Below, one piece after another: positions 1-64,000 of a stretch of 64,000 nt of DNA. The notes beneath the pieces are model-generated. The model searched no databases. It saw only the letters and a program-made list of their open reading frames with translations, and was not told the origin of the DNA. This DNA comes from Hyphomicrobiales bacterium (GTDB lineage: Bacteria > Pseudomonadota > Alphaproteobacteria > Rhizobiales > OSC116), in assembly GCA_002401855.1 (NCBI GenBank), contig NVUH01000004.1:1-64000 (forward strand), in the 5' to 3' direction. Within the stretch, counting starts at the first letter, position 1; every line of letters starts with the position of its first letter. A program made the translations under genes and the position numbers.

Positions 1-1
1 A

Positions 2-85
2 CGACTTGCAACACGCTTCGAAAAACACGGACAGAACTTCCTGAACATGCTCTATATCTATGCATTCAAATGCTGGTGCAATTGA
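2..85 (+). pseudogene. C-terminal end of an IS5-family-like transposase (cut by window edge)
   Basis: The frame opening at base 2 encodes 27 residues and a TGA stop. They include TRFEKHGQNFLNMLYIYAF, which resembles the conserved C-terminal tail of IS5-family DDE transposases (pattern TRxxKxxxNFL followed by a hydrophobic stretch). The stop codon lies inside the putative terminal inverted repeat, a common arrangement in this family. The rest of the gene lies left of the window, so whether the transposase is intact cannot be judged. The family call rests on a short tail and is an inference. Confidence 0.6.
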
Positions 86-98
86 GTCCACACCCTAG
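83..98. mobile_element. Right terminal inverted repeat of an IS5-like element
   Basis: The sequence TGAGTCCACACCCTAG directly follows the transposase tail and matches the GAGTCCACACCCT-type end seen in IS5/IS427-group elements. The element would end near base 97, about 23 bp downstream of the stop codon of the neighbouring chemoreceptor gene. The other end and any target duplication are outside the window. Confidence 0.55.
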
Positions 99-120
99 TT
101 ATTTCATCCACATAAGTATA

Positions 121-2178
121 CTAACCTGATATTCTTACTTTTTCTGTGAACTTCTTCACTTCCGATTTCAACAAGCCAGACTGGCTAATTAGCTCTTTTG
201 CGGATGTCATTACCTCTTGCGATGCTGAATTCGCGCGCCCAGATGCATCCGTCACTTCTGAAATATTCTGTGACACTTCATGGGTGCCGTTTGCGGCTTT
301 CTGGGCATTTTCACTTATTTCGGCTGTGGCTTTGCTTTGCTCAAGCATCGCCTCATTAATGGTCTCTGAAATTTCTTCCACCTTGCCAATGGCATTCTCT
401 ATTCCTGTCATCGATAATATAGCTTGGTTTGCCACACGTTCAATGTCATTAATATGCAAAGAAATCTCTTCAGTGGCTGCCGATGTTTTGCTCGCTAAAT
501 CCTTCACTTCGGATGCCACGACCGCAAAGCCTCGGCCTGCTTCACCGGCGCGCGCTGATTCAATTGTTGCATTTAACGCCAAAAGATTTGTCTGTTCGGC
601 AATGGTTGAAATCAGCGACACCACGCCACCAATCTTTTCGACCGTTTCAGCCAATAATTTCATTTCTTGGCTGGTTTTATTCACTTCGGTCACTGCATCT
701 TTGGAAGCTTGCGAGGCCGAAGAAACATGGTTGTTAATCTCAACAATCGATTGGCTCATTTCTTCACTCGCCGCGGCAACCGATTGTACATTGCTGTTTG
801 CAATGTCCGAAGCAGAAAACACATTTTCAGCATTTTCGCTGGTCGCTTTGGAAATATTAGCCATTGATTCAGCTGTGATTTCGAGATTTTTCGAGGCCTG
901 CGCCACAGTTTCAACAATGCTACCTAAATTGGCATCAAAATTATCTGCCAATTGGTTCATCATTTCACGCTTATCAAGTTCTGCTTGGTGCTTGTCTTTT
1001 TCTTGGTTTTGTTCTAGCTGTTGTTTTTCTATGGCGCTGTCTTTAAATATATGGACTGATTTCAGCATTTGGCCAATCTCATTATTAGTAACTTCTGGCA
1101 ATTTTACATTTAAATCGCCCTGCGCTAGCGCGTCCATACGCGAAATAATCAGCGCGAACGACTTGTTGATGGTTCTTATAAAGGCAAATGATAACCAAGC
1201 CACCAAAAACAAACAAAATAAAGTAGCGCCGCCTGCAACCCACATATTTGTTGCCGATTTAACTTCCAAATCATCAATGGCTAGCAACAGACTTTCCGAT
1301 AAGTTATTTTCAATGGCTTTTAGCAGATTAATCTTCTTGGTAATGGCGGTAAACCATTTTTCGCCTGTTAGGCCATTAAATTCGCCAGTTAAACCACCCG
1401 CCAAAATAACATCACGCATTCCTTGCACCGTTTGAACAGTTGGAGACGCCATGGTTTGGTTAAATAAATCGATTTGCGGGGGCGTGGCTTGGGTTAAGAA
1501 TACCCGATTATATATGTCTTGGACAATGATTAAGCGCTTAAATTTGGCAAAAGTTTTGTCGCTAAATTTACCACTTGCCACTTGCCCCGAAGCGACAGCC
1601 CGTTCAATGCCTGCCCGCTCTTTACTTTGCAAAAAGCTCGTATAGCCAATAAAACGCGAAGTAATTTGCGCATCAACACTTTGATTGCCAATATAATCGA
1701 TAAATTTAATATTCTGAGCATTCAAATTTGTGAAATAGGCGATGGCATTACCAAGAGGGATAGATAGGCTATCAACTTGCACGCGTAAAGCATCCAATTT
1801 ACTGGTTTCTGCAACCAATGCGTTTAGATCGGATCTAAAAGTCTCACTTTGCGTTTCGGCGTCAAATTGCGCCAAATACTCATCTAATTTCACTCTCATT
1901 TTATTGGTTTCAAGGCGTTGTGCTGCCATGCCATCAGCAAATTCTTTGCCTTTACTGCCTAAAAACACTGCGGTGGCGCCACGCTCTTTTTGTTGCTCAT
2001 GCACCAAATTGCTTAAATTAACTGAAAGGGTTATAAACCCTGCTAACTCCACCATGGCGTTATTACTTTTCACTTCCTTAATAACCTGCTGGCTGGCAAA
2101 ATATGACATGGCAATAACTGGCACCAAGACCAGTATTATAATCATTTGGCGAAGCTTCAATTTATACAAAAAGCGCAT
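121..2178 (-). CDS. Methyl-accepting chemotaxis protein with NIT-like sensor domain
   Basis: The product of about 685 residues has an N-terminal membrane segment ([16 protein letters not shown]), a helical periplasmic region rich in [11 protein letters not shown]-type sequence typical of NIT (nitrate/nitrite sensing, PF08376) domains, a second membrane segment ([19 protein letters not shown]), a HAMP domain and an MCP signalling domain. The hairpin tip [20 protein letters not shown] is the conserved CheA/CheW contact region. The ATG at 2178 is preferred because AAAGAGG lies upstream; the longer frame would begin with GTG at 2229 without a clear ribosome site. The ligand is not provable. It probably acts at the inner membrane in chemotaxis or a Che-like pathway. 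An IS end lies just downstream. Confidence 0.9.
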
Positions 2179-2387
2179 TGTGGGGACATCCTCTTTATTT
2201 AACAAATTTGAAAACTGGTAGGACTTCACAGTAAAGATCTAAACTATTTATAGTTAAAGTGCCGAAATATGCTTAATAGCTAGTTAAGAATAAACACAAA
2301 TTTCTGCAATATATGCGAATTCAAAATTGATCAAGTATTCAATAGTGTAGCTAAATACAATGCAAGTATATTAAATCTATTGGACAA

Positions 2388-2416
2388 TAAAAAAAGCCAT
2401 CCCGAGGGAATGACTT
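2388..2416 (-). terminator. Rho-independent terminator after the second chemoreceptor gene
   Basis: Read on the minus strand, AGTCATTCCC and GGGATGGCT can pair (one bulge, one G-U) and are followed by a run of seven T. It sits about 30 bp downstream of the stop codon at 2446. Confidence 0.65.
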
Positions 2417-2445
2417 TCCTTATATCTTAAAATATGTATTAACCA

Positions 2446-4536
2446 CTAGGCAGATTGTACATCCTTTAGGAATACCGAAATATTACCTTCTAAATTCTCT
2501 AGCTGAACTTTTAAATCTGCAGCATATCCCCCCACTTCGGATGAAATATTTTCAGTTTGATCGACTGATCCATCGACCACTTTCATGGCTTGGGAGCTTT
2601 CGATCGACAATTGCGCTACAGTGGCGATGTTGCTGGCAATCTCGTTCATCACGGTACTTTGCTCTTCAACCGCGGTTGCTACACCAACAGACACTTCTGA
2701 TAGGCTAGCGATCAATCCATCGACTTCTTCAATGGCAGCTGAGGCGTTGCGCGAATCTTCCTGAATGGCGGCGATTTGCTGGGCAATTTCTTCTGTTGCT
2801 TTGCCTGTTTGGTTGGCTAAAGATTTTACCTCATTAGCCACAACCGCAAAGCCGCGCCCCGCATCACCTGCCCGTGCGGCTTCGATGGTGGCGTTCAATG
2901 CCAAAAGGTTGGTTTGCTCGGCTATTTCTTCGATCAGGCGCACAACTTGCTGAATGCCTGTCGCGCTGGCCGATAAGGTTTCAATAATTTCAACCGTATT
3001 TTGGGTTTTGGCTTTGGCGGTATCGGCCATATCGGTTGAACGTGCCGCCTGTTCCGAAATCTCACCAATCGACGCGACCATTTCTTCGGCTGCAGATGCC
3101 ACGCTATTAATATTGTGCGATGTGGTCTCTACATTACTGGCGACGCTGCCACTTTGTTTTTTCATATCAGCAGCTGAATTGGTCAACCCAGTTGATGCCA
3201 CTTGCAAACCGTCTGAGGCACTTCTTACGGTGGTAATGGTTTGACTAGAGGAGGTTTCAAAACCTTCAATTAAGCTTGTAACTTGCTCGGCTTTGGCCAA
3301 TTCAGTTGCGTTCGAAGCTTCGCGTACCTGACTGGCAATTCTGCGTTCTGTAGCATTGGTTTTAAACACCACTAAAGATTTGACCATATCGCCGACTTCG
3401 TCTTTACGATCTTGATCTAGATCAAGATTGGCTTCTAAATCATCATCTGCCAAAAGACCCATATACTTGGTGATTGTACGAATTGGATTGACTATGGATT
3501 TAGCAATTACCCAACCAAACCAGAATACCACAACCAATGAAGCCAATATGAGGCCACCAATTAGATAAAGCTGGAAGTGCAAAGCATCGGCATGACTTTC
3601 AGTATAATGCGCAATATCATCAGACAAATAATCTTCAATGTTTTTATAAATCTCACTTTTATCCATACTAAACTGATTCCATTCAGCAAGGGTGTTAGCC
3701 TCCATTTCGTGAATGGCATGAACGCCATCTGTCGATTTATAGATGCTATTCACCGCCATGTCGCGATAATGAGCTATGTTTTCGAATACTGGGTGGTTTA
3801 ACTTTTCTTCTACATAGGCAATTTGCGTTGGGTCGGCGGAATGTTTAAACACATCATAATAAACCTCCTGTTTATCAATCATGGTCATAAGGCCTTTATG
3901 CGTTGCTGCATCAAACTTACCCAATATAAAACCAGTTGTGCCCAAAGCACGTTCAATACCGGCAAATTCTTTCATTTCCAAGAAACTCGTAAAGGCATTA
4001 ATTTTATTGGTTAAATGAGTGTCTTCGCTCAAATGACCCATAAATTTCACGCCATCAAGTAATTCTGTGATGATGCTTTCATATTCGGAAAAAGCTTTAT
4101 CAATTGTCTCTTGCCCCGCATCGACACGTAGCCTAAAGCCCCGTAATCCAACCAAATGATGTTCTATCTGCTCTATTTGATGCAAATAATCTTGTCCATA
4201 AACTGACCAATCAATGGACTTAAATTCTTTTTCAAACGCCGTTAATCGCTCGTCGGTTAATGTGCGTTGATGATCAAGCTCTCTGACCGCCGCCGCATCG
4301 TCTTGATGGGCAAGCACCGCAATCGTGTCATCGCGTTCAACTTGCAATTCATCAATCATATTTGTCATATAAGGTGAGAAATGCTCAAGCTTATTGATTT
4401 TATCCATTAATGTCGTCTTTGAATATATTTGATAGAAGACATCACCCGCCAATACCAACAATACCATAACTGGTATGGCTAACGCTAAATACATGCGTGT
4501 ATTGATTTTCATATTTTCAAGTATCGCTCGATACAT
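2446..4536 (-). CDS. Methyl-accepting chemotaxis protein
   Basis: The product is 696 residues: membrane segment near residues 16-35, a helical extracytoplasmic domain containing [17 protein letters not shown] (again NIT-like), a second membrane segment near 325-345 ([18 protein letters not shown]), HAMP, then an MCP signalling domain with the tip [24 protein letters not shown] lies 5 nt before the ATG. It is arranged head-to-tail with the first receptor but has its own terminator and a 200-bp gap, so the two are probably separate transcription units. Architecture is shared, but the sensor regions differ substantially, so the ligands may differ. Confidence 0.92.
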
Positions 4537-4915
4537 AATTACCCCTGTCCTAATGTCACAACCCCCATTGTGCGTTCACGAAGACAAACCTAAAAACAAT
4601 GACTTATTCTGATGAACTCATTCAAAATGTATGAATATACTTAACATTCTATTAAACAACTAGACTTCTACAAAGGTATATAACTAAGTCTTTAATCTAA
4701 ATTAAATAAAACTACAGACAAATTATCAATACCAATTAAATTAAATCTAACCAGTCCAATTCATGGCTATTTTACAGGAGGTTCAAGTATTTTAACGAAT
4801 TATCGGTGCTGCAAAAAAATTTAATGGTTCGTGTCAAATGAGCTAATTTACTTTTGACATTGTGACTTGCCATCCCATACTATATGTCTATATTTGAATT
4901 GATTTTGGAGACTAG
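4537..4915. other. Divergent intergenic region with no gene seen
   Basis: This 379-bp AT-rich region lies between the divergent chemoreceptor and membrane-protein genes. No open frame with coding character, RNA gene or strong hairpin was found. A promoter for the plus-strand gene is listed separately. Confidence 0.6.
4854..4883 (+). promoter_or_regulatory. Sigma70-like promoter for the 4916 gene
   Basis: A perfect TTGACA (4854-4859) is followed, after 17-18 bp, by ATACTA/TACTAT (4877-4883), about 33 bp upstream of the ATG at 4916. This is a strong match in sequence and spacing; no expression evidence is available. Confidence 0.55.
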
Positions 4916-5419
4916 ATGAAAGATTTATACGGGTCAGATGTTTTTCGTTACAATCCGAGTCTATGGTTTATATCACCTATTTTGATAGGCATTAACATTG
5001 TCAGTTATTTATCTAATGGCAACAAAAATCTTGGTATGGCGGCACAAAATCGCCCCGATATTTTACTCAATGATTCAATTTTCTCTAACCTCCTGCCGTT
5101 ACTGGTTTTTTTGACTTCTGTTGGCATCGCCGCGTGGTTTTGGCATTTATATTATAGAAGTAGCCGTTTTATTAAACTCACCGATGAGGTTATATCTGCC
5201 CCTAAACATCTTGCCAGCCGCCAAATTGTTGAAGTTAAATTTAGCGATGTCATTGCAATCAAACAATCATTTTGGAACCAAAAACTCATCATTGAGCATA
5301 AACATGGAAAGTTGACCCTGGAAGGCTCTGGCTTTAGAGATAAGCAGATAAAGAATAATGTCTTTCGCGACATCCGCAAACGGTGCAAACTCTATATTCA
5401 ATCAACGGAGATAAAATGA
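4916..5419 (+). CDS. Small membrane protein of unknown function
   Basis: The 167-residue product has two predicted membrane segments (about residues 16-35, WFISPILIGINIVSYL, and 59-80, LLPLLVFLTSVGIAAWFWH), followed by a roughly 85-residue soluble region beginning SSRFIKLTDEVISAP. Short membrane proteins with a C-terminal beta-rich PH-like domain (YcxB type) have this layout, but no family motif was recognised. GGAG stands 6 nt before the ATG. The stop overlaps the start of the FAH-family gene (ATGA), so the two are translationally coupled and may be functionally linked. Confidence 0.7.
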   Translation: MKDLYGSDVFRYNPSLWFISPILIGINIVSYLSNGNKNLGMAAQNRPDILLNDSIFSNLLPLLVFLTSVGIAAWFWHLYYRSSRFIKLTDEVISAPKHLASRQIVEVKFSDVIAIKQSFWNQKLIIEHKHGKLTLEGSGFRDKQIKNNVFRDIRKRCKLYIQSTEIK

Positions 5420-6027
5420 ACCAGATTAGTTTAGCAGGGGTGGCGATCACGCCATCTAAAATCATCTGTATTGGGCGTAATTATGTCGATCACATCAAAG
5501 AATTAAACAGCGAAACCCCCGATGACATGACGGTGTTTATCAAGCCCAATTCGGCGATTACTGAAGTTTTGAACGCGGTGCATATTGAGCCGTTACATTT
5601 TGAGGCCGAACTGTGTTTTTTGATCAATGACGGAAAATATGCTGCCGTAGCGGTGGGGTTGGACCTGACAAAACGCGCCTTACAATCCAAACTAAAGGCG
5701 CAAGGCCTGCCGTGGGAGCGCAGCAAAGCCTTTGATGGCTCGGCGGTGTTTAGCGATTTTGTGGCGTTTGATGGTGTGGTCGATGATTTGAATTTCAGCC
5801 TAGATATTGATGATAAAAACATTCAAACTGGCAATGTTGAATTAATGATTTACAAACCTGATGTGATTTTGTCTGAACTCAAAAAATTCTTAACGCTTGA
5901 AGATGGTGACATTGTGATGACAGGCACTCCAGCTGGTGTTGGCATGATCAAAGTTGGGCAAAAATTTGAAGCTAAATTGTTTAATGCTGATAAATTGCTC
6001 TGTTCTTATATATCACAGGCCGTTTAG
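5416..6027 (+). CDS. Fumarylacetoacetate hydrolase (FAH) family protein
   Basis: The 203-residue protein carries the FAH-family signature: IICIGRNYVDHIKEL near the N-terminus, then HFEAELCFLI (acidic metal ligands), ERSKAFDGSAVFSDF and GDIVMTGTPAGVG near the C-terminus. The compact length matches the YcgM/FAHD1 group of acylpyruvate hydrolases and oxaloacetate decarboxylases, which are Mg-dependent. The ATG at 5416 overlaps the upstream stop codon and is preceded by GGAGAT; an in-frame ATG 33 bases earlier lies inside the upstream gene and would add eleven non-homologous residues. The exact substrate cannot be deduced. Confidence 0.88.
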   Translation: MNQISLAGVAITPSKIICIGRNYVDHIKELNSETPDDMTVFIKPNSAITEVLNAVHIEPLHFEAELCFLINDGKYAAVAVGLDLTKRALQSKLKAQGLPWERSKAFDGSAVFSDFVAFDGVVDDLNFSLDIDDKNIQTGNVELMIYKPDVILSELKKFLTLEDGDIVMTGTPAGVGMIKVGQKFEAKLFNADKLLCSYISQAV

Positions 6028-6134
6028 TCTCGATTAAATAGATTTTGGTTTTATCCGCAATGTTCTGCCGCTCATCGCAATCTCAAGCCGGTTGGCCTTT
6101 GGGTGGCACGCGGTCAACGCTGACATTTCCAAAC

Positions 6135-6524
6135 CTAAAGAAAAATATATGACAAGCAATTTTCTTTAAATTTCATTTGGCGTTTTAATTCCTGTGGCAT
6201 GATGGATTTAACGGTTTTGCCTTCAATATAACGCAATTCGAGTGCGGTATCCCAACTCGGATATTTTTCAAACATCTGATCAGCTAGCTTATTTAAATAA
6301 ATGTAATTTTTTTTGTTTTCGCAAAAACAATCTCGATCAGAGCGGCCATTTTTTAAACAAGTTATTACCTTGCCTTTGGTGACGAAAAATAGGTTACGCA
6401 CATTTTTAAGCGTTTCAATTGCGACTTGATCTGTCAATTTTTCTGGCCGACTCCAAGTGGCGTAAGCATTTTGCCCAAAGCCGCAGGCCAGCGCAATCAC
6501 TAATATTCTTACAAATTTATGCAT
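6135..6524 (-). CDS. Small secreted protein of unknown function
   Basis: The predicted 129-residue product begins with a Sec signal peptide (MHKFVRILVIALACGFGQNA, with likely cleavage after AYA). The mature part has a C-x-x-x-x-R-S-D-R-D-C-F-C cluster and a further cysteine near the C-terminus, so disulfides are possible. No family was recognised. ATG 6524 is favoured over the TTG at 6542 because the signal peptide begins there and TAGGCG lies upstream. It stands alone, convergent with the FAH gene and divergent from nadV. Confidence 0.6.
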   Translation of the reverse strand: MHKFVRILVIALACGFGQNAYATWSRPEKLTDQVAIETLKNVRNLFFVTKGKVITCLKNGRSDRDCFCENKKNYIYLNKLADQMFEKYPSWDTALELRYIEGKTVKSIMPQELKRQMKFKENCLSYIFL

Positions 6525-6730
6525 TATATTACGCCTAATCAAACGTTAGATCTATTCCCCCATATTATCCGCATGTATAATCTGCCTTTTATCAATTATA
6601 TTCAAGTCACTATCAATTCTATCATTAAGAAGAAATGAATACGAATGCTTGCTTTGTAACTAATTTTCTTGACAGTTTTGAGCTTAAACCGCATAAAACT
6701 TTATATTCACTGAACAATTCGAGGTTCGAC

Positions 6731-8110
6731 ATGAAACTTAATTTTATTTTAGCGGCCGATAGTTATAAAACTTCACATTATAAACAATATCCACCTGATA
6801 CTGAAATCGTCTCAAGTTATATAGAATCCAGGGGGGGCAATCATCCTAAAGTGTTATTTTTTGGCCTGCAAATGTATGTTGAGGAATATTTAACCAACCC
6901 GATTACTCAAGCTGATATTGATGAGGCGGATGACATTATCACCGCGCATGGTCTGCCGTTTAATCGTGAAGGTTGGCAATATATATTGGATGAGCATGAT
7001 GGCTATTTGCCGCTCGAAATTCAGGCGCTTAAAGAAGGCTCATTTTTTCCATTCCGCAATGTGATGGTGCAGGTTAAAAATACTGATCCTAAATGCTTTT
7101 GGCTGACCAGCTATATTGAGACATCCCTACTGCGCGCCATTTGGTACCCAACCACAGTGGCCACCCGCAGCCATTACATGTATCAGGACATCAAAAAATA
7201 CCTAGAGCTCACCGCCGACAATTTAGATGGATTACCGTTTAAATTACACGATTTTGGCGCGCGTGGTGCTAGCTCGCTAGAATCGGCAGCGATTGGTGGC
7301 TTGGCACATTTGGTCAACTTTTCGGGCAGTGACACCATGGCTAGCCTGGTCTATGGCCGTAAATATTATGACATTGACATGGCGGGGTTTTCTATTCCTG
7401 CGGCTGAGCATAGCACCATCACCTCGTGGGGGCGCGGGGCCGAAAAAGAAGCTTATGAGAATATGATTGACCAATTTGCCAAAGATGGCGCTGCGGTGGC
7501 GGTGGTTAGCGATAGCTATAATCTGTGGCATGCGCTTGACCAAATTTGGGGTGAAGAGCTTAAAGATAAAGTCATTAAAAGTGGCGGCACCATTGTCATC
7601 CGCCCCGATAGTGGTGACCCGATTGAGATTGTGACCGAAACCATTGTGAAGTTGATGGAAAAATTTGGCCATAGTGTCAACAAAAAAGGCTATAAATTAC
7701 TGCCCGATTATATACGGGTGATTCAGGGCGATGGCGTGTCAGCTGAGGTCATCACGCTGATATTAGAGCGCTTGATGCAATTGGGCATCAGCACCGATAA
7801 TTTGGCGTTTGGCATGGGGGCAGAATTGCTGCAAAAAGTTGATCGCGATAGTTTTCAATTTGCCATGAAAGTCTCTGCCGCCAAAATTGAAGGCGTGTGG
7901 TATGATATTTACAAAGACCCGATTACTGACCATCATAAACAATCCAAACGCGGGCGGTTTGCAGTGATAAAATCGGGCAAGAGCTGTTTGACGATTAGTG
8001 AAAAAAGCTTGGGCGACAAGAAAAACTTACTTGAAACGGTTTATCTAAATGGTAAAATCATGCGCCGCCAAAGCTTTGCTGAGATTCGCAAATTAGCATT
8101 GAGCGAATGA
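6731..8110 (+). CDS. nadV: Nicotinamide phosphoribosyltransferase (NAMPT/NadV)
   Basis: The 459-residue product aligns by eye with human NAMPT and bacterial NadV along its length: ADSYKTSHYKQYPPDTE near the start, HDFGARGASSLESAAIGG, IPAAEHSTITSWG, IRPDSGDP (phosphate binding), GYKLLPDYIRVIQGDGV, AFGMGAELLQK and KDPITDHHKQSKRGR. The enzyme makes nicotinamide mononucleotide from nicotinamide and PRPP in the two-step NAD salvage route. The start at 6731 is chosen because homology begins there and CGAGG precedes it; a longer frame begins at 6635. It overlaps the HAD phosphatase gene by 4 bases. No NMN adenylyltransferase is adjacent. Confidence 0.93.
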   Translation: MKLNFILAADSYKTSHYKQYPPDTEIVSSYIESRGGNHPKVLFFGLQMYVEEYLTNPITQADIDEADDIITAHGLPFNREGWQYILDEHDGYLPLEIQALKEGSFFPFRNVMVQVKNTDPKCFWLTSYIETSLLRAIWYPTTVATRSHYMYQDIKKYLELTADNLDGLPFKLHDFGARGASSLESAAIGGLAHLVNFSGSDTMASLVYGRKYYDIDMAGFSIPAAEHSTITSWGRGAEKEAYENMIDQFAKDGAAVAVVSDSYNLWHALDQIWGEELKDKVIKSGGTIVIRPDSGDPIEIVTETIVKLMEKFGHSVNKKGYKLLPDYIRVIQGDGVSAEVITLILERLMQLGISTDNLAFGMGAELLQKVDRDSFQFAMKVSAAKIEGVWYDIYKDPITDHHKQSKRGRFAVIKSGKSCLTISEKSLGDKKNLLETVYLNGKIMRRQSFAEIRKLALSE

Positions 8111-8748
8111 ATATGAGTGAGATTAAACTCATCTCGTTTGATTTTGATTTGACATTGACCAAGCATGAAAGTGCGATGGTGCATTTTTCGCATCAGCATA
8201 ATGTTGTCGATCAGGTTAAACAGCTTGAGCGTGAATTTATTGCTGGAAGGATCACCACCCATCAATTCGCCGATGCCAGTGCGGTGTTTTTTAAAGATCT
8301 ATCTCATGATGACATTGCCGCCAAGATGGATGATTTGGTGCTGATTGATGATTGCTTAGAGGTGATTGAGCATATTAAAAGCACAGGCATTCAGGTCATC
8401 ATCTGCTCGGTTGGTTATCGGGCGTTGATCAAGCCGATTGCCAAAAAACTAAATGTTGAGGTTTTTTCTGGGGTCGATTTGGCGGAACAGAACCAAATCT
8501 ATAGTGGTGAATTGACCGGCTATTTTAGTGAATATAATAAAATTACCTTTGTGCAAAAATATGCACTTGAGAATGATATCGAGCTTGAACAGGTGATGGC
8601 GGTTGGTGACAGCGCCACTGATGTGCCATTGTTTAATGTGGTTGGCAAAGCTGTGGCGTTTAATGCCAATGAGCTGGCCAAAAAACACGCGCATCATATT
8701 GTCGATGGGCAAAGCCTCAAATGTTTATTGCCATTTATTGGTTTGTGA
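8107..8748 (+). CDS. HAD-superfamily phosphatase, SerB-like
   Basis: The 213-residue protein has HAD motif I DFDLTLT (nucleophile and acid Asp of DxDxT), motif II ICSVGYR (Ser), a lysine in EYNKITFV as motif III and motif IV VMAVGDSATDVPLF. The helical cap region between residues 20 and 90 resembles phosphoserine-phosphatase-type enzymes. Its ATG overlaps the nadV stop (ATGA), which implies coexpression. A role in nucleotide or NAD salvage, for example on NMN or a phosphorylated intermediate, is an inference from context. A genuine phosphoserine phosphatase cannot be excluded. A second ATG lies two codons in. Confidence 0.8.
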   Translation: MNMSEIKLISFDFDLTLTKHESAMVHFSHQHNVVDQVKQLEREFIAGRITTHQFADASAVFFKDLSHDDIAAKMDDLVLIDDCLEVIEHIKSTGIQVIICSVGYRALIKPIAKKLNVEVFSGVDLAEQNQIYSGELTGYFSEYNKITFVQKYALENDIELEQVMAVGDSATDVPLFNVVGKAVAFNANELAKKHAHHIVDGQSLKCLLPFIGL

Positions 8749-8750
8749 TG

Positions 8751-9000
8751 TCATATTTGCCCAGTCAATCGGCTGCGCTCACTCTTTATCGCGCTGATGA
8801 TGAAATCTGAAAACACCCGAATGCGCATATTGGTGCGCACATCTTTATGAGTTAGCAACCATAATTCAAACTTTGGGTCGGGCTTAGGTTCGGAGAGCCT
8901 TGTTAAGCTCGGCTCCCCCGTGCCCAAAAAGCATGGCAATATGCTGATGCCCATGCCAGCTTTGCAGGCTTCGAGCTGCACCAACAGGTTCACAATCTGA
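8751..9000 (-). pseudogene. C-terminal remnant of a LysR-family regulator
   Basis: About 80 residues ending at a TGA at 8751 match the last part of a LysR substrate-binding domain: LLVQLEACKAGMGISILPCF, then a proline-rich strand and FELWLLTHKDVRTNMRIRVF before the terminal helix. The HTH and most of the effector domain are absent, and homology stops near 8996, where unrelated sequence on the other strand begins. The gene is 5'-truncated and cannot encode a regulator. The ATG at 9026 available to this frame is fortuitous. Confidence 0.75.
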
Positions 9001-9173
9001 CCCTTTATGGCGATATTGAACCACAATTGGTCAATGTTTGGTCTGTTAGCAATCCTGAAAATACGTTTAAAAACATTTTTTCTGATGATGCTTATTTACA
9101 GCATGTGCCATTGCGCAATGCGACATTTGATATGAAACGCTCGCATATGTTTATGTTGAAAGCCGCTGAATGA
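8991..9173 (+). pseudogene. C-terminal remnant of an unidentified plus-strand gene
   Basis: A plus-strand frame ending with TGA at 9171-9173 reads as convincing protein from about 8991: NLTLYGDIEPQLVNVWSV, then NPENTFKNIFSDDAYLQHV and DMKRSHMFMLKAAE. There is no start codon or ribosome site, and the frame upstream overlaps the LysR remnant. It looks like the 3' end of a gene whose remainder was deleted when it was joined to the LysR fragment. The family was not recognised. Confidence 0.45.
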
Positions 9174-9182
9174 TATAAGTAT

Positions 9183-9210
9183 AAGTTGAAGAAGTTCCCT
9201 TCTTCAGCTT
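9183..9210 (-). terminator. Hairpin between the remnant gene and the ABC operon
   Basis: AAGTTGAAGAAG pairs with CTTCTTCAGCTT (one G-U) around a 4-nt loop, just downstream of the permease stop codon at 9214. There is no strong T-run on either side, so it is only a possible terminator for the minus-strand operon. Confidence 0.4.
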
Positions 9211-9213
9211 AAA

Positions 9214-10527
9214 TTAACCTCGTGCCAATTGCTTGGTTATGGATTGCTGCATCATCGCCAAAGGCGCAAAAAACGCCAATATACCGGCGATGATGAGCGC
9301 CATTAGCATCATCCAAATTTCGGCCGCTGAGAGGCTGGTGACAATGCTGATATTCACCCGACTTTGGATGTAATTATTGATGAAAAATGACGTGCCATAA
9401 GCCAGCAATAGGCCGCTTAAAATGCCAACCACCACAATGCTCATAATATAACCCCAAATTGCCAAATAAATATACAATCGCGGCGCACCCAAAGCCCGCA
9501 AAATGGCAAATTGGCGGCCAAATAATTGAAACATAATCGATATGCCAATTAAGATGGATATGATGACCAAAGCCTCGACAATATAACCCATTAAAGTCAA
9601 TATCTGTCTGGCATCACCCATTAACATATAAAATTCGGCCATAATCTCAGCTGGGAAAAAAGCGGTGGTTTGATGCTCGTCATATTCACTGCGCAGGCTG
9701 TAAGCAGCGGCTATGCTTTTGGGTTTTAGCACCATCACAGAGGCTTCGCTTAAATATTCATTGTCAAATGGCAGGCCAATATTTTCTTCATTGGCGTCAC
9801 TATGACCATTGGCAAGACCGTGTATTTCCCACATCATTTCTATGGGGATGATGATGGCATTGTCCCACGCGGTGGCGGTGGGTTGCATGCGCCCGACAAT
9901 GGTTAGCTCGCTGCCAATATGTTGATGATTGTGCCCTACTTCATCTTCATCGTGATGTTCATCCTCATCGTGATGCTCATCCTCATCGTGATGCTCATCC
10001 TCGTCATGATGCTCATCCTCGTCATGATGCTCATCTTCTGGCATCGCTTCACCATGGGTTGGGGTGATCACATCCCCGATTTTTAGCTTCACATTGGCAC
10101 CAATCACTGCATGTTCGTGGGTGGTAAAAACCTCGCCCTCCATCAATTTGTCTTTTGATAGGTGCCAGATAAACGGCGCAATGGTGCCGATGATTGGCGA
10201 TGATTTATAACTATCGCCAAACGCGATGGGGGCGGCAAAATCTAAGCCATCCTCGGCTAAAATATTGATCATTTGTTCGGTTGGGATGAGATTCAGCGAT
10301 TTAGATTGCAAAAATGCGGTGGCTAATAATAAGTCGGCTTTACTGCCACTGGCACCGATGATGACATCAAATTGATTGGTCACCGCCGCACTGCTTTGGC
10401 GCATTAATCTTTCTTGTATCGATATAATGATGCTAAATGCGGCGGCCACCGCAATCAAGATAACAAAGGCTAAAGAGATATATTTATACCGCCTAAAACT
10501 GGCTTTAATCAATAAAGAAGGGTTCAT
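9214..10527 (-). CDS. FtsX/MacB-like ABC transporter permease with acidic-His repeat
   Basis: The 437-residue protein has an N-terminal membrane helix (ISLAFVILIAVAAAFSIII), a large extracytoplasmic domain and three C-terminal helices (about residues 310-335, 352-378 and 403-425). This is the topology of the MacB/LolC/FtsX permease family. In the extracytoplasmic domain, after residue 160, a six-residue unit EHHDED is repeated about five times and followed by GHNHQH. Such runs typically bind zinc or similar metals. Its ATG follows the ATPase stop by one base. With the ATPase it could extrude or rearrange a periplasmic substrate. Metal linkage is an inference from the repeat and neighbours. 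Confidence 0.88.
   Translation of the reverse strand: MNPSLLIKASFRRYKYISLAFVILIAVAAAFSIIISIQERLMRQSSAAVTNQFDVIIGASGSKADLLLATAFLQSKSLNLIPTEQMINILAEDGLDFAAPIAFGDSYKSSPIIGTIAPFIWHLSKDKLMEGEVFTTHEHAVIGANVKLKIGDVITPTHGEAMPEDEHHDEDEHHDEDEHHDEDEHHDEDEHHDEDEVGHNHQHIGSELTIVGRMQPTATAWDNAIIIPIEMMWEIHGLANGHSDANEENIGLPFDNEYLSEASVMVLKPKSIAAAYSLRSEYDEHQTTAFFPAEIMAEFYMLMGDARQILTLMGYIVEALVIISILIGISIMFQLFGRQFAILRALGAPRLYIYLAIWGYIMSIVVVGILSGLLLAYGTSFFINNYIQSRVNISIVTSLSAAEIWMMLMALIIAGILAFFAPLAMMQQSITKQLARG
9941..10038 (-). repeat. 18-bp in-frame tandem repeat encoding EHHDED
   Basis: About five near-identical 18-bp units (plus-strand reading based on GATGCTCATCCTCATCGT) lie inside the permease gene. Copies differ by single silent changes (CTCATCGT versus CTCGTCAT). 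In-frame units like this can expand or contract by slippage without breaking the protein. Confidence 0.85.
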
Positions 10528-10528
10528 A

Positions 10529-11236
10529 TTAAGCTGCGCCTACATTGGGGATGGTGGGTAGAGTGTTTTTTATTATTTTGCCATGTTCTAACAGCAATTT
10601 ATTGTCAATCTGTTCCATAACCGCGGGGTCATGGCTGACGATGATCAGGGTTTTATCGCCCTCTGCACTTATCTTGCGTAAATGCTCCAATATATTACGG
10701 GCATTGGCCTCATCTAAACTGGCAGTGGGTTCATCAGCCAAAATAATCGGTGCGTCTTTAATCAGCGCCCGTGCCAATGCGATGCGTTGCTTTTCGCCAC
10801 GTGACATATGGGCAATGGTGCTGTTATGAATGGAGATGGAGAATTCATCAGCCAATTTTTCGGCTTTATAAATCATATCTTTAGGGCAGAAAAAACTATC
10901 AAAACCTGTTGGTACCAAAATATTATCCAATACTGACAATTCATCAAGCAATTGAAAATTTTGAAATATCATGCCCAAATTTTGGCTACGCCATTTATCC
11001 CGTTCAACCGAAGCCAAATTATATAGGTTGCTTCTGTCCCAGCTTACTTTGCCATTCAGCTTTAGAAACAAGCCTGCAATGGCATAAAGAAAAGTGGTTT
11101 TGCCCGAGCCAGATGCGCCAGAAATAACCAATTCACGTTCACCTTCGAGATTAAAATACGGGACGTCTAAAATTGTTTGGCCGTTAATGCCAAATGTATT
11201 GATTTTTAAATTTTGAATTTCAAGTGACTTACTCAT
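10529..11236 (-). CDS. LolD/MacB-like ABC transporter ATP-binding protein
   Basis: The roughly 235-residue ATPase has Walker A GASGSGKT, a Q-loop at IFQNFQLLDELSV, a signature of the variant form MSRGEKQR (usual LSGGE), Walker B IILADEPTASLDE and the switch histidine IIVSHD. Length and motifs match the LolD/MacB family that pairs with FtsX-like permeases. Two ATGs are close; GGAG lies six bases before the one at 11236 and directly abuts the one at 11242, so the inner start is chosen. It is encoded between the secreted protein gene (24-bp gap) and the permease gene (1-bp gap). Confidence 0.9.
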   Translation of the reverse strand: MSKSLEIQNLKINTFGINGQTILDVPYFNLEGERELVISGASGSGKTTFLYAIAGLFLKLNGKVSWDRSNLYNLASVERDKWRSQNLGMIFQNFQLLDELSVLDNILVPTGFDSFFCPKDMIYKAEKLADEFSISIHNSTIAHMSRGEKQRIALARALIKDAPIILADEPTASLDEANARNILEHLRKISAEGDKTLIIVSHDPAVMEQIDNKLLLEHGKIIKNTLPTIPNVGAA

Positions 11237-11260
11237 TACCATCTCCTATATATCTTGATT

Positions 11261-11704
11261 TTAATTCATATCGTAATGCGCATCTAATATGCGCACACGG
11301 CTCACAAAGCCGGTTTCTTGGTGGCTTTGTGTGCCTAAATCCAGCACGCCAGAAACCACAATTCTGCGGTTATAGGCGATGATTCTAAACGGATGATCGC
11401 CGGTTACAAATATAAGATCATCAGGCCAATCGGCCTCTGATTCACAAAATGGACAGACCGAAAGTGGCGTTTTAGTCAGTACAAAAAAATCACTCTCAAC
11501 CTTAAGCGGCGGCGCCATATAGCCATAGAAACGCACTTGTAGGCCATTGAGCTGCTTGGCTTTGTCGCTAAATTGCATATGTTGTTTATATAATTCGGCA
11601 AAATAAAGTGGTTTGTCTTGGGCTTGCGCTGCTGCGCTGCTGTATGCCAGCAATAACAATAACAAGGTGGAGATGACCACTTTGTGATAGAATATTTTCA
11701 CCAT
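11261..11704 (-). CDS. Secreted DUF3299/COG3495-like protein
   Basis: The product of about 147 residues starts with a signal peptide (ISTLLLLLLAYSSAAAQAQ) and has a small beta-rich domain with LNGLQVRFYGYMAPPLKV and LSVCPFCESEADWPDD. This arrangement recalls DUF3299 (COG3495) proteins, whose genes are often found beside LolD-FtsX pairs, including in zinc-regulated operons such as zrg of Vibrio cholerae. The CPFC pair could bind metal or form a disulfide. As in the ATPase gene, GGAG is followed by two ATGs and the inner one (11704) has the better spacing. It is first in the operon. Confidence 0.65.
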   Translation of the reverse strand: MVKIFYHKVVISTLLLLLLAYSSAAAQAQDKPLYFAELYKQHMQFSDKAKQLNGLQVRFYGYMAPPLKVESDFFVLTKTPLSVCPFCESEADWPDDLIFVTGDHPFRIIAYNRRIVVSGVLDLGTQSHQETGFVSRVRILDAHYDMN

Positions 11705-11747
11705 AATCATCTCCCTTCAGTCTTTAATGTTTTGGTACTTAAAAACA

Positions 11748-11777
11748 AAATGAGCGGCTCTTACTTGCAGCTCATTT
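11748..11777 (-). terminator. Terminator after alkaline phosphatase
   Basis: AAATGAGC and GCTCATTT form an 8-bp perfect stem. On the minus strand the second arm is followed by TTGTTTTT. It lies about 10 bp past the stop of the alkaline phosphatase gene and separates it from the ABC operon. Confidence 0.6.
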
Positions 11778-11786
11778 CGGTTTGGG

Positions 11787-13283
11787 TTATTTGTCGCTCA
11801 TGGCTGTTGCATGATCGATCACGTGGTAGATAAAGTTTTGCTCAATTGTGCCATTTAACAAATGTGACCAAGGACCAGCCGCATAAACTGCCACGTCAGA
11901 ACCAGAATGGGTTTCTGAACTCAATGGAATTAACGCCTGTTGGATGTAATCAAGATGTGTTGTATCGACATTGGTTAAGTCTTCACGCGTTGCCACTGTG
12001 CCATCTTCATTAAACACGCCACCAGGGCCATTTGTGTAATTAAGCACTGTGTAAGGCTTGCCATCTTTTGCAAGGTTAGGTGTGCCATCTTTGCCCAATG
12101 ATAGGCCTAAAATTGGGTTACCTAATTTTGCGTAGCCAGACAATGTGAGCGTATGCGCATGGTCAGCCGTTACGATGACCAATGTGTCTGACAGATCTAC
12201 TTTTGCCAATGCCGCTGCTACAGCACGATTAAAGGCAGCGCCATCTTCAAGCGCACGGGCGGCATTGCCAGCATGATGAGCATGGTCTACACGGCCAGAT
12301 TCGATGGCGAGGAAATAACCATTTTCATTTTGTGAAAGCAAGTCAATGGCTTTGGTGGTCATTTCGGCCAATGAAGGTTCACCGCCTTTGTCGTTGGCGC
12401 GGTCAGCTTCATATTCCATATGTGATGAGTTGAACAAGCCAAGCACTTTAGGGGTTGAAGCTAAGTCAATTTTATCAAAACCTGCTTGGTTCCAAACATA
12501 TTGATGATTGTTAGATTTGCTTGTCCATTCAGCCGTTAGATCTCGACCATCTGTACGTTTGCCGTTTTTGCCTTCACCATCTACAGTTTGTTTGGTGATA
12601 AAGTGACGGCGGCCACCACCAAATACAACGTCGATGCCATCACCATGAGCAAAGCTTAAAAGTTGTGAGGCAATGTCTTCGCAGCCTTCTGCAACACTGC
12701 TGTCATCTTCCCAGTTACGGTCAGCACTATGGGCATATACGGCAGCTGGTGTGGCGTGAGTGATGCGGGCGGTTGATACGATGCCAGTTGACATGCCAGC
12801 GTCTTCTGCCAATTCGGCAAATGTGGTGACGGCGGCGCCAAGGGCAGCTTTACAATCGCCGCGCCCTGCACTGTCATCAATGCTCAATACGCCTTGTTTG
12901 GTTTTCACACCTGTGACAATGGCAGACATTGTGCCCGCACTGTCAGGGGTTTGGGCATCGGTATTATACGTTTTCACCAAAGCTAAGTTGGGCAAAGCTT
13001 CGTAGCTCAGAACATTATCTTCGCCGCTCATGCCTTTTTTCTGGCCGTCATAAATACGAAGGGCAGCATTGGAGTTTACGCCATTGCCATCGGCCACAAA
13101 CACAATTACGTTTTTGGCTTGGTTGGTATTTACCTGTTGGGCTAATTTTTGCTGCAAGGTTTTTTGGCCATTTACATACCAAATATCCTGAGTTTTATCT
13201 GCGGCCACACCTGTATAAGTGGTGCTGGCCAATAAAGCTGATGTAAGGCCAATAATTAGGCCTAAGTTGCGAAATTTTTTCAT
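11787..13283 (-). CDS. phoA: Alkaline phosphatase, PhoA family
   Basis: The 498-residue precursor has a Sec signal peptide (LIIGLTSALLASTTYTGVA). Recognisable family parts are VIVFVADGNGV (first metal Asp), TPDSAGTMSAIVTGVKT (Ser nucleophile in DSA), ITHATPAAVYAH, FGGGRRHF, ESGRVDHAHHAGN (Asp/His zinc ligands), IVTADHAHTLT (Asp-His) and ETHSGSDVAVYAAGP (His ligand). It releases phosphate from organic esters in the periplasm. The gene stands alone between a terminator and a Pho box, consistent with phosphate-starvation control. Confidence 0.93.
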   Translation of the reverse strand: MKKFRNLGLIIGLTSALLASTTYTGVAADKTQDIWYVNGQKTLQQKLAQQVNTNQAKNVIVFVADGNGVNSNAALRIYDGQKKGMSGEDNVLSYEALPNLALVKTYNTDAQTPDSAGTMSAIVTGVKTKQGVLSIDDSAGRGDCKAALGAAVTTFAELAEDAGMSTGIVSTARITHATPAAVYAHSADRNWEDDSSVAEGCEDIASQLLSFAHGDGIDVVFGGGRRHFITKQTVDGEGKNGKRTDGRDLTAEWTSKSNNHQYVWNQAGFDKIDLASTPKVLGLFNSSHMEYEADRANDKGGEPSLAEMTTKAIDLLSQNENGYFLAIESGRVDHAHHAGNAARALEDGAAFNRAVAAALAKVDLSDTLVIVTADHAHTLTLSGYAKLGNPILGLSLGKDGTPNLAKDGKPYTVLNYTNGPGGVFNEDGTVATREDLTNVDTTHLDYIQQALIPLSSETHSGSDVAVYAAGPWSHLLNGTIEQNFIYHVIDHATAMSDK

Positions 13284-13344
13284 TATCTATTCCTCAATAT
13301 AACAATCTGATTTTGGTTTACAGATTGAGACATAAGAAAATTAT

Positions 13345-13373
13345 ATGACAGGTAGATGATGGTTTTGTGACAG
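13345..13373 (-). promoter_or_regulatory. PhoB box (three 11-bp repeats) upstream of phoA
   Basis: On the minus strand, CTGTCAC, CCATCAT and CTGTCAT start at exactly 11-bp intervals (plus-strand positions 13367-13373, 13356-13362 and 13345-13351). The PhoB consensus half-site is CTGTCAT with an 11-bp period; the outer two match 6-7 of 7 positions and the middle one 5 of 7. The box lies about 60 bp upstream of the phoA ATG, with a CTTATG -10-like element a few bases downstream. Confidence 0.75.
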
Positions 13374-13414
13374 TTTTAAATTTCGTTAACAGATGTTAAT
13401 ATCTTGTTCGGCGG

Positions 13415-14359
13415 CTATAAAATCATCTGCCAATCTTGACGGTTTATGCCTTTGCCCGCATTTAAATGACTGCCAAAATCTGCATAGGGCTGGCTGCTGA
13501 TATGCTCAAAACCCGCCTTTTTATAGAGGTGCAAAGCCGCATCGAGGCAATCGACCGTCCAAAATTCTATTTTTTGGTATTTTTTATGGCGGGCAAATTT
13601 TATCACTTGTTCAATTAAACTGCTGCCTAAACCCATGCCGCGCGCCATCGGGTCTACATAAAGCAGCCGTAACTTCGCCACGCCCTCTCCGCCATTGACA
13701 CAGAAGATAGAGCCGATGATTTTTTCGTCACATTCGACAATCCAGCATTTTTCCATCGTGCCGTCATAATCATTAATATAATCCGCGACCACTTGGCTAA
13801 CCACTGCCTCATAGCCATTGCCAAAACCATATTCCAAATCATAAAGCACGCTTTGACGATGGGCGATATAAGCCAAATCACCAACTTCTGGCTCGCGTAA
13901 TATATAGGGTTTTTGGGTTTTTTCTGCGGGGGCGATGATGTGTTGAATTTTTGCCATTGCCGCCACTAGTTCGCTGGACTGGGCGGGGTTGATGTCATTA
14001 TATAGCTGGCCAGTTTGCTCGATGGAGCGTTGACGCAAGTCAATACGCGCGGCTTCGCCTGTGGTACTGAGTGACAATAGAGATTGGCGTTTGTCTTGAG
14101 AGTTTGGCGTGCGGGTTATAATGCCGGCTTTGGTTAATTTATTGAGCACACGGCTGAGATAGCCTGCATCAACGCTTAACATTTGCCCCAATTGGCTGGC
14201 GACTAGATGATCCACTTCGCCTAACTCATATATGATGCGGGCTTCCATTAGATTATACTGGCTTTTAAACAGGCCTTCATTGAGCAAACCCATAAGACGG
14301 GTGTAGAAGCGGTTAAATTGGCGAATTTGTTCAATTTGTTGATCGTTGACTGTGGGCAT
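13415..14359 (-). CDS. MarR-family regulator fused to GNAT acetyltransferase
   Basis: The 314-residue protein has a MarR winged helix in its first ~145 residues (LMEARIIYELGEVDHLVASQ, DAGYLSRVLNKLTKAGII, then the wing with SQDKRQSLLSLS) and a GNAT domain from about 165. The GNAT part has the acetyl-CoA loop MARGMGLGSSLI followed by a helix and the KAGFEHIS end motif. The fusion is a known class in bacteria. It may couple sensing and acetylation of a small molecule, but no target is evident. The gene is divergent from the repeat region. Confidence 0.88.
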   Translation of the reverse strand: MPTVNDQQIEQIRQFNRFYTRLMGLLNEGLFKSQYNLMEARIIYELGEVDHLVASQLGQMLSVDAGYLSRVLNKLTKAGIITRTPNSQDKRQSLLSLSTTGEAARIDLRQRSIEQTGQLYNDINPAQSSELVAAMAKIQHIIAPAEKTQKPYILREPEVGDLAYIAHRQSVLYDLEYGFGNGYEAVVSQVVADYINDYDGTMEKCWIVECDEKIIGSIFCVNGGEGVAKLRLLYVDPMARGMGLGSSLIEQVIKFARHKKYQKIEFWTVDCLDAALHLYKKAGFEHISSQPYADFGSHLNAGKGINRQDWQMIL

Positions 14360-14482
14360 AATGTCTCCAAAATGGATATTTTTGCTAAAGTCATATATTT
14401 AGTTGCTTTTGTCAATGATTTTATGCTTTGCCGCTGTGAGTGCTTGCGTCAGCCCATTGGGTAGCGCTCCTGCCTAAGCTCG

Positions 14483-14610
14483 GGAAGTCTCATTTTTTCG
14501 TTCGGCTTTGCCTCTCTATAAGCACTGCGTGCGTTCGCTCCGCTCTCTTGCCACGCCTAACGGCGACGCGCAGTCGCGCTTGCCTCACCCTGAAGGCTTC
14601 GGGCCTTTTT
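14483..14610 (+). repeat. Noncoding repeat, unit 1 (ends in a TTCGG hairpin and T-run)
   Basis: The unit begins GGAAGTCTCATTTTTTCGTT, contains CTCCGCTCTCTTGCCACGCC and ends AAGGCTTCGGGCCTTTTT. The last part is a terminator-like hairpin with loop TTCGG on the plus strand. Unit 2 repeats both conserved blocks almost exactly, with a variable middle. Confidence 0.8.
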
Positions 14611-14626
14611 ACCTTTTTGAGGCTCT

Positions 14627-14781
14627 GGAAGTCTCATTTTTTCGTTCGGCTTTGCCTCTCTTTTTCGCCCACCTATCGGTAGGCTAGTGGCACTAGCGTG
14701 CATTCGCTCCGCTCTCTTGCCACGCCTAACGGCGACGCGCGGTCGCGCTTGCCTCAGCCTGAAGGCTTCGGGCTTTTTTAT
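14627..14781 (+). repeat. Noncoding repeat, unit 2
   Basis: The second copy has the same opening block (14627-14661, 35 identical bases) and the same closing block (from 14703, only a few differences), ending AAGGCTTCGGGCTTTTTTA. The interval between opening blocks is 144 bp and between closing blocks 169 bp, because the middle of unit 2 has extra sequence (including CACCTATCGGTAGGCTAGTG). Confidence 0.8.
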
Positions 14782-14831
14782 CCATGAAGGATTTTAACGG
14801 GCTATGCTGATGGTCGGAGTGATTTTTTGTG

Positions 14832-16064
14832 CTAGCCAGTTGCCAATGCAAGCCCATCAACTACGGCGGTGAAAACGCTGGATAATCTGAATTTTGCGTG
14901 GGGGAATATATTGCGTAGAACGGCTTGTACCATGTGCATTTGGCTTGAGCCGCCGACATAAATTATTTCGCTGACCTGTTCAGGTTTGCAGCTTGCTTTG
15001 TGCAATGTGTCATGGACGCTTTGGTCGATTATTTGGCAAAGTTCGCTCATAATCCGCGCTAGATCGGCTTGGTTGATGCCGACATAAAGCCCGTCATCAA
15101 TTAAATCGAGGGCTATTTTGGCAGCGCCTTGCTCGGTTTGGTTGGCGGTGATTTTGGCTGTTTCGGCCAAAAATGCTAGCTCATGCCCTGCCCTGTCGGC
15201 AATCAATCGGGTCAATCGGGCAAACAGTTTAGGCTCGAAGGCTTGGCGCTGTATATCGCGCACGGTGTTTTTAAGTTCAGGCGTATAGCAGAAAGGAATT
15301 TTCTCCCATGTGGCTAAATCGTGAAAGATTGAATTTGGCGCGGTGACCACGCCTTCACTCATTATTTTCTTTAGCTGTGCGCCTTTGCCAAGCAGCGGCA
15401 TAAAATATTCCAAATTTAAAATTTTATCAAAATTCGTGCCACCTAAGCGCACCCCGTGCGAGGCTAGAATGTTGATTTCCTTGCCTGTTTCAAACAAACA
15501 ATAATCCGATGTACCACCGCCTATATCAACAATTAATCCCAATCCATCCGTCTGGTTATCTGTAGCTGCGGCCAATGCCGCCGCCTCTGGCTCAAACATA
15601 AATTCAACGCTTTTAAAGCCTGCGCGGTTATAGCATTCACGCAAATCTTGCTCGGCTTTCTCATTGCGGACAGCATCAGCAGAGTGAAAATAAACAGGAC
15701 GACCAGAGAGGGCATGGTCAAAACTTACGCCTTCGCTTTGCTCGGCAGAGCGCTTTAGAGCGCTTAAAAATTCGGCAATAATGTCATAAAAATCAAAATG
15801 CTTACCGATAATCATGCGTTTTTCGGCCATTAAGCTAGTGCCCAACACGCTTTTAAGCGCACGCATATAACGGCCATCAACACCATTTAGCAGATTTTGA
15901 TTGGCAGTTGAGCCGAATTGCACCCGCTGGTCATCAAAATCAAAAAACACCGATGTCGGCAATGTGTCATTGTCTGGTTCGACCTGAATGCGCTTTATTT
16001 TACCATCAACTAGGGTGGCAGCCGCCGAATTGGAAGTGCCAAAATCTATGCCTAAAGTTGCCAT
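14832..16064 (-). CDS. Hsp70-family protein, YegD-like
   Basis: The 410-residue protein carries actin/Hsp70 ATPase motifs: GIDFGTSNSAAAT at the N-terminus, LIVDIGGGTSDYCLF near residue 180 and IIYVGGSSQMHMVQ near 370. The substrate-binding domain of DnaK is absent. This length and the opening sequence match YegD-type Hsp70 homologues, whose clients are poorly known. It is likely cytoplasmic. The gene is monocistronic, divergent from the 16146 gene. Confidence 0.88.
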   Translation of the reverse strand: MATLGIDFGTSNSAAATLVDGKIKRIQVEPDNDTLPTSVFFDFDDQRVQFGSTANQNLLNGVDGRYMRALKSVLGTSLMAEKRMIIGKHFDFYDIIAEFLSALKRSAEQSEGVSFDHALSGRPVYFHSADAVRNEKAEQDLRECYNRAGFKSVEFMFEPEAAALAAATDNQTDGLGLIVDIGGGTSDYCLFETGKEINILASHGVRLGGTNFDKILNLEYFMPLLGKGAQLKKIMSEGVVTAPNSIFHDLATWEKIPFCYTPELKNTVRDIQRQAFEPKLFARLTRLIADRAGHELAFLAETAKITANQTEQGAAKIALDLIDDGLYVGINQADLARIMSELCQIIDQSVHDTLHKASCKPEQVSEIIYVGGSSQMHMVQAVLRNIFPHAKFRLSSVFTAVVDGLALATG

Positions 16065-16145
16065 GCCTGTCTCCCCTTGCGCAGACGGTTCTTATATGTA
16101 GTGGCAGCTGATTTGGCAAAGCTTAACTATATTTTGAGGCTTTTT

Positions 16146-16769
16146 ATGCATATTGACCGCAATAAGGATCAAATTATGCACGCAAATCAAAACATCATTC
16201 AAAAACAATACTTATTGCGCGAATTTTACGATCAGTATGCTGCGGATATCGAAAAATTATGCCAAAATTGCGAGTGGCAAAATGCCTATTATAAGCCACA
16301 AAAAGCACTCGACCTGCTAAATGGCGACTGCAAAACTGATGGAATGAATGTGCAAGTTTTTGCGTTGTTTAACCTACATGATGATAGCGAGGAGTTGGTC
16401 GCTTTCTTCCCTTATAATGTGCAGAATAACCGTTGGCTTTTGCCGATTAAATGCTTTATTTCGTGGTGGGATGAATTGATTGATAATAATGTGCCGCTTG
16501 TTCACCGAGATTATACCCAAGTGAGCTTTTATTATTTGGCTTATTTCCTCAAAGAACAAAAGGCTATTTTGCTCATTCACCAATGTTTAAACGCAAAATT
16601 TATTACGGCCTGCGACGATGGTGCTGTGCATATTTATGTAGATTGTAATGGTTCTAATACAAGGTGTAAAATCTACATAAGTAACTCAAATATAACGAGT
16701 TTATGCAAGTTATACTATGCCAAAATTGCCGAAACGGTGCGCATAAAAATTAGAGACATTCTAAGCTAG
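16146..16769 (+). CDS. Protein of unknown function
   Basis: The product is about 207 residues from the ATG at 16146, which has GAGG six bases upstream; a longer frame from 16077 overlaps the likely divergent promoter. It has no signal peptide or membrane segment. The stretch LVAFFPYNVQNNRWLLPIKC, then a SWWDELIDNNVPLVHRDY block, faintly recalls the N-terminal half of CelD/BcsL-type acetyltransferases, but the second half that would hold the GNAT core is missing. The function is therefore not assigned; it could be a degraded or minimal member of that family. Confidence 0.6.
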   Translation: MHIDRNKDQIMHANQNIIQKQYLLREFYDQYAADIEKLCQNCEWQNAYYKPQKALDLLNGDCKTDGMNVQVFALFNLHDDSEELVAFFPYNVQNNRWLLPIKCFISWWDELIDNNVPLVHRDYTQVSFYYLAYFLKEQKAILLIHQCLNAKFITACDDGAVHIYVDCNGSNTRCKIYISNSNITSLCKLYYAKIAETVRIKIRDILS

Positions 16770-16799
16770 GCAAATCAACACATTCGTGACTTGACTTTT

Positions 16800-16811
16800 A
16801 ATTGATCAATT
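16800..16811. promoter_or_regulatory. Palindrome upstream of the iron transporter gene
   Basis: AATTGATCAATT is a perfect 12-bp palindrome flanked by TTGAC on the left (16791) and GTCAA on the right (16812-16816). It lies next to the Fur-like box and may be part of the promoter or a second operator. Confidence 0.35.
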
Positions 16812-16816
16812 GTCAA

Positions 16817-16835
16817 GACAATGATATTGATTATT
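16817..16835 (+). promoter_or_regulatory. Fur-like box before the ferric iron transporter
   Basis: GACAATGATATTGATTATT matches the 19-bp Fur consensus GATAATGATAATCATTATC at 15 positions. It ends 14 bp before the ATG of the iron-binding protein gene, where repressor binding would block transcription. Alphaproteobacteria may use Fur, Irr or RirA instead, so the regulator is uncertain. Confidence 0.5.
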
Positions 16836-16849
16836 AGAAAAGTATTGAT

Positions 16850-17881
16850 ATGAAAAAAACCTTAGCTAAATCACTTTTATGCCTGACCTCACTGCTGGCA
16901 ATGATTGCTCCGCAAGCGGCAATTGCGGCTGAAGAAATTAACATTTATTCTTATCGCCAACCGTTTTTAATGCAACCAATTATCGATCAATTTGAGGCCG
17001 ATACTGGCATCATCGTCAACAGCATTTATGCCAATAAAGGCTTGGTCGAAAAAGTTAAAGCTGCGCAAGGCAAAAGCGGCGCCGACCTTATTTTAACCGT
17101 TGATATTGGCCGTTTAATTAATGCAGTTGATGCAGACCTGGCCGATGCAGTGAACAGTGATATATTGACCAGCAACATTCCTGCTGAGTTTCGCGATGCT
17201 GATGGCAAATGGTTTGGCATCACCACACGGGCACGAGTGGTTTATGCATCTCGCGAACGGGTGGCGCAAGATAGCATCACTTATGAAGAATTGGCCGATC
17301 CTAAATGGCGCGGCAAAATTTGCATTCGCTCTGGCCAACATGCTTATAATTTGGCTCTGTTCGCCTCGATGATTGCCCATCATGGTGAAGCTGATGCTCA
17401 AAATTGGCTTGAAGGCCTTAAAGCCAATTTAGCACATTCGCCCAAAGGCAATGATCGCGCCCAAGCGCAAAGCATTTATAATGGCGAGTGTGATTTGGCA
17501 CTGGCCAATACCTATTATATGGGGCAGATGCAAACCAATGAGAAAAACCCTGAACAGATGGATTGGGCGGATAGTGTTAAGCTGATTTTCCCCAATGCGG
17601 ATGATCGTGGGTCGCATATGAATCTATCGGGTGTTATGGTGGTTAAAGGCGCACCCAATAGAGATAACGCGGTTAAATTCATCGAATATCTATCGGCCGA
17701 TAAAGCCCAAAAACTTTATGCCGAAGCCAATTTCGAATACCCCGTTAAGGTGGGGGTTGAAATTTCGGAACTGGTGCAAAGTTGGGGCGCGCTTAAAGCT
17801 GATAAATTGGCCTTGACCACCATTGCCAAGCATCGTAAACGTGCGAGTGAATTGGTTGATATTGTTGGCTTTGACGACTAA
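16850..17881 (+). CDS. Ferric iron ABC transporter substrate-binding protein
   Basis: The 343-residue precursor begins with a signal peptide (SLLCLTSLLAMIAPQAAIAA). The mature protein has the FbpA/FutA pattern: INIYSYRQPFLMQPIIDQFE near the start, RARVVYASRERV, DPKWRGKICIRSGQHAYN and the twin tyrosines in LANTYYMGQM that bind Fe(III) in this family. It delivers periplasmic iron to the permease encoded 15 bp downstream. It is preceded by a Fur-like box. Family assignment is firm; iron specificity follows from the Tyr pair. Confidence 0.9.
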   Translation: MKKTLAKSLLCLTSLLAMIAPQAAIAAEEINIYSYRQPFLMQPIIDQFEADTGIIVNSIYANKGLVEKVKAAQGKSGADLILTVDIGRLINAVDADLADAVNSDILTSNIPAEFRDADGKWFGITTRARVVYASRERVAQDSITYEELADPKWRGKICIRSGQHAYNLALFASMIAHHGEADAQNWLEGLKANLAHSPKGNDRAQAQSIYNGECDLALANTYYMGQMQTNEKNPEQMDWADSVKLIFPNADDRGSHMNLSGVMVVKGAPNRDNAVKFIEYLSADKAQKLYAEANFEYPVKVGVEISELVQSWGALKADKLALTTIAKHRKRASELVDIVGFDD

Positions 17882-17896
17882 ACGCATTGGACAATT

Positions 17897-19615
17897 ATGG
17901 CGCAAAAGGGCGTGAATATGACGCAAAAGGCGTGGGTCACTAAAACACAAAAATTACTGCATTTGCCGCGTGATATAAACCCACTATGGCTTTTGCCTGC
18001 TCTGTTCATGGCATTCTGCTTGGTAGCGCCGATTGCCACTATTTTTAACATCGCCTTTTATCCTGAAGAAAACATCTGGCCACATTTATTTAGAACGGTG
18101 CTGGGTGGCTATATTTCCGACACATTAATTCTAATCACGGGTGTGGGCATTATCAGTTTATCGATTGGCGTTACCACCGCATGGCTGGTGACTATGTATG
18201 AATTTCCAGGCCGTAAATTAGCCAGCCGCCTGCTGCTTTTGCCGTTGGCCATGCCGACCTATATCATCGCTTATTGTTATGTCGAGATATTCGATTATTC
18301 CAACGTCATTCAATCAACCATACGCGATGTCGGCGGTTTTTCATCAGCCCGCGATTATTGGTTTTTCGAAATCCGCTCGATGGGCGGGGCGATATTTGTC
18401 TTGTCGATTGTGTTATACCCCTATGTCTACCTCACCTCACGCGCAGCGTTTTTGCAGCAAGATGTCAGCATGCTAGAAGCCGCACGCATGTTAGGCCATA
18501 GTGCGACATCAAGTTTTTTAAAAATCGCTCTGCCGATGGCGCGTCCTGCCATTTTTGTGGGGCTGACTTTGACACTTATGGAATGCTTAAATGATGTTGG
18601 AGCGGTTGAGTTTTTTGGGGTGAATACGCTGACAGTTGGCATTTATGCCACTTGGCTAGGGCGGGGTAATTTGGGCGGCGGGGCGCAAATAGCGCTGATC
18701 TTATTGGCATTTATATTCATACTGATCATTGCCGAAAAATGGGCGCGGCGCGGCGCGAGCTATAGCCACACCACGCAGCGTTTAATGCCCATCACGCCAC
18801 AAAAAATAACTGGTAAAATTGGCCTGTTGGTTAGCTTTATGTGTTTCATGCCTATTATTTTTGGTTTTATCATTCCGCTTATGCAATTGCTTAGCGATGG
18901 CGCTCAATATATGTATGTGACTGATTATGTAGCGTTTATAGGCTATGCCAGAAACTCGCTGATGCTTTCAGGCAGCGCAGCTATATTGGCAGTGATTATC
19001 GGTCTATTTTTAAGTTATAGCGAACGTATTTTTAACATAAAATTAGTCGGTTGGATTGCGAAGCTGGCCAGTGTTGGCTATGCCATACCCGGGGTTATTT
19101 TGGGTTTGGGAATTTTCATCAGCCTGATTAGCTTTGATAATTTCCTCGGGCCCATACTTGAATTTATCGGCTTTGCTGGTGCCAGTTCGCAAATGCTGTT
19201 ATCGGGTTCACTTTTTGCCATTGTATTTGCCTATTTGGTGCGGTTCTTAGCGGTGTCTTACGGCGCAATCGAAACTGGGTTTGGCAAAATACCTCATAAT
19301 TACGACCATGCTGCCAAAAGCCTTGGCCATCATAAAATTAGCATTTTGCGCAAAATTCATTTGCCGTTAATCCGCCCAGCATTGGCCACAGCGCTTATTC
19401 TTACGTTTATCGACGCGATGAAAGAATTGCCTGCCACGCTTATTTTGCGGCCATTTAATTTTGATACATTGGCCACCCATGTCTATGAAATTGCCAGCCT
19501 TGAAATTTTTGAAGAAGCGGCAATCTCAGCACTTTTCATTGTGATTATTGGGTTAATCCCCGTGCATATGCTCAATCATATGATGAAGCTACCGCAATGG
19601 CGTAGCGGCAGATAG
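17897..19615 (+). CDS. Ferric iron ABC transporter permease
   Basis: The 572-residue protein is a duplicated permease of the FbpB/FutB type with about twelve membrane helices. Two EAA loops contact the ATPase: EAARMLGHSATSSFLKIALP near residue 193 and HAAKSLGHHKISILRKIHLP near 475. It follows the binding-protein gene in an operon. An ATG at 17918 has AGGG seven bases upstream and is an alternative start that removes seven residues. No ATP-binding subunit follows; the next gene starts about 200 bp later and is a regulator. Confidence 0.9.
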   Translation: MAQKGVNMTQKAWVTKTQKLLHLPRDINPLWLLPALFMAFCLVAPIATIFNIAFYPEENIWPHLFRTVLGGYISDTLILITGVGIISLSIGVTTAWLVTMYEFPGRKLASRLLLLPLAMPTYIIAYCYVEIFDYSNVIQSTIRDVGGFSSARDYWFFEIRSMGGAIFVLSIVLYPYVYLTSRAAFLQQDVSMLEAARMLGHSATSSFLKIALPMARPAIFVGLTLTLMECLNDVGAVEFFGVNTLTVGIYATWLGRGNLGGGAQIALILLAFIFILIIAEKWARRGASYSHTTQRLMPITPQKITGKIGLLVSFMCFMPIIFGFIIPLMQLLSDGAQYMYVTDYVAFIGYARNSLMLSGSAAILAVIIGLFLSYSERIFNIKLVGWIAKLASVGYAIPGVILGLGIFISLISFDNFLGPILEFIGFAGASSQMLLSGSLFAIVFAYLVRFLAVSYGAIETGFGKIPHNYDHAAKSLGHHKISILRKIHLPLIRPALATALILTFIDAMKELPATLILRPFNFDTLATHVYEIASLEIFEEAAISALFIVIIGLIPVHMLNHMMKLPQWRSGR

Positions 19616-19811
19616 TGGTCATAACTGACCCAAACTTAACCCGAAGAAGTGCCGCAAACATAACCAAAGAGAGATGCGGAAAACCGTTCAATATAGATGA
19701 TTTTCTTAATAATTTTGTCAATGCCCCAAAATAATTCAGCATCAAGGCCGTATTTGATTGCGCGCAAGATTCTTTCGTTTACTATACATCCACTGCAAGA
19801 AATAACGGATT

Positions 19812-20279
19812 ATGTATATGCGCTCGCTTGAAAGCCTCGAAATCAGAATATTAACCGAATTGCAAAAAAATGGCCGACTGACCAATCAAGACCTTGCAGA
19901 TTTAGTTGGGCTTTCGCCCTCAGCTTGTTGGCGGCGGGTGAGATCTTTAGAAGAAGAAGGCGTGATCAAAAATTATCAGGCACGGGTTTCTGGTGCTAAA
20001 GTTGGTTTTCCTGAAACGATTTTTGCCCGCGTGAGCCTTGAAAAACATAGTGACAATCTGGTGCAGAATTTTGAAGATGCAATCATCAACCAGCCTGAAG
20101 TGATTGAATGTTTTGCAACCAGTGGCGATAGCGATTATCTGTTGCGTGTGGTGGCATCTGACATTTCGGCATATGATCATTTCATTCAGAAATTTCTGCT
20201 GAAAATTGAGGGTGTGTCGCAAGTGCGCTCTAACTTTCAATTGCGCGAGGTCAAAGGTCTTTCCCCCTATCCACTATAG
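19812..20279 (+). CDS. Lrp/AsnC-family transcriptional regulator
   Basis: The 155-residue protein has an N-terminal HTH (RILTELQKNGRLTNQDLADL, LSPSACWRRVRSLEEEGVI) and a C-terminal ligand-binding RAM domain (FARVSLEKHSDNLVQNFE, CFATSGDSDYLLRVVASD). Members usually bind amino acids and form octamers. A second ATG two codons downstream is possible. It is not obviously linked to a metabolic operon; it ends exactly where the convergent kinase gene ends. Confidence 0.9.
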   Translation: MYMRSLESLEIRILTELQKNGRLTNQDLADLVGLSPSACWRRVRSLEEEGVIKNYQARVSGAKVGFPETIFARVSLEKHSDNLVQNFEDAIINQPEVIECFATSGDSDYLLRVVASDISAYDHFIQKFLLKIEGVSQVRSNFQLREVKGLSPYPL

Positions 20280-21212
20280 TTATAAATCAGCAGATGTTGG
20301 GAATATAGCGCCTTTATGGGCAATTGTAAAAGTTGCGGCGTCAATGGCATAACTTGCTGCAGCTTTGATTTGCTGGCTGCTGATGTCATCAAAATTGGCA
20401 ATATTGAGCAGACCATCACGGTCTAATTTACACAAGAAATTAGCCATAAAACAGTCACCTGCCCCAACTGTATCAATAATTTCTGCTTTTTTGCCCATCA
20501 GATGAATTTGTTCACCCTTCCACAATATATAAGCGCCTTTTTCGGCATCGGTAATGACCGACATTTTGGCGCCTTTGTCTTGCCATTTTTGCATATATTC
20601 AAAACAACTTGCTTGGTTCATTTCATCAAGCCCATGCATTAACAACACATCATCGGCACTGGCTTTGGCAATGTGGATCATCGGTAGAAGCTTATCGAAA
20701 CTTTCATCCCAAAGCTGCATATTGGCTTCAACAGTGTTGCGAATGTTTAAATCAACCGAAATGATGCGGTTTTTATACTCATCGGCAATTAAAGCTGGAT
20801 AGCTGACTGCGGTTTGGCCTACCACCAAACAAAAAGAGCCAAAATGCAGGCAATTGACCGCATCTGTTAGGTTCAAAGTTTGCGGGTTATATTCATAACT
20901 TAATTCAGCAGAATTATGACCATAATAATTATAAGTGGCGCTCTTGTCGGCATTATAAGCCACCACCATCAGGCCTGTTTGGTGGGTAGAACGCACAATA
21001 TATTGGGTGCTGACATTATTCTCAATTAGATAATCAAAAAACCGATCGCCAAATTGATCGGTTGACAAATTGGTCATCAGCGCTGCGTTGTTACCGGCTT
21101 TGGCCATTGCCACTGCCACATTCATTAACGAGCCACCAAGCAATGGCTTAAAATCACCCGTATCCTCTGATTTGAAAAAATCAATCAAAGCCTCACCACA
21201 TGAAATTATCAT
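20280..21212 (-). CDS. PfkB-family carbohydrate kinase
   Basis: The 310-residue protein has the ribokinase fold signatures: GGSLMNVAVAMAKAGNNAAL near residue 27 and the C-terminal DTVGAGDCFMANFL (PfkB signature 2, with catalytic Asp). SVDLNIRNTVEANMQLW resembles fructokinase and sugar kinases rather than adenosine kinase. The sugar is unknown; fructokinase is the nearest guess. Its stop abuts the stop of the convergent Lrp gene with no spacer. Confidence 0.87.
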   Translation of the reverse strand: MIISCGEALIDFFKSEDTGDFKPLLGGSLMNVAVAMAKAGNNAALMTNLSTDQFGDRFFDYLIENNVSTQYIVRSTHQTGLMVVAYNADKSATYNYYGHNSAELSYEYNPQTLNLTDAVNCLHFGSFCLVVGQTAVSYPALIADEYKNRIISVDLNIRNTVEANMQLWDESFDKLLPMIHIAKASADDVLLMHGLDEMNQASCFEYMQKWQDKGAKMSVITDAEKGAYILWKGEQIHLMGKKAEIIDTVGAGDCFMANFLCKLDRDGLLNIANFDDISSQQIKAAASYAIDAATFTIAHKGAIFPTSADL

Positions 21213-21308
21213 AACCTATCCTCTGCCCTGCTAAACTGGTTTATACCGATTAGCAGCATTCGGATAAGCTGTAAATATATAATCATAAATTGGTTATAGG
21301 CGAAATGG

Positions 21309-21626
21309 CTATTCTATGGCCAAATCAAACACCATAATGCCATCAGCACCACCGACAGACATTTCTACCAATTGGCTGCCAATTTTTTGATGCTCTGGAT
21401 GGTTGGCATAATTTTGTAAATCCGCCTCGCTGGCAAAATCTATCACAAAGCCTGCATTGCAATCGCTCTTATTTTCGCAATCTAAATTTTCGCCAAATTC
21501 AATGGATAGAAAACCCGTCATGATCGGCTTTAAATCGGCCAATTGTTGCAATATCGCATGGCGTTCAGCCGCACTATATTGCGGCTTAAATTGCATATAA
21601 ACACAATGTTTAATTTTTTGAGGCAT
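21309..21626 (-). CDS. Dabb (stress-responsive alpha/beta barrel) domain protein
   Basis: The 105-residue protein shows the Dabb-domain pattern: HCVYMQFKPQYSAAERHAI (strand and helix), then GFLSIEFGENLDCE and a C-terminal DLQNYANHPEHQKI helix. The family forms small ferredoxin-like dimers of mostly unknown role. The gene is 44 bp downstream of the GGDEF-EAL gene on the same strand and could share its transcript. Confidence 0.8.
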   Translation of the reverse strand: MPQKIKHCVYMQFKPQYSAAERHAILQQLADLKPIMTGFLSIEFGENLDCENKSDCNAGFVIDFASEADLQNYANHPEHQKIGSQLVEMSVGGADGIMVFDLAIE

Positions 21627-21670
21627 GGTCTTTGAGCTTAATCTGCTTGATCACTTTGTATCATTCATCA

Positions 21671-23662
21671 CTATAGAGCTGACCATTTTTCTGGCAAGGT
21701 TTTTTTCGGGTTGTCATTCAGGCTGGTGGCTAAAAACTTCATCGCGTCTGCTGGTGCCATCGGGCGACTGAAATAATATCCTTGCACATAACGGCCGCCA
21801 ATTTCTGCCAACACATTTAACTGTGTTTCAGTTTCAACCCCTTCAATAATGCAATATAAGTTTAGGTTGTTACATAGATCAATGATTGAGCGAACAATAT
21901 TTTTGGTGTCACTATCCGTATCAATTTCGTTGATAAAACTACGATCAATTTTAAGCCGATCAAGCGGCATGCGCTGCACATAACTTAGTGATGAATAGCC
22001 TGTACCAAAATCATCTAAAGCAACCTGCGCCCCCTGCAATTTAAGCAACCTCAAAGCTTCAATGGCACGTTCCATATCATGCATCACTGCGGTTTCGGTC
22101 ACTTCAAATACAATATTTTTACTCGGAAAATCAGATTTTTCAATGATACTCACAAGGTTTAAAATGGTTTCAGGCGAAGCCAAATCATAGGTTGATAAGT
22201 TGAATGACATATAAATATCAGTTGGCCACTCACAGGCCAATTTTAACGCCTTGCGCAATAAGATTACTGTGAATTTGCTAATCGTGCCCATTTGCTCTGC
22301 GGAGCGGATGAACAAATCTGGCGGTACATTGCCCAGAGTTGGGTTATTCCATCTGGCCAAGGCCTCAAACCCCATAACTTTCTGGTTTTGAATGTCGACA
22401 ATCGGCTGAAATACAATTGACAATTCTTTGTCTAAATCCGCCTCATGCAATTGTTGTTCAATGATTGCCACTTCACGAATGATGGTTTCATGCTCAACCG
22501 AGAAAATAACCGGTTTGCCTTTGCTATGTTGCTTAGAATAACACAGCGCATAATCAGCCCGCTCAAACAATTGTTGCGGGTTGTCTGCCATAGTGGGAAA
22601 TTCAACAAACCCAACTGTTGCCGCGATTTGCATGGTGCCATCACGCAATTGAAAATCAGTTTGCATGGCTTCACAAAGTTTTTCGCCAATGGCCATTACA
22701 TTTTTCAAATCTTGGTCTTTGGTGATGATGATGCCAAATTCATCGCCGCCCAACCTAGCCAATGTGATGTCTTCTCCGAGTACACTCGCAAGCCGTTCCG
22801 AAGTTTTTATCAATAAATCGTCACCCGTTGGGTGGCCAAAAATATCATTTATGCGTTTAAACCCATCCAAATCCAACAGGCCTACAACCAATCTTTTATG
22901 GGAATGGCCCTCGTAAGATTTTGTCAAAGCGTTCAATTGTGCAAAGAAATTTCGACGATTTGGCAACGAGGTCAGCATATCCATATTGGCGAGGCGAATG
23001 TTTTCAACGTTAAATTGGTTGAGCTTTTTCCGTTGCTCTACAAGCATGCTTTTTTGGCGCACCAAACCAGTGAAATTTTTGTAATGGTTGGTCAGCAAAA
23101 ATATAATGCCGGTAGACACCAAAAGGCTGTTAATCGCCATCGCCTTAAACACTATATGTTCTTGCGTCATTAAATATAGAAATGACGGCACAATGATGAT
23201 TAGAGTTAGGTATATTGCCGATTGAATGATGTGTAACAAGCAAAAAACACATGCAAAAAGCGTGATATATAAGAAAAATATAATATGAACCAGCATCAGG
23301 TCATTGGAATAATAAAATAGCTCAAACGACCATAAAATAAAAACAAAACTCAAAATCACTGCCAGTCTTACGGTAGCTGAAAGTTTTTTAACAATTTCTT
23401 GGTCGGAAACTTCGGCAAGTGTTGTGCGTAAATAACCCACTGTCCGCACAATGAAAACCACGGTCAATATTGCGGGAATGTAAATGGTTAGATAATCTGG
23501 TGCATGGCCGATATGCGGGTAAACCAAAGTGATCATGTTTACCAATAAAATACCATACATTAATGGTATTTGCTTAAGCAAAGCGGAAAAACGCTCTCGG
23601 TTCAATTCGACTTGGCTTTCATCGACCCGAAAATTATCTATAATTTTTTGAATACCCAACAT
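21671..23662 (-). CDS. Membrane GGDEF-EAL protein (cyclic-di-GMP turnover)
   Basis: The 663-residue protein has five or six predicted membrane helices in its first ~200 residues, a short coiled linker, a GGDEF domain (ARLGGDEFGIIITKD) and an EAL domain (MGFEALARWNNP, FNLSTYD, LDDFGTGYSSLSYVQRMPLD). Both active-site motifs are intact, so both diguanylate cyclase and phosphodiesterase activity are possible. The inhibitory RxxD motif expected before GGDEF is not present. GGGGA precedes the ATG. Confidence 0.93.
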   Translation of the reverse strand: MLGIQKIIDNFRVDESQVELNRERFSALLKQIPLMYGILLVNMITLVYPHIGHAPDYLTIYIPAILTVVFIVRTVGYLRTTLAEVSDQEIVKKLSATVRLAVILSFVFILWSFELFYYSNDLMLVHIIFFLYITLFACVFCLLHIIQSAIYLTLIIIVPSFLYLMTQEHIVFKAMAINSLLVSTGIIFLLTNHYKNFTGLVRQKSMLVEQRKKLNQFNVENIRLANMDMLTSLPNRRNFFAQLNALTKSYEGHSHKRLVVGLLDLDGFKRINDIFGHPTGDDLLIKTSERLASVLGEDITLARLGGDEFGIIITKDQDLKNVMAIGEKLCEAMQTDFQLRDGTMQIAATVGFVEFPTMADNPQQLFERADYALCYSKQHSKGKPVIFSVEHETIIREVAIIEQQLHEADLDKELSIVFQPIVDIQNQKVMGFEALARWNNPTLGNVPPDLFIRSAEQMGTISKFTVILLRKALKLACEWPTDIYMSFNLSTYDLASPETILNLVSIIEKSDFPSKNIVFEVTETAVMHDMERAIEALRLLKLQGAQVALDDFGTGYSSLSYVQRMPLDRLKIDRSFINEIDTDSDTKNIVRSIIDLCNNLNLYCIIEGVETETQLNVLAEIGGRYVQGYYFSRPMAPADAMKFLATSLNDNPKKTLPEKWSAL

Positions 23663-23800
23663 ATATCCCCATGTCTTACAACCCCCAAGAGGAACATATA
23701 AATAACTTACCTTAAGTTCTAGTTAAAATTGGTCTAGATGTTTATTTTTTGAAATAATAACACGCGTAGAATCAGCCAATACTTGAAATATGCCAATAAA

Positions 23801-24778
23801 CTATAGGAAAACTGCCAACGGCAATAAGAGCGCGAGCATTAAAAACAGCGCCATCACGTAAAATTTAAGCGCTTGCTTTATGTCGGCGCGGTGTAATATT
23901 TCACGGCCTTGTTGGTTCAACCATATGCCTTCAACTTTTTCATCTCCATAAATACGCGGACCGCCCAAGGCAACATCCATGATCATCGCCATGGCCGCTT
24001 CGGGCCAACCCGCATTTGGTGATGCGTGGCGCACGGCGTCTTGGCGCAAGCAGACCCAGATCGCTTTGGCTTTGGCCGCACCGCCACCCAAAAAACCCAT
24101 AATGAGAAACAAGCAAGCTGTTAAGCGCGCGGGTATAAAGTTTAAAATGTCATCGCATAAAGCGACTGCACGGCCAAAATGTATGTATTTAAAGTTTTTA
24201 TGGCCAATCATACTGTCGGCGGTGTTGATGCATTTATAGGCAATTAAACCTGGCAGGCCTGCCACTAGATACCAAAATATAGGGGCGATCACCCCATCAG
24301 ACATATTTTCGGCAAGGCTTTCTATCGCCGCCCGTGTGATGCTAATCTCGGTCATATTGGTGACATCACGGCCGACAATTTTGGCCACTGCCGCTTTGGC
24401 TTCATTCAAGCCTTGATTGAGTGCCAAATAAACATTTTTGACATGGCTATATAAAGACCGAATGGCCAGAAAGATCGCAATGATGAATACTTTTATCGGC
24501 AATAAAAAAAGCGAAAGACTGAGTAAAAATTCTAAGCCAACACCCACAATCAAACCGCTTAAAAATAGGACGATCATGACAAAATAACCACGCATGACCA
24601 AATTGGTTTTGCCCAATTTCCAATTGTTAAAGCGTTGATCGAAAAAATTGATCATACGGCCAATATAGACCACTGGGTGAGCTGCATATTTAAATAACCA
24701 AGCTGGATCACCCAAGGCAACGTCCAAAATTATCGCGGCCACTAAAATCCAAATCGTGCTGATGTCTGCTAAAGTCAT
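23801..24778 (-). CDS. cobD: Adenosylcobinamide-phosphate synthase CobD/CbiB
   Basis: The 325-residue membrane protein matches CbiB: ILDVALGDPAWLFKYAAHPV near the start, ESLAENMSDGVIAPIFWYLV, GLPGLIAYKCINTADSMIGH and DAVRHASPNAGWPEAAMAM. It joins aminopropanol phosphate (or aminopropanol) to adenosylcobyric acid at the membrane. It is last of a four-gene operon; its ATG overlaps the cobC stop by four bases. Confidence 0.93.
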   Translation of the reverse strand: MTLADISTIWILVAAIILDVALGDPAWLFKYAAHPVVYIGRMINFFDQRFNNWKLGKTNLVMRGYFVMIVLFLSGLIVGVGLEFLLSLSLFLLPIKVFIIAIFLAIRSLYSHVKNVYLALNQGLNEAKAAVAKIVGRDVTNMTEISITRAAIESLAENMSDGVIAPIFWYLVAGLPGLIAYKCINTADSMIGHKNFKYIHFGRAVALCDDILNFIPARLTACLFLIMGFLGGGAAKAKAIWVCLRQDAVRHASPNAGWPEAAMAMIMDVALGGPRIYGDEKVEGIWLNQQGREILHRADIKQALKFYVMALFLMLALLLPLAVFL

Positions 24779-25800
24779 GCCGTGTGAGCCTCACATATTC
24801 GGTTTAATTTTGTTGCAAAATCATTTTGTTGCTGGCGTTTGGCCAAACCGAATCTCAATATTGTCGCATCGTCGATAAATTTACGAGTGAGTATATGTTG
24901 CCGCGCCAATTTAGTAAAATATTTATGTGCTGACGCTGCGCCATCAGGCATTTTGGCCAAGCAAAAAAGATCAGTCTGGCCGATAATTTCAAACTGATTT
25001 TGTTGCAAAATTTGGCACATATCACGCATATCCGCAGCTAAGGTTTGGCGCGTATCGCGTTGCCATTTTTGGTCATTTAGGGCACACGTAGCCAGCTCTA
25101 TCGCCATGCCCGATATGCTCCACAGGCCAATATGCTGTTCAAGCTTATGTAAGATCTGATCATCAGCCAGAATAAAACCAACGCGCACGCCTGCCAGACC
25201 AAAAAACTTGCCGAATGAGCGCAGAATAATCAAGCCATCCAGCCCCGCATGCGCTGCCATGCTCATATCTGGCGTCATATCCATAAACGCTTCGTCAATG
25301 ATGAGATAACCACCCTTGGCGGCAAAATGTTTGTGTAGCATCTGTAATTGTTGGGGCGTCAATAATTTTCCAGTTGGGTTATTGGGGTTGACTATAATCA
25401 AATGATCGGCCTGCTTGGCCTGTTCAACATTATCAACTAGAATCACATTATGACCTTGCTTTTGCCAATTATATGCGTGTTCTTGATAGGTTGGCGCCAA
25501 AATAGCAATGGTAGATTTTGGCAATATTTTGGGCAATATTTCAATTAGATATTGTGTACCATTGGCAGCAAATATTTGCTTTTTAGGGCAATTATATGCC
25601 GCACTTGCCGCCATCAGAAGTTCATTCAAGGCGGTTTTTTGCGGCAATTGCGTCCAAGATAAAGCACTGACGCGATCAGTCGGGTAATGATAGGGGTTTA
25701 TACCTGTCGATAGATCCAGCCAATCATTCACTTGCCCACCATATTCGGTAATGGCCAAATCTAACGCACCACCATGATATATTTCTGTTTGGTCAATCAT
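24775..25800 (-). CDS. cobC: Threonine-phosphate decarboxylase-like PLP enzyme CobC
   Basis: The 341-residue protein is a class I/II aminotransferase-fold PLP enzyme. It has YHGGALDLAITEYGG and DLSTGINPYHYP at the N-terminus, IVNPNNPTGKLL, IIDEAFMDMTPD and the PLP lysine in RSFGKFFGLAGVRVGF. In cobalamin loci this enzyme makes (R)-1-amino-2-propanol phosphate from threonine phosphate for the CobD reaction. It overlaps cobB by 8 bases and cobD by 4. Confidence 0.92.
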   Translation of the reverse strand: MIDQTEIYHGGALDLAITEYGGQVNDWLDLSTGINPYHYPTDRVSALSWTQLPQKTALNELLMAASAAYNCPKKQIFAANGTQYLIEILPKILPKSTIAILAPTYQEHAYNWQKQGHNVILVDNVEQAKQADHLIIVNPNNPTGKLLTPQQLQMLHKHFAAKGGYLIIDEAFMDMTPDMSMAAHAGLDGLIILRSFGKFFGLAGVRVGFILADDQILHKLEQHIGLWSISGMAIELATCALNDQKWQRDTRQTLAADMRDMCQILQQNQFEIIGQTDLFCLAKMPDGAASAHKYFTKLARQHILTRKFIDDATILRFGLAKRQQQNDFATKLNRICEAHTA

Positions 25801-27130
25801 TTGGCCTCACATCAATCACATGCGCATAACTGCCCATTATATTGCCATCTTGCAACCCCATATCGGCATGTGACACGCCTTGGGCATCTGTGGCTTCAAA
25901 TAAAGCTTGGCCATTGGCTTTGAGCGCATGGGTGTAATGAAATTCATGCCCGCGCAAATTAGCCGCCCATGGCAATGCAGATTGATGGCTTAAATGCCGA
26001 TAACCAAGGTGGCGTTTTGGCTGCTCAAAACTGGTGACAAGGTCGAGCAGATCAAACATTTTATGCCGCACGCCTTGGCTATCAACCAAGCCTTTGCCCA
26101 TGGCCATATAGCCACCACATTCACCATATATTATGGCTTTATTTGCTGCCAAATTTTGCAAACTGTGGCGCAGATTGTCTTTGCTTGCCAGCTCGCTTGC
26201 AAATAATTCTGGGTATCCACCCGGTAAAAATACCGCATCAATATCGGCAGCAGGCAGTTGGTCGGCAAGCGGTGAAAAAAAACTTAAATTTGCACCTTGG
26301 TCTCGCCATTGCGCCAAAATATGTGGGTAAATGAATGTAAATGCTGCATCTTTAGCGATGGCGATATTTTGACCCAACGGATTTAATCTGCTGGTTTTAA
26401 CTGAATCTTCACTCATTTGAGTCTTAGCTTGCAGACTCAAAAATTTGCTTGCTAGCAAATTCAGATCTAAATGTTTGGAAATATAGTCCGCGGCTTTTTC
26501 GATAAAAGTTTCAAAATCTGCCATCTCATTGGCTTGCACCAGACCTAAATGACGGTTGGGTAATCGTAAATCATTGTGGCGCGGTAGGCAGCCGATCACG
26601 GTAATGCCAAGCGGGGCGACGGCGTCAATTAATATTTTTTTATGACGCTCTGAGCCGACATTATTGAAGATAATGGCCGCCACATTTATATCAGGGCGAA
26701 AGCTTGCAAAACCATGCACCAATGCCGCAACACTTTGGCCCATAGCGCCTGCATCTACCAGTAAAATTACGGGTAAATTTAGGCGCGCGGCCACATCGGC
26801 TGTGCTGCCATTGCCTCTATTGGCGTGTTTATTGGTCTTGGATATAGCGCCATCAAACAAGCCTAAAACACCTTCAACTATGGTCATATCTGCCGCGCCT
26901 AACTGCGTCTCTATCGCCAAAAGGCTGGCGTCATTCATTGCCCATAGGTCATAATTATAACAAATGCCATCAATGGCTTTGGCGTGGAAAGCGGGGTCGA
27001 TATAATCAGGGCCAGTTTTGGCAGCCGCCATGTTAAAACCTTGGCGTTTGAAACAGCGCAACAAGGCCATGGTGATCAGGGTTTTACCGGCGCCCGAATG
27101 AGTCGCGGCGATGACCAAGCCTTTTCCCAT
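25793..27130 (-). CDS. cobB: Cobyrinic acid a,c-diamide synthase CobB/CbiA
   Basis: The 445-residue protein has an ATP-binding DTBS-like domain (IAATHSGAGKTLITMALLR; KTGPDYIDPAFH) and a C-terminal glutamine amidotransferase domain with catalytic Cys in YGECGGYMAMG and late GHEFHYT. It amidates side chains a and c of (hydrogeno)cobyrinic acid. GGAGG sits five bases before the ATG at 27130, which decides against the in-frame ATG at 27142. Whether the substrate already holds cobalt depends on the route used. Confidence 0.93.
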   Translation of the reverse strand: MGKGLVIAATHSGAGKTLITMALLRCFKRQGFNMAAAKTGPDYIDPAFHAKAIDGICYNYDLWAMNDASLLAIETQLGAADMTIVEGVLGLFDGAISKTNKHANRGNGSTADVAARLNLPVILLVDAGAMGQSVAALVHGFASFRPDINVAAIIFNNVGSERHKKILIDAVAPLGITVIGCLPRHNDLRLPNRHLGLVQANEMADFETFIEKAADYISKHLDLNLLASKFLSLQAKTQMSEDSVKTSRLNPLGQNIAIAKDAAFTFIYPHILAQWRDQGANLSFFSPLADQLPAADIDAVFLPGGYPELFASELASKDNLRHSLQNLAANKAIIYGECGGYMAMGKGLVDSQGVRHKMFDLLDLVTSFEQPKRHLGYRHLSHQSALPWAANLRGHEFHYTHALKANGQALFEATDAQGVSHADMGLQDGNIMGSYAHVIDVRPND

Positions 27131-27142
27131 TTGCGCCTCCAT

Positions 27143-27979
27143 TCATTGTGTTTGGTCGTTGCTCGACGTTTGTTTAAAAATTGGCAATGCATGTTCTAGC
27201 ACCCGTTGACGCAAATCAACATTGGCGCCCATAATGACAATGGCAGGTGGGCTGATGGCATGCTCGGTGACAAAATCTGCCGCTTTGCCTAAAGTGGTTT
27301 GCCACACTTGTTGATCGACCAATGTGGCGTTGCGTACAAAGGCTACAGATTCATCGGCATTACGCCCCGCGGCGATTAAGCGCTCACATATAGCCCGAAT
27401 GTTTTTGAGCGACATATACATAACGATGGTCTGCGCGCCTTTAGCCAAAGCGTCCCAATCAATCGCGCTGGGGATGATGCCTTTGGAATCATGACCGGTT
27501 AAAAAGGTGATAGATTGGTTGGTCTCGCGGGTGGTGGCGGGTATGTGGGCAAAAGCCAAACCGCCAATGCCTGCAGTGATGCCCGGTACAGCCAAAAATT
27601 TTATGTTGGCCTGAGCCAAGGCTTCGACCTCTTCACCGCCACGGCCAAAAACAAAGGGATCGCCGCCCTTAAGGCGCAATACCCGTTTGCCCTGCTGGGC
27701 ATATTTAATGATGGTGTCGATGATGTTTTGTTGTTTGGCAGATGGTTTGCCGCCGCGTTTACCAGCGTAAATGGCTTCAGCATCAGGGCGGGAAAATTTT
27801 AAAAAATCGCGATTGACCAAAGCGTCATAGACAATCACATCAGCCTGTTTGAGCGCAAATAACCCCATTACGCTGATCAAGCCAATGTGGCCCGGCCCTG
27901 CGCCAACCAACCAAACTGAACCAGTTGGGAAATCGGGCATATATTCAGTTAAAATTTCAATATCAGAATCATCAATCAT
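27143..27979 (-). CDS. cobA: Uroporphyrinogen-III C-methyltransferase (SUMT)
   Basis: The 278-residue protein contains the SUMT motifs VWLVGAGPGHIGLISVMGLF, RLKGGDPFVFGRGGEE, PGITAGIGGLAFAHIPATTR and TGHDSKG. It adds methyl groups at C2 and C7 of uroporphyrinogen III to form precorrin-2, the entry to B12 and siroheme. There is no fused precorrin-2 dehydrogenase/ferrochelatase domain as in CysG. It is first in the cobA-cobB-cobC-cobD operon, divergent from cbiD across 68 bp. Confidence 0.94.
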   Translation of the reverse strand: MIDDSDIEILTEYMPDFPTGSVWLVGAGPGHIGLISVMGLFALKQADVIVYDALVNRDFLKFSRPDAEAIYAGKRGGKPSAKQQNIIDTIIKYAQQGKRVLRLKGGDPFVFGRGGEEVEALAQANIKFLAVPGITAGIGGLAFAHIPATTRETNQSITFLTGHDSKGIIPSAIDWDALAKGAQTIVMYMSLKNIRAICERLIAAGRNADESVAFVRNATLVDQQVWQTTLGKAADFVTEHAISPPAIVIMGANVDLRQRVLEHALPIFKQTSSNDQTQ

Positions 27980-28047
27980 CTGGCAATCTTAGGTTAGAAA
28001 TAGAAAATTTGCTATACTCATACAGGTTTTTACACTAAAGAAAGTGA

Positions 28048-29163
28048 ATGGGTTCATCATCAAATAAAGCCAGCTCAGCAAAATCTGCCACAATGTTAAA
28101 ACGTGGGTGGACAACAGGGGCTTGCGCCACAGCCGCCACCAAAGCCGCTTTTTTGGCACTGATTACAGGCAAGTTTTCAGACCCAGTCTCGATTGTTTTA
28201 CCCAAAGGCGATGCGCCAAGTTTTGCCTTGGCGATGGAAGGCTTGAATGATGATTTCGCCACCGCCGCCATCATTAAAGACGCAGGCGATGACCCTGATG
28301 TGACACATGGCGCGCTGATTATTGCTGAGGTGAGACGGCTAAAAAAAGGCGCGGGCATTCAATTTGTCGCGGGGCATGGGGTTGGCACTGTTACCCGTAA
28401 AGGCCTGCCTATAGAGGTTGGCAATGCCGCCATCAACCCCGTACCACGCAAATTAATGAGTGATGTGATTGCTGAGATTGCGCAGCAGCACGGCGTTGCT
28501 GCCGATGTCGAGATTTCAATTAGCATACCTGATGGAGAGGTGATTGCTCAAAAAACTTGGAACCCACGGTTGGGCATTGTTGGCGGCTTGTCAATATTGG
28601 GCACAACAGGGGTTGTGCATCCGTTTTCGTGCAGCGCGTGGATTGCCTCCATCCATCGCGGGGTCGATGTGGCGCTTGCTGCGGGCATTACGCATGTGGC
28701 GGGCAGCACGGGCAGCACCAGCGAAGCGGCGGTGGCAAAATTTCATAATCTTGACGAAATTGCGCTGATGGATATGGGTGATTTTGTCGGCGGTTTGCTG
28801 AAATATCTGCGCCAAAACCCAATAGAGCGGGTGACGGTTGCGGGCGGTTTTGCCAAGATTACTAAATTGGCGATGGGGTTTCGCGATTTGCATTCGGCAC
28901 GCAGTCAGGTGGATTTTGACTGGATGGCCACACAATTTCAAGTTTTGGGCGCGGATGATGGGCTTTCAAAACAAGTTAAAGCGGCCAACACGGCGCTCGA
29001 AACTCTGAATTTGGCGCAAGCAAAACAACTGGACATTGCGGGGCATATCGCCAGCTTGGCATTGCTTGAGGCACGGAAAATTGTCAATAATTCAAAGGTA
29101 AAAATTGATATTTTAATCACTGACCGTCAAGGTAAGGTGATAGCGAGCAAAGGTGATGACTGA
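28048..29163 (+). CDS. cbiD: Cobalt-precorrin-5B C1-methyltransferase CbiD
   Basis: The 371-residue protein shows the CbiD hallmarks RGWTTGACATAATKAAFLAL, KDAGDDPDVTHGALI, GVGTVTRKGLPIEVGNAAIN and HVAGSTGSTSEAAVAKFHN. In the early-cobalt route CbiD methylates C1 after CbiG opens the ring-A lactone. Its presence with CbiG points to that route. It overlaps cobK by eight bases. A TATACT element lies in the short divergent region upstream. Confidence 0.94.
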   Translation: MGSSSNKASSAKSATMLKRGWTTGACATAATKAAFLALITGKFSDPVSIVLPKGDAPSFALAMEGLNDDFATAAIIKDAGDDPDVTHGALIIAEVRRLKKGAGIQFVAGHGVGTVTRKGLPIEVGNAAINPVPRKLMSDVIAEIAQQHGVAADVEISISIPDGEVIAQKTWNPRLGIVGGLSILGTTGVVHPFSCSAWIASIHRGVDVALAAGITHVAGSTGSTSEAAVAKFHNLDEIALMDMGDFVGGLLKYLRQNPIERVTVAGGFAKITKLAMGFRDLHSARSQVDFDWMATQFQVLGADDGLSKQVKAANTALETLNLAQAKQLDIAGHIASLALLEARKIVNNSKVKIDILITDRQGKVIASKGDD

Positions 29164-29899
29164 TATACTTTTATTGGGCGGCACAAAAATGGCACGCCTA
29201 TTGGCCAGCCATTTGGGGCAAAAATATAATGTCATCTATTCGATAGCTGGCACGACAAAAGCCGCTAAACTGCCCACATATTGCCAACAGATTGCCGGTG
29301 GCTTTGGTGGCGCAGATGGGCTAGCTGATTATCTCAAAACCCAAAATATCAATATATGCATCGATGCCACCCACCCGTTTGCGCAAAATATCAGCCTAAA
29401 TGCCATTAAAGCTTGCGCGCAGGCTGGCATTGCCATCATTCAATATGCCCGTAAAGCTTGGGACATAGAGGCTGCACATATATTCACAACAGAGGCTGAA
29501 TTAACCAATGCCCTGCCCGTAAATGCAAAAATATTACTGACCATTGGTGGGCAAAACATCACGCCATTTTTGACGTTGACCCAACCAATAATCGCCCGCA
29601 TGATCGAGCCGCCAAAACTTGACGGCCACCCGTTGCCAGCTCATTTCAATATTTTACTATCGCGGCCACCTTATGATTTGGATGCGGAAATTGCTCTGAT
29701 GCAAAAGTATAAAATCACTCATCTGATCTGCAAGGATAGCGGCGGCGACACATTGGCAACAAAACTCACTGCCGCTCAACAGTTAGGCATAGAAATCTAT
29801 ATGCTGGCACGGCCAAAATCACCGCACAACACTCAATTGTTCAACATCTGCGAAATCGAAACCTATTTAAACAAACGCTTATTGGTTTCGCCATCGTAA
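29156..29899 (+). CDS. cobK: Precorrin-6A reductase CobK/CbiJ
   Basis: The 247-residue protein has the CobK pattern ILLLGGTKMARLLASHLGQ, IDATHPFAQNISLNAIKAC, RMIEPPKLDGHPLPAHFNI and LICKDSGGDTLATKL. It reduces (cobalt-)precorrin-6A with NADPH. ATG 29156 is preceded by AAAGG and overlaps the cbiD stop; GTG 29153 is the alternative. Its 3' end runs 37 bp into the convergent cupin gene. Confidence 0.92.
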   Translation: MTDILLLGGTKMARLLASHLGQKYNVIYSIAGTTKAAKLPTYCQQIAGGFGGADGLADYLKTQNINICIDATHPFAQNISLNAIKACAQAGIAIIQYARKAWDIEAAHIFTTEAELTNALPVNAKILLTIGGQNITPFLTLTQPIIARMIEPPKLDGHPLPAHFNILLSRPPYDLDAEIALMQKYKITHLICKDSGGDTLATKLTAAQQLGIEIYMLARPKSPHNTQLFNICEIETYLNKRLLVSPS

Positions 29900-30351
29900 T
29901 AATCTGTGTCTTTATCGATATGGTATAAATGCCTGAAACGGTTATTTTTCTCGCCAACATAAATGCCAACCTTGCCCGAGTCTGGATATTCACAAACTTC
30001 ATCGGCAATGTTGGTGGCCAATGCCAAATATTTAAGATCAACATCACCTGTATTGATAATTTCATGCGCCACACTTTGGTCACCTGGCGGGCAGGCAATG
30101 ATGTCAAGCGGCCGTAAGGGGTACTCGTCTTTGCCAAAGCGTAACAAGCCAGTGCCTTCTAAAATCATAAACATTTCTTCGTTAATGCGATGATTGTGAA
30201 ACGGGCAAGTCGATTTGCCCACGGGGCAGATGGCAATGTTATAACCAAGTTTCTGACCACCAATCTGCTCAGACACATCAGCATGCCGCCCTACCAGATT
30301 TTCACCATCGTCAACATATTCTAATTCGTCAATATTTATAACTGGTTTCAT
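29863..30351 (-). CDS. Cupin-domain protein
   Basis: The 162-residue protein has a classical cupin metal site: HNHRINEEMFMILEGTG (His, His, Glu) and AHEIINTGD (His), with PLDIIACPPGDQS between. The length and C-terminal extension resemble sugar-phosphate isomerase-like or dioxygenase-like cupins, but the substrate is unknown. AGAGGG stands five bases before ATG 30351. It lies inside the cobalamin locus, convergent with cobK; no cobalamin role is known for it. Confidence 0.85.
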   Translation of the reverse strand: MKPVINIDELEYVDDGENLVGRHADVSEQIGGQKLGYNIAICPVGKSTCPFHNHRINEEMFMILEGTGLLRFGKDEYPLRPLDIIACPPGDQSVAHEIINTGDVDLKYLALATNIADEVCEYPDSGKVGIYVGEKNNRFRHLYHIDKDTDYYDGETNKRLFK

Positions 30352-30397
30352 TTTCACCCTCTTTTTTTCACTTCTAATCTATCAATATAATTCATCA

Positions 30398-30433
30398 TGT
30401 CAACTTAAATGTTCATGTTTTGTTTTGTTGACA
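30398..30433. promoter_or_regulatory. Inverted TGTCAAC/GTTGACA arms: divergent promoter pair
   Basis: TGTCAAC (30398-30404) and GTTGACA (30427-30433) are inverted with 22 bp between. Each contains a perfect TTGACA -35 facing outward. On the plus strand CATATT follows after 17 bp (toward cbiX); on the minus strand TAGATT follows after 16 bp (toward the cupin gene). The symmetry could also bind a repressor. Confidence 0.5.
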
Positions 30434-30604
30434 CTCCTACCTAAAACCGCCATATTGACCTAAATTCACGGCGTCATCACGATATGACTGAAAATGATTT
30501 TACTGCGGCCGACCCAAATCGGGGGCTTAGGTGAATGCTGTTTTATACGACATAGGCTTGTTAGCCATATTGCGTGCGCCAAAACCATATAAAGCGCGCC
30601 CCCT

Positions 30605-31681
30605 ATGCAAAATCTCGAACTTGACCATCAAATCCCACAATCATTTTTAGACGCGCTGCAAAAACGCATTTTGGCCGAACCACAAAAAACTGGCATTATG
30701 ATTTGTGGTCATGGCAGCCGCGATTTAGGCGCAGTGGCCGAGTTCTCAAAACTGTCACAAGCCATTGCCAAAAGCCTGCCCAATATACCTGTCGATTATG
30801 GGTATTTAGAATTTGCCACGCCGATTATCAAAACTGGCCTTAAAAACCTGCAAGAGCAAGGCGTTACACGCGTATTGGCGATACCAGGCATGTTGTTTGC
30901 TGCAGGCCATGCTAAAAATGATATACCCTCAGTGCTCAACACTTATGCGGTGCAAAATGATTTACAAATCGATTATGGCCGTGACCTGTCGATTGATACA
31001 AAAATGATCCGCGCTGCATCTGACCGCGTTAAACAAGCCATCAACCAAGCAGGCGATCACATCTCAAACAATGATACATTGTTAATGGTCATCGGCCGCG
31101 GTGCGTCCGACCCAGATGCCAATTCAAACGTCAATAAAGTCATGCGGCTGTTATGGGAGGGCTTAGGCCTTGGCTGGGGCGAAGTGGGCTATAGCGGGGT
31201 TACTTTTCCTTTGGTGCAACCTGCGCTAGAGCATGCGGTTAAGCTGGGCTATAAGCGCATCATCACCTTTCCTTATTTTCTATTCACCGGCATTTTGGTG
31301 GATCGTATTTATGCCTATCATGATAAGGTGGCAGCCGATAATCCAGACATTGAGTTCATCAAAGCGCCCTATTTGAACGACCATCCGTTGGTGATTGAAA
31401 CTTTTTTGAATCGGGTGTTGGAAATATTAGACGGCGACAATGCGATGAATTGCGGCCTGTGCAAATATCGCGAGCAAGTGCTCGGTTTTGAAGACCAAAT
31501 TGGCCTGCCGCAAGAAAGCCATCACCATCATGTTGAAGGCATTAATGATGCGCATTCTCATGATCACGGGCATAGCCATTCGCACTCCCATGATCACGAT
31601 CATGACGATCACACACATCACCCGTACCCACATGCCGACCACCCACATGGTCCGGCTACATTAGATAGCGAGATTGCATGA
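30605..31681 (+). CDS. cbiX: Sirohydrochlorin cobaltochelatase CbiX (long form)
   Basis: The 358-residue protein contains two CbiX-type halves (MICGHGSRDLGAVAEFSKLS; LMVIGRGASDPDANSNVNK, then GYKRIITFPYFLFTGILVDR). A C-terminal M281-N-C-G-L-C286 fits the MXCXXC Fe-S motif of long CbiX enzymes. It is followed by a His-rich tail (HHHH and alternating HSHDH/HDH) that probably stores or delivers Co(II). It inserts cobalt into sirohydrochlorin at the start of the early-cobalt route. The ATG lacks an obvious ribosome site. It overlaps cobH by ATGA. Confidence 0.93.
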   Translation: MQNLELDHQIPQSFLDALQKRILAEPQKTGIMICGHGSRDLGAVAEFSKLSQAIAKSLPNIPVDYGYLEFATPIIKTGLKNLQEQGVTRVLAIPGMLFAAGHAKNDIPSVLNTYAVQNDLQIDYGRDLSIDTKMIRAASDRVKQAINQAGDHISNNDTLLMVIGRGASDPDANSNVNKVMRLLWEGLGLGWGEVGYSGVTFPLVQPALEHAVKLGYKRIITFPYFLFTGILVDRIYAYHDKVAADNPDIEFIKAPYLNDHPLVIETFLNRVLEILDGDNAMNCGLCKYREQVLGFEDQIGLPQESHHHHVEGINDAHSHDHGHSHSHSHDHDHDDHTHHPYPHADHPHGPATLDSEIA

Positions 31682-32325
31682 CCCAACATGATTATATACA
31701 ATATGATTATATAAAAGACCCCAAGGCTATTTATGCCCAAAGTTTTGCCACTTTGCGCGAAGAAGTGGATTTTGAGCGGTTTCCCGCCAATATGCATATG
31801 GTCATCACACGATTGATTCACTCGTGCGGCATGGTGGACATTGCCGATGATGTGGCATATTCGGAAAATTTTATAAATAGCGCACAGATGGCTTTGCAAA
31901 ATGGCGCACCGATATTATGCGATTGTGAAATGGTCAAATCGGGCATTATCAAACGCCTATTACCAGCCGATAATCAGTTAATCTGCACCTTGAATGACGA
32001 TGCAACACCATCAATTGCTGCTGCACAACAAACCACGCGCTCAGCCGCAGCGGTTAAGCTATGGCTGCCGCATATAAATGGTGCCGTGGTGGTGATTGGC
32101 AATGCCCCCACCAGCCTGTTTCGTTTGCTCGAGATGTTAAGCGAAACCGACACCAAACCCGCGGCAATCATCGGTTTTCCTGTTGGCTTTGTCGGCGCGG
32201 TCGAAAGCAAAAACGCACTGATTGCCAGTGAGTTAGGCATTGAATATATCGCGCTCAAAGGCAGGCGTGGTGGCAGCGCTATGGCCAGTGCGGTGCTCAA
32301 TGCTGTGGCGGGGGGCTTGGGCTGA
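31678..32325 (+). CDS. cobH: Precorrin-8X methylmutase CobH/CbiC
   Basis: The 215-residue protein has the catalytic His in TRLIHSCGMVDIADDVAY, CDCEMVKSGI, VVIGNAPTSLFRLLEML and the C-terminal GFPVGFVGAVESK with RRGGSAMASA. It moves a methyl group from C11 to C12 to form (hydrogeno/cobalt)cobyrinic acid. It is the second gene of the six-gene cbiX operon, overlapping both neighbours. Confidence 0.94.
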   Translation: MTQHDYIQYDYIKDPKAIYAQSFATLREEVDFERFPANMHMVITRLIHSCGMVDIADDVAYSENFINSAQMALQNGAPILCDCEMVKSGIIKRLLPADNQLICTLNDDATPSIAAAQQTTRSAAAVKLWLPHINGAVVVIGNAPTSLFRLLEMLSETDTKPAAIIGFPVGFVGAVESKNALIASELGIEYIALKGRRGGSAMASAVLNAVAGGLG

Positions 32326-33599
32326 TGGCAGAGCAATCGCGCAAATGGCTGACCATTATTGGCATTGGCGATGATGGTTTTGATGGTCTTTTGCCCGCCA
32401 ACCAAAAGCTGTGCGAACAAGCCAATATTTTGCTGGCAGCCGAACGACATTTGCAAGACATGCCCAAGTTAAAGGCCGAAATTCATGTCTGGGGCAGCCC
32501 GTTACATAAAGGCATTCAAAAAATTCTAGCGTGGCGTGATGCTGGTTTAGATGGCAAAAATGTGATTATTTTAGCCACCGGCGACCCGATGCATTTTGGC
32601 ATCGGCGCGACCATGGCAAAACGCTTACCAATAGAAGAGTTGCTCATCATACCTAGCCCTTCGGCCTTCTCACTGGCGGCCGCACGCTTGGGTTGGGGCC
32701 TGCGCAAGGTGCAATGTGTCAGCGTGCATGGCCGCTCATTAAGCTTGCTGCATAAAGCGGTTCAGCACGACGCCAAAATCATCGCCCTCACCTCAACAGG
32801 TGCCACCATTGACGAGATAGCCGACTTATTGGTTGACCGCGGGTTTGGCAATAGCAAACTGACAATTTTGGAACATATGGGCGGCAAAGATGAACGCATT
32901 CTGACCAGCACAGCTAATGGCTGGCAGGTCGGCGCGGCGGCAGATTTTAACAGCATCGCCATTGAAGCCATTGCCGATGATTTTACCCCCATTATTCCCA
33001 ATATTGCGGGCTTGGATGATATGCATTATGTGCATGATGGACAGCTCACCAAAGCTGACATTCGCGCCGCCACCCTCAACAAGTTATTGCCGACCATCGA
33101 TAGTGTGATGTGGGATTTGGGCGCTGGCGCTGGCTCGGTTGGCATTGAATATATGCGTTTGGGGCAAGGTTCAACCTGCCATGCGGTCGAGCAAAATGAG
33201 CAACGCAGTCTTAATATTAAAATCAATGCCGATAATTTGGGTGTGCCCAACATTAAAATCCATCATGGCGACATTATGCAATTTGCGCAAAAATTGCCAA
33301 CGCCAGATGCGGTGTTTATTGGTGGCGGGTTAACGCTGGAGGTTTTTAACGCCGCCTATACGGCGCTGAATGTTGGTGGGCGGCTGGTCATCAATGTCAT
33401 CAGCCTTGAGGGGCTTGCATATGTTCAGCAAATATGTCAAAAATTCAATGACAATTTTATGCAATTAAGGCAATTGTCCGTGTCGCAAATCTCCACTTCA
33501 AATCTAATGGATATTGGAAAATTACATACATTTAAGCCCAACATCACTGTCACCCAATTGGCGCTTATCAAGATAAAACCAGCAGAAAGCATTGCATAA
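32325..33599 (+). CDS. cobL: Precorrin-6Y C5,15-methyltransferase CobL (CbiE-CbiT)
   Basis: The 424-residue protein is a fusion. The N-terminal CbiE part (to about residue 200) has LTIIGIGDDGFDGL, ATGDPMHFGIGATM and IIPSPSAFSLAAARLGWGL. The C-terminal CbiT part has DSVMWDLGAGAGSVGIEYMR (SAM site) and FIGGGLTLEVFNAAYTAL. It methylates C5 and C15 and decarboxylates the acetate side chain. Start overlaps the cobH stop by one base and its stop overlaps cobI. Confidence 0.94.
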   Translation: MAEQSRKWLTIIGIGDDGFDGLLPANQKLCEQANILLAAERHLQDMPKLKAEIHVWGSPLHKGIQKILAWRDAGLDGKNVIILATGDPMHFGIGATMAKRLPIEELLIIPSPSAFSLAAARLGWGLRKVQCVSVHGRSLSLLHKAVQHDAKIIALTSTGATIDEIADLLVDRGFGNSKLTILEHMGGKDERILTSTANGWQVGAAADFNSIAIEAIADDFTPIIPNIAGLDDMHYVHDGQLTKADIRAATLNKLLPTIDSVMWDLGAGAGSVGIEYMRLGQGSTCHAVEQNEQRSLNIKINADNLGVPNIKIHHGDIMQFAQKLPTPDAVFIGGGLTLEVFNAAYTALNVGGRLVINVISLEGLAYVQQICQKFNDNFMQLRQLSVSQISTSNLMDIGKLHTFKPNITVTQLALIKIKPAESIA

Positions 33600-34288
33600 T
33601 GGTAGGTAAATTATATGGCATCGGTGTCGGCCCAGGCGACCCTGAATTACTAACGCTAAAAGCCGCACGGCTGATTGCCGAGGCTGACATCATTGCCTAC
33701 CCGATGAATAAAAAAGGTGAAAGCATCGCACTGCAAATCGCCGCATCACATATTGTAGAAAATTGCGAAACTTTCGGCTTTTATGTGCCGATGAGCAGCG
33801 ACCGCACCGCCGCCAATTTGGCTTATGACGAAGCTGCGCTGCGGATGCGGCAATATTTAAATACTGGCAAAAAAATTGCTTGCTTGTGCGAGGGCGATGC
33901 GTTTTTCTATGGCAGCTTCGCCTATATTTTTGAGCGGTTGGCCGATGAGTATAATACCGAGGTTATTCCCTCGATGCCAGCTTTTGTGGCAGCCAGCGCG
34001 GCGCTAAAAATCCCCATGCTGATGTTGAATGAAGATTTGCAAATTATCCCCGCCATTTTGGATGAAGCCATTTTGATTGATAAAATCCGCACCAGCAACA
34101 ATGTTGCCATCTATAAAGTTGGGCGGCATTTTTCGAAAATTCGACAAATATTAACAAAACTTAACCTGCTCGAGAAATCAAATCTAGTTGAATATGTCAG
34201 TCAATCACAACAAAAAGTCACGGCAATGGCGGCAACAAATGAAGACACTAAACCATATTTTTCAATGATTATTATAAATAGAAGATAA
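33599..34288 (+). CDS. cobI: Precorrin-2 C20-methyltransferase CobI/CbiL
   Basis: The 229-residue protein starts LYGIGVGPGDPELLTLKAAR, the SAM-binding opening of this methyltransferase family, followed by CLCEGDAFFYGSFAYIFERL and VIPSMPAFVAASAALKIPM. It methylates C20 of precorrin-2 or its cobalt form. Its ATG shares a base with the cobL stop (TAATG). Confidence 0.92.
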   Translation: MVGKLYGIGVGPGDPELLTLKAARLIAEADIIAYPMNKKGESIALQIAASHIVENCETFGFYVPMSSDRTAANLAYDEAALRMRQYLNTGKKIACLCEGDAFFYGSFAYIFERLADEYNTEVIPSMPAFVAASAALKIPMLMLNEDLQIIPAILDEAILIDKIRTSNNVAIYKVGRHFSKIRQILTKLNLLEKSNLVEYVSQSQQKVTAMAATNEDTKPYFSMIIINRR

Positions 34289-34292
34289 GCCC

Positions 34293-36095
34293 ATGTCCAA
34301 AATTGCTTATATCGCACTCAGCCCCAATGGCGAGCAAATAGCTGGTAAATTACAAAATCATTTCGGTGGTGAAATATTTACCACAAACAACTCACCTATC
34401 AAGGCCAAAATCGCCAGTTTATTCGGTGAAAAATATGTCATTATTGGCATATGCAGCGCGGCAATTCTCATTCGCTCCATTGCTGGTCAGCTTGATCATA
34501 AACATGATGAGCCACCAGTGATTGCTATTGATGATCTCGGGCAAAATATCGTGCCATTAATTGGCGGCCATAGCCAAATTTCATCGCATGGCAGTGGTGT
34601 TGAAATTGCCAAAAAATGCGCCCAAATATTGGGCGCCAATGCCATCATCACCACAGCTGGTGACCAAAATTTTAACATTGCTCTGGATAGCCCACCGCGT
34701 GGTTATAGGCTCACTAACCCACAAGATTATAAGGGGTTTATGGGACAATTGTTAACTCAACAAGAAGTCGATTTCTCGTCAGATAATGTTTGGTTCAACA
34801 ATAGTAAATTGCCTCATCATCCAGATGCCAAGCTTAAACTCACCATCAGCACTCAACTTGCCGTTGGCTCTGAAACCGAGCTTGTCTATTGCCCGCAAAA
34901 TATTGTGGTGGGCGTTGGGTGCGCACGCGGGGCTGATGCTGGCGAGCTGATCAGCCTGATCGAAGCTGAACTGGCGGCACATAACATTAACCCCACAGCC
35001 ATTGCCCACATCGCCTCGATAGACATTAAATCAGACGAGACAGGCATACATGAAGTGGCTAAATATTTTAATGTTGAAGCGCGGTTTTTTAATGCCGCCA
35101 TGCTTGAAGCAGAGGCAGATCGCTTGGTCAATCCGTCTAATTATGTATTTGAACAAGTGGGTTGTCACGGCGTATCTGAAGGCGCGGCATTGGCAGCAAC
35201 AGGCGCAGACAGCACACTCATTTGCCCTAAAATAAAAAGCCTGAACGGCACTTGCGCCATCGCGCAATCCAAACAGCCACTCACCAAATTTGAAGGCAAG
35301 CTTCAAGGGCAATTATATATTGTCGGCATGGGCCCTGGGCAAGATAGTTGGCGGGTGCCCGAAGCCACTTTCATGCTAGAAGCGGCGCAAGATTGGGTCG
35401 GCTATAGCCTCTATATAGATTTATTGGGCGAAATGGGCGCACATAAAACACATCATGAATTTACATTGGGCGAAGAAGAGGCGCGGGTCAGATTTGCACT
35501 CGAATTGGCGGCCAAAGGCAAACAGGTGGCACTGATTTGTTCTGGAGATGCGGGCATTTATGCCATGGCGGCACTGGTCTATGAATTGCTCGACCTGACG
35601 CAAGATAAAGGCGGTGTTTCCGCCGCGGCCAAACGGGTTGATGTGCAGATGGCACCCGGCATTTCAGCCTTGCAAGGCGCTGCAGCGCGAGTTGGCGCGC
35701 CGTTGGGGCATGATTTCTGCACCATTAGTTTGTCAGATCTACTCACCCCGTGGGAGGCGATTGAAAAGCGCATTCATGCCGCGGCTGAAGCGGATTTTGT
35801 GATTAGTTTTTACAATCCAGTTTCTAAAAAACGCCGCACGCAATTGGCCTATGCCAAACAGGTGTTGCTGCAACATCGGCCAGAAGACTGCCCTGTCATT
35901 CTGGCATCGAATATTGGCCGCCCAACCGAATATATCCGCTACGTGAAATTAATAGATTTAAACATTGATGATGTCGACATGCTGACTTTGGTGATGGTTG
36001 GTTCTTCCAACAGCCAGAAATTTATGCGTGGCAATGGTCAAGAATATGTCTATACGCCGCGTGGCTATAGCAAAAAAAGAGAGCAAAATTCATGA
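34293..36095 (+). CDS. CbiG-CobJ fusion: precorrin-5A hydrolase and C17-methyltransferase
   Basis: The 600-residue protein joins two enzymes. Residues 1 to about 345 are CbiG-like (ICSAAILIRSIAGQLDHKHD, IVPLIGGHSQISSHGSG, and C-domain VVGVGCARGADAGELISLI). Residues from about 347 are CobJ/CbiH (LYIVGMGPGQDSWRVPEATF, ALICSGDAGIYAMAALVYEL, NPVSKKRRTQL). CobJ/CbiH contracts the ring and methylates C17; CbiG opens the resulting lactone and loses the C2 fragment. The fusion is known in other bacteria and links consecutive steps. It overlaps cobM by four bases. Confidence 0.93.
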   Translation: MSKIAYIALSPNGEQIAGKLQNHFGGEIFTTNNSPIKAKIASLFGEKYVIIGICSAAILIRSIAGQLDHKHDEPPVIAIDDLGQNIVPLIGGHSQISSHGSGVEIAKKCAQILGANAIITTAGDQNFNIALDSPPRGYRLTNPQDYKGFMGQLLTQQEVDFSSDNVWFNNSKLPHHPDAKLKLTISTQLAVGSETELVYCPQNIVVGVGCARGADAGELISLIEAELAAHNINPTAIAHIASIDIKSDETGIHEVAKYFNVEARFFNAAMLEAEADRLVNPSNYVFEQVGCHGVSEGAALAATGADSTLICPKIKSLNGTCAIAQSKQPLTKFEGKLQGQLYIVGMGPGQDSWRVPEATFMLEAAQDWVGYSLYIDLLGEMGAHKTHHEFTLGEEEARVRFALELAAKGKQVALICSGDAGIYAMAALVYELLDLTQDKGGVSAAAKRVDVQMAPGISALQGAAARVGAPLGHDFCTISLSDLLTPWEAIEKRIHAAAEADFVISFYNPVSKKRRTQLAYAKQVLLQHRPEDCPVILASNIGRPTEYIRYVKLIDLNIDDVDMLTLVMVGSSNSQKFMRGNGQEYVYTPRGYSKKREQNS

Positions 36096-36844
36096 CTGTC
36101 CATTTTATTGGCGCTGGCCCAGGTGCGGCTGATCTGATCACCATTCGCGGCCTTAAACTCATTCAGAAATGCCAAGTCTGCCTTTATGCGGGCTCTTTGG
36201 TGCCCGAAGAAATCGTTGCCGAAGCGCCCCAAGACGCTTTGGTGATGGACACCGCACCGATGCATTTGGATGAGATTATTAGCGAAATTGAAAAAGCCCA
36301 TGCCCAAGGTTTGGATGTGGCAAGAGTGCATAGTGGCGACCCGTCCATTTATGGCGCGACGGCCGAGCAAATGCGCCGGCTGGATGAATTGGGCATTGAT
36401 TATAACATCACCCCTGGCGTGCCAGCTTTTGCCGCGGCTGCAGCGGCGATTGGCTGTGAGTTGACCATACCCGAAATTGCCCAAAGCATTATTTTAACCC
36501 GCACTGCCATGCAATCGTCCAATATGCCAAAAGGTGAAGAATTATCTAATCTCGGTAGTGCTGGCACCACAATGGCTATACATTTATCGGTACGCAATTT
36601 ACGCCATGTCGAGCGCGAGCTGACCCCGCATTATGGTGCAGATTGCCCTGTGGTGGTGGCTTACCGCGCTTCGTGGCCTGATGAGAAATATATATTTGGC
36701 ACGCTTAAAACCATTCAAAAACAAGTGCGTGCCGCTAAATTAACCCGCACGGCGTTAATATTGGTTGGCCCTGCGCTTAAAGCCAAAGGTTATCGCGATA
36801 GTGCTCTTTATGATAAAAATTTCAGCCATATACTTAGAGAGTGA
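36092..36844 (+). CDS. cobM: Precorrin-4 C11-methyltransferase CobM/CbiF
   Basis: The 250-residue protein opens VHFIGAGPGAADLITIRGLK and has ARVHSGDPSIYGATAEQMRR, ITPGVPAFAAAAAAIGCEL and CPVVVAYRASWPDEKYIFGT, the CbiF/CobM signature. It methylates C11. It is the last gene of the cbiX-cobH-cobL-cobI-cbiG/cobJ-cobM operon. Confidence 0.94.
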   Translation: MTVHFIGAGPGAADLITIRGLKLIQKCQVCLYAGSLVPEEIVAEAPQDALVMDTAPMHLDEIISEIEKAHAQGLDVARVHSGDPSIYGATAEQMRRLDELGIDYNITPGVPAFAAAAAAIGCELTIPEIAQSIILTRTAMQSSNMPKGEELSNLGSAGTTMAIHLSVRNLRHVERELTPHYGADCPVVVAYRASWPDEKYIFGTLKTIQKQVRAAKLTRTALILVGPALKAKGYRDSALYDKNFSHILRE

Positions 36845-37275
36845 TTAATATAACCGGGGTGAATGATTAATAATTCGAGAGGATAATCAATAGTCTGGGC
36901 GAATGGTAAATATTCTGAAAAAACGGCAAGCATACTGAAAAACAGTCATTATTTTAGGGAAATTCTACATATTTTTGCGATTAAACTTTTATATTAAAGC
37001 CAATGAGTGGGTTTTTTTAAGTTATACGTGCAAAAAAATGGGAGAAAAAACAAAATTTCTGTTTAATTTCAATGAGCCGATTCTTTAGTATTAATCCAAT
37101 GTCGCGATTTTTTGTTTCAATCCCTATTTATCTTGTTATACTAATTTTACGGCTTTAAGATGTAATTGGTTGTTTTTTATGCCTTAAGAGCCTGAGAAAA
37201 TAGATGTATATTTACAACGATTCGTTTAGATCTTTAGGGGGGAACAGAGCCTGAATTTTTTTAATGGACTAGTGA
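36845..37275. other. AT-rich intergenic region with no gene seen
   Basis: 431 bp between cobM and the response regulator gene. No plausible frame was found. It holds loose direct repeats (GAATGATTAATAATTC, GAATGGTAAATATTCTG) near its start and a TATACT at 37137-37142 that might be a -10 element for the regulator gene. No B12 riboswitch features were seen. Confidence 0.55.
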
Positions 37276-37926
37276 ATGAGCTATAAAATAATTATTGCAG
37301 ATGATCATCCGCTCGCACGCGGCGCACTGCACCAAACGGTTGCAAAACTGTACCCTAATTCTTCGATCTCTGAGGCTTCAAGCCTTGAGCATTTAATTGA
37401 GCAAATTTCTTTTGCGCCTAATATCGATCTGATATTATTAGATTTATCTATGCCAGGGGTTAGAGGTTTTTCTGGGCTGCTTTATTTGCGTTCGCAACAT
37501 CCCAATATACCCATTGCCATTTGTAGCGCAACGGAAGACGCGACAACCATCCGCCGCGCGCTGGATTTTGGCGCTTCAGGATTCATTCCTAAATCTTCAA
37601 ACCTTGATGTTATGTCGCTGGCCATCCACTCCATCATGATGGGTGAAGTGTGGATTCCAGATGATATTGATTTGAATGTGATGGATAAAGATGAAGATAT
37701 GATCAGACGCATGTCATCACTTACACCGCAGCAAATGCGGGTGTTGATGATGGTTTCAGAAGGCTTGCTCAACAAGCAAATCGCTTATCGTTTGAGCGTA
37801 TCTGAGGCGACAATTAAAGCCCATGTGAGTGCTATCTTACAAAAATTAAATGTCGAAAGCCGCACCCAAGCGGTGATTGTTGCCAACCGTTTAGGGGTTG
37901 TGCAAAGCGCCGATTTAGCAGTTTAA
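37276..37926 (+). CDS. LuxR/NarL-family response regulator (CrbR-like)
   Basis: The 216-residue protein has a receiver domain (IIIADDHPLARGALH, phospho-Asp in IDLILLDLSMPGVRG, conserved Lys in IPKSSN) and a C-terminal LuxR HTH (LTPQQMRVLMMVSEGLLNKQ, RLSVSEATIKAHVSAILQKL). The regulator that partners symporter-fused kinases such as CrbS in Vibrio and Pseudomonas is of this type, and a symporter-kinase gene lies convergent next to it. Control of acetyl-CoA synthetase or related genes is therefore a testable inference. Confidence 0.9.
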   Translation: MSYKIIIADDHPLARGALHQTVAKLYPNSSISEASSLEHLIEQISFAPNIDLILLDLSMPGVRGFSGLLYLRSQHPNIPIAICSATEDATTIRRALDFGASGFIPKSSNLDVMSLAIHSIMMGEVWIPDDIDLNVMDKDEDMIRRMSSLTPQQMRVLMMVSEGLLNKQIAYRLSVSEATIKAHVSAILQKLNVESRTQAVIVANRLGVVQSADLAV

Positions 37927-37951
37927 CACTCGCTATTATCCCAGTCTAATG

Positions 37952-37984
37952 CCTGCTTCATGTTATATGAAGTGGGTATTTTTA
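37952..37984 (+). terminator. Terminator after the response regulator gene
   Basis: CCTGCTTCAT and ATGAAGTGGG pair (two G-U) around GTTAT and are followed by TATTTTTA on the plus strand. It lies in the 96-bp convergent gap and faces only the plus-strand gene. Confidence 0.65.
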
Positions 37985-38022
37985 TGCGCCAATTTTCTAT
38001 TATACTTCAAATTTCGACAAAA

Positions 38023-41000
38023 TTAAGTGTCGACAGTATTTTCAGCATCTATACGGGCCAAGATCGCGCGCAAAATAGCGGGTTTTAACGGCTTATACAT
38101 CAGCGTGATGTCTTTGGCTTGGCAAACTTTAACCACTTGCTCCGAGCGATCTGCTGTGGCCAATATGGCTTTGATTGGCTTGTCAATTTGCCATCTAATT
38201 TTCTCAATGGCAAAAACACCATTTTCAAAGTTTAAATGATAATCAGCAATGATGGCGTCAGGCACAATGCCGCGTTGTTCAATTTCTTGCAACGCGTCTT
38301 TTGAGGTTTCAGTATAAATGCCGTTCACTCCCCAATTGCCAAGCAGGGTTTCGAGCGCGTTTAGAATCTCAGCCTCATTGTCAATGCACACAATATTTAG
38401 CGGGCCTAATTTATTGCGGGCAACCACTGGTTTTTGACCACGCGTGGGAATGATGTCGGGTATTTTCCCCACATCCACATAGCAAGAGAAACGCGAACCT
38501 TCATCAACGCTCGAGTTGACCTCAATCTTTGAGGCTATCATTTTGGAAATACGGTCAACAATAGACAGGCCAAGCCCGACGCCTTGCGCCACACGCATGC
38601 CGCTTTCAAGCCGCTTAAATTCCTTAAATATGGTTTTCACTTGAAACGGCGCAACGCCTTGGCCTGTGTCATAAATATCAATTCTAATTTGGCCATTCTT
38701 GGGGCGGCAGCCAAATAAAACTTTGCCTGTTTCGGTATATTTGATGGCGTTGGATATATAGTTTTGCAATATACGGCGTAGATGGCGGCGGTCAGACCGA
38801 ATGTAACGTTTAGTGGCCACATATTTAAATTCTAAATTTTGTTTATCGGCCAACGGTTTGAACTCGATATATAATTGCTCAAACAGATCGTTAAGGCCAA
38901 AATCACTCATCTCCGCTTTGTAAACGCCCGAGTCCAAGCGTGAAATGTCTAACAAAGCCACTAAAATTTCTTCCACCGAGGTGAGTGATAAATCAAGATT
39001 TTGGGCAATCTTACCAGCTTTGTCGCTCATATCTTGTTCAAGCAATGCCGAGGAATAAAGCCTTGCCGCATTCATAGGCTGCGAAATATCATGGCTAGCG
39101 GCGGCCAAAAATCGAGTTTTATCAATATTGGCTTGTTCGGCCTCGGTTTTGGCTTTGCCCAATTGATCGTTTAATTTAGTCAATTCATCGGTACGGTCGA
39201 CAACCCGTTGTTCCAAATTGGCATTGACACTTTCTAGCTCATTGGTGGCGACCACTTGCACTGTCACATTATCAAATGTAATCACACAGCCGCCTTCAGG
39301 CATGGCAGATGAGGTCACTTCAATAATTTGCCCAGTTTCTTCGATGGTTTCACGTACGGTTTTTTTCAAAACAACATAATTTAAAATGCGCTCAGCGACC
39401 AAATTAGAAATTTCACCTTGGCCAAAATCTCCACGGCGGGCGCAATATTCTAAAATCACCTCAAAATTCGAGCTTTGCGCCAAAATGTTACTGGGAATGT
39501 TGAGAATGATTAAAAAAGCTTTGTTCCAACTGGTCAGCTTTAAATTTTCGTCCAAAACGCAAATGCCTTGATTTATATTGTCAATCGCGCTTTGCAGCAC
39601 TTCGCGGTTTAAATGAATAAGCTCAGAGGCTTCATCTAATAATTTTAGCGTGCTACTGGTACGATTTTTTTGCCGCTCCATGACCAAAGCCATCACAAAG
39701 CGCGCCGATGACGCGCCAATGGCGCCTGCCAATTGCTGACGGGCAAATTTAACAAATTTAATATTGGCAAATTCGTTCAACCTATAAGGCAAACCCTGCT
39801 TTTCGGCATAACGTTTGAAACGTATTTCAGCAATGTCTTGCCCGACATATTGGCCGACCATTTTTTGTAAATCATGTAGATTGGTGTTTTTTTGCCACTC
39901 TCTTATTTCTGGATTTTCTATATTATCATGCACATCAGAAAACAACCTGTTTTGCACCACCTCATCCGCATCAGGTTTAAACGCCAGTGAAAAAATACCA
40001 AAAAACAAAATGTTAGCGCCAAGTGACCAAATGGTCGCGTGAGAATTAGGGTTTAAATCGCTGCCAAATAAAGCTGCGGGGCGCAACCAATCCATACCCC
40101 ATAAACCGTGAATTAAAATATCTGAGTTGACTAGACCTATCTGCGCAAAATATGGCGTGCCAATGGTAAATAACCACATTACCAAGCCCGCAGCAACGCC
40201 AGCAAACAAGCCTTTGGCGGTGGCTTTATCCCAATATATACCACCAACAAGCGGCGGTGCCAGTTGCAGCAGTAAAATATTAGCGGCATAAGTTAGGTTT
40301 TCACTATAGCCGTTATAGGGAAAATAGATAAACGACAAATAGCCCATTATGAGCGTAAATATAATGAGAACCCGCTTAAGCAGAGCGATTGATTTTTCGG
40401 TCTGAACCTGCGTAAAACCATCTTGCCCAATATTTCGGATGAGCAATGGCAAGATTAAGTCATTACTAATCATGGTTGATATGGCCAAAAGCTCAACAAT
40501 AATGAGTAAGATAGTGGCTAGAATTGAGGCAAAATACAAAAATAGGCCAATATATATGGCATTTGTGGCAAAGGCAGTGCTGAGCAATGCAAAATCAAAA
40601 TATTGACCTTTAAACAACACAATTGCGGCAAGGCTGATGAAAAAAGCAAAAAATGAGAATATTGCAAAAAATGGTACAAATGTTTTGCGCAAAACATCTA
40701 ATTCTTGATCATGGCTATTTTCCGCAAAAATAATTTGAAACTGCCACGGCGAGGCGATGAATGCAAATGTCGACAATAATAGTATGGTGGCTATATGAAT
40801 GAATGAAAACTCGTGGCTGGCTATATTTTGCTGAACTTGTATGGCATTATATTTATTCACCACATCAACGATGCCACCAAATTGCACATAGGTAAAATAG
40901 ATAAAATAAGCCACCATAATAACAAATGTAGCTAAGGCTGTCATGGCAATGACAAACACCAGGCCATCTGTGCCGGTACGGTTGCGGGTGGTACGCAATG

Positions 41001-41565
41001 CGGTAACGCCCGCAAAGACAAGTAGGAGAATCACAACAGGTTTAAACGTTGCCATAACGGGTATGAGTGATTGCACTTCAAATCCCTGATCATGATCATG
41101 AATAAAAACTTCATCAATAAAACCAGTAACAATGTCGGTGCTAAAATTCAAATACCATATTTGCACGCCAATGAACGGCACCGCCAAAATGAGCAATAGT
41201 AAAGTCGTAAGAATGGAAATTGAATATTTTTTGCCGTAGCGGGTCGATAAAAAATCTGGCAAAGATTTAATATGTTGAATGCGAATGATTTTTGCTAAAC
41301 GTTTGATAAATGGCAAACCCAAACCAACCAACAATATCGGCCCAATCGCTATAGCAATAGCGCTTAGCCCATTGGCAAGGGTTAAATCATATAACCGATA
41401 AATAAATGCAGTGGCCAAAAAAGATGCAGAAGTGAGGGCATAAATGGCGGGACGCAACAATGCCAGAGCGGGCGTGTTTTTGTTGCGGTTGGCAAATGCC
41501 ATCGCTGTGCCGACCATGGTTATAAAGATGATGACGGAAAAAAAAACAATCCACTCAGCAATCAT
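38023..41565 (-). CDS. Sodium:solute symporter-hybrid histidine kinase (CrbS-like)
   Basis: The 1180-residue protein starts with about thirteen membrane helices of a sodium:solute symporter domain (to about residue 530; LGLPFIKRLAKIIRIQHIKS, QLAPPLVGGIYWDKATAKG). A PAS-like segment (INQGICVLDENLKLTSWNKA), a coiled coil, HisKA (FLAAASHDISQPMNAARLYS, phospho-His), HATPase (NYISNAIKYTETGK; VGLGLSIVDRI) and a C-terminal receiver (DAIIADYHLNFENG) follow. CrbS-type sensors that control acetate use have this layout. It is convergent with the LuxR-type regulator gene. Confidence 0.93.
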   Translation of the reverse strand: MIAEWIVFFSVIIFITMVGTAMAFANRNKNTPALALLRPAIYALTSASFLATAFIYRLYDLTLANGLSAIAIAIGPILLVGLGLPFIKRLAKIIRIQHIKSLPDFLSTRYGKKYSISILTTLLLLILAVPFIGVQIWYLNFSTDIVTGFIDEVFIHDHDQGFEVQSLIPVMATFKPVVILLLVFAGVTALRTTRNRTGTDGLVFVIAMTALATFVIMVAYFIYFTYVQFGGIVDVVNKYNAIQVQQNIASHEFSFIHIATILLLSTFAFIASPWQFQIIFAENSHDQELDVLRKTFVPFFAIFSFFAFFISLAAIVLFKGQYFDFALLSTAFATNAIYIGLFLYFASILATILLIIVELLAISTMISNDLILPLLIRNIGQDGFTQVQTEKSIALLKRVLIIFTLIMGYLSFIYFPYNGYSENLTYAANILLLQLAPPLVGGIYWDKATAKGLFAGVAAGLVMWLFTIGTPYFAQIGLVNSDILIHGLWGMDWLRPAALFGSDLNPNSHATIWSLGANILFFGIFSLAFKPDADEVVQNRLFSDVHDNIENPEIREWQKNTNLHDLQKMVGQYVGQDIAEIRFKRYAEKQGLPYRLNEFANIKFVKFARQQLAGAIGASSARFVMALVMERQKNRTSSTLKLLDEASELIHLNREVLQSAIDNINQGICVLDENLKLTSWNKAFLIILNIPSNILAQSSNFEVILEYCARRGDFGQGEISNLVAERILNYVVLKKTVRETIEETGQIIEVTSSAMPEGGCVITFDNVTVQVVATNELESVNANLEQRVVDRTDELTKLNDQLGKAKTEAEQANIDKTRFLAAASHDISQPMNAARLYSSALLEQDMSDKAGKIAQNLDLSLTSVEEILVALLDISRLDSGVYKAEMSDFGLNDLFEQLYIEFKPLADKQNLEFKYVATKRYIRSDRRHLRRILQNYISNAIKYTETGKVLFGCRPKNGQIRIDIYDTGQGVAPFQVKTIFKEFKRLESGMRVAQGVGLGLSIVDRISKMIASKIEVNSSVDEGSRFSCYVDVGKIPDIIPTRGQKPVVARNKLGPLNIVCIDNEAEILNALETLLGNWGVNGIYTETSKDALQEIEQRGIVPDAIIADYHLNFENGVFAIEKIRWQIDKPIKAILATADRSEQVVKVCQAKDITLMYKPLKPAILRAILARIDAENTVDT

Positions 41566-41676
41566 ATATTTCTGCCCTCATTAAACGCCAGGAATCGGCG
41601 GTTTATTTTACCCCGATTAAAAGTATAAACGCAATCATACTAAGTTCCACCATAAACTTAATTCAAAAGCGTTCAC

Positions 41677-42300
41677 TTAAAACTCAATACATGCTTGGGC
41701 TTTGACGCCTGCTCTAAAGGGGTGTTTTATCTGAGTCATTTCGGTCACCAAATCTGCCATTTCAACCAATTCATCTTTGGCATTGCGGCCAGTGATGATC
41801 ACATGCACATGTTCGGGCTTGGCTTTTAACACCGTCAAAACATCTTGCAAATCAATATAATCATAACGCAAAGCAATGTTAAGCTCATCGAGCAACACCA
41901 TTTTATAGTCGCCACTTAAAATGCAATCTTTAGCGCGTTGCCAGCCTTTTTGGGCGGCGGCAATGTCGCGTTCACGGTCTTGGGTTTCCCATGTAAAACC
42001 TTCGCCTTCCACAAAAACATCCACATAATTCGGAAATGCAGCCAACACATCGCGCTCGCCGGTATCCCAAGCGCCTTTAATAAATTGCACAACCGCGACT
42101 TTTTGTTTGTGGCCGATGGCTCTGAACACCATGCCAAAGGCTGCTGTGGATTTACCTTTACCCTTGCCTGTGTGCACGATGATAAGGCCTTGCTCGATGG
42201 TTTTGGTGGCAAGCATCTTGTCTCTGACGACTTTTTTCTTGGCCATCTTCATGTTATGACGCTCGGTTTTTTCGGCCTCTGTCAGTGTTTTTTTGGTCAT
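41677..42300 (-). CDS. cobO: Corrinoid adenosyltransferase CobO/BtuR
   Basis: The 207-residue protein has the P-loop IVHTGKGKGKSTAAFGMVFR, VAVVQFIKGAWDTGE, MVLLDELNIALRYDYID and HVIITGRNAKDELVEMADLV. It adds the 5'-deoxyadenosyl ligand to cob(I)yrinic acid diamide or other corrinoids. A lysine-rich N-terminal 30 residues precedes the domain. Its ATG overlaps the cobN stop by four bases; it ends the cobU-cobW-cobN-cobO operon. Confidence 0.94.
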   Translation of the reverse strand: MTKKTLTEAEKTERHNMKMAKKKVVRDKMLATKTIEQGLIIVHTGKGKGKSTAAFGMVFRAIGHKQKVAVVQFIKGAWDTGERDVLAAFPNYVDVFVEGEGFTWETQDRERDIAAAQKGWQRAKDCILSGDYKMVLLDELNIALRYDYIDLQDVLTVLKAKPEHVHVIITGRNAKDELVEMADLVTEMTQIKHPFRAGVKAQACIEF

Positions 42301-45300
42301 AATTTGGCTCCCTTTAACAATTTTTCGAGTTCAAAATAACTGGCGTTGCGCCGCGGCTTCCATAATTGCTTTTTCTGCGCATCAAGTAAACGGCTAATGA
42401 TGTCGGCCAAAGCATCGGGATTGTTGTCTTGCAAAAATTCAAATATTTTTTTGTCTTCAATATAGGCTTCATATATAGCTTCAAAATGGTGGTCTTTCAC
42501 CGCATTGGTGGTGGCGGCAAAGGCGTATAGATAATCCACCGTGGCGGCCATTTCAAACGCGCCTTTATAACCGTGGCGCATCACGCCTTCTAACCATTTG
42601 GGGTTGGTCGCGCGGCCGCGCAAGGTGCGGGCAATCTCTTGTTCTAAGGTGCGGATGACGGGCCGTTCAGGCCGCGTATGATCATTATGATAAATGGTCG
42701 GCAATTTACCTGACGCATGTTCAATGGCTGATGCCATACCACCTTCAAATTGGTAATAATCATCACTATCCAATATGTCATGCTCACGATTGTCTTGGTT
42801 CTGCACCACCAGTTCGGTTTGGCTTAAGCGTTGATTAAAGCTTGCTTCTTGGCGCTCACCTGCAGCCTTTTCACCATAAGCATAGCTGCCCCAAGCCATG
42901 TAAGCTTTGGCAAAATCAGCTCTTTCATCCCACAGGTTTTCATCAATTAAAGCCTGCAAACCCGCGCCGTAAGCGCCAGGTTTTGAGCCAAATATTCGAA
43001 ACCCTGCTTGGTTTTGCGCGTCCTGCTTGGCCAGCCCTTGGCTGAGCAACAATTTGAGTTGAGCGTTATAATTGGCGGCAATGGGGTTATGATCTGGCGG
43101 CTCATCTAACAGAGCCACAGCTCGTACGGCTTTATCAAACAAAGCAATTTGCTGCGGAAACGCATCCCTGAAAAAGCCAGATATGCGCATGGTTACGTCG
43201 ACTCGTGGGCGGTTTAGTTTCGCTAGCGGAATGATGTCAAACCCCGTCACACGCCAACTAATTTTATCCCATTTGGGTTTAACGCCAATCAAAGCCATGG
43301 CTTGGGCAATGTCATCACCACCTGTGCGCATATTGGCTGTACCCCATAATGACAGGCCAATATTTTTAAGATATTTACCATGAGTTTGGGCGTATATGGC
43401 CAGCAAATTTTCGGCGGATTTTTGGCCTAAATTCCACGCACTAGGCGTGGGCAATGAGCGGCAGTCGATGGAGTAGAAGTTACGACCTGTCGGCAGCACA
43501 TCGAGCCTGCCGCGGGTCGGTGCGCCCGAAGGGCCAGGTTTAATAAATTCACCATTTAACGCGCTTAACATGCTGGTCATTTCAGCCACGCCACAAGCTG
43601 CCAATTGTGGCCGCACATGAGCCTCAATATAGGTAAGCATCTGCACGGTATTTTTACCAATTTTGGCGGGGGATATAAGCCGCTTTACCAACCTTTGTGC
43701 CAAAATTTCAAGCCGCTCAATTGCATCTCCATTGGTACGCCAAACCTCATCATTAGCGTCTTGCAATATAGCTGGTTTTTTGGCCCGCCATTCATCAGCC
43801 ATTTCACAATCTAACGGGTCAAATTCCAACCCTAAATCGTTAGCTATGGCGCGAATCAAACTCATATCGGTACCGTTACCCACGCCACGCGGCACGCGCA
43901 TGAGGGCGACAAGCAAATTGGTTTCGAGCCAATGTTTTTCATCGTCAAGGTCGGTCGGTGATGAGCCAAAAATATGCAAGCCATCTCTGATTTGCAGCTC
44001 TTTCAAATCGCATAAATGATTGTCCAATTTGGCCAAGGCTTCGGCTTCATCATCATCTTCAACCATGCCGCAATCTTGGTCTAAACCGGTTTTTTGCGTC
44101 AGGTCAAATATCTGCTGTCTGATGAGTTTTAAGCGCCGTGTATCCATACCTGCAGCGGCGAAATATTCATCAACCAAAGCTTCCAAATCCTTCATCACCC
44201 CGTAGCTTTCGGCACGGGTTAATGGCGGGGTTAAATGATCTAAAATCACTGCACTGGTGCGCCGCTTGGCTTGGCTTCCTTCACCTGGATCGTTAACAAT
44301 AAAGGGGTAAATATTCGGAATAGCGGCTTGGGCAATTTCGGGATAACAGGTGTTAGATAAAGCCAGAGCTTTGCCAGGTAACCATTCTAAATTGCCATGT
44401 TTGCCATTGTGAATATAAGCATGGCTGTCAAATTCATCACGTAACCAGAGGTAAAAAGCCAAATAGCCATGTGGCGGCACAAGGTCAGGGTCATGATAGC
44501 TGGCTTTTGGGTCGATATTATAGCCACGCGCAGGCTGAATGGCGACGGCAATATGGCCATATATTTTGATCGGAAGGTGGAAAATATCGGCATGGCAGAA
44601 AGGATCATCTTGCGGTTCACCCCAACGTTCAGTTATTTCATTTTGAACTTGTTTTGGCAAGGAAATAAAATATTCTTGATAAGCAGCTAAAGGTAATTTC
44701 ACGCCGCCTTTGTTGGCTTTACCATTGGTCAATTTATTGGTTGTGCTGGATTTCAGTTGCTCAATCAAAGCCGTTCCATCATCAGGTAAATCTTCAACCT
44801 GATAGTCTGCTTCGGCCATTGCCGCCATCATATCGATGGTTGATTGCGGGGCATCAAGGCCGACACCATTGCCAATGCGGGCATTTTTATTGGGGTAATT
44901 GGCGAGAATGATCGCCACTTTGCGCTCGTCGGGTGCGGCGACTTTTAACCGCAGCCAATTGGCGGCTAGGTCAGCGACATAATCAATACGGTCGGCCAAT
45001 GGCTTGTGCTGCACAATATAGCTTTGTGTCGCTTGATTGTATTGGGCGGACGATTTGAACGAAATGGCGCGGGTTAAAATGCGGCCATCGACCTCAGTTA
45101 ACGCAACGTTCATCGCCAAATCTCGGGCGGTCAGGCCTTGAATGTTGGCTTGCCACGCTTCGCGGCTTTGGCCTGATAACACCACTTGTAATATCGGGCA
45201 ATTGGGTTGCTCCAGAATGCTCTGGCGGCGCGCCACCTCATCTATGTCACTTTGCTCAAAACCACCAACGGCAAAGGCGGTGGCATTGATAATGACCTGC

Positions 45301-46073
45301 GGCTCATATTTAGCAAAAATACCCGCGCAAATTTCAGCCGAAACTGCGTCTTTGAGCGAAGATACAAATATTGGCAAGGCATTGATGCCACGATGCTTTA
45401 ATGCCGCAATCAGAGCATCTATCGGCGCTATATTGCCCGCTTCGAGCAAGGCGCGGTAAAAGCTAATGGCAATGATGGGTTGGTTTTTATTGCCCCATAA
45501 TGTGGGCATATCATCCAGCTCAACAAGGTTTTTCTCAGGCCAATAAAGCCCCGCATTGAGCAGGATTTTAGCGGCAATTGGTTTGTCGTTCTGCCTTAGC
45601 AAATGGCCGCAATAGGCAAGCAGGTTTTTGGCATTTTGATCGCCGCCATGGGTGAAATATTGCCACATCTCAACCATTTCTTGCATCGAAATATTTGTTG
45701 CGCTGGCCAATTCTTCATCGGGCTTGGCATCGCCGGGTAATACGCATAATTTAATGTTTTTACGTTTGCAAATGTCGACAATCTGCTGCAAACCGTAAGC
45801 CCAATAAGGCTTACCACCAAGCAAGCGTAAAACCACTAGTTTGGCATGTTGCAGAGTATTCTCGATATAATTATCGACCGACATAGGATGCTTAAGTTGC
45901 AGAAAATTGGCCAAACGCAAGCTCGGATGATCATCCGCATCAAACGCAGCCGCTATGTTGGCAAGCTCGGTATCTGCCGCCGAAATTATCACCAAATCGG
46001 CAGGGCTTTGGCCTAAATCAACGGCTTCACCTTCATCATCTAAAGTGCCAGATTGTATGTTGAGCAGATGCAT
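42297..46073 (-). CDS. cobN: Cobaltochelatase subunit CobN
   Basis: The 1258-residue protein matches the large CobN/BchH/ChlH family: GKHGNLEWLPGKALALSNTC, NIYPFIVNDPGEGSQAKRR, ILDHLTPPLTRAESYG, GPSGAPTRGRLDVLPTGRNF and PTIYHNDHTRPERPVI. Neighbouring cobW and cobO favour CobN over magnesium chelatase. In the late-cobalt route CobN with CobS and CobT inserts cobalt into hydrogenobyrinate diamide. CobS and CobT are not in this window, and the early chelatase CbiX is, so its use here is unclear. Confidence 0.95.
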   Translation of the reverse strand: MHLLNIQSGTLDDEGEAVDLGQSPADLVIISAADTELANIAAAFDADDHPSLRLANFLQLKHPMSVDNYIENTLQHAKLVVLRLLGGKPYWAYGLQQIVDICKRKNIKLCVLPGDAKPDEELASATNISMQEMVEMWQYFTHGGDQNAKNLLAYCGHLLRQNDKPIAAKILLNAGLYWPEKNLVELDDMPTLWGNKNQPIIAISFYRALLEAGNIAPIDALIAALKHRGINALPIFVSSLKDAVSAEICAGIFAKYEPQVIINATAFAVGGFEQSDIDEVARRQSILEQPNCPILQVVLSGQSREAWQANIQGLTARDLAMNVALTEVDGRILTRAISFKSSAQYNQATQSYIVQHKPLADRIDYVADLAANWLRLKVAAPDERKVAIILANYPNKNARIGNGVGLDAPQSTIDMMAAMAEADYQVEDLPDDGTALIEQLKSSTTNKLTNGKANKGGVKLPLAAYQEYFISLPKQVQNEITERWGEPQDDPFCHADIFHLPIKIYGHIAVAIQPARGYNIDPKASYHDPDLVPPHGYLAFYLWLRDEFDSHAYIHNGKHGNLEWLPGKALALSNTCYPEIAQAAIPNIYPFIVNDPGEGSQAKRRTSAVILDHLTPPLTRAESYGVMKDLEALVDEYFAAAGMDTRRLKLIRQQIFDLTQKTGLDQDCGMVEDDDEAEALAKLDNHLCDLKELQIRDGLHIFGSSPTDLDDEKHWLETNLLVALMRVPRGVGNGTDMSLIRAIANDLGLEFDPLDCEMADEWRAKKPAILQDANDEVWRTNGDAIERLEILAQRLVKRLISPAKIGKNTVQMLTYIEAHVRPQLAACGVAEMTSMLSALNGEFIKPGPSGAPTRGRLDVLPTGRNFYSIDCRSLPTPSAWNLGQKSAENLLAIYAQTHGKYLKNIGLSLWGTANMRTGGDDIAQAMALIGVKPKWDKISWRVTGFDIIPLAKLNRPRVDVTMRISGFFRDAFPQQIALFDKAVRAVALLDEPPDHNPIAANYNAQLKLLLSQGLAKQDAQNQAGFRIFGSKPGAYGAGLQALIDENLWDERADFAKAYMAWGSYAYGEKAAGERQEASFNQRLSQTELVVQNQDNREHDILDSDDYYQFEGGMASAIEHASGKLPTIYHNDHTRPERPVIRTLEQEIARTLRGRATNPKWLEGVMRHGYKGAFEMAATVDYLYAFAATTNAVKDHHFEAIYEAYIEDKKIFEFLQDNNPDALADIISRLLDAQKKQLWKPRRNASYFELEKLLKGAKL

Positions 46074-46086
46074 ATTTGTCCAAAAT

Positions 46087-47202
46087 TCATTCGGCAGCTA
46101 GCAAAGCTTCGGCCAGTTGTTTGAGTTGAGAAGTCACTTCAACTTCATTAAATTTCGCACCCGAAATGACCACCAATCGGCTTTTTTTCTCCTCGTCAAA
46201 CGCCCACATACGGTCATAATAACCTTCAATTCTAGGACCAACGGCTTGCACAATATAGCGCATATCTTTACCTGTAACCGCCACAAAACCTTTGAGGCGC
46301 AGAATTGAATGTTGATGAATGATGGCGGCTAAACCCGCTTCGAATTGTTCAATATCGGCAATGGCTGGCAAGTCGAGAGAAATGCTTTTAAAATCATCAT
46401 GATCATGCGCATGGTGGTGCGGCTGAGCATCTCCATATTGGGCTTCATGCTGGGCATCATGTTCCTTTTCATGATGGCTTTTGCGACTGGCTATATCGTC
46501 TTCGGCACCCATGTCCAAGCCCAAGATTACATTGGCATCAATGATACCGCGCGAGATTGCAACGACAGGTACGCCATCGCGGGCTTCGTGGCTAATCTCG
46601 GCGGTTAATTCTAGCAATCTATCGGCGTTGACCAATTCAGCTTTGTTGAGCAAGATCATATCGGCGCAAATCAACTGGTCTTCGAATAATTCGTGCAAGG
46701 AAGATATATGGTCGAGATTCTCATCTTCTTGTCTTTGTTGTTGCACTTGGCTCTCGTCATGGGCAAAGCGGCCATTGGCCAAAGCTTCGGCATCAGCAAC
46801 GGTGATCACGCCATTTATGGTGACTTTGGCTTTAATTTCAGGCCAATTAAAGGCTTGTACCAAGGGTTGCGGCAGGGCCAAGCCAGAGGTTTCAATGATG
46901 ATGTGATCAATTCTTTCTTTGCGCGCCAATATTTTTTCAATGGCGGGTACAAAATCATCAGCCACGGTGCAGCAAATGCAGCCATTGGTTAGTTCGATAA
47001 TGTCGTCTTCGGTACAATTGGGGTTACCGCATGAGGCCAGTAAATTGCCATCTATGCCTAAGTCGCCGAATTCATTGATGATTAGGGCGATTTTTTTGTC
47101 GCCGACATTTTGCAGCAGATGGGTGATTAATGTGGTTTTGCCTGAACCTAAAAAGCCAGTGATGATCGTGGCTGGGATTTTTTCTAACGATGTGGACTGC
47201 AT
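46087..47202 (-). CDS. cobW: CobW-family GTPase, putative cobalt chaperone
   Basis: The roughly 371-residue protein has Walker A IITGFLGSGKTTLITHLL, the metal-binding GCICC motif (NGCICCTVADDF), ILLNKAELV (NKxD-like) and a His-rich linker (SHHEKEHDAQHEAQY, HHHAHDHDD) before the C-terminal domain. CobW proteins supply Co(II) for corrin synthesis. ATG 47202 has AGGA seven bases upstream; the longer frame begins with TTG. It lies between cobU and cobN. Confidence 0.93.
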   Translation of the reverse strand: MQSTSLEKIPATIITGFLGSGKTTLITHLLQNVGDKKIALIINEFGDLGIDGNLLASCGNPNCTEDDIIELTNGCICCTVADDFVPAIEKILARKERIDHIIIETSGLALPQPLVQAFNWPEIKAKVTINGVITVADAEALANGRFAHDESQVQQQRQEDENLDHISSLHELFEDQLICADMILLNKAELVNADRLLELTAEISHEARDGVPVVAISRGIIDANVILGLDMGAEDDIASRKSHHEKEHDAQHEAQYGDAQPHHHAHDHDDFKSISLDLPAIADIEQFEAGLAAIIHQHSILRLKGFVAVTGKDMRYIVQAVGPRIEGYYDRMWAFDEEKKSRLVVISGAKFNEVEVTSQLKQLAEALLAAE

Positions 47203-47244
47203 GTTTTTTCCTAGCTTCAAAGTATGTATAAAGATTTCTTTATA

Positions 47245-47772
47245 TTATTTCACCCAAAGCGGCAACCCTGCAACCATAAATGCTACTTTATCCACTTTTT
47301 GCGCGATTAATTGGTTTAATTTTCCTTGATAATCTCGAAATTCGCGGCTTAATTTATCCTCGGGCACCAAGCCCATGCCTAACTCATTGGACACAATAAT
47401 GACATTGGCGGGTGCTGTTTCAACAGCCTGGCACAATGTTTCAAAATGTGTTTCTACGTTCAAATCTTGATAAATTAAGTTATTGATCCATAAGGTTAAA
47501 CAATCAATCAATAAAGTGGTTTTTGCTTGGCTTTTTTTTACTATGTCGGCAATATTTATTGGCTCCTCAATCACCTGCCAAACATCGTTACGGCGGGCTT
47601 TATGCGCGGCAATGCGGTCATCCATCTCATCATCTATGCGTGGTGATGTGGCAATATAGATGAGCTTGGCGTGATTGGCAGTTTTGAGTTGTTTACCGTG
47701 TAAGTCCAGCGCCAAATTTTCAGCAAATAGGCTCTTGCCCGAGCGCGTGCCGCCCAAAATCAACTGTTTCAT
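47245..47772 (-). CDS. cobU: Adenosylcobinamide kinase/guanylyltransferase CobU/CobP
   Basis: The roughly 175-residue protein has the P-loop LILGGTRSGKSLFAE, LIYIATSPRIDDEMDDRIAA, LLIDCLTLWINNL and VIIVSNELGMGLVPEDKL. It phosphorylates adenosylcobinamide and makes the GDP form. ATG 47772 is chosen; GTG two codons earlier is possible. It heads the minus-strand operon and is divergent from cobT. Confidence 0.93.
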   Translation of the reverse strand: MKQLILGGTRSGKSLFAENLALDLHGKQLKTANHAKLIYIATSPRIDDEMDDRIAAHKARRNDVWQVIEEPINIADIVKKSQAKTTLLIDCLTLWINNLIYQDLNVETHFETLCQAVETAPANVIIVSNELGMGLVPEDKLSREFRDYQGKLNQLIAQKVDKVAFMVAGLPLWVK

Positions 47773-47845
47773 ACTCACTCATCAAAAAATATAGATTTAT
47801 CTTATTGTAAACTTATGGCATAGTAAACCATTTGATGGAAGATTT

Positions 47846-48856
47846 ATGTTCGATACTATTCATGATATAAAACAAGCCGCACTTAAACAAATTTCACCCG
47901 ACCAACAAGCCATTGAATTGGCGACGGAACGCCAAGCACAATTGACCAAACCGCAAGGCAGCTTGGGTAAATTGGAAGAAATTGCCATTTGGTTGGCAGG
48001 ATGGCAACGCACTGAAAAACCTAAGCTAAATAAAGTAGATACGCTAATTTTTGCAGGCAATCACGGGGTTGCAGCGCGTGGTGTGTCTCTATTTCCTGCC
48101 GAGGTGACGGTGCAAATGGTCGGCAACTTTGAGGCAGGCGGTGCGGCGATCAATCAGCTATGCCAGCAAAATGGTGCCAATTTAAAGGTAGTGGCGATAG
48201 ATTTAGATAAGCCAACTGCCGATTTCACCACTGAGGCAGCTATGAGCGAAAATGAGTTTTTGGCTGCGGTTAACATTGGTGCAGACGCTGTATCAAATGA
48301 TGCAGATATGATCACATTGGGTGAAATGGGTATTGCCAATACCACATCGGCTTCAGCAATTTGTTTGGCATTATTTGGTGGCACGGCTGAGGATTGGACG
48401 GGGCGCGGTACGGGTTTGGCAGATGATGCGGTGAGCAAAAAATCTCAAATTATCGCGGAAGCCATTGAATTACATAGTGAATTTAAGAATGATCCGATTG
48501 AAATTTTGAGGCGTTTGGGCGGGCGTGAATTGGCGGCGATATTTGGGGCGACTTTGGCAGCGCGGGCTAAAAATATTCCCGTATTACTCGATGGTTTTAT
48601 CTGTTGTGCGGCGGTTGCGCCTTTGTTTGCGTTAAATAAAAGTGCTCTAAACATTGCTGTGGCGGGGCATCAATCGCAAGAACAAGCGCATGTAAAATTA
48701 TTGCAAGCGCTTGAATTGGATCCGCTTTTGAAAATGGACATGCGGTTGGGCGAAGGCAGTGGGGCAGCGGTGGCTTTAAACATTGTTCGCGCGGCGGTTG
48801 CCACGCATAATGGCATGGCGACATTTGCCGAAGCGGCGGTATCCACAAAGGACTAA
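47846..48856 (+). CDS. cobT: Nicotinate-nucleotide-dimethylbenzimidazole phosphoribosyltransferase
   Basis: The 336-residue protein has LTKPQGSLGKLEEIAIWLAG, FAGNHGVAARGVSLFPAEVT, GEMGIANTTSASAICLALFG, GRGTGLADD and the catalytic Glu region RLGEGSGAAVALNIVRAA. It activates the lower ligand base as alpha-ribazole phosphate. TGGAAGA precedes the ATG. The gene is followed by cobS in an apparent operon. It is the phosphoribosyltransferase called CobT in Salmonella and CobU in Pseudomonas denitrificans, not the chelatase CobT. Confidence 0.95.
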   Translation: MFDTIHDIKQAALKQISPDQQAIELATERQAQLTKPQGSLGKLEEIAIWLAGWQRTEKPKLNKVDTLIFAGNHGVAARGVSLFPAEVTVQMVGNFEAGGAAINQLCQQNGANLKVVAIDLDKPTADFTTEAAMSENEFLAAVNIGADAVSNDADMITLGEMGIANTTSASAICLALFGGTAEDWTGRGTGLADDAVSKKSQIIAEAIELHSEFKNDPIEILRRLGGRELAAIFGATLAARAKNIPVLLDGFICCAAVAPLFALNKSALNIAVAGHQSQEQAHVKLLQALELDPLLKMDMRLGEGSGAAVALNIVRAAVATHNGMATFAEAAVSTKD

Positions 48857-48860
48857 GCCT

Positions 48861-49595
48861 ATGTATAATCAAATTAAATCAGCATTTATTACGTTGACGC
48901 GATTGCCATTGATAAAAGTTAAAGATAATGATTTTAATTTAAGCGGTAGTTTATGGGCGTTTCCAATTGTTGGTTTGGTTTTGGGAGGCATTTTGTCAGC
49001 TGTGACCTATGCGCTGATTGTCCTTCAAATGGACTCATTGATTGGCTCGGCTTTGTTGGTTTTATTGATGATTTTATTGACAGGTGCTTTGCACGAAGAT
49101 GGGCTGGCTGATTGTGCTGATGCGCTCGGAGCGTCAATGCCAGAGCGGCGGTTGGAGATTATGCGTGACAGCCAAATTGGCGCTTATGGTACGTTGGCGT
49201 TGATATTTAGCTTTGCCATTCGGGTTTATACGCTTAGTCTTTTTTGGGATACAAATCTTATTTATTATGTGTTGATTATTTGTCTGATGGCCAGCCGTGG
49301 TGCGATTGTTTTTGTGCCTTTGTTTAGCCAACCTGCGCGTGATAATGGTCTCGCGGCTGAATTTAAAAATATTAAATTATATCAATTGGTTATTGGTCAA
49401 ACATCAGTAGCGGTGATTGGGTATTTGTTGATTGGATATGATATTATTTACTTGTTGGTGGCCGCAATTTTTGTTGGGTTTTTAGCCGCCAGATATGCCA
49501 CGGCTAAGTTGGGCGGTTTTACGGGTGATGTTTTGGGCGCTACTGAGCAATTGGCACAAATTACTGGCCTTTTGACATTGCATTTATTGTTTTGA
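48861..49595 (+). CDS. cobS: Adenosylcobinamide-GDP ribazoletransferase (cobalamin synthase) CobS/CobV
   Basis: The 244-residue membrane protein has SAFITLTRLPLIKV, SLWAFPIVGLVLGGILSAVT, the active-site GALHEDGLADCADALGASMP and SRGAIVFVPLF. It joins GDP-cobinamide to alpha-ribazole. AAGGA lies eight bases before ATG 48861, which is preferred over an upstream start inside cobT. Its 3' end overlaps cobQ (opposite strand) by 35 bp. The name refers to cobalamin synthase, not the CobS chelatase subunit. Confidence 0.94.
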   Translation: MYNQIKSAFITLTRLPLIKVKDNDFNLSGSLWAFPIVGLVLGGILSAVTYALIVLQMDSLIGSALLVLLMILLTGALHEDGLADCADALGASMPERRLEIMRDSQIGAYGTLALIFSFAIRVYTLSLFWDTNLIYYVLIICLMASRGAIVFVPLFSQPARDNGLAAEFKNIKLYQLVIGQTSVAVIGYLLIGYDIIYLLVAAIFVGFLAARYATAKLGGFTGDVLGATEQLAQITGLLTLHLLF

Positions 49596-51105
49596 TATTG
49601 AGGTGTTTTTCAATATGAAGAGATAGGTTATCTAGTGCGTTTTCAATGGTTTGGTTGTAATTTTGATCGGTTTTATTGGCACCTAGATCGTTTAAAAAAT
49701 CTTCGCGGAAATCGTCGTTGGTGAAAATTCCGTGTAGATATGAACCCATTACATTGCCACTGGGTGATTTTGCGCCGAAATTCTTGTTAGGCTTTGTAAT
49801 CATTGGATTTTTTAAATCATTACCTGTGGTTTCGCCTAAATGAATTTCGTAGGCAGAAAAATTGTCAAATTCGACTAGATTGGTGGATTTATCACCTGCG
49901 ATTTCGGTTTCTATATCGAGTAGACCAAGGGCTTTGATGCTTTTGCTGCTGCCTTCTAACATATTGGGATCGTTTATTATTTTTCCTAGCATTTGGAAGC
50001 CGCCACAAATTCCTAGTAATTTTCCGCCGCGTCTGACGTGGGATTTTATGTCAATGTCCCAGCCTTGTTGGTAGAGATATTCTAGATCGGCAATGGTTGA
50101 TTTGCTGCCTGGAATGATGATGAGGTCAGCCTCTGGCAGGACGCCTGAATTGACCAAATTTAGCTCTACATTTTGATGTTGAGATAGTGGATCTAGGTCA
50201 TCAAAATTGGCAATATGGGGCATTTTAAGGGCTAAAATACGGGTTTTTTGGGTGTTTTTTGGGTGTTTTTTGCTGTTTTTTGTGCTTTTTTGGGGTGTTT
50301 TTTGGGGTTTTTCGAGCGCAACGCTGTCTTCGGCGGGGAGCAAATGGGCGTCTGGGAAGTGCGGTAGTATGCCGAGATTTTTCCAGCCTGTGCGGTTTTC
50401 AATTTCTATGATCGCGTCATCGAACAAAGAAATATCGCCACGGAATTTATTGATGATGAAACCTTTAATGCGGTTTCGATCTGCCTGCGAAATGACTTCG
50501 TATGTGCCGACAATTGAGGCGATGACGCCGCCACGGTCTATATCACCGATCAGCACCACGGGGATATTTATTTGTTCGGCAAAGCCCATATTGGCAATGT
50601 CATTTTTGCGTAAATTGGTTTCAGCGGGGCTGCCTGCGCCTTCGACCAAAATCATTTGATGTTGGTTTTTTAGGCTTTCATATGACTTTAAAATGACCTC
50701 CAGAAATTCAGGTTTATATTGATAATATTGTCGCGCTTTGAGGCTTTTGAATTTTTTGCCATTGATGATGACTTGGCTGCCGGTCTCATTTTCGGGTTTG
50801 AGCAATATGGGGTTCATATTTGTGGCGGGGGCGATTTTGGCGGCTTTGGCTTGCAGCCATTGAGCGCGGCCTATTTCGCCCATATTTTTTGTGATGTTTT
50901 GGGCTTCTAAATCAAAGATATTTGCAACCGCGGCGTTGTTGGACATATTTTGTGATTTGAACGGTGCAACATTGATGCCTTTATTGGCGAAAAGGCGGCA
51001 TAAGCCCGCCACAATTAAGGATTTACCGACATCAGAGCCTGTACCCATAAACATAATTTGTTGGGCGGCTTTGGTTGAAATGTTTGATTGCAGATTTTTT
51101 GTCAT
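49561..51105 (-). CDS. cobQ: Cobyric acid synthase CobQ/CbiP
   Basis: The 514-residue protein has QIMFMGTGSDVGKSLIVAGL, KSQNMSNNAAV, ILVEGAGSPAETNLRKNDIA and the amidotransferase part GICGGFQMLGKII with LHGIFTNDDFREDF. It amidates four side chains to give cobyric acid. Residues about 267-292, between the two domains, are an unusual Lys/Thr/Gln/Pro-rich insert (KPQKTPQKSTKNSKK). It is divergent from the RND exporter. Confidence 0.94.
   Translation of the reverse strand: MTKNLQSNISTKAAQQIMFMGTGSDVGKSLIVAGLCRLFANKGINVAPFKSQNMSNNAAVANIFDLEAQNITKNMGEIGRAQWLQAKAAKIAPATNMNPILLKPENETGSQVIINGKKFKSLKARQYYQYKPEFLEVILKSYESLKNQHQMILVEGAGSPAETNLRKNDIANMGFAEQINIPVVLIGDIDRGGVIASIVGTYEVISQADRNRIKGFIINKFRGDISLFDDAIIEIENRTGWKNLGILPHFPDAHLLPAEDSVALEKPQKTPQKSTKNSKKHPKNTQKTRILALKMPHIANFDDLDPLSQHQNVELNLVNSGVLPEADLIIIPGSKSTIADLEYLYQQGWDIDIKSHVRRGGKLLGICGGFQMLGKIINDPNMLEGSSKSIKALGLLDIETEIAGDKSTNLVEFDNFSAYEIHLGETTGNDLKNPMITKPNKNFGAKSPSGNVMGSYLHGIFTNDDFREDFLNDLGANKTDQNYNQTIENALDNLSLHIEKHLNIKTINAMSKGQ
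50241..50313. repeat. T/G-rich low-complexity tract inside cobQ
   Basis: On the plus strand the tract consists of runs of five to six T separated by short G-rich pieces (GGGTG, GCTG, GTGC, GGGGTG). It encodes the basic linker of CobQ. Homopolymer runs of this kind are prone to slippage. Confidence 0.75.
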
Positions 51106-51163
51106 ATGCTAGAGTCAAAAAGTTATTTTTTGTAGTTCTAGCCGATAAGTTGAAAGCTGTAAA

Positions 51164-53446
51164 ATGAATCCTGTGAGTCAATTTTTAAGCTATCTTGGCC
51201 AAAAAATAACCCAACACACTCATTTCGCTATTTTCGCTTCGCTGGCGGTCATCGTCACCCTGATTTTTGGAGTTTTGCATTTGCAACTTGTGGGTGCGGT
51301 TGGCAATATTTTTGACCCGCAAAGCCAATATGTTAAAGATTTTCAGGATTTTACTGAGACTTATGAATCGTTGGAACGCGAAATTGTCATTGTGATTGAA
51401 AATGATGACATATTGTCGGATGAAAGTCGCAATGAGATTAGCAATTTGCATTTGGAATTGGAGTTTTTGGATGATGTGAACAGCGTTATTTCCATCGCTT
51501 CGTTGCGTGACGCACCACAAAAGATAGACTCAATGGGGCAATTGATTGCTGATGATAATTTTGCGAAATACGGTAAGGAGTTGATTCAACATAGATTATA
51601 CGAGCATCCGATTGCGCGACATCGTTTAATTTCTGCTGGTGGTAAGAAATCGATGATATTGATTGGGTTGAAATCGGTAGGTGAGCGCAGCGCCAGTTTA
51701 CAGGAGATTAACGACCAAGCTGCCGCGCTTGCGGCGCGCGAATTACAGCATAGCCGGTTTTATTTTACGGGGTTTTTAGCGGTTTCGGCCGAAATTGTTT
51801 CGGCGATTTTGCATGATCAAATTTACTTTGTGCTGGGCGGCGCGACTTTGGGCTTTATTTTTGGATTTTTATTCTTTCGACATTTTAGTTTGGTGATGGC
51901 CACCGCTGTGCCGTCAATATTATCCATCCTCATCACTTTGGGTGCGATGGGTTGGGCGGGCATTAGCGTGAATGTGATGACCAATGTGGTGCCGACAATT
52001 ATTATGGTGATCGCCTTTGCCGACAGCATGCATATGGTTGACGCGATGCGCAACCGATTGGAGCTTGGTGAAAGCCGTGAGCAGGCAGTTATTTACGCGA
52101 TGAAAGTGGTTGGTCCCGCCTGTGTATTCACCAGTCTGACCACATCGATCGCTTTTTTAAGCCTGACTTTTGCCGACACGCCGTTGGTGGCCGAGTTTGG
52201 CCGTGCCGCTGCGATGGGAACTTTTTTGGCGTTATTCGCATCGTTAATTTTAAGCTGTTTAATTTGCCTTTATCTGGGGCGGGTATTTCCAGTTAAGGTC
52301 AAGGCTGATGCCGCGCCGAGCAATGGTATCATTCATCAGAAGTTGAGTGATTTATCGCGTTCTATTGGTAGTTTTTCGATCGCTCATGCCAAAAAAATTA
52401 TTGCCATTGGGTCATTATTGTTGATTGGGTCGGGCTATATTCATTTTTTGAATGAACCTGAATATCGTTATTCTGAAAATCTACCTGCCAATAACCATGC
52501 CACTCAGGCGATTAAAACGGTTGATCAAGATTTAGGCGGCATGAACGGGTTTTATTATGTGGTGTCGCGCCAAGACGGGGCCGCTATAGATTTTGATGAC
52601 CCAAGCCTGTTGCCGATTTTAACCGAGCTCGATCACATGGTGGAAAACACGCCAACCCATAGCAGCCATTCTTCGGTCATTCAAATTATGAATTGGCTGG
52701 GCGAAGGCGCGCAAAAACCCAGCATAAATGATTTGTTGGAAAATTTACCCACGGAATTTACCCGTCGGTTTATTGCGCCTGACCATAGATCTATTATCAT
52801 TAATGCCTTTACCGCCGATTTAGGCGCGCGGATATTGCGGCCGTTTTTGCGCGAGATGCGCGCTGCAGCCAAGAAAATAGTGGCGCAAGACCCTGAATAT
52901 AAGCTTATGCTAACAGGTTTAGCCGCGATGAGCGCTGAAGAAAGCTATGCAATGATTGGCGAGTTAAACTCTGGTTTGTTGATTGCTATGGTGATTATTA
53001 TTTTGCTGATGGGCATTGTGTTTAGATCTGGCTTTTACGCCTTGGCTAGCATATTGCCTAACCTATTGCCGATTGTGGCGGGTGGGGCTTTATTGTATTT
53101 TATTGCTGACGGCTTGCAATTTACCACGGTGATTGCGCTGACCATCGCCTTTGGCATAGCGGTTGATGACAGCATACACTTTCTTTATCAATATCGGCAG
53201 AATATAAAGCATATGGATGCGGCTGGCGCCATTGATGATGCGCTTAAACGTGTTGGCCCTGTATTGATGGCCACGACATTTATGCTCAGCGCGGGGCTTG
53301 GATTGATGTTTTTATCTGACCTGCCGCAAATGAATTTATTTGGCATCACCATTATATTTATACTAAATGTGGCTTTACTGGCCGACATTGCCATATTACC
53401 GTCTATATTCTATATTAAAGATAAGAAAAAGAATCTTAAGGAATGA
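51164..53446 (+). CDS. RND/MMPL-superfamily exporter
   Basis: The 760-residue protein has an N-terminal membrane helix, an extracytoplasmic domain, a helix bundle from about residue 220 to 400, a second extracytoplasmic domain and a C-terminal bundle. Duplicated RND signatures are FADSMHMVDAMRNRLELG and FGIAVDDSIHFLYQYRQ, each followed by a VGPxxxxTxxT motif. Proteins of this type export lipids or hydrophobic compounds. The DUF1579 gene starts right after its stop, so the two are coupled. Substrate is unknown. Confidence 0.88.
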   Translation: MNPVSQFLSYLGQKITQHTHFAIFASLAVIVTLIFGVLHLQLVGAVGNIFDPQSQYVKDFQDFTETYESLEREIVIVIENDDILSDESRNEISNLHLELEFLDDVNSVISIASLRDAPQKIDSMGQLIADDNFAKYGKELIQHRLYEHPIARHRLISAGGKKSMILIGLKSVGERSASLQEINDQAAALAARELQHSRFYFTGFLAVSAEIVSAILHDQIYFVLGGATLGFIFGFLFFRHFSLVMATAVPSILSILITLGAMGWAGISVNVMTNVVPTIIMVIAFADSMHMVDAMRNRLELGESREQAVIYAMKVVGPACVFTSLTTSIAFLSLTFADTPLVAEFGRAAAMGTFLALFASLILSCLICLYLGRVFPVKVKADAAPSNGIIHQKLSDLSRSIGSFSIAHAKKIIAIGSLLLIGSGYIHFLNEPEYRYSENLPANNHATQAIKTVDQDLGGMNGFYYVVSRQDGAAIDFDDPSLLPILTELDHMVENTPTHSSHSSVIQIMNWLGEGAQKPSINDLLENLPTEFTRRFIAPDHRSIIINAFTADLGARILRPFLREMRAAAKKIVAQDPEYKLMLTGLAAMSAEESYAMIGELNSGLLIAMVIIILLMGIVFRSGFYALASILPNLLPIVAGGALLYFIADGLQFTTVIALTIAFGIAVDDSIHFLYQYRQNIKHMDAAGAIDDALKRVGPVLMATTFMLSAGLGLMFLSDLPQMNLFGITIIFILNVALLADIAILPSIFYIKDKKKNLKE

Positions 53447-53448
53447 AT

Positions 53449-54015
53449 ATGCGCATCATCAACTCGCTGGCTTTGGCCACTCTATTGACTTTGACTGCCA
53501 TGCCCGCACAAGCGGCTGAAAATGGTAATGACAAAGTTATGAAAATTCTAAATTATGCTCGGGTGACAGATCAACACAAAATATTGAACAAATTAGTTGG
53601 TAGTTGGCGCGGCACGGGCAGCTTGATTAACAGTGAGGGTGGCGCGGCGGAGAAAATCCTTTGCAAATCGACCAATAAAATGATTTTGGGCGGGCGGTTT
53701 ATTGAGCAAGAAACCACCTGTAAAGGCGCCGGTTTTAGTTTTGATGGTGTTGGGCATTTTGGTTATGACGTGTTGAGCAAAACCTATGTTGGAACGAGTA
53801 TGAACACGGCTGACAGTGGCATTTCGACCTTAGCTGGTCGGCGCAGTGGAGACAAAATTACCTTTAACATCAGCCATAACAATGTTGATGTGAAAAAACG
53901 TGTTACCAGCCGTGCGACTTTAACCATTACTGATGGTGGGCACACGTATGAAATCCTGTCTAAAGATAAAAACGGCGATCTACAGCCGGTATTAAGCATT
54001 AAATATGCGCACTAA
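53449..54015 (+). CDS. Secreted DUF1579-family protein
   Basis: The predicted 188-residue protein has a signal peptide (LALATLLTLTAMPAQA) and the DUF1579-like elements KLVGSWRGTGSL and MILGGRFIEQETTCKG, then GHFGYDVLSKTYVGTSMN. The fold is probably a lipocalin-like barrel. AAGGA lies six bases before ATG 53449, while an ATG at 53443 abuts it. It is coupled to the RND exporter gene and may hand over or receive its substrate, which is inference. Confidence 0.75.
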   Translation: MRIINSLALATLLTLTAMPAQAAENGNDKVMKILNYARVTDQHKILNKLVGSWRGTGSLINSEGGAAEKILCKSTNKMILGGRFIEQETTCKGAGFSFDGVGHFGYDVLSKTYVGTSMNTADSGISTLAGRRSGDKITFNISHNNVDVKKRVTSRATLTITDGGHTYEILSKDKNGDLQPVLSIKYAH

Positions 54016-54018
54016 ACC

Positions 54019-54732
54019 ATGATGCTGACAGAATTTATTAAAGCTGGTGATTTGAAGCAGAAATATGCCATTTATGGCAATTTTTACCAACGCAAGATTA
54101 ACGCCGAAACCGTGATAAGCGGCCGTAACATTTTAGAGATTGTGGCGCATGACATCTGCCCGTTGCTGGCCAGAGACATTGATGACATGCTGCCCGATGC
54201 GGTGATGATTATGATGAATCCTGGTTCATCACAACCGCTTGAGGGTATTGATCATTTAAAGCCATTGAGCAAAACTGCTATGGTGCCACAAAATCTAGTG
54301 GCGACCAAGCCTGACACCACGCAATATCAGGTGATGCGGGTGATGCATTATATGAATTGGCAGCATGTGCGGGTAATTAACCTATCTGATTTGCGCGAAG
54401 CCAAAAGCCCGTTATTTATTAAAAAATACATGTGGCTTGAGGCAGAATTTGGGTTTGATTTGCATTCGATTTTTGCCGCTAGGCGCGCTGATGAATTGGC
54501 GCGGGTGTTAAAGCGCAAAAACGCCGCGCCGATTATTAATGGCTGGGGAGTGAGTGAAAAATTAGATGCTTTGATTGCCCGTGCCCTGCCCGTATTGCCT
54601 AACTCAGAGAGTATGTTTGGCATTGTGAAACCTGAACTTGAGCCGAAGAAATATTTTCATCCGTTGCCGACTTTGCAGCGTGATAAGAATCTATGGGTTG
54701 AAAATATTGTTAAACAGCTTACCCTTAAATAA
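54019..54732 (+). CDS. DUF1643-family protein
   Basis: The 237-residue protein has the DUF1643 pattern: VMIMMNPGSSQPLEG, PDTTQYQVMRVMHYMNWQHV, RVINLSDLREAKSP and a late IINGWGVSEKLD. The family is widespread, possibly nucleotide or nucleic-acid related, and its function is unknown. It follows the DUF1579 gene by three bases. Confidence 0.82.
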   Translation: MMLTEFIKAGDLKQKYAIYGNFYQRKINAETVISGRNILEIVAHDICPLLARDIDDMLPDAVMIMMNPGSSQPLEGIDHLKPLSKTAMVPQNLVATKPDTTQYQVMRVMHYMNWQHVRVINLSDLREAKSPLFIKKYMWLEAEFGFDLHSIFAARRADELARVLKRKNAAPIINGWGVSEKLDALIARALPVLPNSESMFGIVKPELEPKKYFHPLPTLQRDKNLWVENIVKQLTLK

Positions 54733-54840
54733 ACCCATATTTTATGGATCTATATTTTAAAGGTAAGCGTTATTTTTATCATTAAGTTTTTTCTAATCAT
54801 TGGCAAGGCGCTGCATAAATTCAATGAGGATGATGGATTT

Positions 54841-55587
54841 GTGACTTGTGGCAATATTGCTTATTGCATGTTGTTGGCAATCTTTCCGTTTCTGTTGTTT
54901 TTGGCTGGCTTAACTGTGTTAATTACTGGCGATGCTACGGCACAAACAGCGATTGATTATTTATTTTCCATCGCGCCTGAGAATATCGTCAAACCCATTG
55001 CCAATGAAATAAATAGCATCTTAGCTACCAATAGTAGCAGCCTCTTAATCATCTCGCTTATCTTGACATTTTGGACTGGATTGGCGGCGGTTGAAAGTGT
55101 GCGCGGGGGGCTGAACCGCGCTTATAATGTGGTGGAGAACCGCGCCTATTGGCTGCGCTTATTGCAAGACATATTGTTTATATTGATCGGTATTATGAGC
55201 ATAGTGATTTTGGGTATATTGATTTTATTCGCTCCCAATATCGTGAACTTATTGCATGATTATTTTCCACGATTTGCCGATTTAATCACTCAGTTCGACA
55301 TTTGGAGTTACCCATTGGGGATTTTGCTGCTTGTTATCATTTTGTTTACCACACATGCAATTTTACCCAACCAAAGACCACGCCTAAACAAGCTTTTGCC
55401 TGGGGTGATTTTTTCGGTGTTTATTTGGCTGATTATGGCCGAAATATTCACTATATATTTAGAAGATTTTTCTCGCTATGCCACTATATACGGTAGTTTG
55501 GGCGGCATTATCGCCACGATGGTATTTATCTATATTTCGGCGGTGATATTTATGTTTGGTGGTGAAATTAACCAGTCACTTAACTAA
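54841..55587 (+). CDS. YihY/BrkB-family membrane protein with abnormal 5' end
   Basis: At least 248 residues with six membrane helices match the YihY/BrkB family (formerly called ribonuclease BN): AIFPFLLFLAGLTVLITGD, FWTGLAAVESVRGGLNRAYN, GSLGGIIATMVFIYISAVI and GGEINQSL. Family-like residues continue upstream in the same frame (GKALHKFNEDDG before the GTG at 54841), but the frame contains no ATG, GTG or TTG back to the previous stop at 54732. An ATG in another frame at about 54753 (MDLYFKGKRYFYH) suggests a frameshift in a T-run, or a rare start. Confidence 0.7.
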   Translation: MTCGNIAYCMLLAIFPFLLFLAGLTVLITGDATAQTAIDYLFSIAPENIVKPIANEINSILATNSSSLLIISLILTFWTGLAAVESVRGGLNRAYNVVENRAYWLRLLQDILFILIGIMSIVILGILILFAPNIVNLLHDYFPRFADLITQFDIWSYPLGILLLVIILFTTHAILPNQRPRLNKLLPGVIFSVFIWLIMAEIFTIYLEDFSRYATIYGSLGGIIATMVFIYISAVIFMFGGEINQSLN

Positions 55588-55739
55588 ATACTTCGTGATT
55601 ACAATACTTTAGTTCAACACCGTTAGTTTCATAAACCATAAATAGTGCTTTTTACCAACCTAGATTAACCATTTGTTTAATCCCTTTGGTTACGCTGGGT
55701 CTCTAAGTTGGGGGCAACACTTTAGAATACAGGACATTT

Positions 55740-56801
55740 ATGTATAATGAACTGACAAAGTTGGCCACCGAGAATTCATCCGACAAACGGCTTGAATTGA
55801 TGAACACGATCACTGATATGTTCATCACTGATCAGAAAATTAAATCGCTAAACGAAATAGAATTATTTGGCGATATTTTCACTAAGCTATTGAAAAACAT
55901 GGATAAAAATGGCAAAGTGTTGATTTCTGAAAAATTTTCACATGTTAAAGACATACCCAAAAGTTTTGCTGTGGCGTTGATATATGAAGAGGCTGAAGTG
56001 GCTGCGCCGATGTTGCAACATTCTAGAGTGTTTAGTGACACTGACTTGATTAACGTGAATAACTTGACCACAATTGAGCACCGTGTTGCGGTTGCTGGCC
56101 GCATAAATATAAGTGAAATTGTGACCGATAATTTAATTGGCCATGGTGAGCCGATTGTATTGCACGCCATGTGCTCGAACGAAACCGCACATATATCGGA
56201 CGATGGTTATGCCCACATGGTTAGACAGAACCCAGGTGATGGCGCATTGTTGGCGCTGTTGTTGCAACGCGATGACCTGCCCAAAGATATAAAACTATTG
56301 CTGCCACATTTAAGCGGCGGGACGTTATCTACCGTTGAGCGCGTGGCCAATAAACATACCAAAGCAGAAATGCGTGAACTGATGGACAAAGCTTATCAAG
56401 AACGCAATGCGGAGCATACCGAAGATAATTTGAAAGTGACATCATCACTGGAACAAGTGAACCAAGTGCGCAGTGGCGAGCTTAGTTTAGATAAAGCGAT
56501 TGAGCAATTGACGAGTGAGGACATGAGCAAAGACTTGCCACAATTTATTGCCGAAATGGGCCATGTGGATATAAAATATGTGAAAGAAATTATCGACCAA
56601 ACCCGTGGTGAAGCGTTGACTGTTTTATGCCGTTCGATTGGAATGTCGGAAAAAGCGTTTGTTGCAATATGCACGATGCGCCAAGAGCAATTGTCCCTGC
56701 CATTATTGAGCAAAAACAAGCATATTAATAGTTTTAAAGATATGGATGTAAAGCAGGCCAAGGTGGCGATTGGGAAATTGAAACTCACTGCTAATATTTA
56801 A
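55740..56801 (+). CDS. DUF2336-family protein
   Basis: The 353-residue helical protein resembles the alphaproteobacterial DUF2336 family: an N-terminal KLATENSSDKRLELMNTITD, FGDIFTKLLKNMD, LLQRDDLPKDIKLLLPHLSG and RSIGMSEKAFVAICTMR. The family is HEAT-like and of unclear role. AGGA lies five bases before the ATG. It is monocistronic, with a strong terminator downstream. Confidence 0.82.
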   Translation: MYNELTKLATENSSDKRLELMNTITDMFITDQKIKSLNEIELFGDIFTKLLKNMDKNGKVLISEKFSHVKDIPKSFAVALIYEEAEVAAPMLQHSRVFSDTDLINVNNLTTIEHRVAVAGRINISEIVTDNLIGHGEPIVLHAMCSNETAHISDDGYAHMVRQNPGDGALLALLLQRDDLPKDIKLLLPHLSGGTLSTVERVANKHTKAEMRELMDKAYQERNAEHTEDNLKVTSSLEQVNQVRSGELSLDKAIEQLTSEDMSKDLPQFIAEMGHVDIKYVKEIIDQTRGEALTVLCRSIGMSEKAFVAICTMRQEQLSLPLLSKNKHINSFKDMDVKQAKVAIGKLKLTANI

Positions 56802-56822
56802 ATACTGAGGTTTTGAAATTAT

Positions 56823-56859
56823 AAAGCCCCCCAATGGTATTGATCCATTGGGGGGCTTT
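56823..56859. terminator. Bidirectional terminator between DUF2336 and amtB
   Basis: A perfect 15-bp stem (AAAGCCCCCCAATGG with CCATTGGGGGGCTTT) has a seven-base loop and A/T runs on both sides, so it can stop transcription from both convergent genes. Confidence 0.9.
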
Positions 56860-56882
56860 TATTTTATATTGATCTAATTGGA

Positions 56883-58214
56883 TTAGATTTTTGCATCATG
56901 GGTGAATTCTGGATAAGCATGAAGACCAAGTTCTGATACATCAAGACCAGCTAGTTCTTCTTCTTCTGTCACTCTGATACCGATTGTGTATTTAAGCACC
57001 AACCATACAATGGCTGAAACGATACATACAAAAGCACCGATTGAAACAATACCTAATGCTTGAACGCCATAGGTGGCATCGCTATTGGTGAACGGTACGA
57101 TGATTGTACCCCAAATGCCTGCAACCAAATGGACAGACACGGCGCCAACCACATCGTCAATTTTTAGCTTATCAAGCAATGGAACTGCAAAGACAACCAA
57201 GGCTGCACCGATGCCGCCAATGAGCACTGCTTGACCAATTGATGGTGTGAGAGGCTCTGCTGTGATGGCAACTAGACCTGCAAGTGCTCCGTTAAGCACC
57301 ATTGTTAGATCTACTTTTTTGTAAAGCACTTGAGTTAGAATAAGTGCAACCACTGTACCAGATGCAGCAGCCATATTTGTATTGGTGAAAATACGACCAA
57401 TTGCCATAGCATCAGCGCCTGAACCTAGAGCCAGTTGTGAGCCACCGTTAAAGCCGAACCAACCGAACCATAGGATGAATGTACCCAAAGTGGCGAGAGG
57501 AAGGTTTGAACCTGGAATTGGTGTGACAACTGTTTGGCCGTTAACGGTGCGATATTTACCGAGACGTGGGCCTAAGATGATGGCGCCAACTAAAGCTGCC
57601 CAACCACCAACACTATGCACTAATGTTGAACCAGCGAAATCTGAGAAGCCTTTGGCATCTAACCAACCGGCGCCCCATTCCCATGAACCAACTATGGGGT
57701 AGATAAAGCCTGTAAGTACGGCACAGAAAATTAGGAAAGGCCATAGTTTAATACGTTCGGCAACTGTACCTGAAACGATTGAAGCTGCGGTTGCGCAGAA
57801 TACCATTTGGAAGAACCAATCGGAATAGGCGCCATAACCAGTGCCATCACCAAAATCGCCAGCTTCAGCACCAGCGTCGCCGCCAATTGAAGACCAGATG
57901 CCCATTGAGCCCATAAAGCCACCAGCATCAATGTCATACATGAGGTTATAACCAACCACCCAGAACATAAGGCCGGCAATTGAATAAAGCGCAATGTTTT
58001 TGGTACAGATTGTGGCAACGTTTTTACTACGCACCATGCCAGCTTCGAGCATTGAGAAGCCCGCTGCCATGAACATAACCAAGAAACCACCGATGAGGAA
58101 CATAAGTGTGTTGAACACGAAGGCCGTTTCGACCTCTACGGCGGCATTGGCAATTGTCGTCATCGCGACAAGGCCTGCACTGACCATAAGAGGAAATTTA
58201 ATAAGATTTTTCAT
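56883..58214 (-). CDS. amtB: Ammonium transporter AmtB
   Basis: The roughly 443-residue precursor has a signal-like first helix (MVSAGLVAMTTIANAA) and eleven further helices of the Amt family: NTLMFLIGGFLVMFMAAGFS, WFFQMVFCATAASIVSGTVA, HSVGGWAALVGA and WFGFNGGSQLALG. The pore histidines are in STLVHSVGG and VSVHLVAG. GGAG is seven bases before ATG 58214; a longer frame overlaps the glnK gene's 3' end. It is co-transcribed with glnK. Confidence 0.95.
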   Translation of the reverse strand: MKNLIKFPLMVSAGLVAMTTIANAAVEVETAFVFNTLMFLIGGFLVMFMAAGFSMLEAGMVRSKNVATICTKNIALYSIAGLMFWVVGYNLMYDIDAGGFMGSMGIWSSIGGDAGAEAGDFGDGTGYGAYSDWFFQMVFCATAASIVSGTVAERIKLWPFLIFCAVLTGFIYPIVGSWEWGAGWLDAKGFSDFAGSTLVHSVGGWAALVGAIILGPRLGKYRTVNGQTVVTPIPGSNLPLATLGTFILWFGWFGFNGGSQLALGSGADAMAIGRIFTNTNMAAASGTVVALILTQVLYKKVDLTMVLNGALAGLVAITAEPLTPSIGQAVLIGGIGAALVVFAVPLLDKLKIDDVVGAVSVHLVAGIWGTIIVPFTNSDATYGVQALGIVSIGAFVCIVSAIVWLVLKYTIGIRVTEEEELAGLDVSELGLHAYPEFTHDAKI

Positions 58215-58249
58215 TTTTATACTCCATTTAAGTCTAAGCTGAGGCACTT

Positions 58250-58588
58250 TTAAAGTGCAGCTTGACCCTTTTCGCTTGTACGAATTCTGATTGTTTCTTT
58301 AAGATCTTGCACAAAAATCTTACCATCACCAATTTTGCCAGTTCCTGCTTCGGCAGTGATGGTTTGGATGATTTTTTCGGTAAGTTCTGTAGATGCAGCG
58401 ATTTCAATTTTGATTTTTGGAACAAAAACCACTTGATATTCTGCGCCACGGTAAATCTCGCTATGGCCTTTTTGACGACCGTAACCCTTAACTTCGGTTA
58501 CTGTCATGCCTTCAACGCCAATTTTTAACAAAGCTTCATGCACTTGGGTGAGCTTATTGGGTTTAATGATTGCAGTTATAAATTGCAC
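58250..58588 (-). CDS. glnK: Nitrogen regulatory PII protein GlnK
   Basis: The 112-residue protein is a PII member: MQFITAIIKPNKLTQVHEAL, T-loop GYGRQKGHSEIYRGAEYQVV with uridylylation site Tyr51, and GTGKIGDGKIFVQDLKETIR. It binds AmtB and gates ammonium entry. It lies 35 bp upstream of amtB in the usual glnK-amtB order. Confidence 0.96.
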   Translation of the reverse strand: MQFITAIIKPNKLTQVHEALLKIGVEGMTVTEVKGYGRQKGHSEIYRGAEYQVVFVPKIKIEIAASTELTEKIIQTITAEAGTGKIGDGKIFVQDLKETIRIRTSEKGQAAL

Positions 58589-58684
58589 TTTATCACTCCT
58601 TTTCTAGTTACCAGGTGATTTGAGAAGTGGGAAAGAACGTTACCCCAAAATTGCACCTACTTTATGTTTAAGCATCAAACACCA

Positions 58685-58700
58685 TTCAAGAATGATGCCA
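58685..58700 (-). promoter_or_regulatory. Possible sigma54 promoter of glnK-amtB
   Basis: On the minus strand TGGCATCATTCTTGAA matches TGGCAY-N5-TTGCW except that the -12 GC is GA. It is about 97 bp upstream of the glnK ATG. NtrC-sigma54 control is usual for glnK-amtB; the -12 mismatch keeps confidence low. Confidence 0.4.
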
Positions 58701-58724
58701 ACTTTTAAATTTTTTGGTAAGCTG

Positions 58725-58747
58725 TTGATATATTGACTCTATATCAA
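58725..58747. promoter_or_regulatory. Inverted repeat upstream of glnK promoter
   Basis: TTGATATA and TATATCAA form perfect 8-bp inverted arms around TTGACTC. It lies just upstream of the sigma54-like site. It may bind a regulator; its AT-rich character also fits chance in this region. Confidence 0.35.
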
Positions 58748-58920
58748 TGTATTTCCATAAACATGAATAAATATAGGGCTAAAATATGAGCAAAAATATA
58801 TGAGTGATTAAAAAATAGGCAATTAAGGCTAAAATTTAATCAGTGAAATTACTATTGAGTTGATTGTGCCATGAAATATACCGCCTCAATAGGCCAATGA
58901 CTCATTTTTAGAATCTGTGC

Positions 58921-60000
58921 TTATTTTTTGAGCGCCTTATAAAGGCGAGAATTGCATATATATAAGTATATTGATTTAAGCCGTGGACGTAATTTATTAA
59001 GATAGACCGAGCCATATAATTTTCCCTTGGCATTCATCGGCAATAAAATATCATAGACAGCTATTGAATTGTTTTTTGACCATCTATATTTATATTCATC
59101 GGCTGGGGATAGGAAATCATAGCTTGTGATGCCGTGATTATAGGCATATTCTATATTTAAAATCACATGAATATTACCCGGTTTATATTTTATAAAATTA
59201 TTATCCATGGTGACAATATAACCGTAATAATTTTTACCTTTAATGAATGATATGGCGGCGGAAACCATTGTGCCAGCGCAACGAATGGTAGAGACAAAGA
59301 TATTAAAATCATCTGTCTGGGTGGTAAGAATGGTCCCAAGTTGTTTGAGATTTTGCAAATCGGCAAATACCCTGCTGGATTTGCCATGTTCATCCAATTG
59401 CATGGATTTTAACTCAATGATCTCATCAATCAACTCGCGGGTGATTTCATCATCTAAATAGACATTATATTGGGCATCTAGCTCGCGAAACAGGCGACGG
59501 TAGGTTTTTTTGGTGGTTTTGCTGAGGCTGTTAAAATAGGCTTCATAATTTTCGAATTGGGTTAAATCAACCCAAGGCGCCTGTTTCTCGGCCATTATAC
59601 GGCCGTTTTTTTGGCAATACTCTATGATATGAGCATCAGCACGGACATTGCGCAAATGTAAGGCATCGACCTGAATGTCTGCTAAATGGGTCAGGCAATT
59701 TTTTAGAAAACCGTCGATTGATTGTTGGTTATAGCTGATGGCATCGCTATATTGGGTGAAAGGCTCACCCGCCATTTCGGCGATGCAAAAACCAAATTTA
59801 CGTTTTAAATTTAAGTGTAATGCTTGGCCAACCTGTCCGTTTTGATCCTGTGCAATGAATGATATATTATCGTCGTTGATAAGGTTGCGAAACCAAGAAC
59901 CTGAGGCAAAAACCGTATTTTGACCATCCAATTTGATTTGGTCGACGGTGTTTTGAATATTTTTTTTGCCAGTTATGGCTCTAAAAGTGAAATTTGACAT
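58921..60000 (-). CDS. CelD/BcsL-like GNAT acetyltransferase, copy 1
   Basis: The roughly 359-residue protein has the GNAT-like Acetyltransf_6 fold: KKTYRRLFRELDAQY helix, VSTIRCAGTMVSAAISFIKG and YGYIVTMDNNFIKYKPGNIH with the late YDFLSPADEYKYRWSKNN. It is cytoplasmic and of unknown acceptor; members often act in polysaccharide or exopolymer synthesis. ATG 60000 has GGGGA four bases upstream. It is a close paralogue of the next gene. Confidence 0.75.
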   Translation of the reverse strand: MSNFTFRAITGKKNIQNTVDQIKLDGQNTVFASGSWFRNLINDDNISFIAQDQNGQVGQALHLNLKRKFGFCIAEMAGEPFTQYSDAISYNQQSIDGFLKNCLTHLADIQVDALHLRNVRADAHIIEYCQKNGRIMAEKQAPWVDLTQFENYEAYFNSLSKTTKKTYRRLFRELDAQYNVYLDDEITRELIDEIIELKSMQLDEHGKSSRVFADLQNLKQLGTILTTQTDDFNIFVSTIRCAGTMVSAAISFIKGKNYYGYIVTMDNNFIKYKPGNIHVILNIEYAYNHGITSYDFLSPADEYKYRWSKNNSIAVYDILLPMNAKGKLYGSVYLNKLRPRLKSIYLYICNSRLYKALKK

Positions 60001-60046
60001 ATTTTCCCCGAACAATGCCAATAGCTTAGGGAAAATTAGTTAACTT

Positions 60047-61123
60047 TTACTTCTTAACTTTTGAAAAATGTTTATAATTCAAACGATTCTTCACGAATAA
60101 ATATATTATCTTCAGAATCGGCCGTATAAATTTTAAATAGCTAAGCCCAACTAATTTACCTTTAACGGTGATCGGCACTAGAATGTCATATACGGGCATC
60201 TCATCACCTCGCGCCCATTTTAATTTGTAAACATCGTTTGGCGCCAGGAAATCATAGATCGTGCAATTTAGCTCGAATGCCGCTTCGACATTTTTAAGCA
60301 CAACGTGATTGCCTGGACTTAATTTGGCGAATTCATCGTCCATTGCCAAAATATAGAAATAGATCTTGTTATTTTTGATAAAAAACACTGAAGATGAAGC
60401 AATGACACCATCGATTTTAAAGGTTGAAATATAGGTTTTATAGTCGGCACTTGACGTACTTAATTTAATGACCAATTGGGCTATTTTTGCTTTGTCGGCA
60501 AATAGACGGCTGGTTTCGCCCCGTAATTCTAATTGTGCGGCTTTTTGCGCCAACACAAATTCAGCCAATTCAGCGTCAATTTGTTCGTCAGCATAGAGAT
60601 TATATTCACATTCATGGGTTCTGAATAGTTTATTGAAGGCGTAGCGCGATTGTTTGCCTAGTGAATTAAAATACTCATCATAATCTGCATAATTGCCCAA
60701 ATTTATGAATGGTGCAAACTTTTCTTCTAAAATAACGCCATTGGCTTGGCAATAATCAAAAATGTGCGCATCGCGGCGTACATTGTGCAAATGTAAAACA
60801 TCGACTTTGTTGACTTTTAGGTGCTTTAAAAAATAATCTAGAAAATCGTCAACAGATTGTGCGCCGTTTTTTATCATATCATTATATTGGATGTAAGGCT
60901 CACCAGCCATTTCGGCAGACTTTATGCCTAATGTGCGGTTGAATTTTACGTGGATGGAGTTTATGCCATCATCTTCAATGCCTTCTAACAATGAAGAGTT
61001 TTCTCTCTCAGTGCCATCTTCAAACCAATGCGGACACGAGAAAACATTATTCTCATCATCATTATGGATGACGGTTTTGTCAGCTGATAAATTTGTTGGT
61101 TGAGTAATTTTTGAATTTATCAT
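60047..61123 (-). CDS. CelD/BcsL-like GNAT acetyltransferase, copy 2
   Basis: The 358-residue protein parallels its neighbour: KSAEMAGEPYIQYNDM (copy 1 has AEMAGEPFTQYSD), DVLHLHNVRRDAHIFDYCQ (DALHLRNVRADAHIIEYCQ), FYILAMDDEFAKLSPGNHVV and YDFLAPNDVYKLKWARGDE. The two genes are 46 bp apart on one strand and look like a tandem duplication that has diverged. Function as for copy 1 is inferred. Confidence 0.75.
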   Translation of the reverse strand: MINSKITQPTNLSADKTVIHNDDENNVFSCPHWFEDGTERENSSLLEGIEDDGINSIHVKFNRTLGIKSAEMAGEPYIQYNDMIKNGAQSVDDFLDYFLKHLKVNKVDVLHLHNVRRDAHIFDYCQANGVILEEKFAPFINLGNYADYDEYFNSLGKQSRYAFNKLFRTHECEYNLYADEQIDAELAEFVLAQKAAQLELRGETSRLFADKAKIAQLVIKLSTSSADYKTYISTFKIDGVIASSSVFFIKNNKIYFYILAMDDEFAKLSPGNHVVLKNVEAAFELNCTIYDFLAPNDVYKLKWARGDEMPVYDILVPITVKGKLVGLSYLKFIRPILKIIYLFVKNRLNYKHFSKVKK

Positions 61124-61598
61124 ATATCACCATATTTCCATTGACGGCTTGTTTATTGAAGCCAATAATACCTAAAATGCACCCTCCCCATCTGGGCGTT
61201 TATTTTGAACTTGTGATTATATTTTACGCTTATTGTTTGGGGAATATAAGGCATTTACATCAAATTTTATATTGTATGATTAATTGTTAACTAATTGTAA
61301 CAGTTAATGTTTGTCTATGGTTCAACGGATTAGACTTTGGTTTATAAATTTGCCTTATTGCTGTCTTTTATGGTTAACAAATGGTAAATTCAAAGTTCCA
61401 ATTTGGGACAATTCATGTATAAGAACTGATTAGGTTACGAACCGTTTTAGCCTGTATCACGCATTTTATCTGGCTTATTGAGTGATGATATAATTTATTG
61501 TAGAGTTTTGAGCCAACTGACAAATGGTGGCAATTGGCCTGTGTTAAACCATTATTGCAACTTTAAAATGGTTGGGTTTGAACTTATTGAGGGTGTTG
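61124..61598. other. AT-rich intergenic region with no gene seen
   Basis: This stretch of about 475 bp separates the divergent acetyltransferase and WYL genes. It contains an imperfect palindrome GTTCCAATTTGGGAC at 61395-61409 and a TTAACT/AGTTAA inverted pair near 61280-61310. There is no trace of the helix-turn-helix that the WYL protein lacks. Confidence 0.55.
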
Positions 61599-61889
61599 AT
61601 GAGGCAAAATTTATTACCGCTAGCGATTGTTGAGCGGTTTAAACTTAAGCTTGACTATGTGAATGCAGATGATGAAAATTCGCAACGGACGGTGCGGCCG
61701 TTGGGTTTGGAATATTGGGGTGAAATTTGGACATTGACCACTTGGTGTGAGTTGCGTAGTGATTTTAGGGTGTTTCGTTTGGATCGGATTTTAAATTGCG
61801 GTGTTTTGGATGAGGTTTTTGCGGTTGAACACGGCGAAATATTTGAAGATTATTGGAAATTGGTGAATGAAAAAAACAAAGACTGGTAG
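61599..61889 (+). CDS. WYL-domain protein lacking the DNA-binding part
   Basis: The 96-residue protein corresponds to the C-terminal WYL region of YafY-type regulators: FKLKLDYVNADDENSQRT, VRPLGLEYWGEIWTLTTWCE, LRSDFRVFRLDRI. The usual N-terminal HTH_11 and core are missing. ATG 61599 has its own GAGGG site, so it could be a domesticated stand-alone domain or a remnant. It overlaps the next gene by 23 bp. Confidence 0.65.
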   Translation: MRQNLLPLAIVERFKLKLDYVNADDENSQRTVRPLGLEYWGEIWTLTTWCELRSDFRVFRLDRILNCGVLDEVFAVEHGEIFEDYWKLVNEKNKDW

Positions 61890-62142
61890 CATTGCTGATA
61901 TGCGTAACCTTGGCATTGGGTCGGAGAAAAATTTGGCCAAGGCTGGTATAGACACGCCCGAAGCGCTGCGCGAGATTGGCGCAGTGGGGGCGTATCACGC
62001 GCTTAAATTTTTTGTTGGGCCACAGGTGACATTGAATTTTTTGTGGGGCATTGAAGGAGCGTTGACTGACCAAGACTGGCGCGATATATCGGAACCACGC
62101 AAAGCAGAGCTAAAAAAATTGGTTGGCCACACGCGCAAGTGA
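61867..62142 (+). CDS. TfoX C-terminal domain protein
   Basis: The 91-residue protein has the TfoX_C helix-hairpin-helix-like pattern: NLGIGSEKNLAKAGIDTPEA, LREIGAVGAYHALKFF, TLNFLWGIEGALTDQDWRDI. The N-terminal TfoX domain is absent; single-domain members are common. The role (perhaps competence- or DNA-related) is unproven. Its start lies inside the WYL gene. Confidence 0.8.
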   Translation: MKKTKTGSIADMRNLGIGSEKNLAKAGIDTPEALREIGAVGAYHALKFFVGPQVTLNFLWGIEGALTDQDWRDISEPRKAELKKLVGHTRK

Positions 62143-62148
62143 TGGGGA

Positions 62149-62784
62149 TTATGCGCCTTCGGCGCTGAAACCAGTCGCTTTATGCGCGCCATCACAAAAT
62201 GGTTTGTTATTGGATTTACCGCAGCGGCATAGTGCGGTTTTGGTGACGCGTTTGATAAGCCGCCCCGAACCTGCGCAAATTTCTAAATTACCTGTTACAT
62301 ATAGGGGGCCATTTTCAAGTGGTTTTATATGCACTTGGCCGCCAGTTTGCTCTAGGGGTTCGGACTCGATTGAGTTTGCATCGCCTGTCGCTTGAAAACC
62401 GCCTTTGAGATGTGCGCCATCGCAAAATGGTTTTTTGCGGCTTAAACCGCAGCGGCATAATGTTGCGTTTTGACTAGCTTGTTGATTGGCAATATCGAGA
62501 TTGCCTCGCAGGGCTAAGGGGCCATTTTCCCAAACGTGAAGGGTATTGATTTTAATGTCTGGATTGGCTGCGTGGTTTTTTAGCTTATAGGTGATGGCGC
62601 CTGATGGGCATGTATTAGCCACGTTGATGGATTGTTGAACATCGCCATTATCGGGTTGTATCCAATCGCCATCGGCACTTACGTTAAAAATATCGGGAGC
62701 GTTCTGCGCGCATTTTCGGGAGTGAATACATTTTTTTGGTTCGAAACTAACGATTATTTCCTGGCCTTCATATGATTTGGGCAT
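62149..62784 (-). CDS. Ferredoxin-like (Fer4_19) protein with two CDGSH domains
   Basis: The 211-residue protein begins with a divergent 4Fe-4S domain (FEPKKCIHSRKCAQNAPDIF and NTCPSGAITYKL). Two CDGSH iron-sulfur domains follow: LCRCGLSRKKPFCDGAH near residue 112 and LCRCGKSNNKPFCDGAH near 189. Each supplies three Cys and one His for a 2Fe-2S cluster. It is probably an electron or cluster carrier in the cytoplasm. It is convergent with the TfoX_C gene at a 6-bp distance. Confidence 0.93.
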   Translation of the reverse strand: MPKSYEGQEIIVSFEPKKCIHSRKCAQNAPDIFNVSADGDWIQPDNGDVQQSINVANTCPSGAITYKLKNHAANPDIKINTLHVWENGPLALRGNLDIANQQASQNATLCRCGLSRKKPFCDGAHLKGGFQATGDANSIESEPLEQTGGQVHIKPLENGPLYVTGNLEICAGSGRLIKRVTKTALCRCGKSNNKPFCDGAHKATGFSAEGA

Positions 62785-62948
62785 TCATTCACTCCTTGTG
62801 GTTTTGTATTCCAAACTGGTAGTTTATATTTATTCTAAACAGGTTATCGTATTTTTGTTAATATGACAATCATCCGTTATGTTGAGATTTTCCCTTGAAA
62901 ATGCTGAATTCGTAACCATCTCTATGAAGTAACAGCGAAGGAAATATG

Positions 62949-63386
62949 ATGACTTATAAGGTGGCCAAGGATGGCCAAAGCAATTGGCGCAGCAGCAATA
63001 TTGGTATGTTGGTGATTGGATTTTTGATTTTTATGCCATTTGGCTTGGTTTTACTGGCCATGCTGACATTAGGCAAAAACATTAACTTACTTGGCATGTT
63101 TAAGAATTTTTGGAACCGCATGACCAACGGGGCTGATTTTAAACAGCCCGATTTGTGGGCATCGGCTCGAGACAATTATAAACGTCAGAATTATAATCAT
63201 GATAATGCTGCGTTTAACGCGCATCGTGCTGAGCGGGATGCGGAATTTAATGAGGCTGACAAAGCGGCTTTTGCCAAAATGGCCGAAGAGGAAGTTGCGT
63301 TTAATGAATATCAGGCATTTAAGCAAGCCGCTGAGGACAAAGCGATGTTTGCGCGGTTTAAGGCTGACCAGAAACCTGGTGATTAA
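62949..63386 (+). CDS. DUF2852-family membrane protein
   Basis: The roughly 145-residue protein has one membrane helix (IGMLVIGFLIFMPFGLVLLA) followed by a charged helical tail with AAFNAHRAERDAEFNEAD, EEEVAFNEYQAFKQAAEDKA and FARFKADQK. This resembles DUF2852 (NxAFDEYR pattern), an alphaproteobacterial family of unknown function. Two adjacent ATGs are available; AAGGA lies six bases before the second. Confidence 0.75.
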   Translation: MTYKVAKDGQSNWRSSNIGMLVIGFLIFMPFGLVLLAMLTLGKNINLLGMFKNFWNRMTNGADFKQPDLWASARDNYKRQNYNHDNAAFNAHRAERDAEFNEADKAAFAKMAEEEVAFNEYQAFKQAAEDKAMFARFKADQKPGD

Positions 63387-63410
63387 AACTTAAAATTTAA
63401 CAAATGTTAA

Positions 63411-63436
63411 AAATAGACCGAACGTTCGGTCTATTT
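63411..63436. promoter_or_regulatory. 26-bp perfect palindrome (terminator or TetR-type operator)
   Basis: AAATAGACCGAAC and its exact complement GTTCGGTCTATTT meet without a spacer and a T-run follows. It lies just downstream of the DUF2852 stop and may serve as a terminator. The core TAGACCGAACGTTCGGTCTA also resembles operators bound by TetR-family repressors. Confidence 0.6.
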
Positions 63437-63488
63437 TTTTGTGCGTATTTTTATAATGAAACCAGTTGATGGCTGGTGGATTTGGTTA

Positions 63489-63857
63489 CTATATTTGATT
63501 TTCAACCGTAACCGTGCGATCGGTGACCACATCGCCTGTGTGGGCGGTGTCGGTGGTTTCGATGAACATGACATAGCATTCATTTTCGGCATGGGGATTG
63601 TGCATGACGCCTTTGGGTACGACGTGAATGTCGCCTTGTTTGAGCATCACATCCCTGCCCTCATATTGCATTTTAAGCTCACCTTTGACGATGAAGAATA
63701 GCTCGTCGCTATCATCATGTTTATGCCAGACGAATTCGTTTTGTATTTTTGCGATTTTTACATATTGATCATTGACTTGCGCTAAGATTTTTGGCGTCCA
63801 CTGGGCGGTGACAGATTTGTAGGCTTCGGTTAGGTTTATGGTTTCGGGTAAAGACAT
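63489..63857 (-). CDS. Cupin-domain protein
   Basis: The 122-residue protein has the cupin metal site WHKHDDSDELFFIVKGELKM (His, His, Glu) and MHNPHAENECYVMF (His), with LKQGDIHVVPKGV between. The sequence resembles small mannose-6-phosphate-isomerase-like cupins of unknown substrate. It is divergent from the SUMF1-like gene. Confidence 0.87.
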   Translation of the reverse strand: MSLPETINLTEAYKSVTAQWTPKILAQVNDQYVKIAKIQNEFVWHKHDDSDELFFIVKGELKMQYEGRDVMLKQGDIHVVPKGVMHNPHAENECYVMFIETTDTAHTGDVVTDRTVTVENQI

Positions 63858-63916
63858 GTTTTTCCATTGCTTAAAATTTTACTCCAGATAAGCTGACGGA
63901 TAAATGGAGTGACATT

Positions 63917-64000
63917 GTGAAATTAGACATCAGAACCGATATGTTAGACCAAATGGTGGAAATTCCAAGTGGAAAAATTAGTTTAAGAGACGATCGGAAA
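63917..64000 (+). CDS. N-terminus of an SUMF1/formylglycine-generating-enzyme-like protein (cut by window edge)
   Basis: The 28 visible residues include MVEIPSGKISLRDDRK, which fits the opening of SUMF1/EgtB/PvdO-type proteins (pattern MVxIPxGxxxLRDDR). A GTG start at 63917 has GGAG seven bases upstream. The call rests on a short fragment. Confidence 0.5.
   Translation, partial: MKLDIRTDMLDQMVEIPSGKISLRDDRK

Follow-up and report, generated by a model that had tools for sequence, protein, structure and literature searches.

This locus raises the question of what a small secreted protein with a CPFC motif, an ABC ATPase and an FtsX-type permease do together in the bacterial envelope. The genes for all three lie on the minus strand of the window, a stretch of 64,000 nucleotides from a Hyphomicrobiales bacterium, and all three were found to be real (Table 1). 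The original prediction had described them as an operon. The three genes were borne out, but the unit had been cut short, its leading gene having been missed. The gene for the secreted alkaline phosphatase PhoA precedes that of the CPFC protein on the same strand with a gap of 76 bp, and the CPFC, ATPase and permease genes are the back half of an operon led by phoA. The ATG at 11704, which the original prediction used, gives the CPFC gene a better Shine-Dalgarno spacing than the opening of its ORF at 11710, and the ribosome-binding-site spacing of the ATPase gene is better at 11236 than at 11242. Hydropathy analysis of the permease indicates four TM helices and a large extracytoplasmic domain. 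Our preferred reading, to which we assign a probability of roughly 0.58, is that the operon is a module, induced by PhoB, that provides PhoA with zinc or loads the metal into it by means of a LolE/MacB-type ABC machine. The observations on which this metallation reading is built are the linkage to phoA, co-occurrence, a promoter motif, a hairpin, predicted folds and conserved zinc ligands.

Table 1. Positions of the operon and of nearby features in the window
Feature	Position	Strand	Description
Remnant	9007-9173	+	C-terminus of a 144-aa secreted protein; outside the operon
FtsX-type permease gene	9214-10527 (437 aa)	-	PF02687, E 9e-6
Five tandem EDEHHD units	9941-10035/10038	-	18-nt period, 94% matches, TRF score 148
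ABC ATPase gene, LolD/MacB-like	ORF 10529-11242 (237 aa), probable start 11236	-	PF00005, E 1e-25
CPFC protein gene	ORF 11261-11710 (149 aa), ATG 11704 (147 aa)	-	Secreted, small, OB-like protein
Stem-loop and T run	11741-11778	-	Between phoA and the CPFC gene; -20.9 kcal/mol, z -4.4
phoA	11787-13283	-	498-aa secreted alkaline phosphatase; leads the operon
Pho box CTGTCAC-AAAA-CCATCAT-CTAC-CTGTCAT	13345-13373	-	Three repeats of 11 bp, just upstream of the phoA start
Palindrome TTAACATCTGTTAA	13386-13399	.	Lies upstream of the Pho box, at about the place that a Zur box takes in relatives

Three sets of loci were compared: 52 loci of the order, drawn from 297 genomes, 80 named GTDB loci and 5 annotated plasmid loci; a few genomes belong to more than one set. 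The named GTDB loci were retrieved with patterns of the CPFC motif. As the best 80 of at least 582, they are not a random sample; the 297-genome set is free of this selection bias. The original prediction had proposed a search for the same operon in relatives. It is conserved there and tied to the zinc enzyme gene phoA, which directly precedes the three genes on their strand in 49 of the 52 loci of the order and in all 83 plasmid and GTDB loci that are not cut by a contig edge. One of the three exceptions (L042) is a distant homologue beside a type I phosphodiesterase gene, and the other two are loci of a single genome (G201) whose PhoA sits elsewhere. The phoA-linked set reaches Deinococcus, Thermus, Allomeiothermus, Azospirillum and Paracoccus, and the same gene order was present on plasmids of Deinococcus radiodurans R1 (MP1, DR_RS15680-DR_RS15700), Thermus thermophilus and Allomeiothermus silvanus.

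Presence and absence across the 297 genomes gave a similar picture. All 53 genomes that clearly carry a CPFC gene also have PhoA, and CPFC occurs in none of the 213 genomes that are devoid of PhoA (p = 5e-37; the value assumes independence of the genomes, which does not hold, and leaves out the weak CPFC hits in G008 and G219). Within the same genus, two genomes (G003 and G005) have neither PhoA nor CPFC. A third (G004) carries a PhoA fragment with two stop codons (C88:5363-5587) and no CPFC gene was found in it, which looks like the loss of both in one lineage. The CPFC gene is missing from 31 of the 84 PhoA-bearing genomes; consequently, PhoA does not generally depend on it. To our knowledge, the E. 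coli PhoA obtains its zinc without any such system.

The PhoA of the window matched PF00245 with an E value of 1.2e-119 and aligned to tissue-nonspecific alkaline phosphatase over 465 residues (E 7e-109), the E. coli enzyme being far less similar. It is of the tissue-nonspecific-AP-like type, with residues equivalent to H153 and H328. The ligands of the two zinc ions, the nucleophilic Ser and the catalytic Arg are complete in this protein, as they are in essentially all 131 PhoA proteins of the set. Operon-linked PhoA proteins fall into two subfamilies, with either H/H or D/K as third-site residues, and the zinc ligands are kept in both. Judged from the aligned residues, it is the zinc pair that the two subfamilies using the module have in common. 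PhoA requires two zinc ions, and zinc-phosphorus co-limitation has hence been discussed for marine microbes (PMC5454538).

The AlphaFold model of the permease (pLDDT 87) matched LolE best, and also MacB, YbbP and HrtB. The five-unit repeat that had been noticed in the extracytoplasmic domain was recovered both by TRF and by a listing of the units, which read EDEHHD in this register. It lies between TM1 and TM2, in a region that is disordered in the model (residues 165-203, pLDDT <50). In the permease of the sister genome this loop contains fewer units (EDEHHDEDEDEEHHEDE), so the number of repeats varies between close relatives. The repeat had also been taken to be specific to this permease. 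This did not hold, since His-rich loops recur in relatives, at two positions of the extracytoplasmic domain, and at least 11 changes of the loop state were counted on the permease tree. On this tree the window and its sister belong to a group of four His-rich rows that is well separated from most of the order. The nearest rows include Marinomonas, a gammaproteobacterium, which hints at horizontal transfer of the window permease; the long branches leave us unsure of it.

In about one third of the relatives (40 of 124 loci) a fifth gene adjoins the permease gene; it is absent from the window. All three of its products that were tested scored above the cut-off of PF04314, the family of the PCu(A)C copper chaperones, and the identification of this His-rich protein as ZrgA was rejected on the basis of this Pfam assignment. 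The fifth-gene proteins differ from the copper chaperones in that none of 36 has the copper HxM motif, while 35 of the 36 end in an HxHxGHxH tail. His-rich permease loops were seen in 43 of 84 loci without the PCu(A)C-like gene versus 1 of 40 with it (Fisher 1e-8, raw counts), and 41 of the 124 loci have neither. The loop may thus replace a missing PCu(A)C gene, but the significance of the raw counts is not borne out by independent pairs on the permease tree, which gave no significant support for such a trade-off.

The window had been thought to hold the remnant of a binding-protein gene beside the operon. The remnant turned out to be the C-terminal end of a secreted protein of 144 aa, and it was rejected as a metal-binding candidate. 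The sister genome (L031 6044-6478, NORP194) retains the whole protein, for which Pfam gave no more than a match to DUF1330 below threshold. Compared with the sister, a deletion of ~1.06 kb with its junction at 9006/9007 joins a truncated LysR C-terminus on the minus strand to the remnant on the plus strand (window 8751-9173). Two other features of the window were noted. Positions 6635-8748 hold an ORF that resembles, by eye, a nicotinamide phosphoribosyltransferase and, next to it, a HAD hydrolase, the two overlapping by 4 bases, and a T/G-rich tandem repeat with a unit of 10-11 bp lies at 50241-50312.

The fold of the permease invites another explanation, namely that the machine works mechanically on PhoA in the manner of Lol or FtsEX systems, in release from the inner membrane, folding, placement in the envelope or activation, and that metal is incidental. 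A single exclusive protein client would account for the strict linkage, and LolE is the best fold match. However, a lipobox was found in only 1 of the 131 PhoA proteins, and a lipoprotein PhoA as a Lol-type client was rejected on this count. Metal is indicated, moreover, by the His-rich loops of the permeases and by the PCu(A)C-like protein with its His tail. A role of the CPFC protein as a disulfide catalyst for PhoA is also unlikely, because the mature part of 32 of 51 D/K-type PhoA proteins is free of cysteine, yet the CPFC protein is still kept. We consider a mechanical role with incidental metal quite improbable.

The CPFC motif itself is kept in 137 of 138 loci. Many of the proteins have twin-arginine N-termini, and in annotated public plasmid records they are called hypothetical. 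The original prediction had likened the CPFC protein to DUF3299. The window protein has no Pfam match at E<1, DUF3299 included, and for 34 aligned family members there were zero matches to DUF3299 (PF11736) and no relevant Pfam family that fits. Membership by sequence was thus rejected, and a search of PDB sequences with the profile of the alignment returned nothing. The predicted structure was more informative: the AlphaFold model (pLDDT 89) matched PA4066 (4hsp) with an E value of 1.9e-5 and a TM score of 0.49, the sole match in the PDB at E<0.001. What is left of the likeness is therefore the predicted fold only.

Upstream of phoA, the window has the 11-bp direct repeats by which the Pho regulon is recognized. 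The triple pattern occurs a single time in the whole genome. A Pho-box score of at least 11 of 14 was reached by 42% of 125 phoA upstream regions, compared with 1.6% of segments taken at random from these loci. In a search for PhoB nothing scored above the cut-off of TIGR02154, which only 2 of 14 controls pass, and several OmpR-type regulators are present. A PstS-type phosphate-binding protein (PF12849) was not found in this draft genome, in a search that detected its controls.

A Zur box had been suggested as something to look for upstream of the operon. The genome has a perfect Zur palindrome, TGTTATATTATAACA, between zur and znuA, yet the best site in the phoA promoter of the window scores 8/13. 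Zur control of the window operon was rejected, as there is no box even though the genome's own Zur motif is known. Palindrome TTAACATCTGTTAA of the window does not fit this motif. Some relatives do have a Zur box, and their motif is the one seen at zur-znuA. A palindrome TGTTATANNATAACA at 12/13 or better was found in 11 of 125 phoA upstream regions versus 0 of 570 control segments, in most cases with the Pho box 30-50 bp further downstream. In five loci (L096, L104, L140, L145 and L156) a perfect Zur palindrome lies 29-44 bp upstream of the Pho box in the same promoter. Such an arrangement could reflect two promoters or joint control. Bosea is one of the relatives that carry both kinds of box. 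The partners and regulation first pictured for the operon, those of zinc-regulated sets, were consequently replaced: its partner is alkaline phosphatase, and its promoter carries a Pho box.

The stem-loop between phoA and the CPFC gene is also shared. A hairpin with z<-2 lies at the same position in 86% of 109 loci, compared with 7% of control segments. It is probably either an attenuator or a protector of the mRNA 3′ end. A T run follows it in the window and is variable in relatives; in the window this run suggests partial termination after phoA.

The closest known system is PA4063-PA4066 of Pseudomonas aeruginosa, a Zur-regulated, zinc-responsive operon (PMC11481552, PMC8561739). Both have an ABC ATPase and a MacB-like permease encoded by separate genes and a small periplasmic OB-like protein, PA4066 there and the CPFC protein here, and both are accompanied by a His-rich periplasmic protein, in our case in relatives. 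They differ in that the lead gene here is phoA, with a Pho box and no Zur box in the window, and in that the CPFC family has no match to DUF3299. The His-rich protein of the relatives has the PCu(A)C fold rather than that of PA4063/ZrgA, and the window carries its histidines in the permease. ZrgABCDE of Vibrio likewise combines a permease, an ATPase, a DUF3299-type protein and a His-rich protein (PMC9817125), and its Zur site contains TGTTATATTATAACA, the motif found before phoA in some relatives (PMC9817125). In contrast, the window operon has no DUF2796 or DUF2607 gene and has phoA and a Pho box instead. No ZrgA (DUF2796) was found in the operon; a search of the genome gave no match either, although it also failed to detect its controls.

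These comparisons bear on whether the module is simply an acquisition system for zinc (or cobalt) of the ZrgABCDE type, co-induced because PhoA raises the demand for zinc and without action on PhoA itself. ZrgA helps Vibrio to grow when zinc is limiting (PMC9817125), and both the resemblance of the CPFC fold to PA4066 and the Zur boxes next to the Pho box in a subset of relatives would fit such a system. However, the permease has the fold of mechanotransmission and exporter ABC proteins and not of importers, the window has no Zur box, and the constant linkage is to phoA, with no znu genes seen in the annotated neighbourhoods of relatives. On balance we regard acquisition alone as unlikely.

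The same fold can be read as that of an exporter for a metallophore or another small molecule, as PA4064-PA4065 has been reported to export pyochelin/cobalt (PMC11481552). Besides this published case, the MacB-like fold speaks for export. Against it, the operon of the window contains no biosynthesis, adaptor or TolC genes, and the tie to phoA is strict across very different lineages. We give export very little probability. By predicted permease fold and type of ATPase the module does resemble the type VII ABC proteins MacB, LolCDE and YbbAP; it differs in having one permease gene, a separate ATPase and no MacA/TolC or LolA/LolB partner alongside. The best NCBIfam models for the ATPase all fell below their cut-offs. 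Its scores lay far below the LolD and YbbA cut-offs, with 139 bits against the LolD equivalog (cut-off 307.75), and with a single permease gene there is no LolC/LolE pair as in LolCDE. Nor does the arrangement correspond to MacAB-TolC, since ATPase and permease are separate and no adaptor gene lies beside them.

We believe that a PhoA-metallation module is the best explanation because it accounts for the strict tie to a zinc enzyme, for the recurrence of His-rich elements, for a PCu(A)C protein that seems re-tooled and for promoters with Pho and Zur boxes. Counting against it are the PhoA-bearing genomes that lack CPFC, the loci with neither a His-rich loop nor the PCu(A)C-like gene, the tree-based result on the trade-off between these two, the negative searches for PhoB and a PstS-type protein, and the exporter role reported for PA4064-PA4065. 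The idea of a metal-linked envelope system, put forward in the original prediction, is well supported by this tie, the His-rich elements and the PA4066-like fold. We infer zinc as the metal, PhoA as the client, the order of hand-off, attenuation and control by PhoB. A more specific version, to which we give somewhat less than an even chance, is a dedicated ATP-driven machine for PhoA metallation, placed in one operon with its client under PhoB (in some species with Zur), with the PCu(A)C protein re-tooled from copper to another metal. Under phosphate starvation PhoB would turn on phoA. The hairpin 3′ of phoA would let part of the transcription pass, giving much enzyme and little machine. The ATPase would power the LolE/MacB-type permease and thereby move its periplasmic domain, unlike a classical importer. 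Zinc may be gathered by His-rich parts of the permease (here the EDEHHD repeat) or, in relatives, by the His-tailed PCu(A)C-fold protein. The OB-like CPFC protein could then pass the metal to apo-PhoA through its CxxC pair (C86/C89) or keep PhoA loaded. In cytochrome c maturation, CcmAB and CcmE pair an ABC machine with a periplasmic OB-fold carrier that serves a heme metalloprotein. The comparison is by analogy only, the cargo being heme there and putatively zinc here.

The class that combines a MacB-like ABC system with a PA4066-like partner is already known from Pseudomonas and Vibrio. The PhoA-linked form with a Pho box, a CPFC protein and a PCu(A)C partner is widely conserved and apparently undescribed. 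Among the open-licence papers searched, none was found on alkaline phosphatase PhoA with an operon of an FtsX-like permease, nor on ZrgA or PCuAC combined with alkaline phosphatase.

How secreted bacterial zinc enzymes are supplied with metal in the envelope is largely an open question. A conserved operon that couples PhoA with an ABC machine, and whose promoter holds Pho boxes and in some cases Zur boxes as well, would offer a genetic way into zinc-phosphorus co-limitation. Direct tests are feasible, since the operon occurs in strains that can be cultured, Deinococcus radiodurans R1 and Paracoccus pantotrophus among them. The idea of PhoA as a client may also provide a client-protein model for the unexplained PA4063-PA4066/Zrg class.
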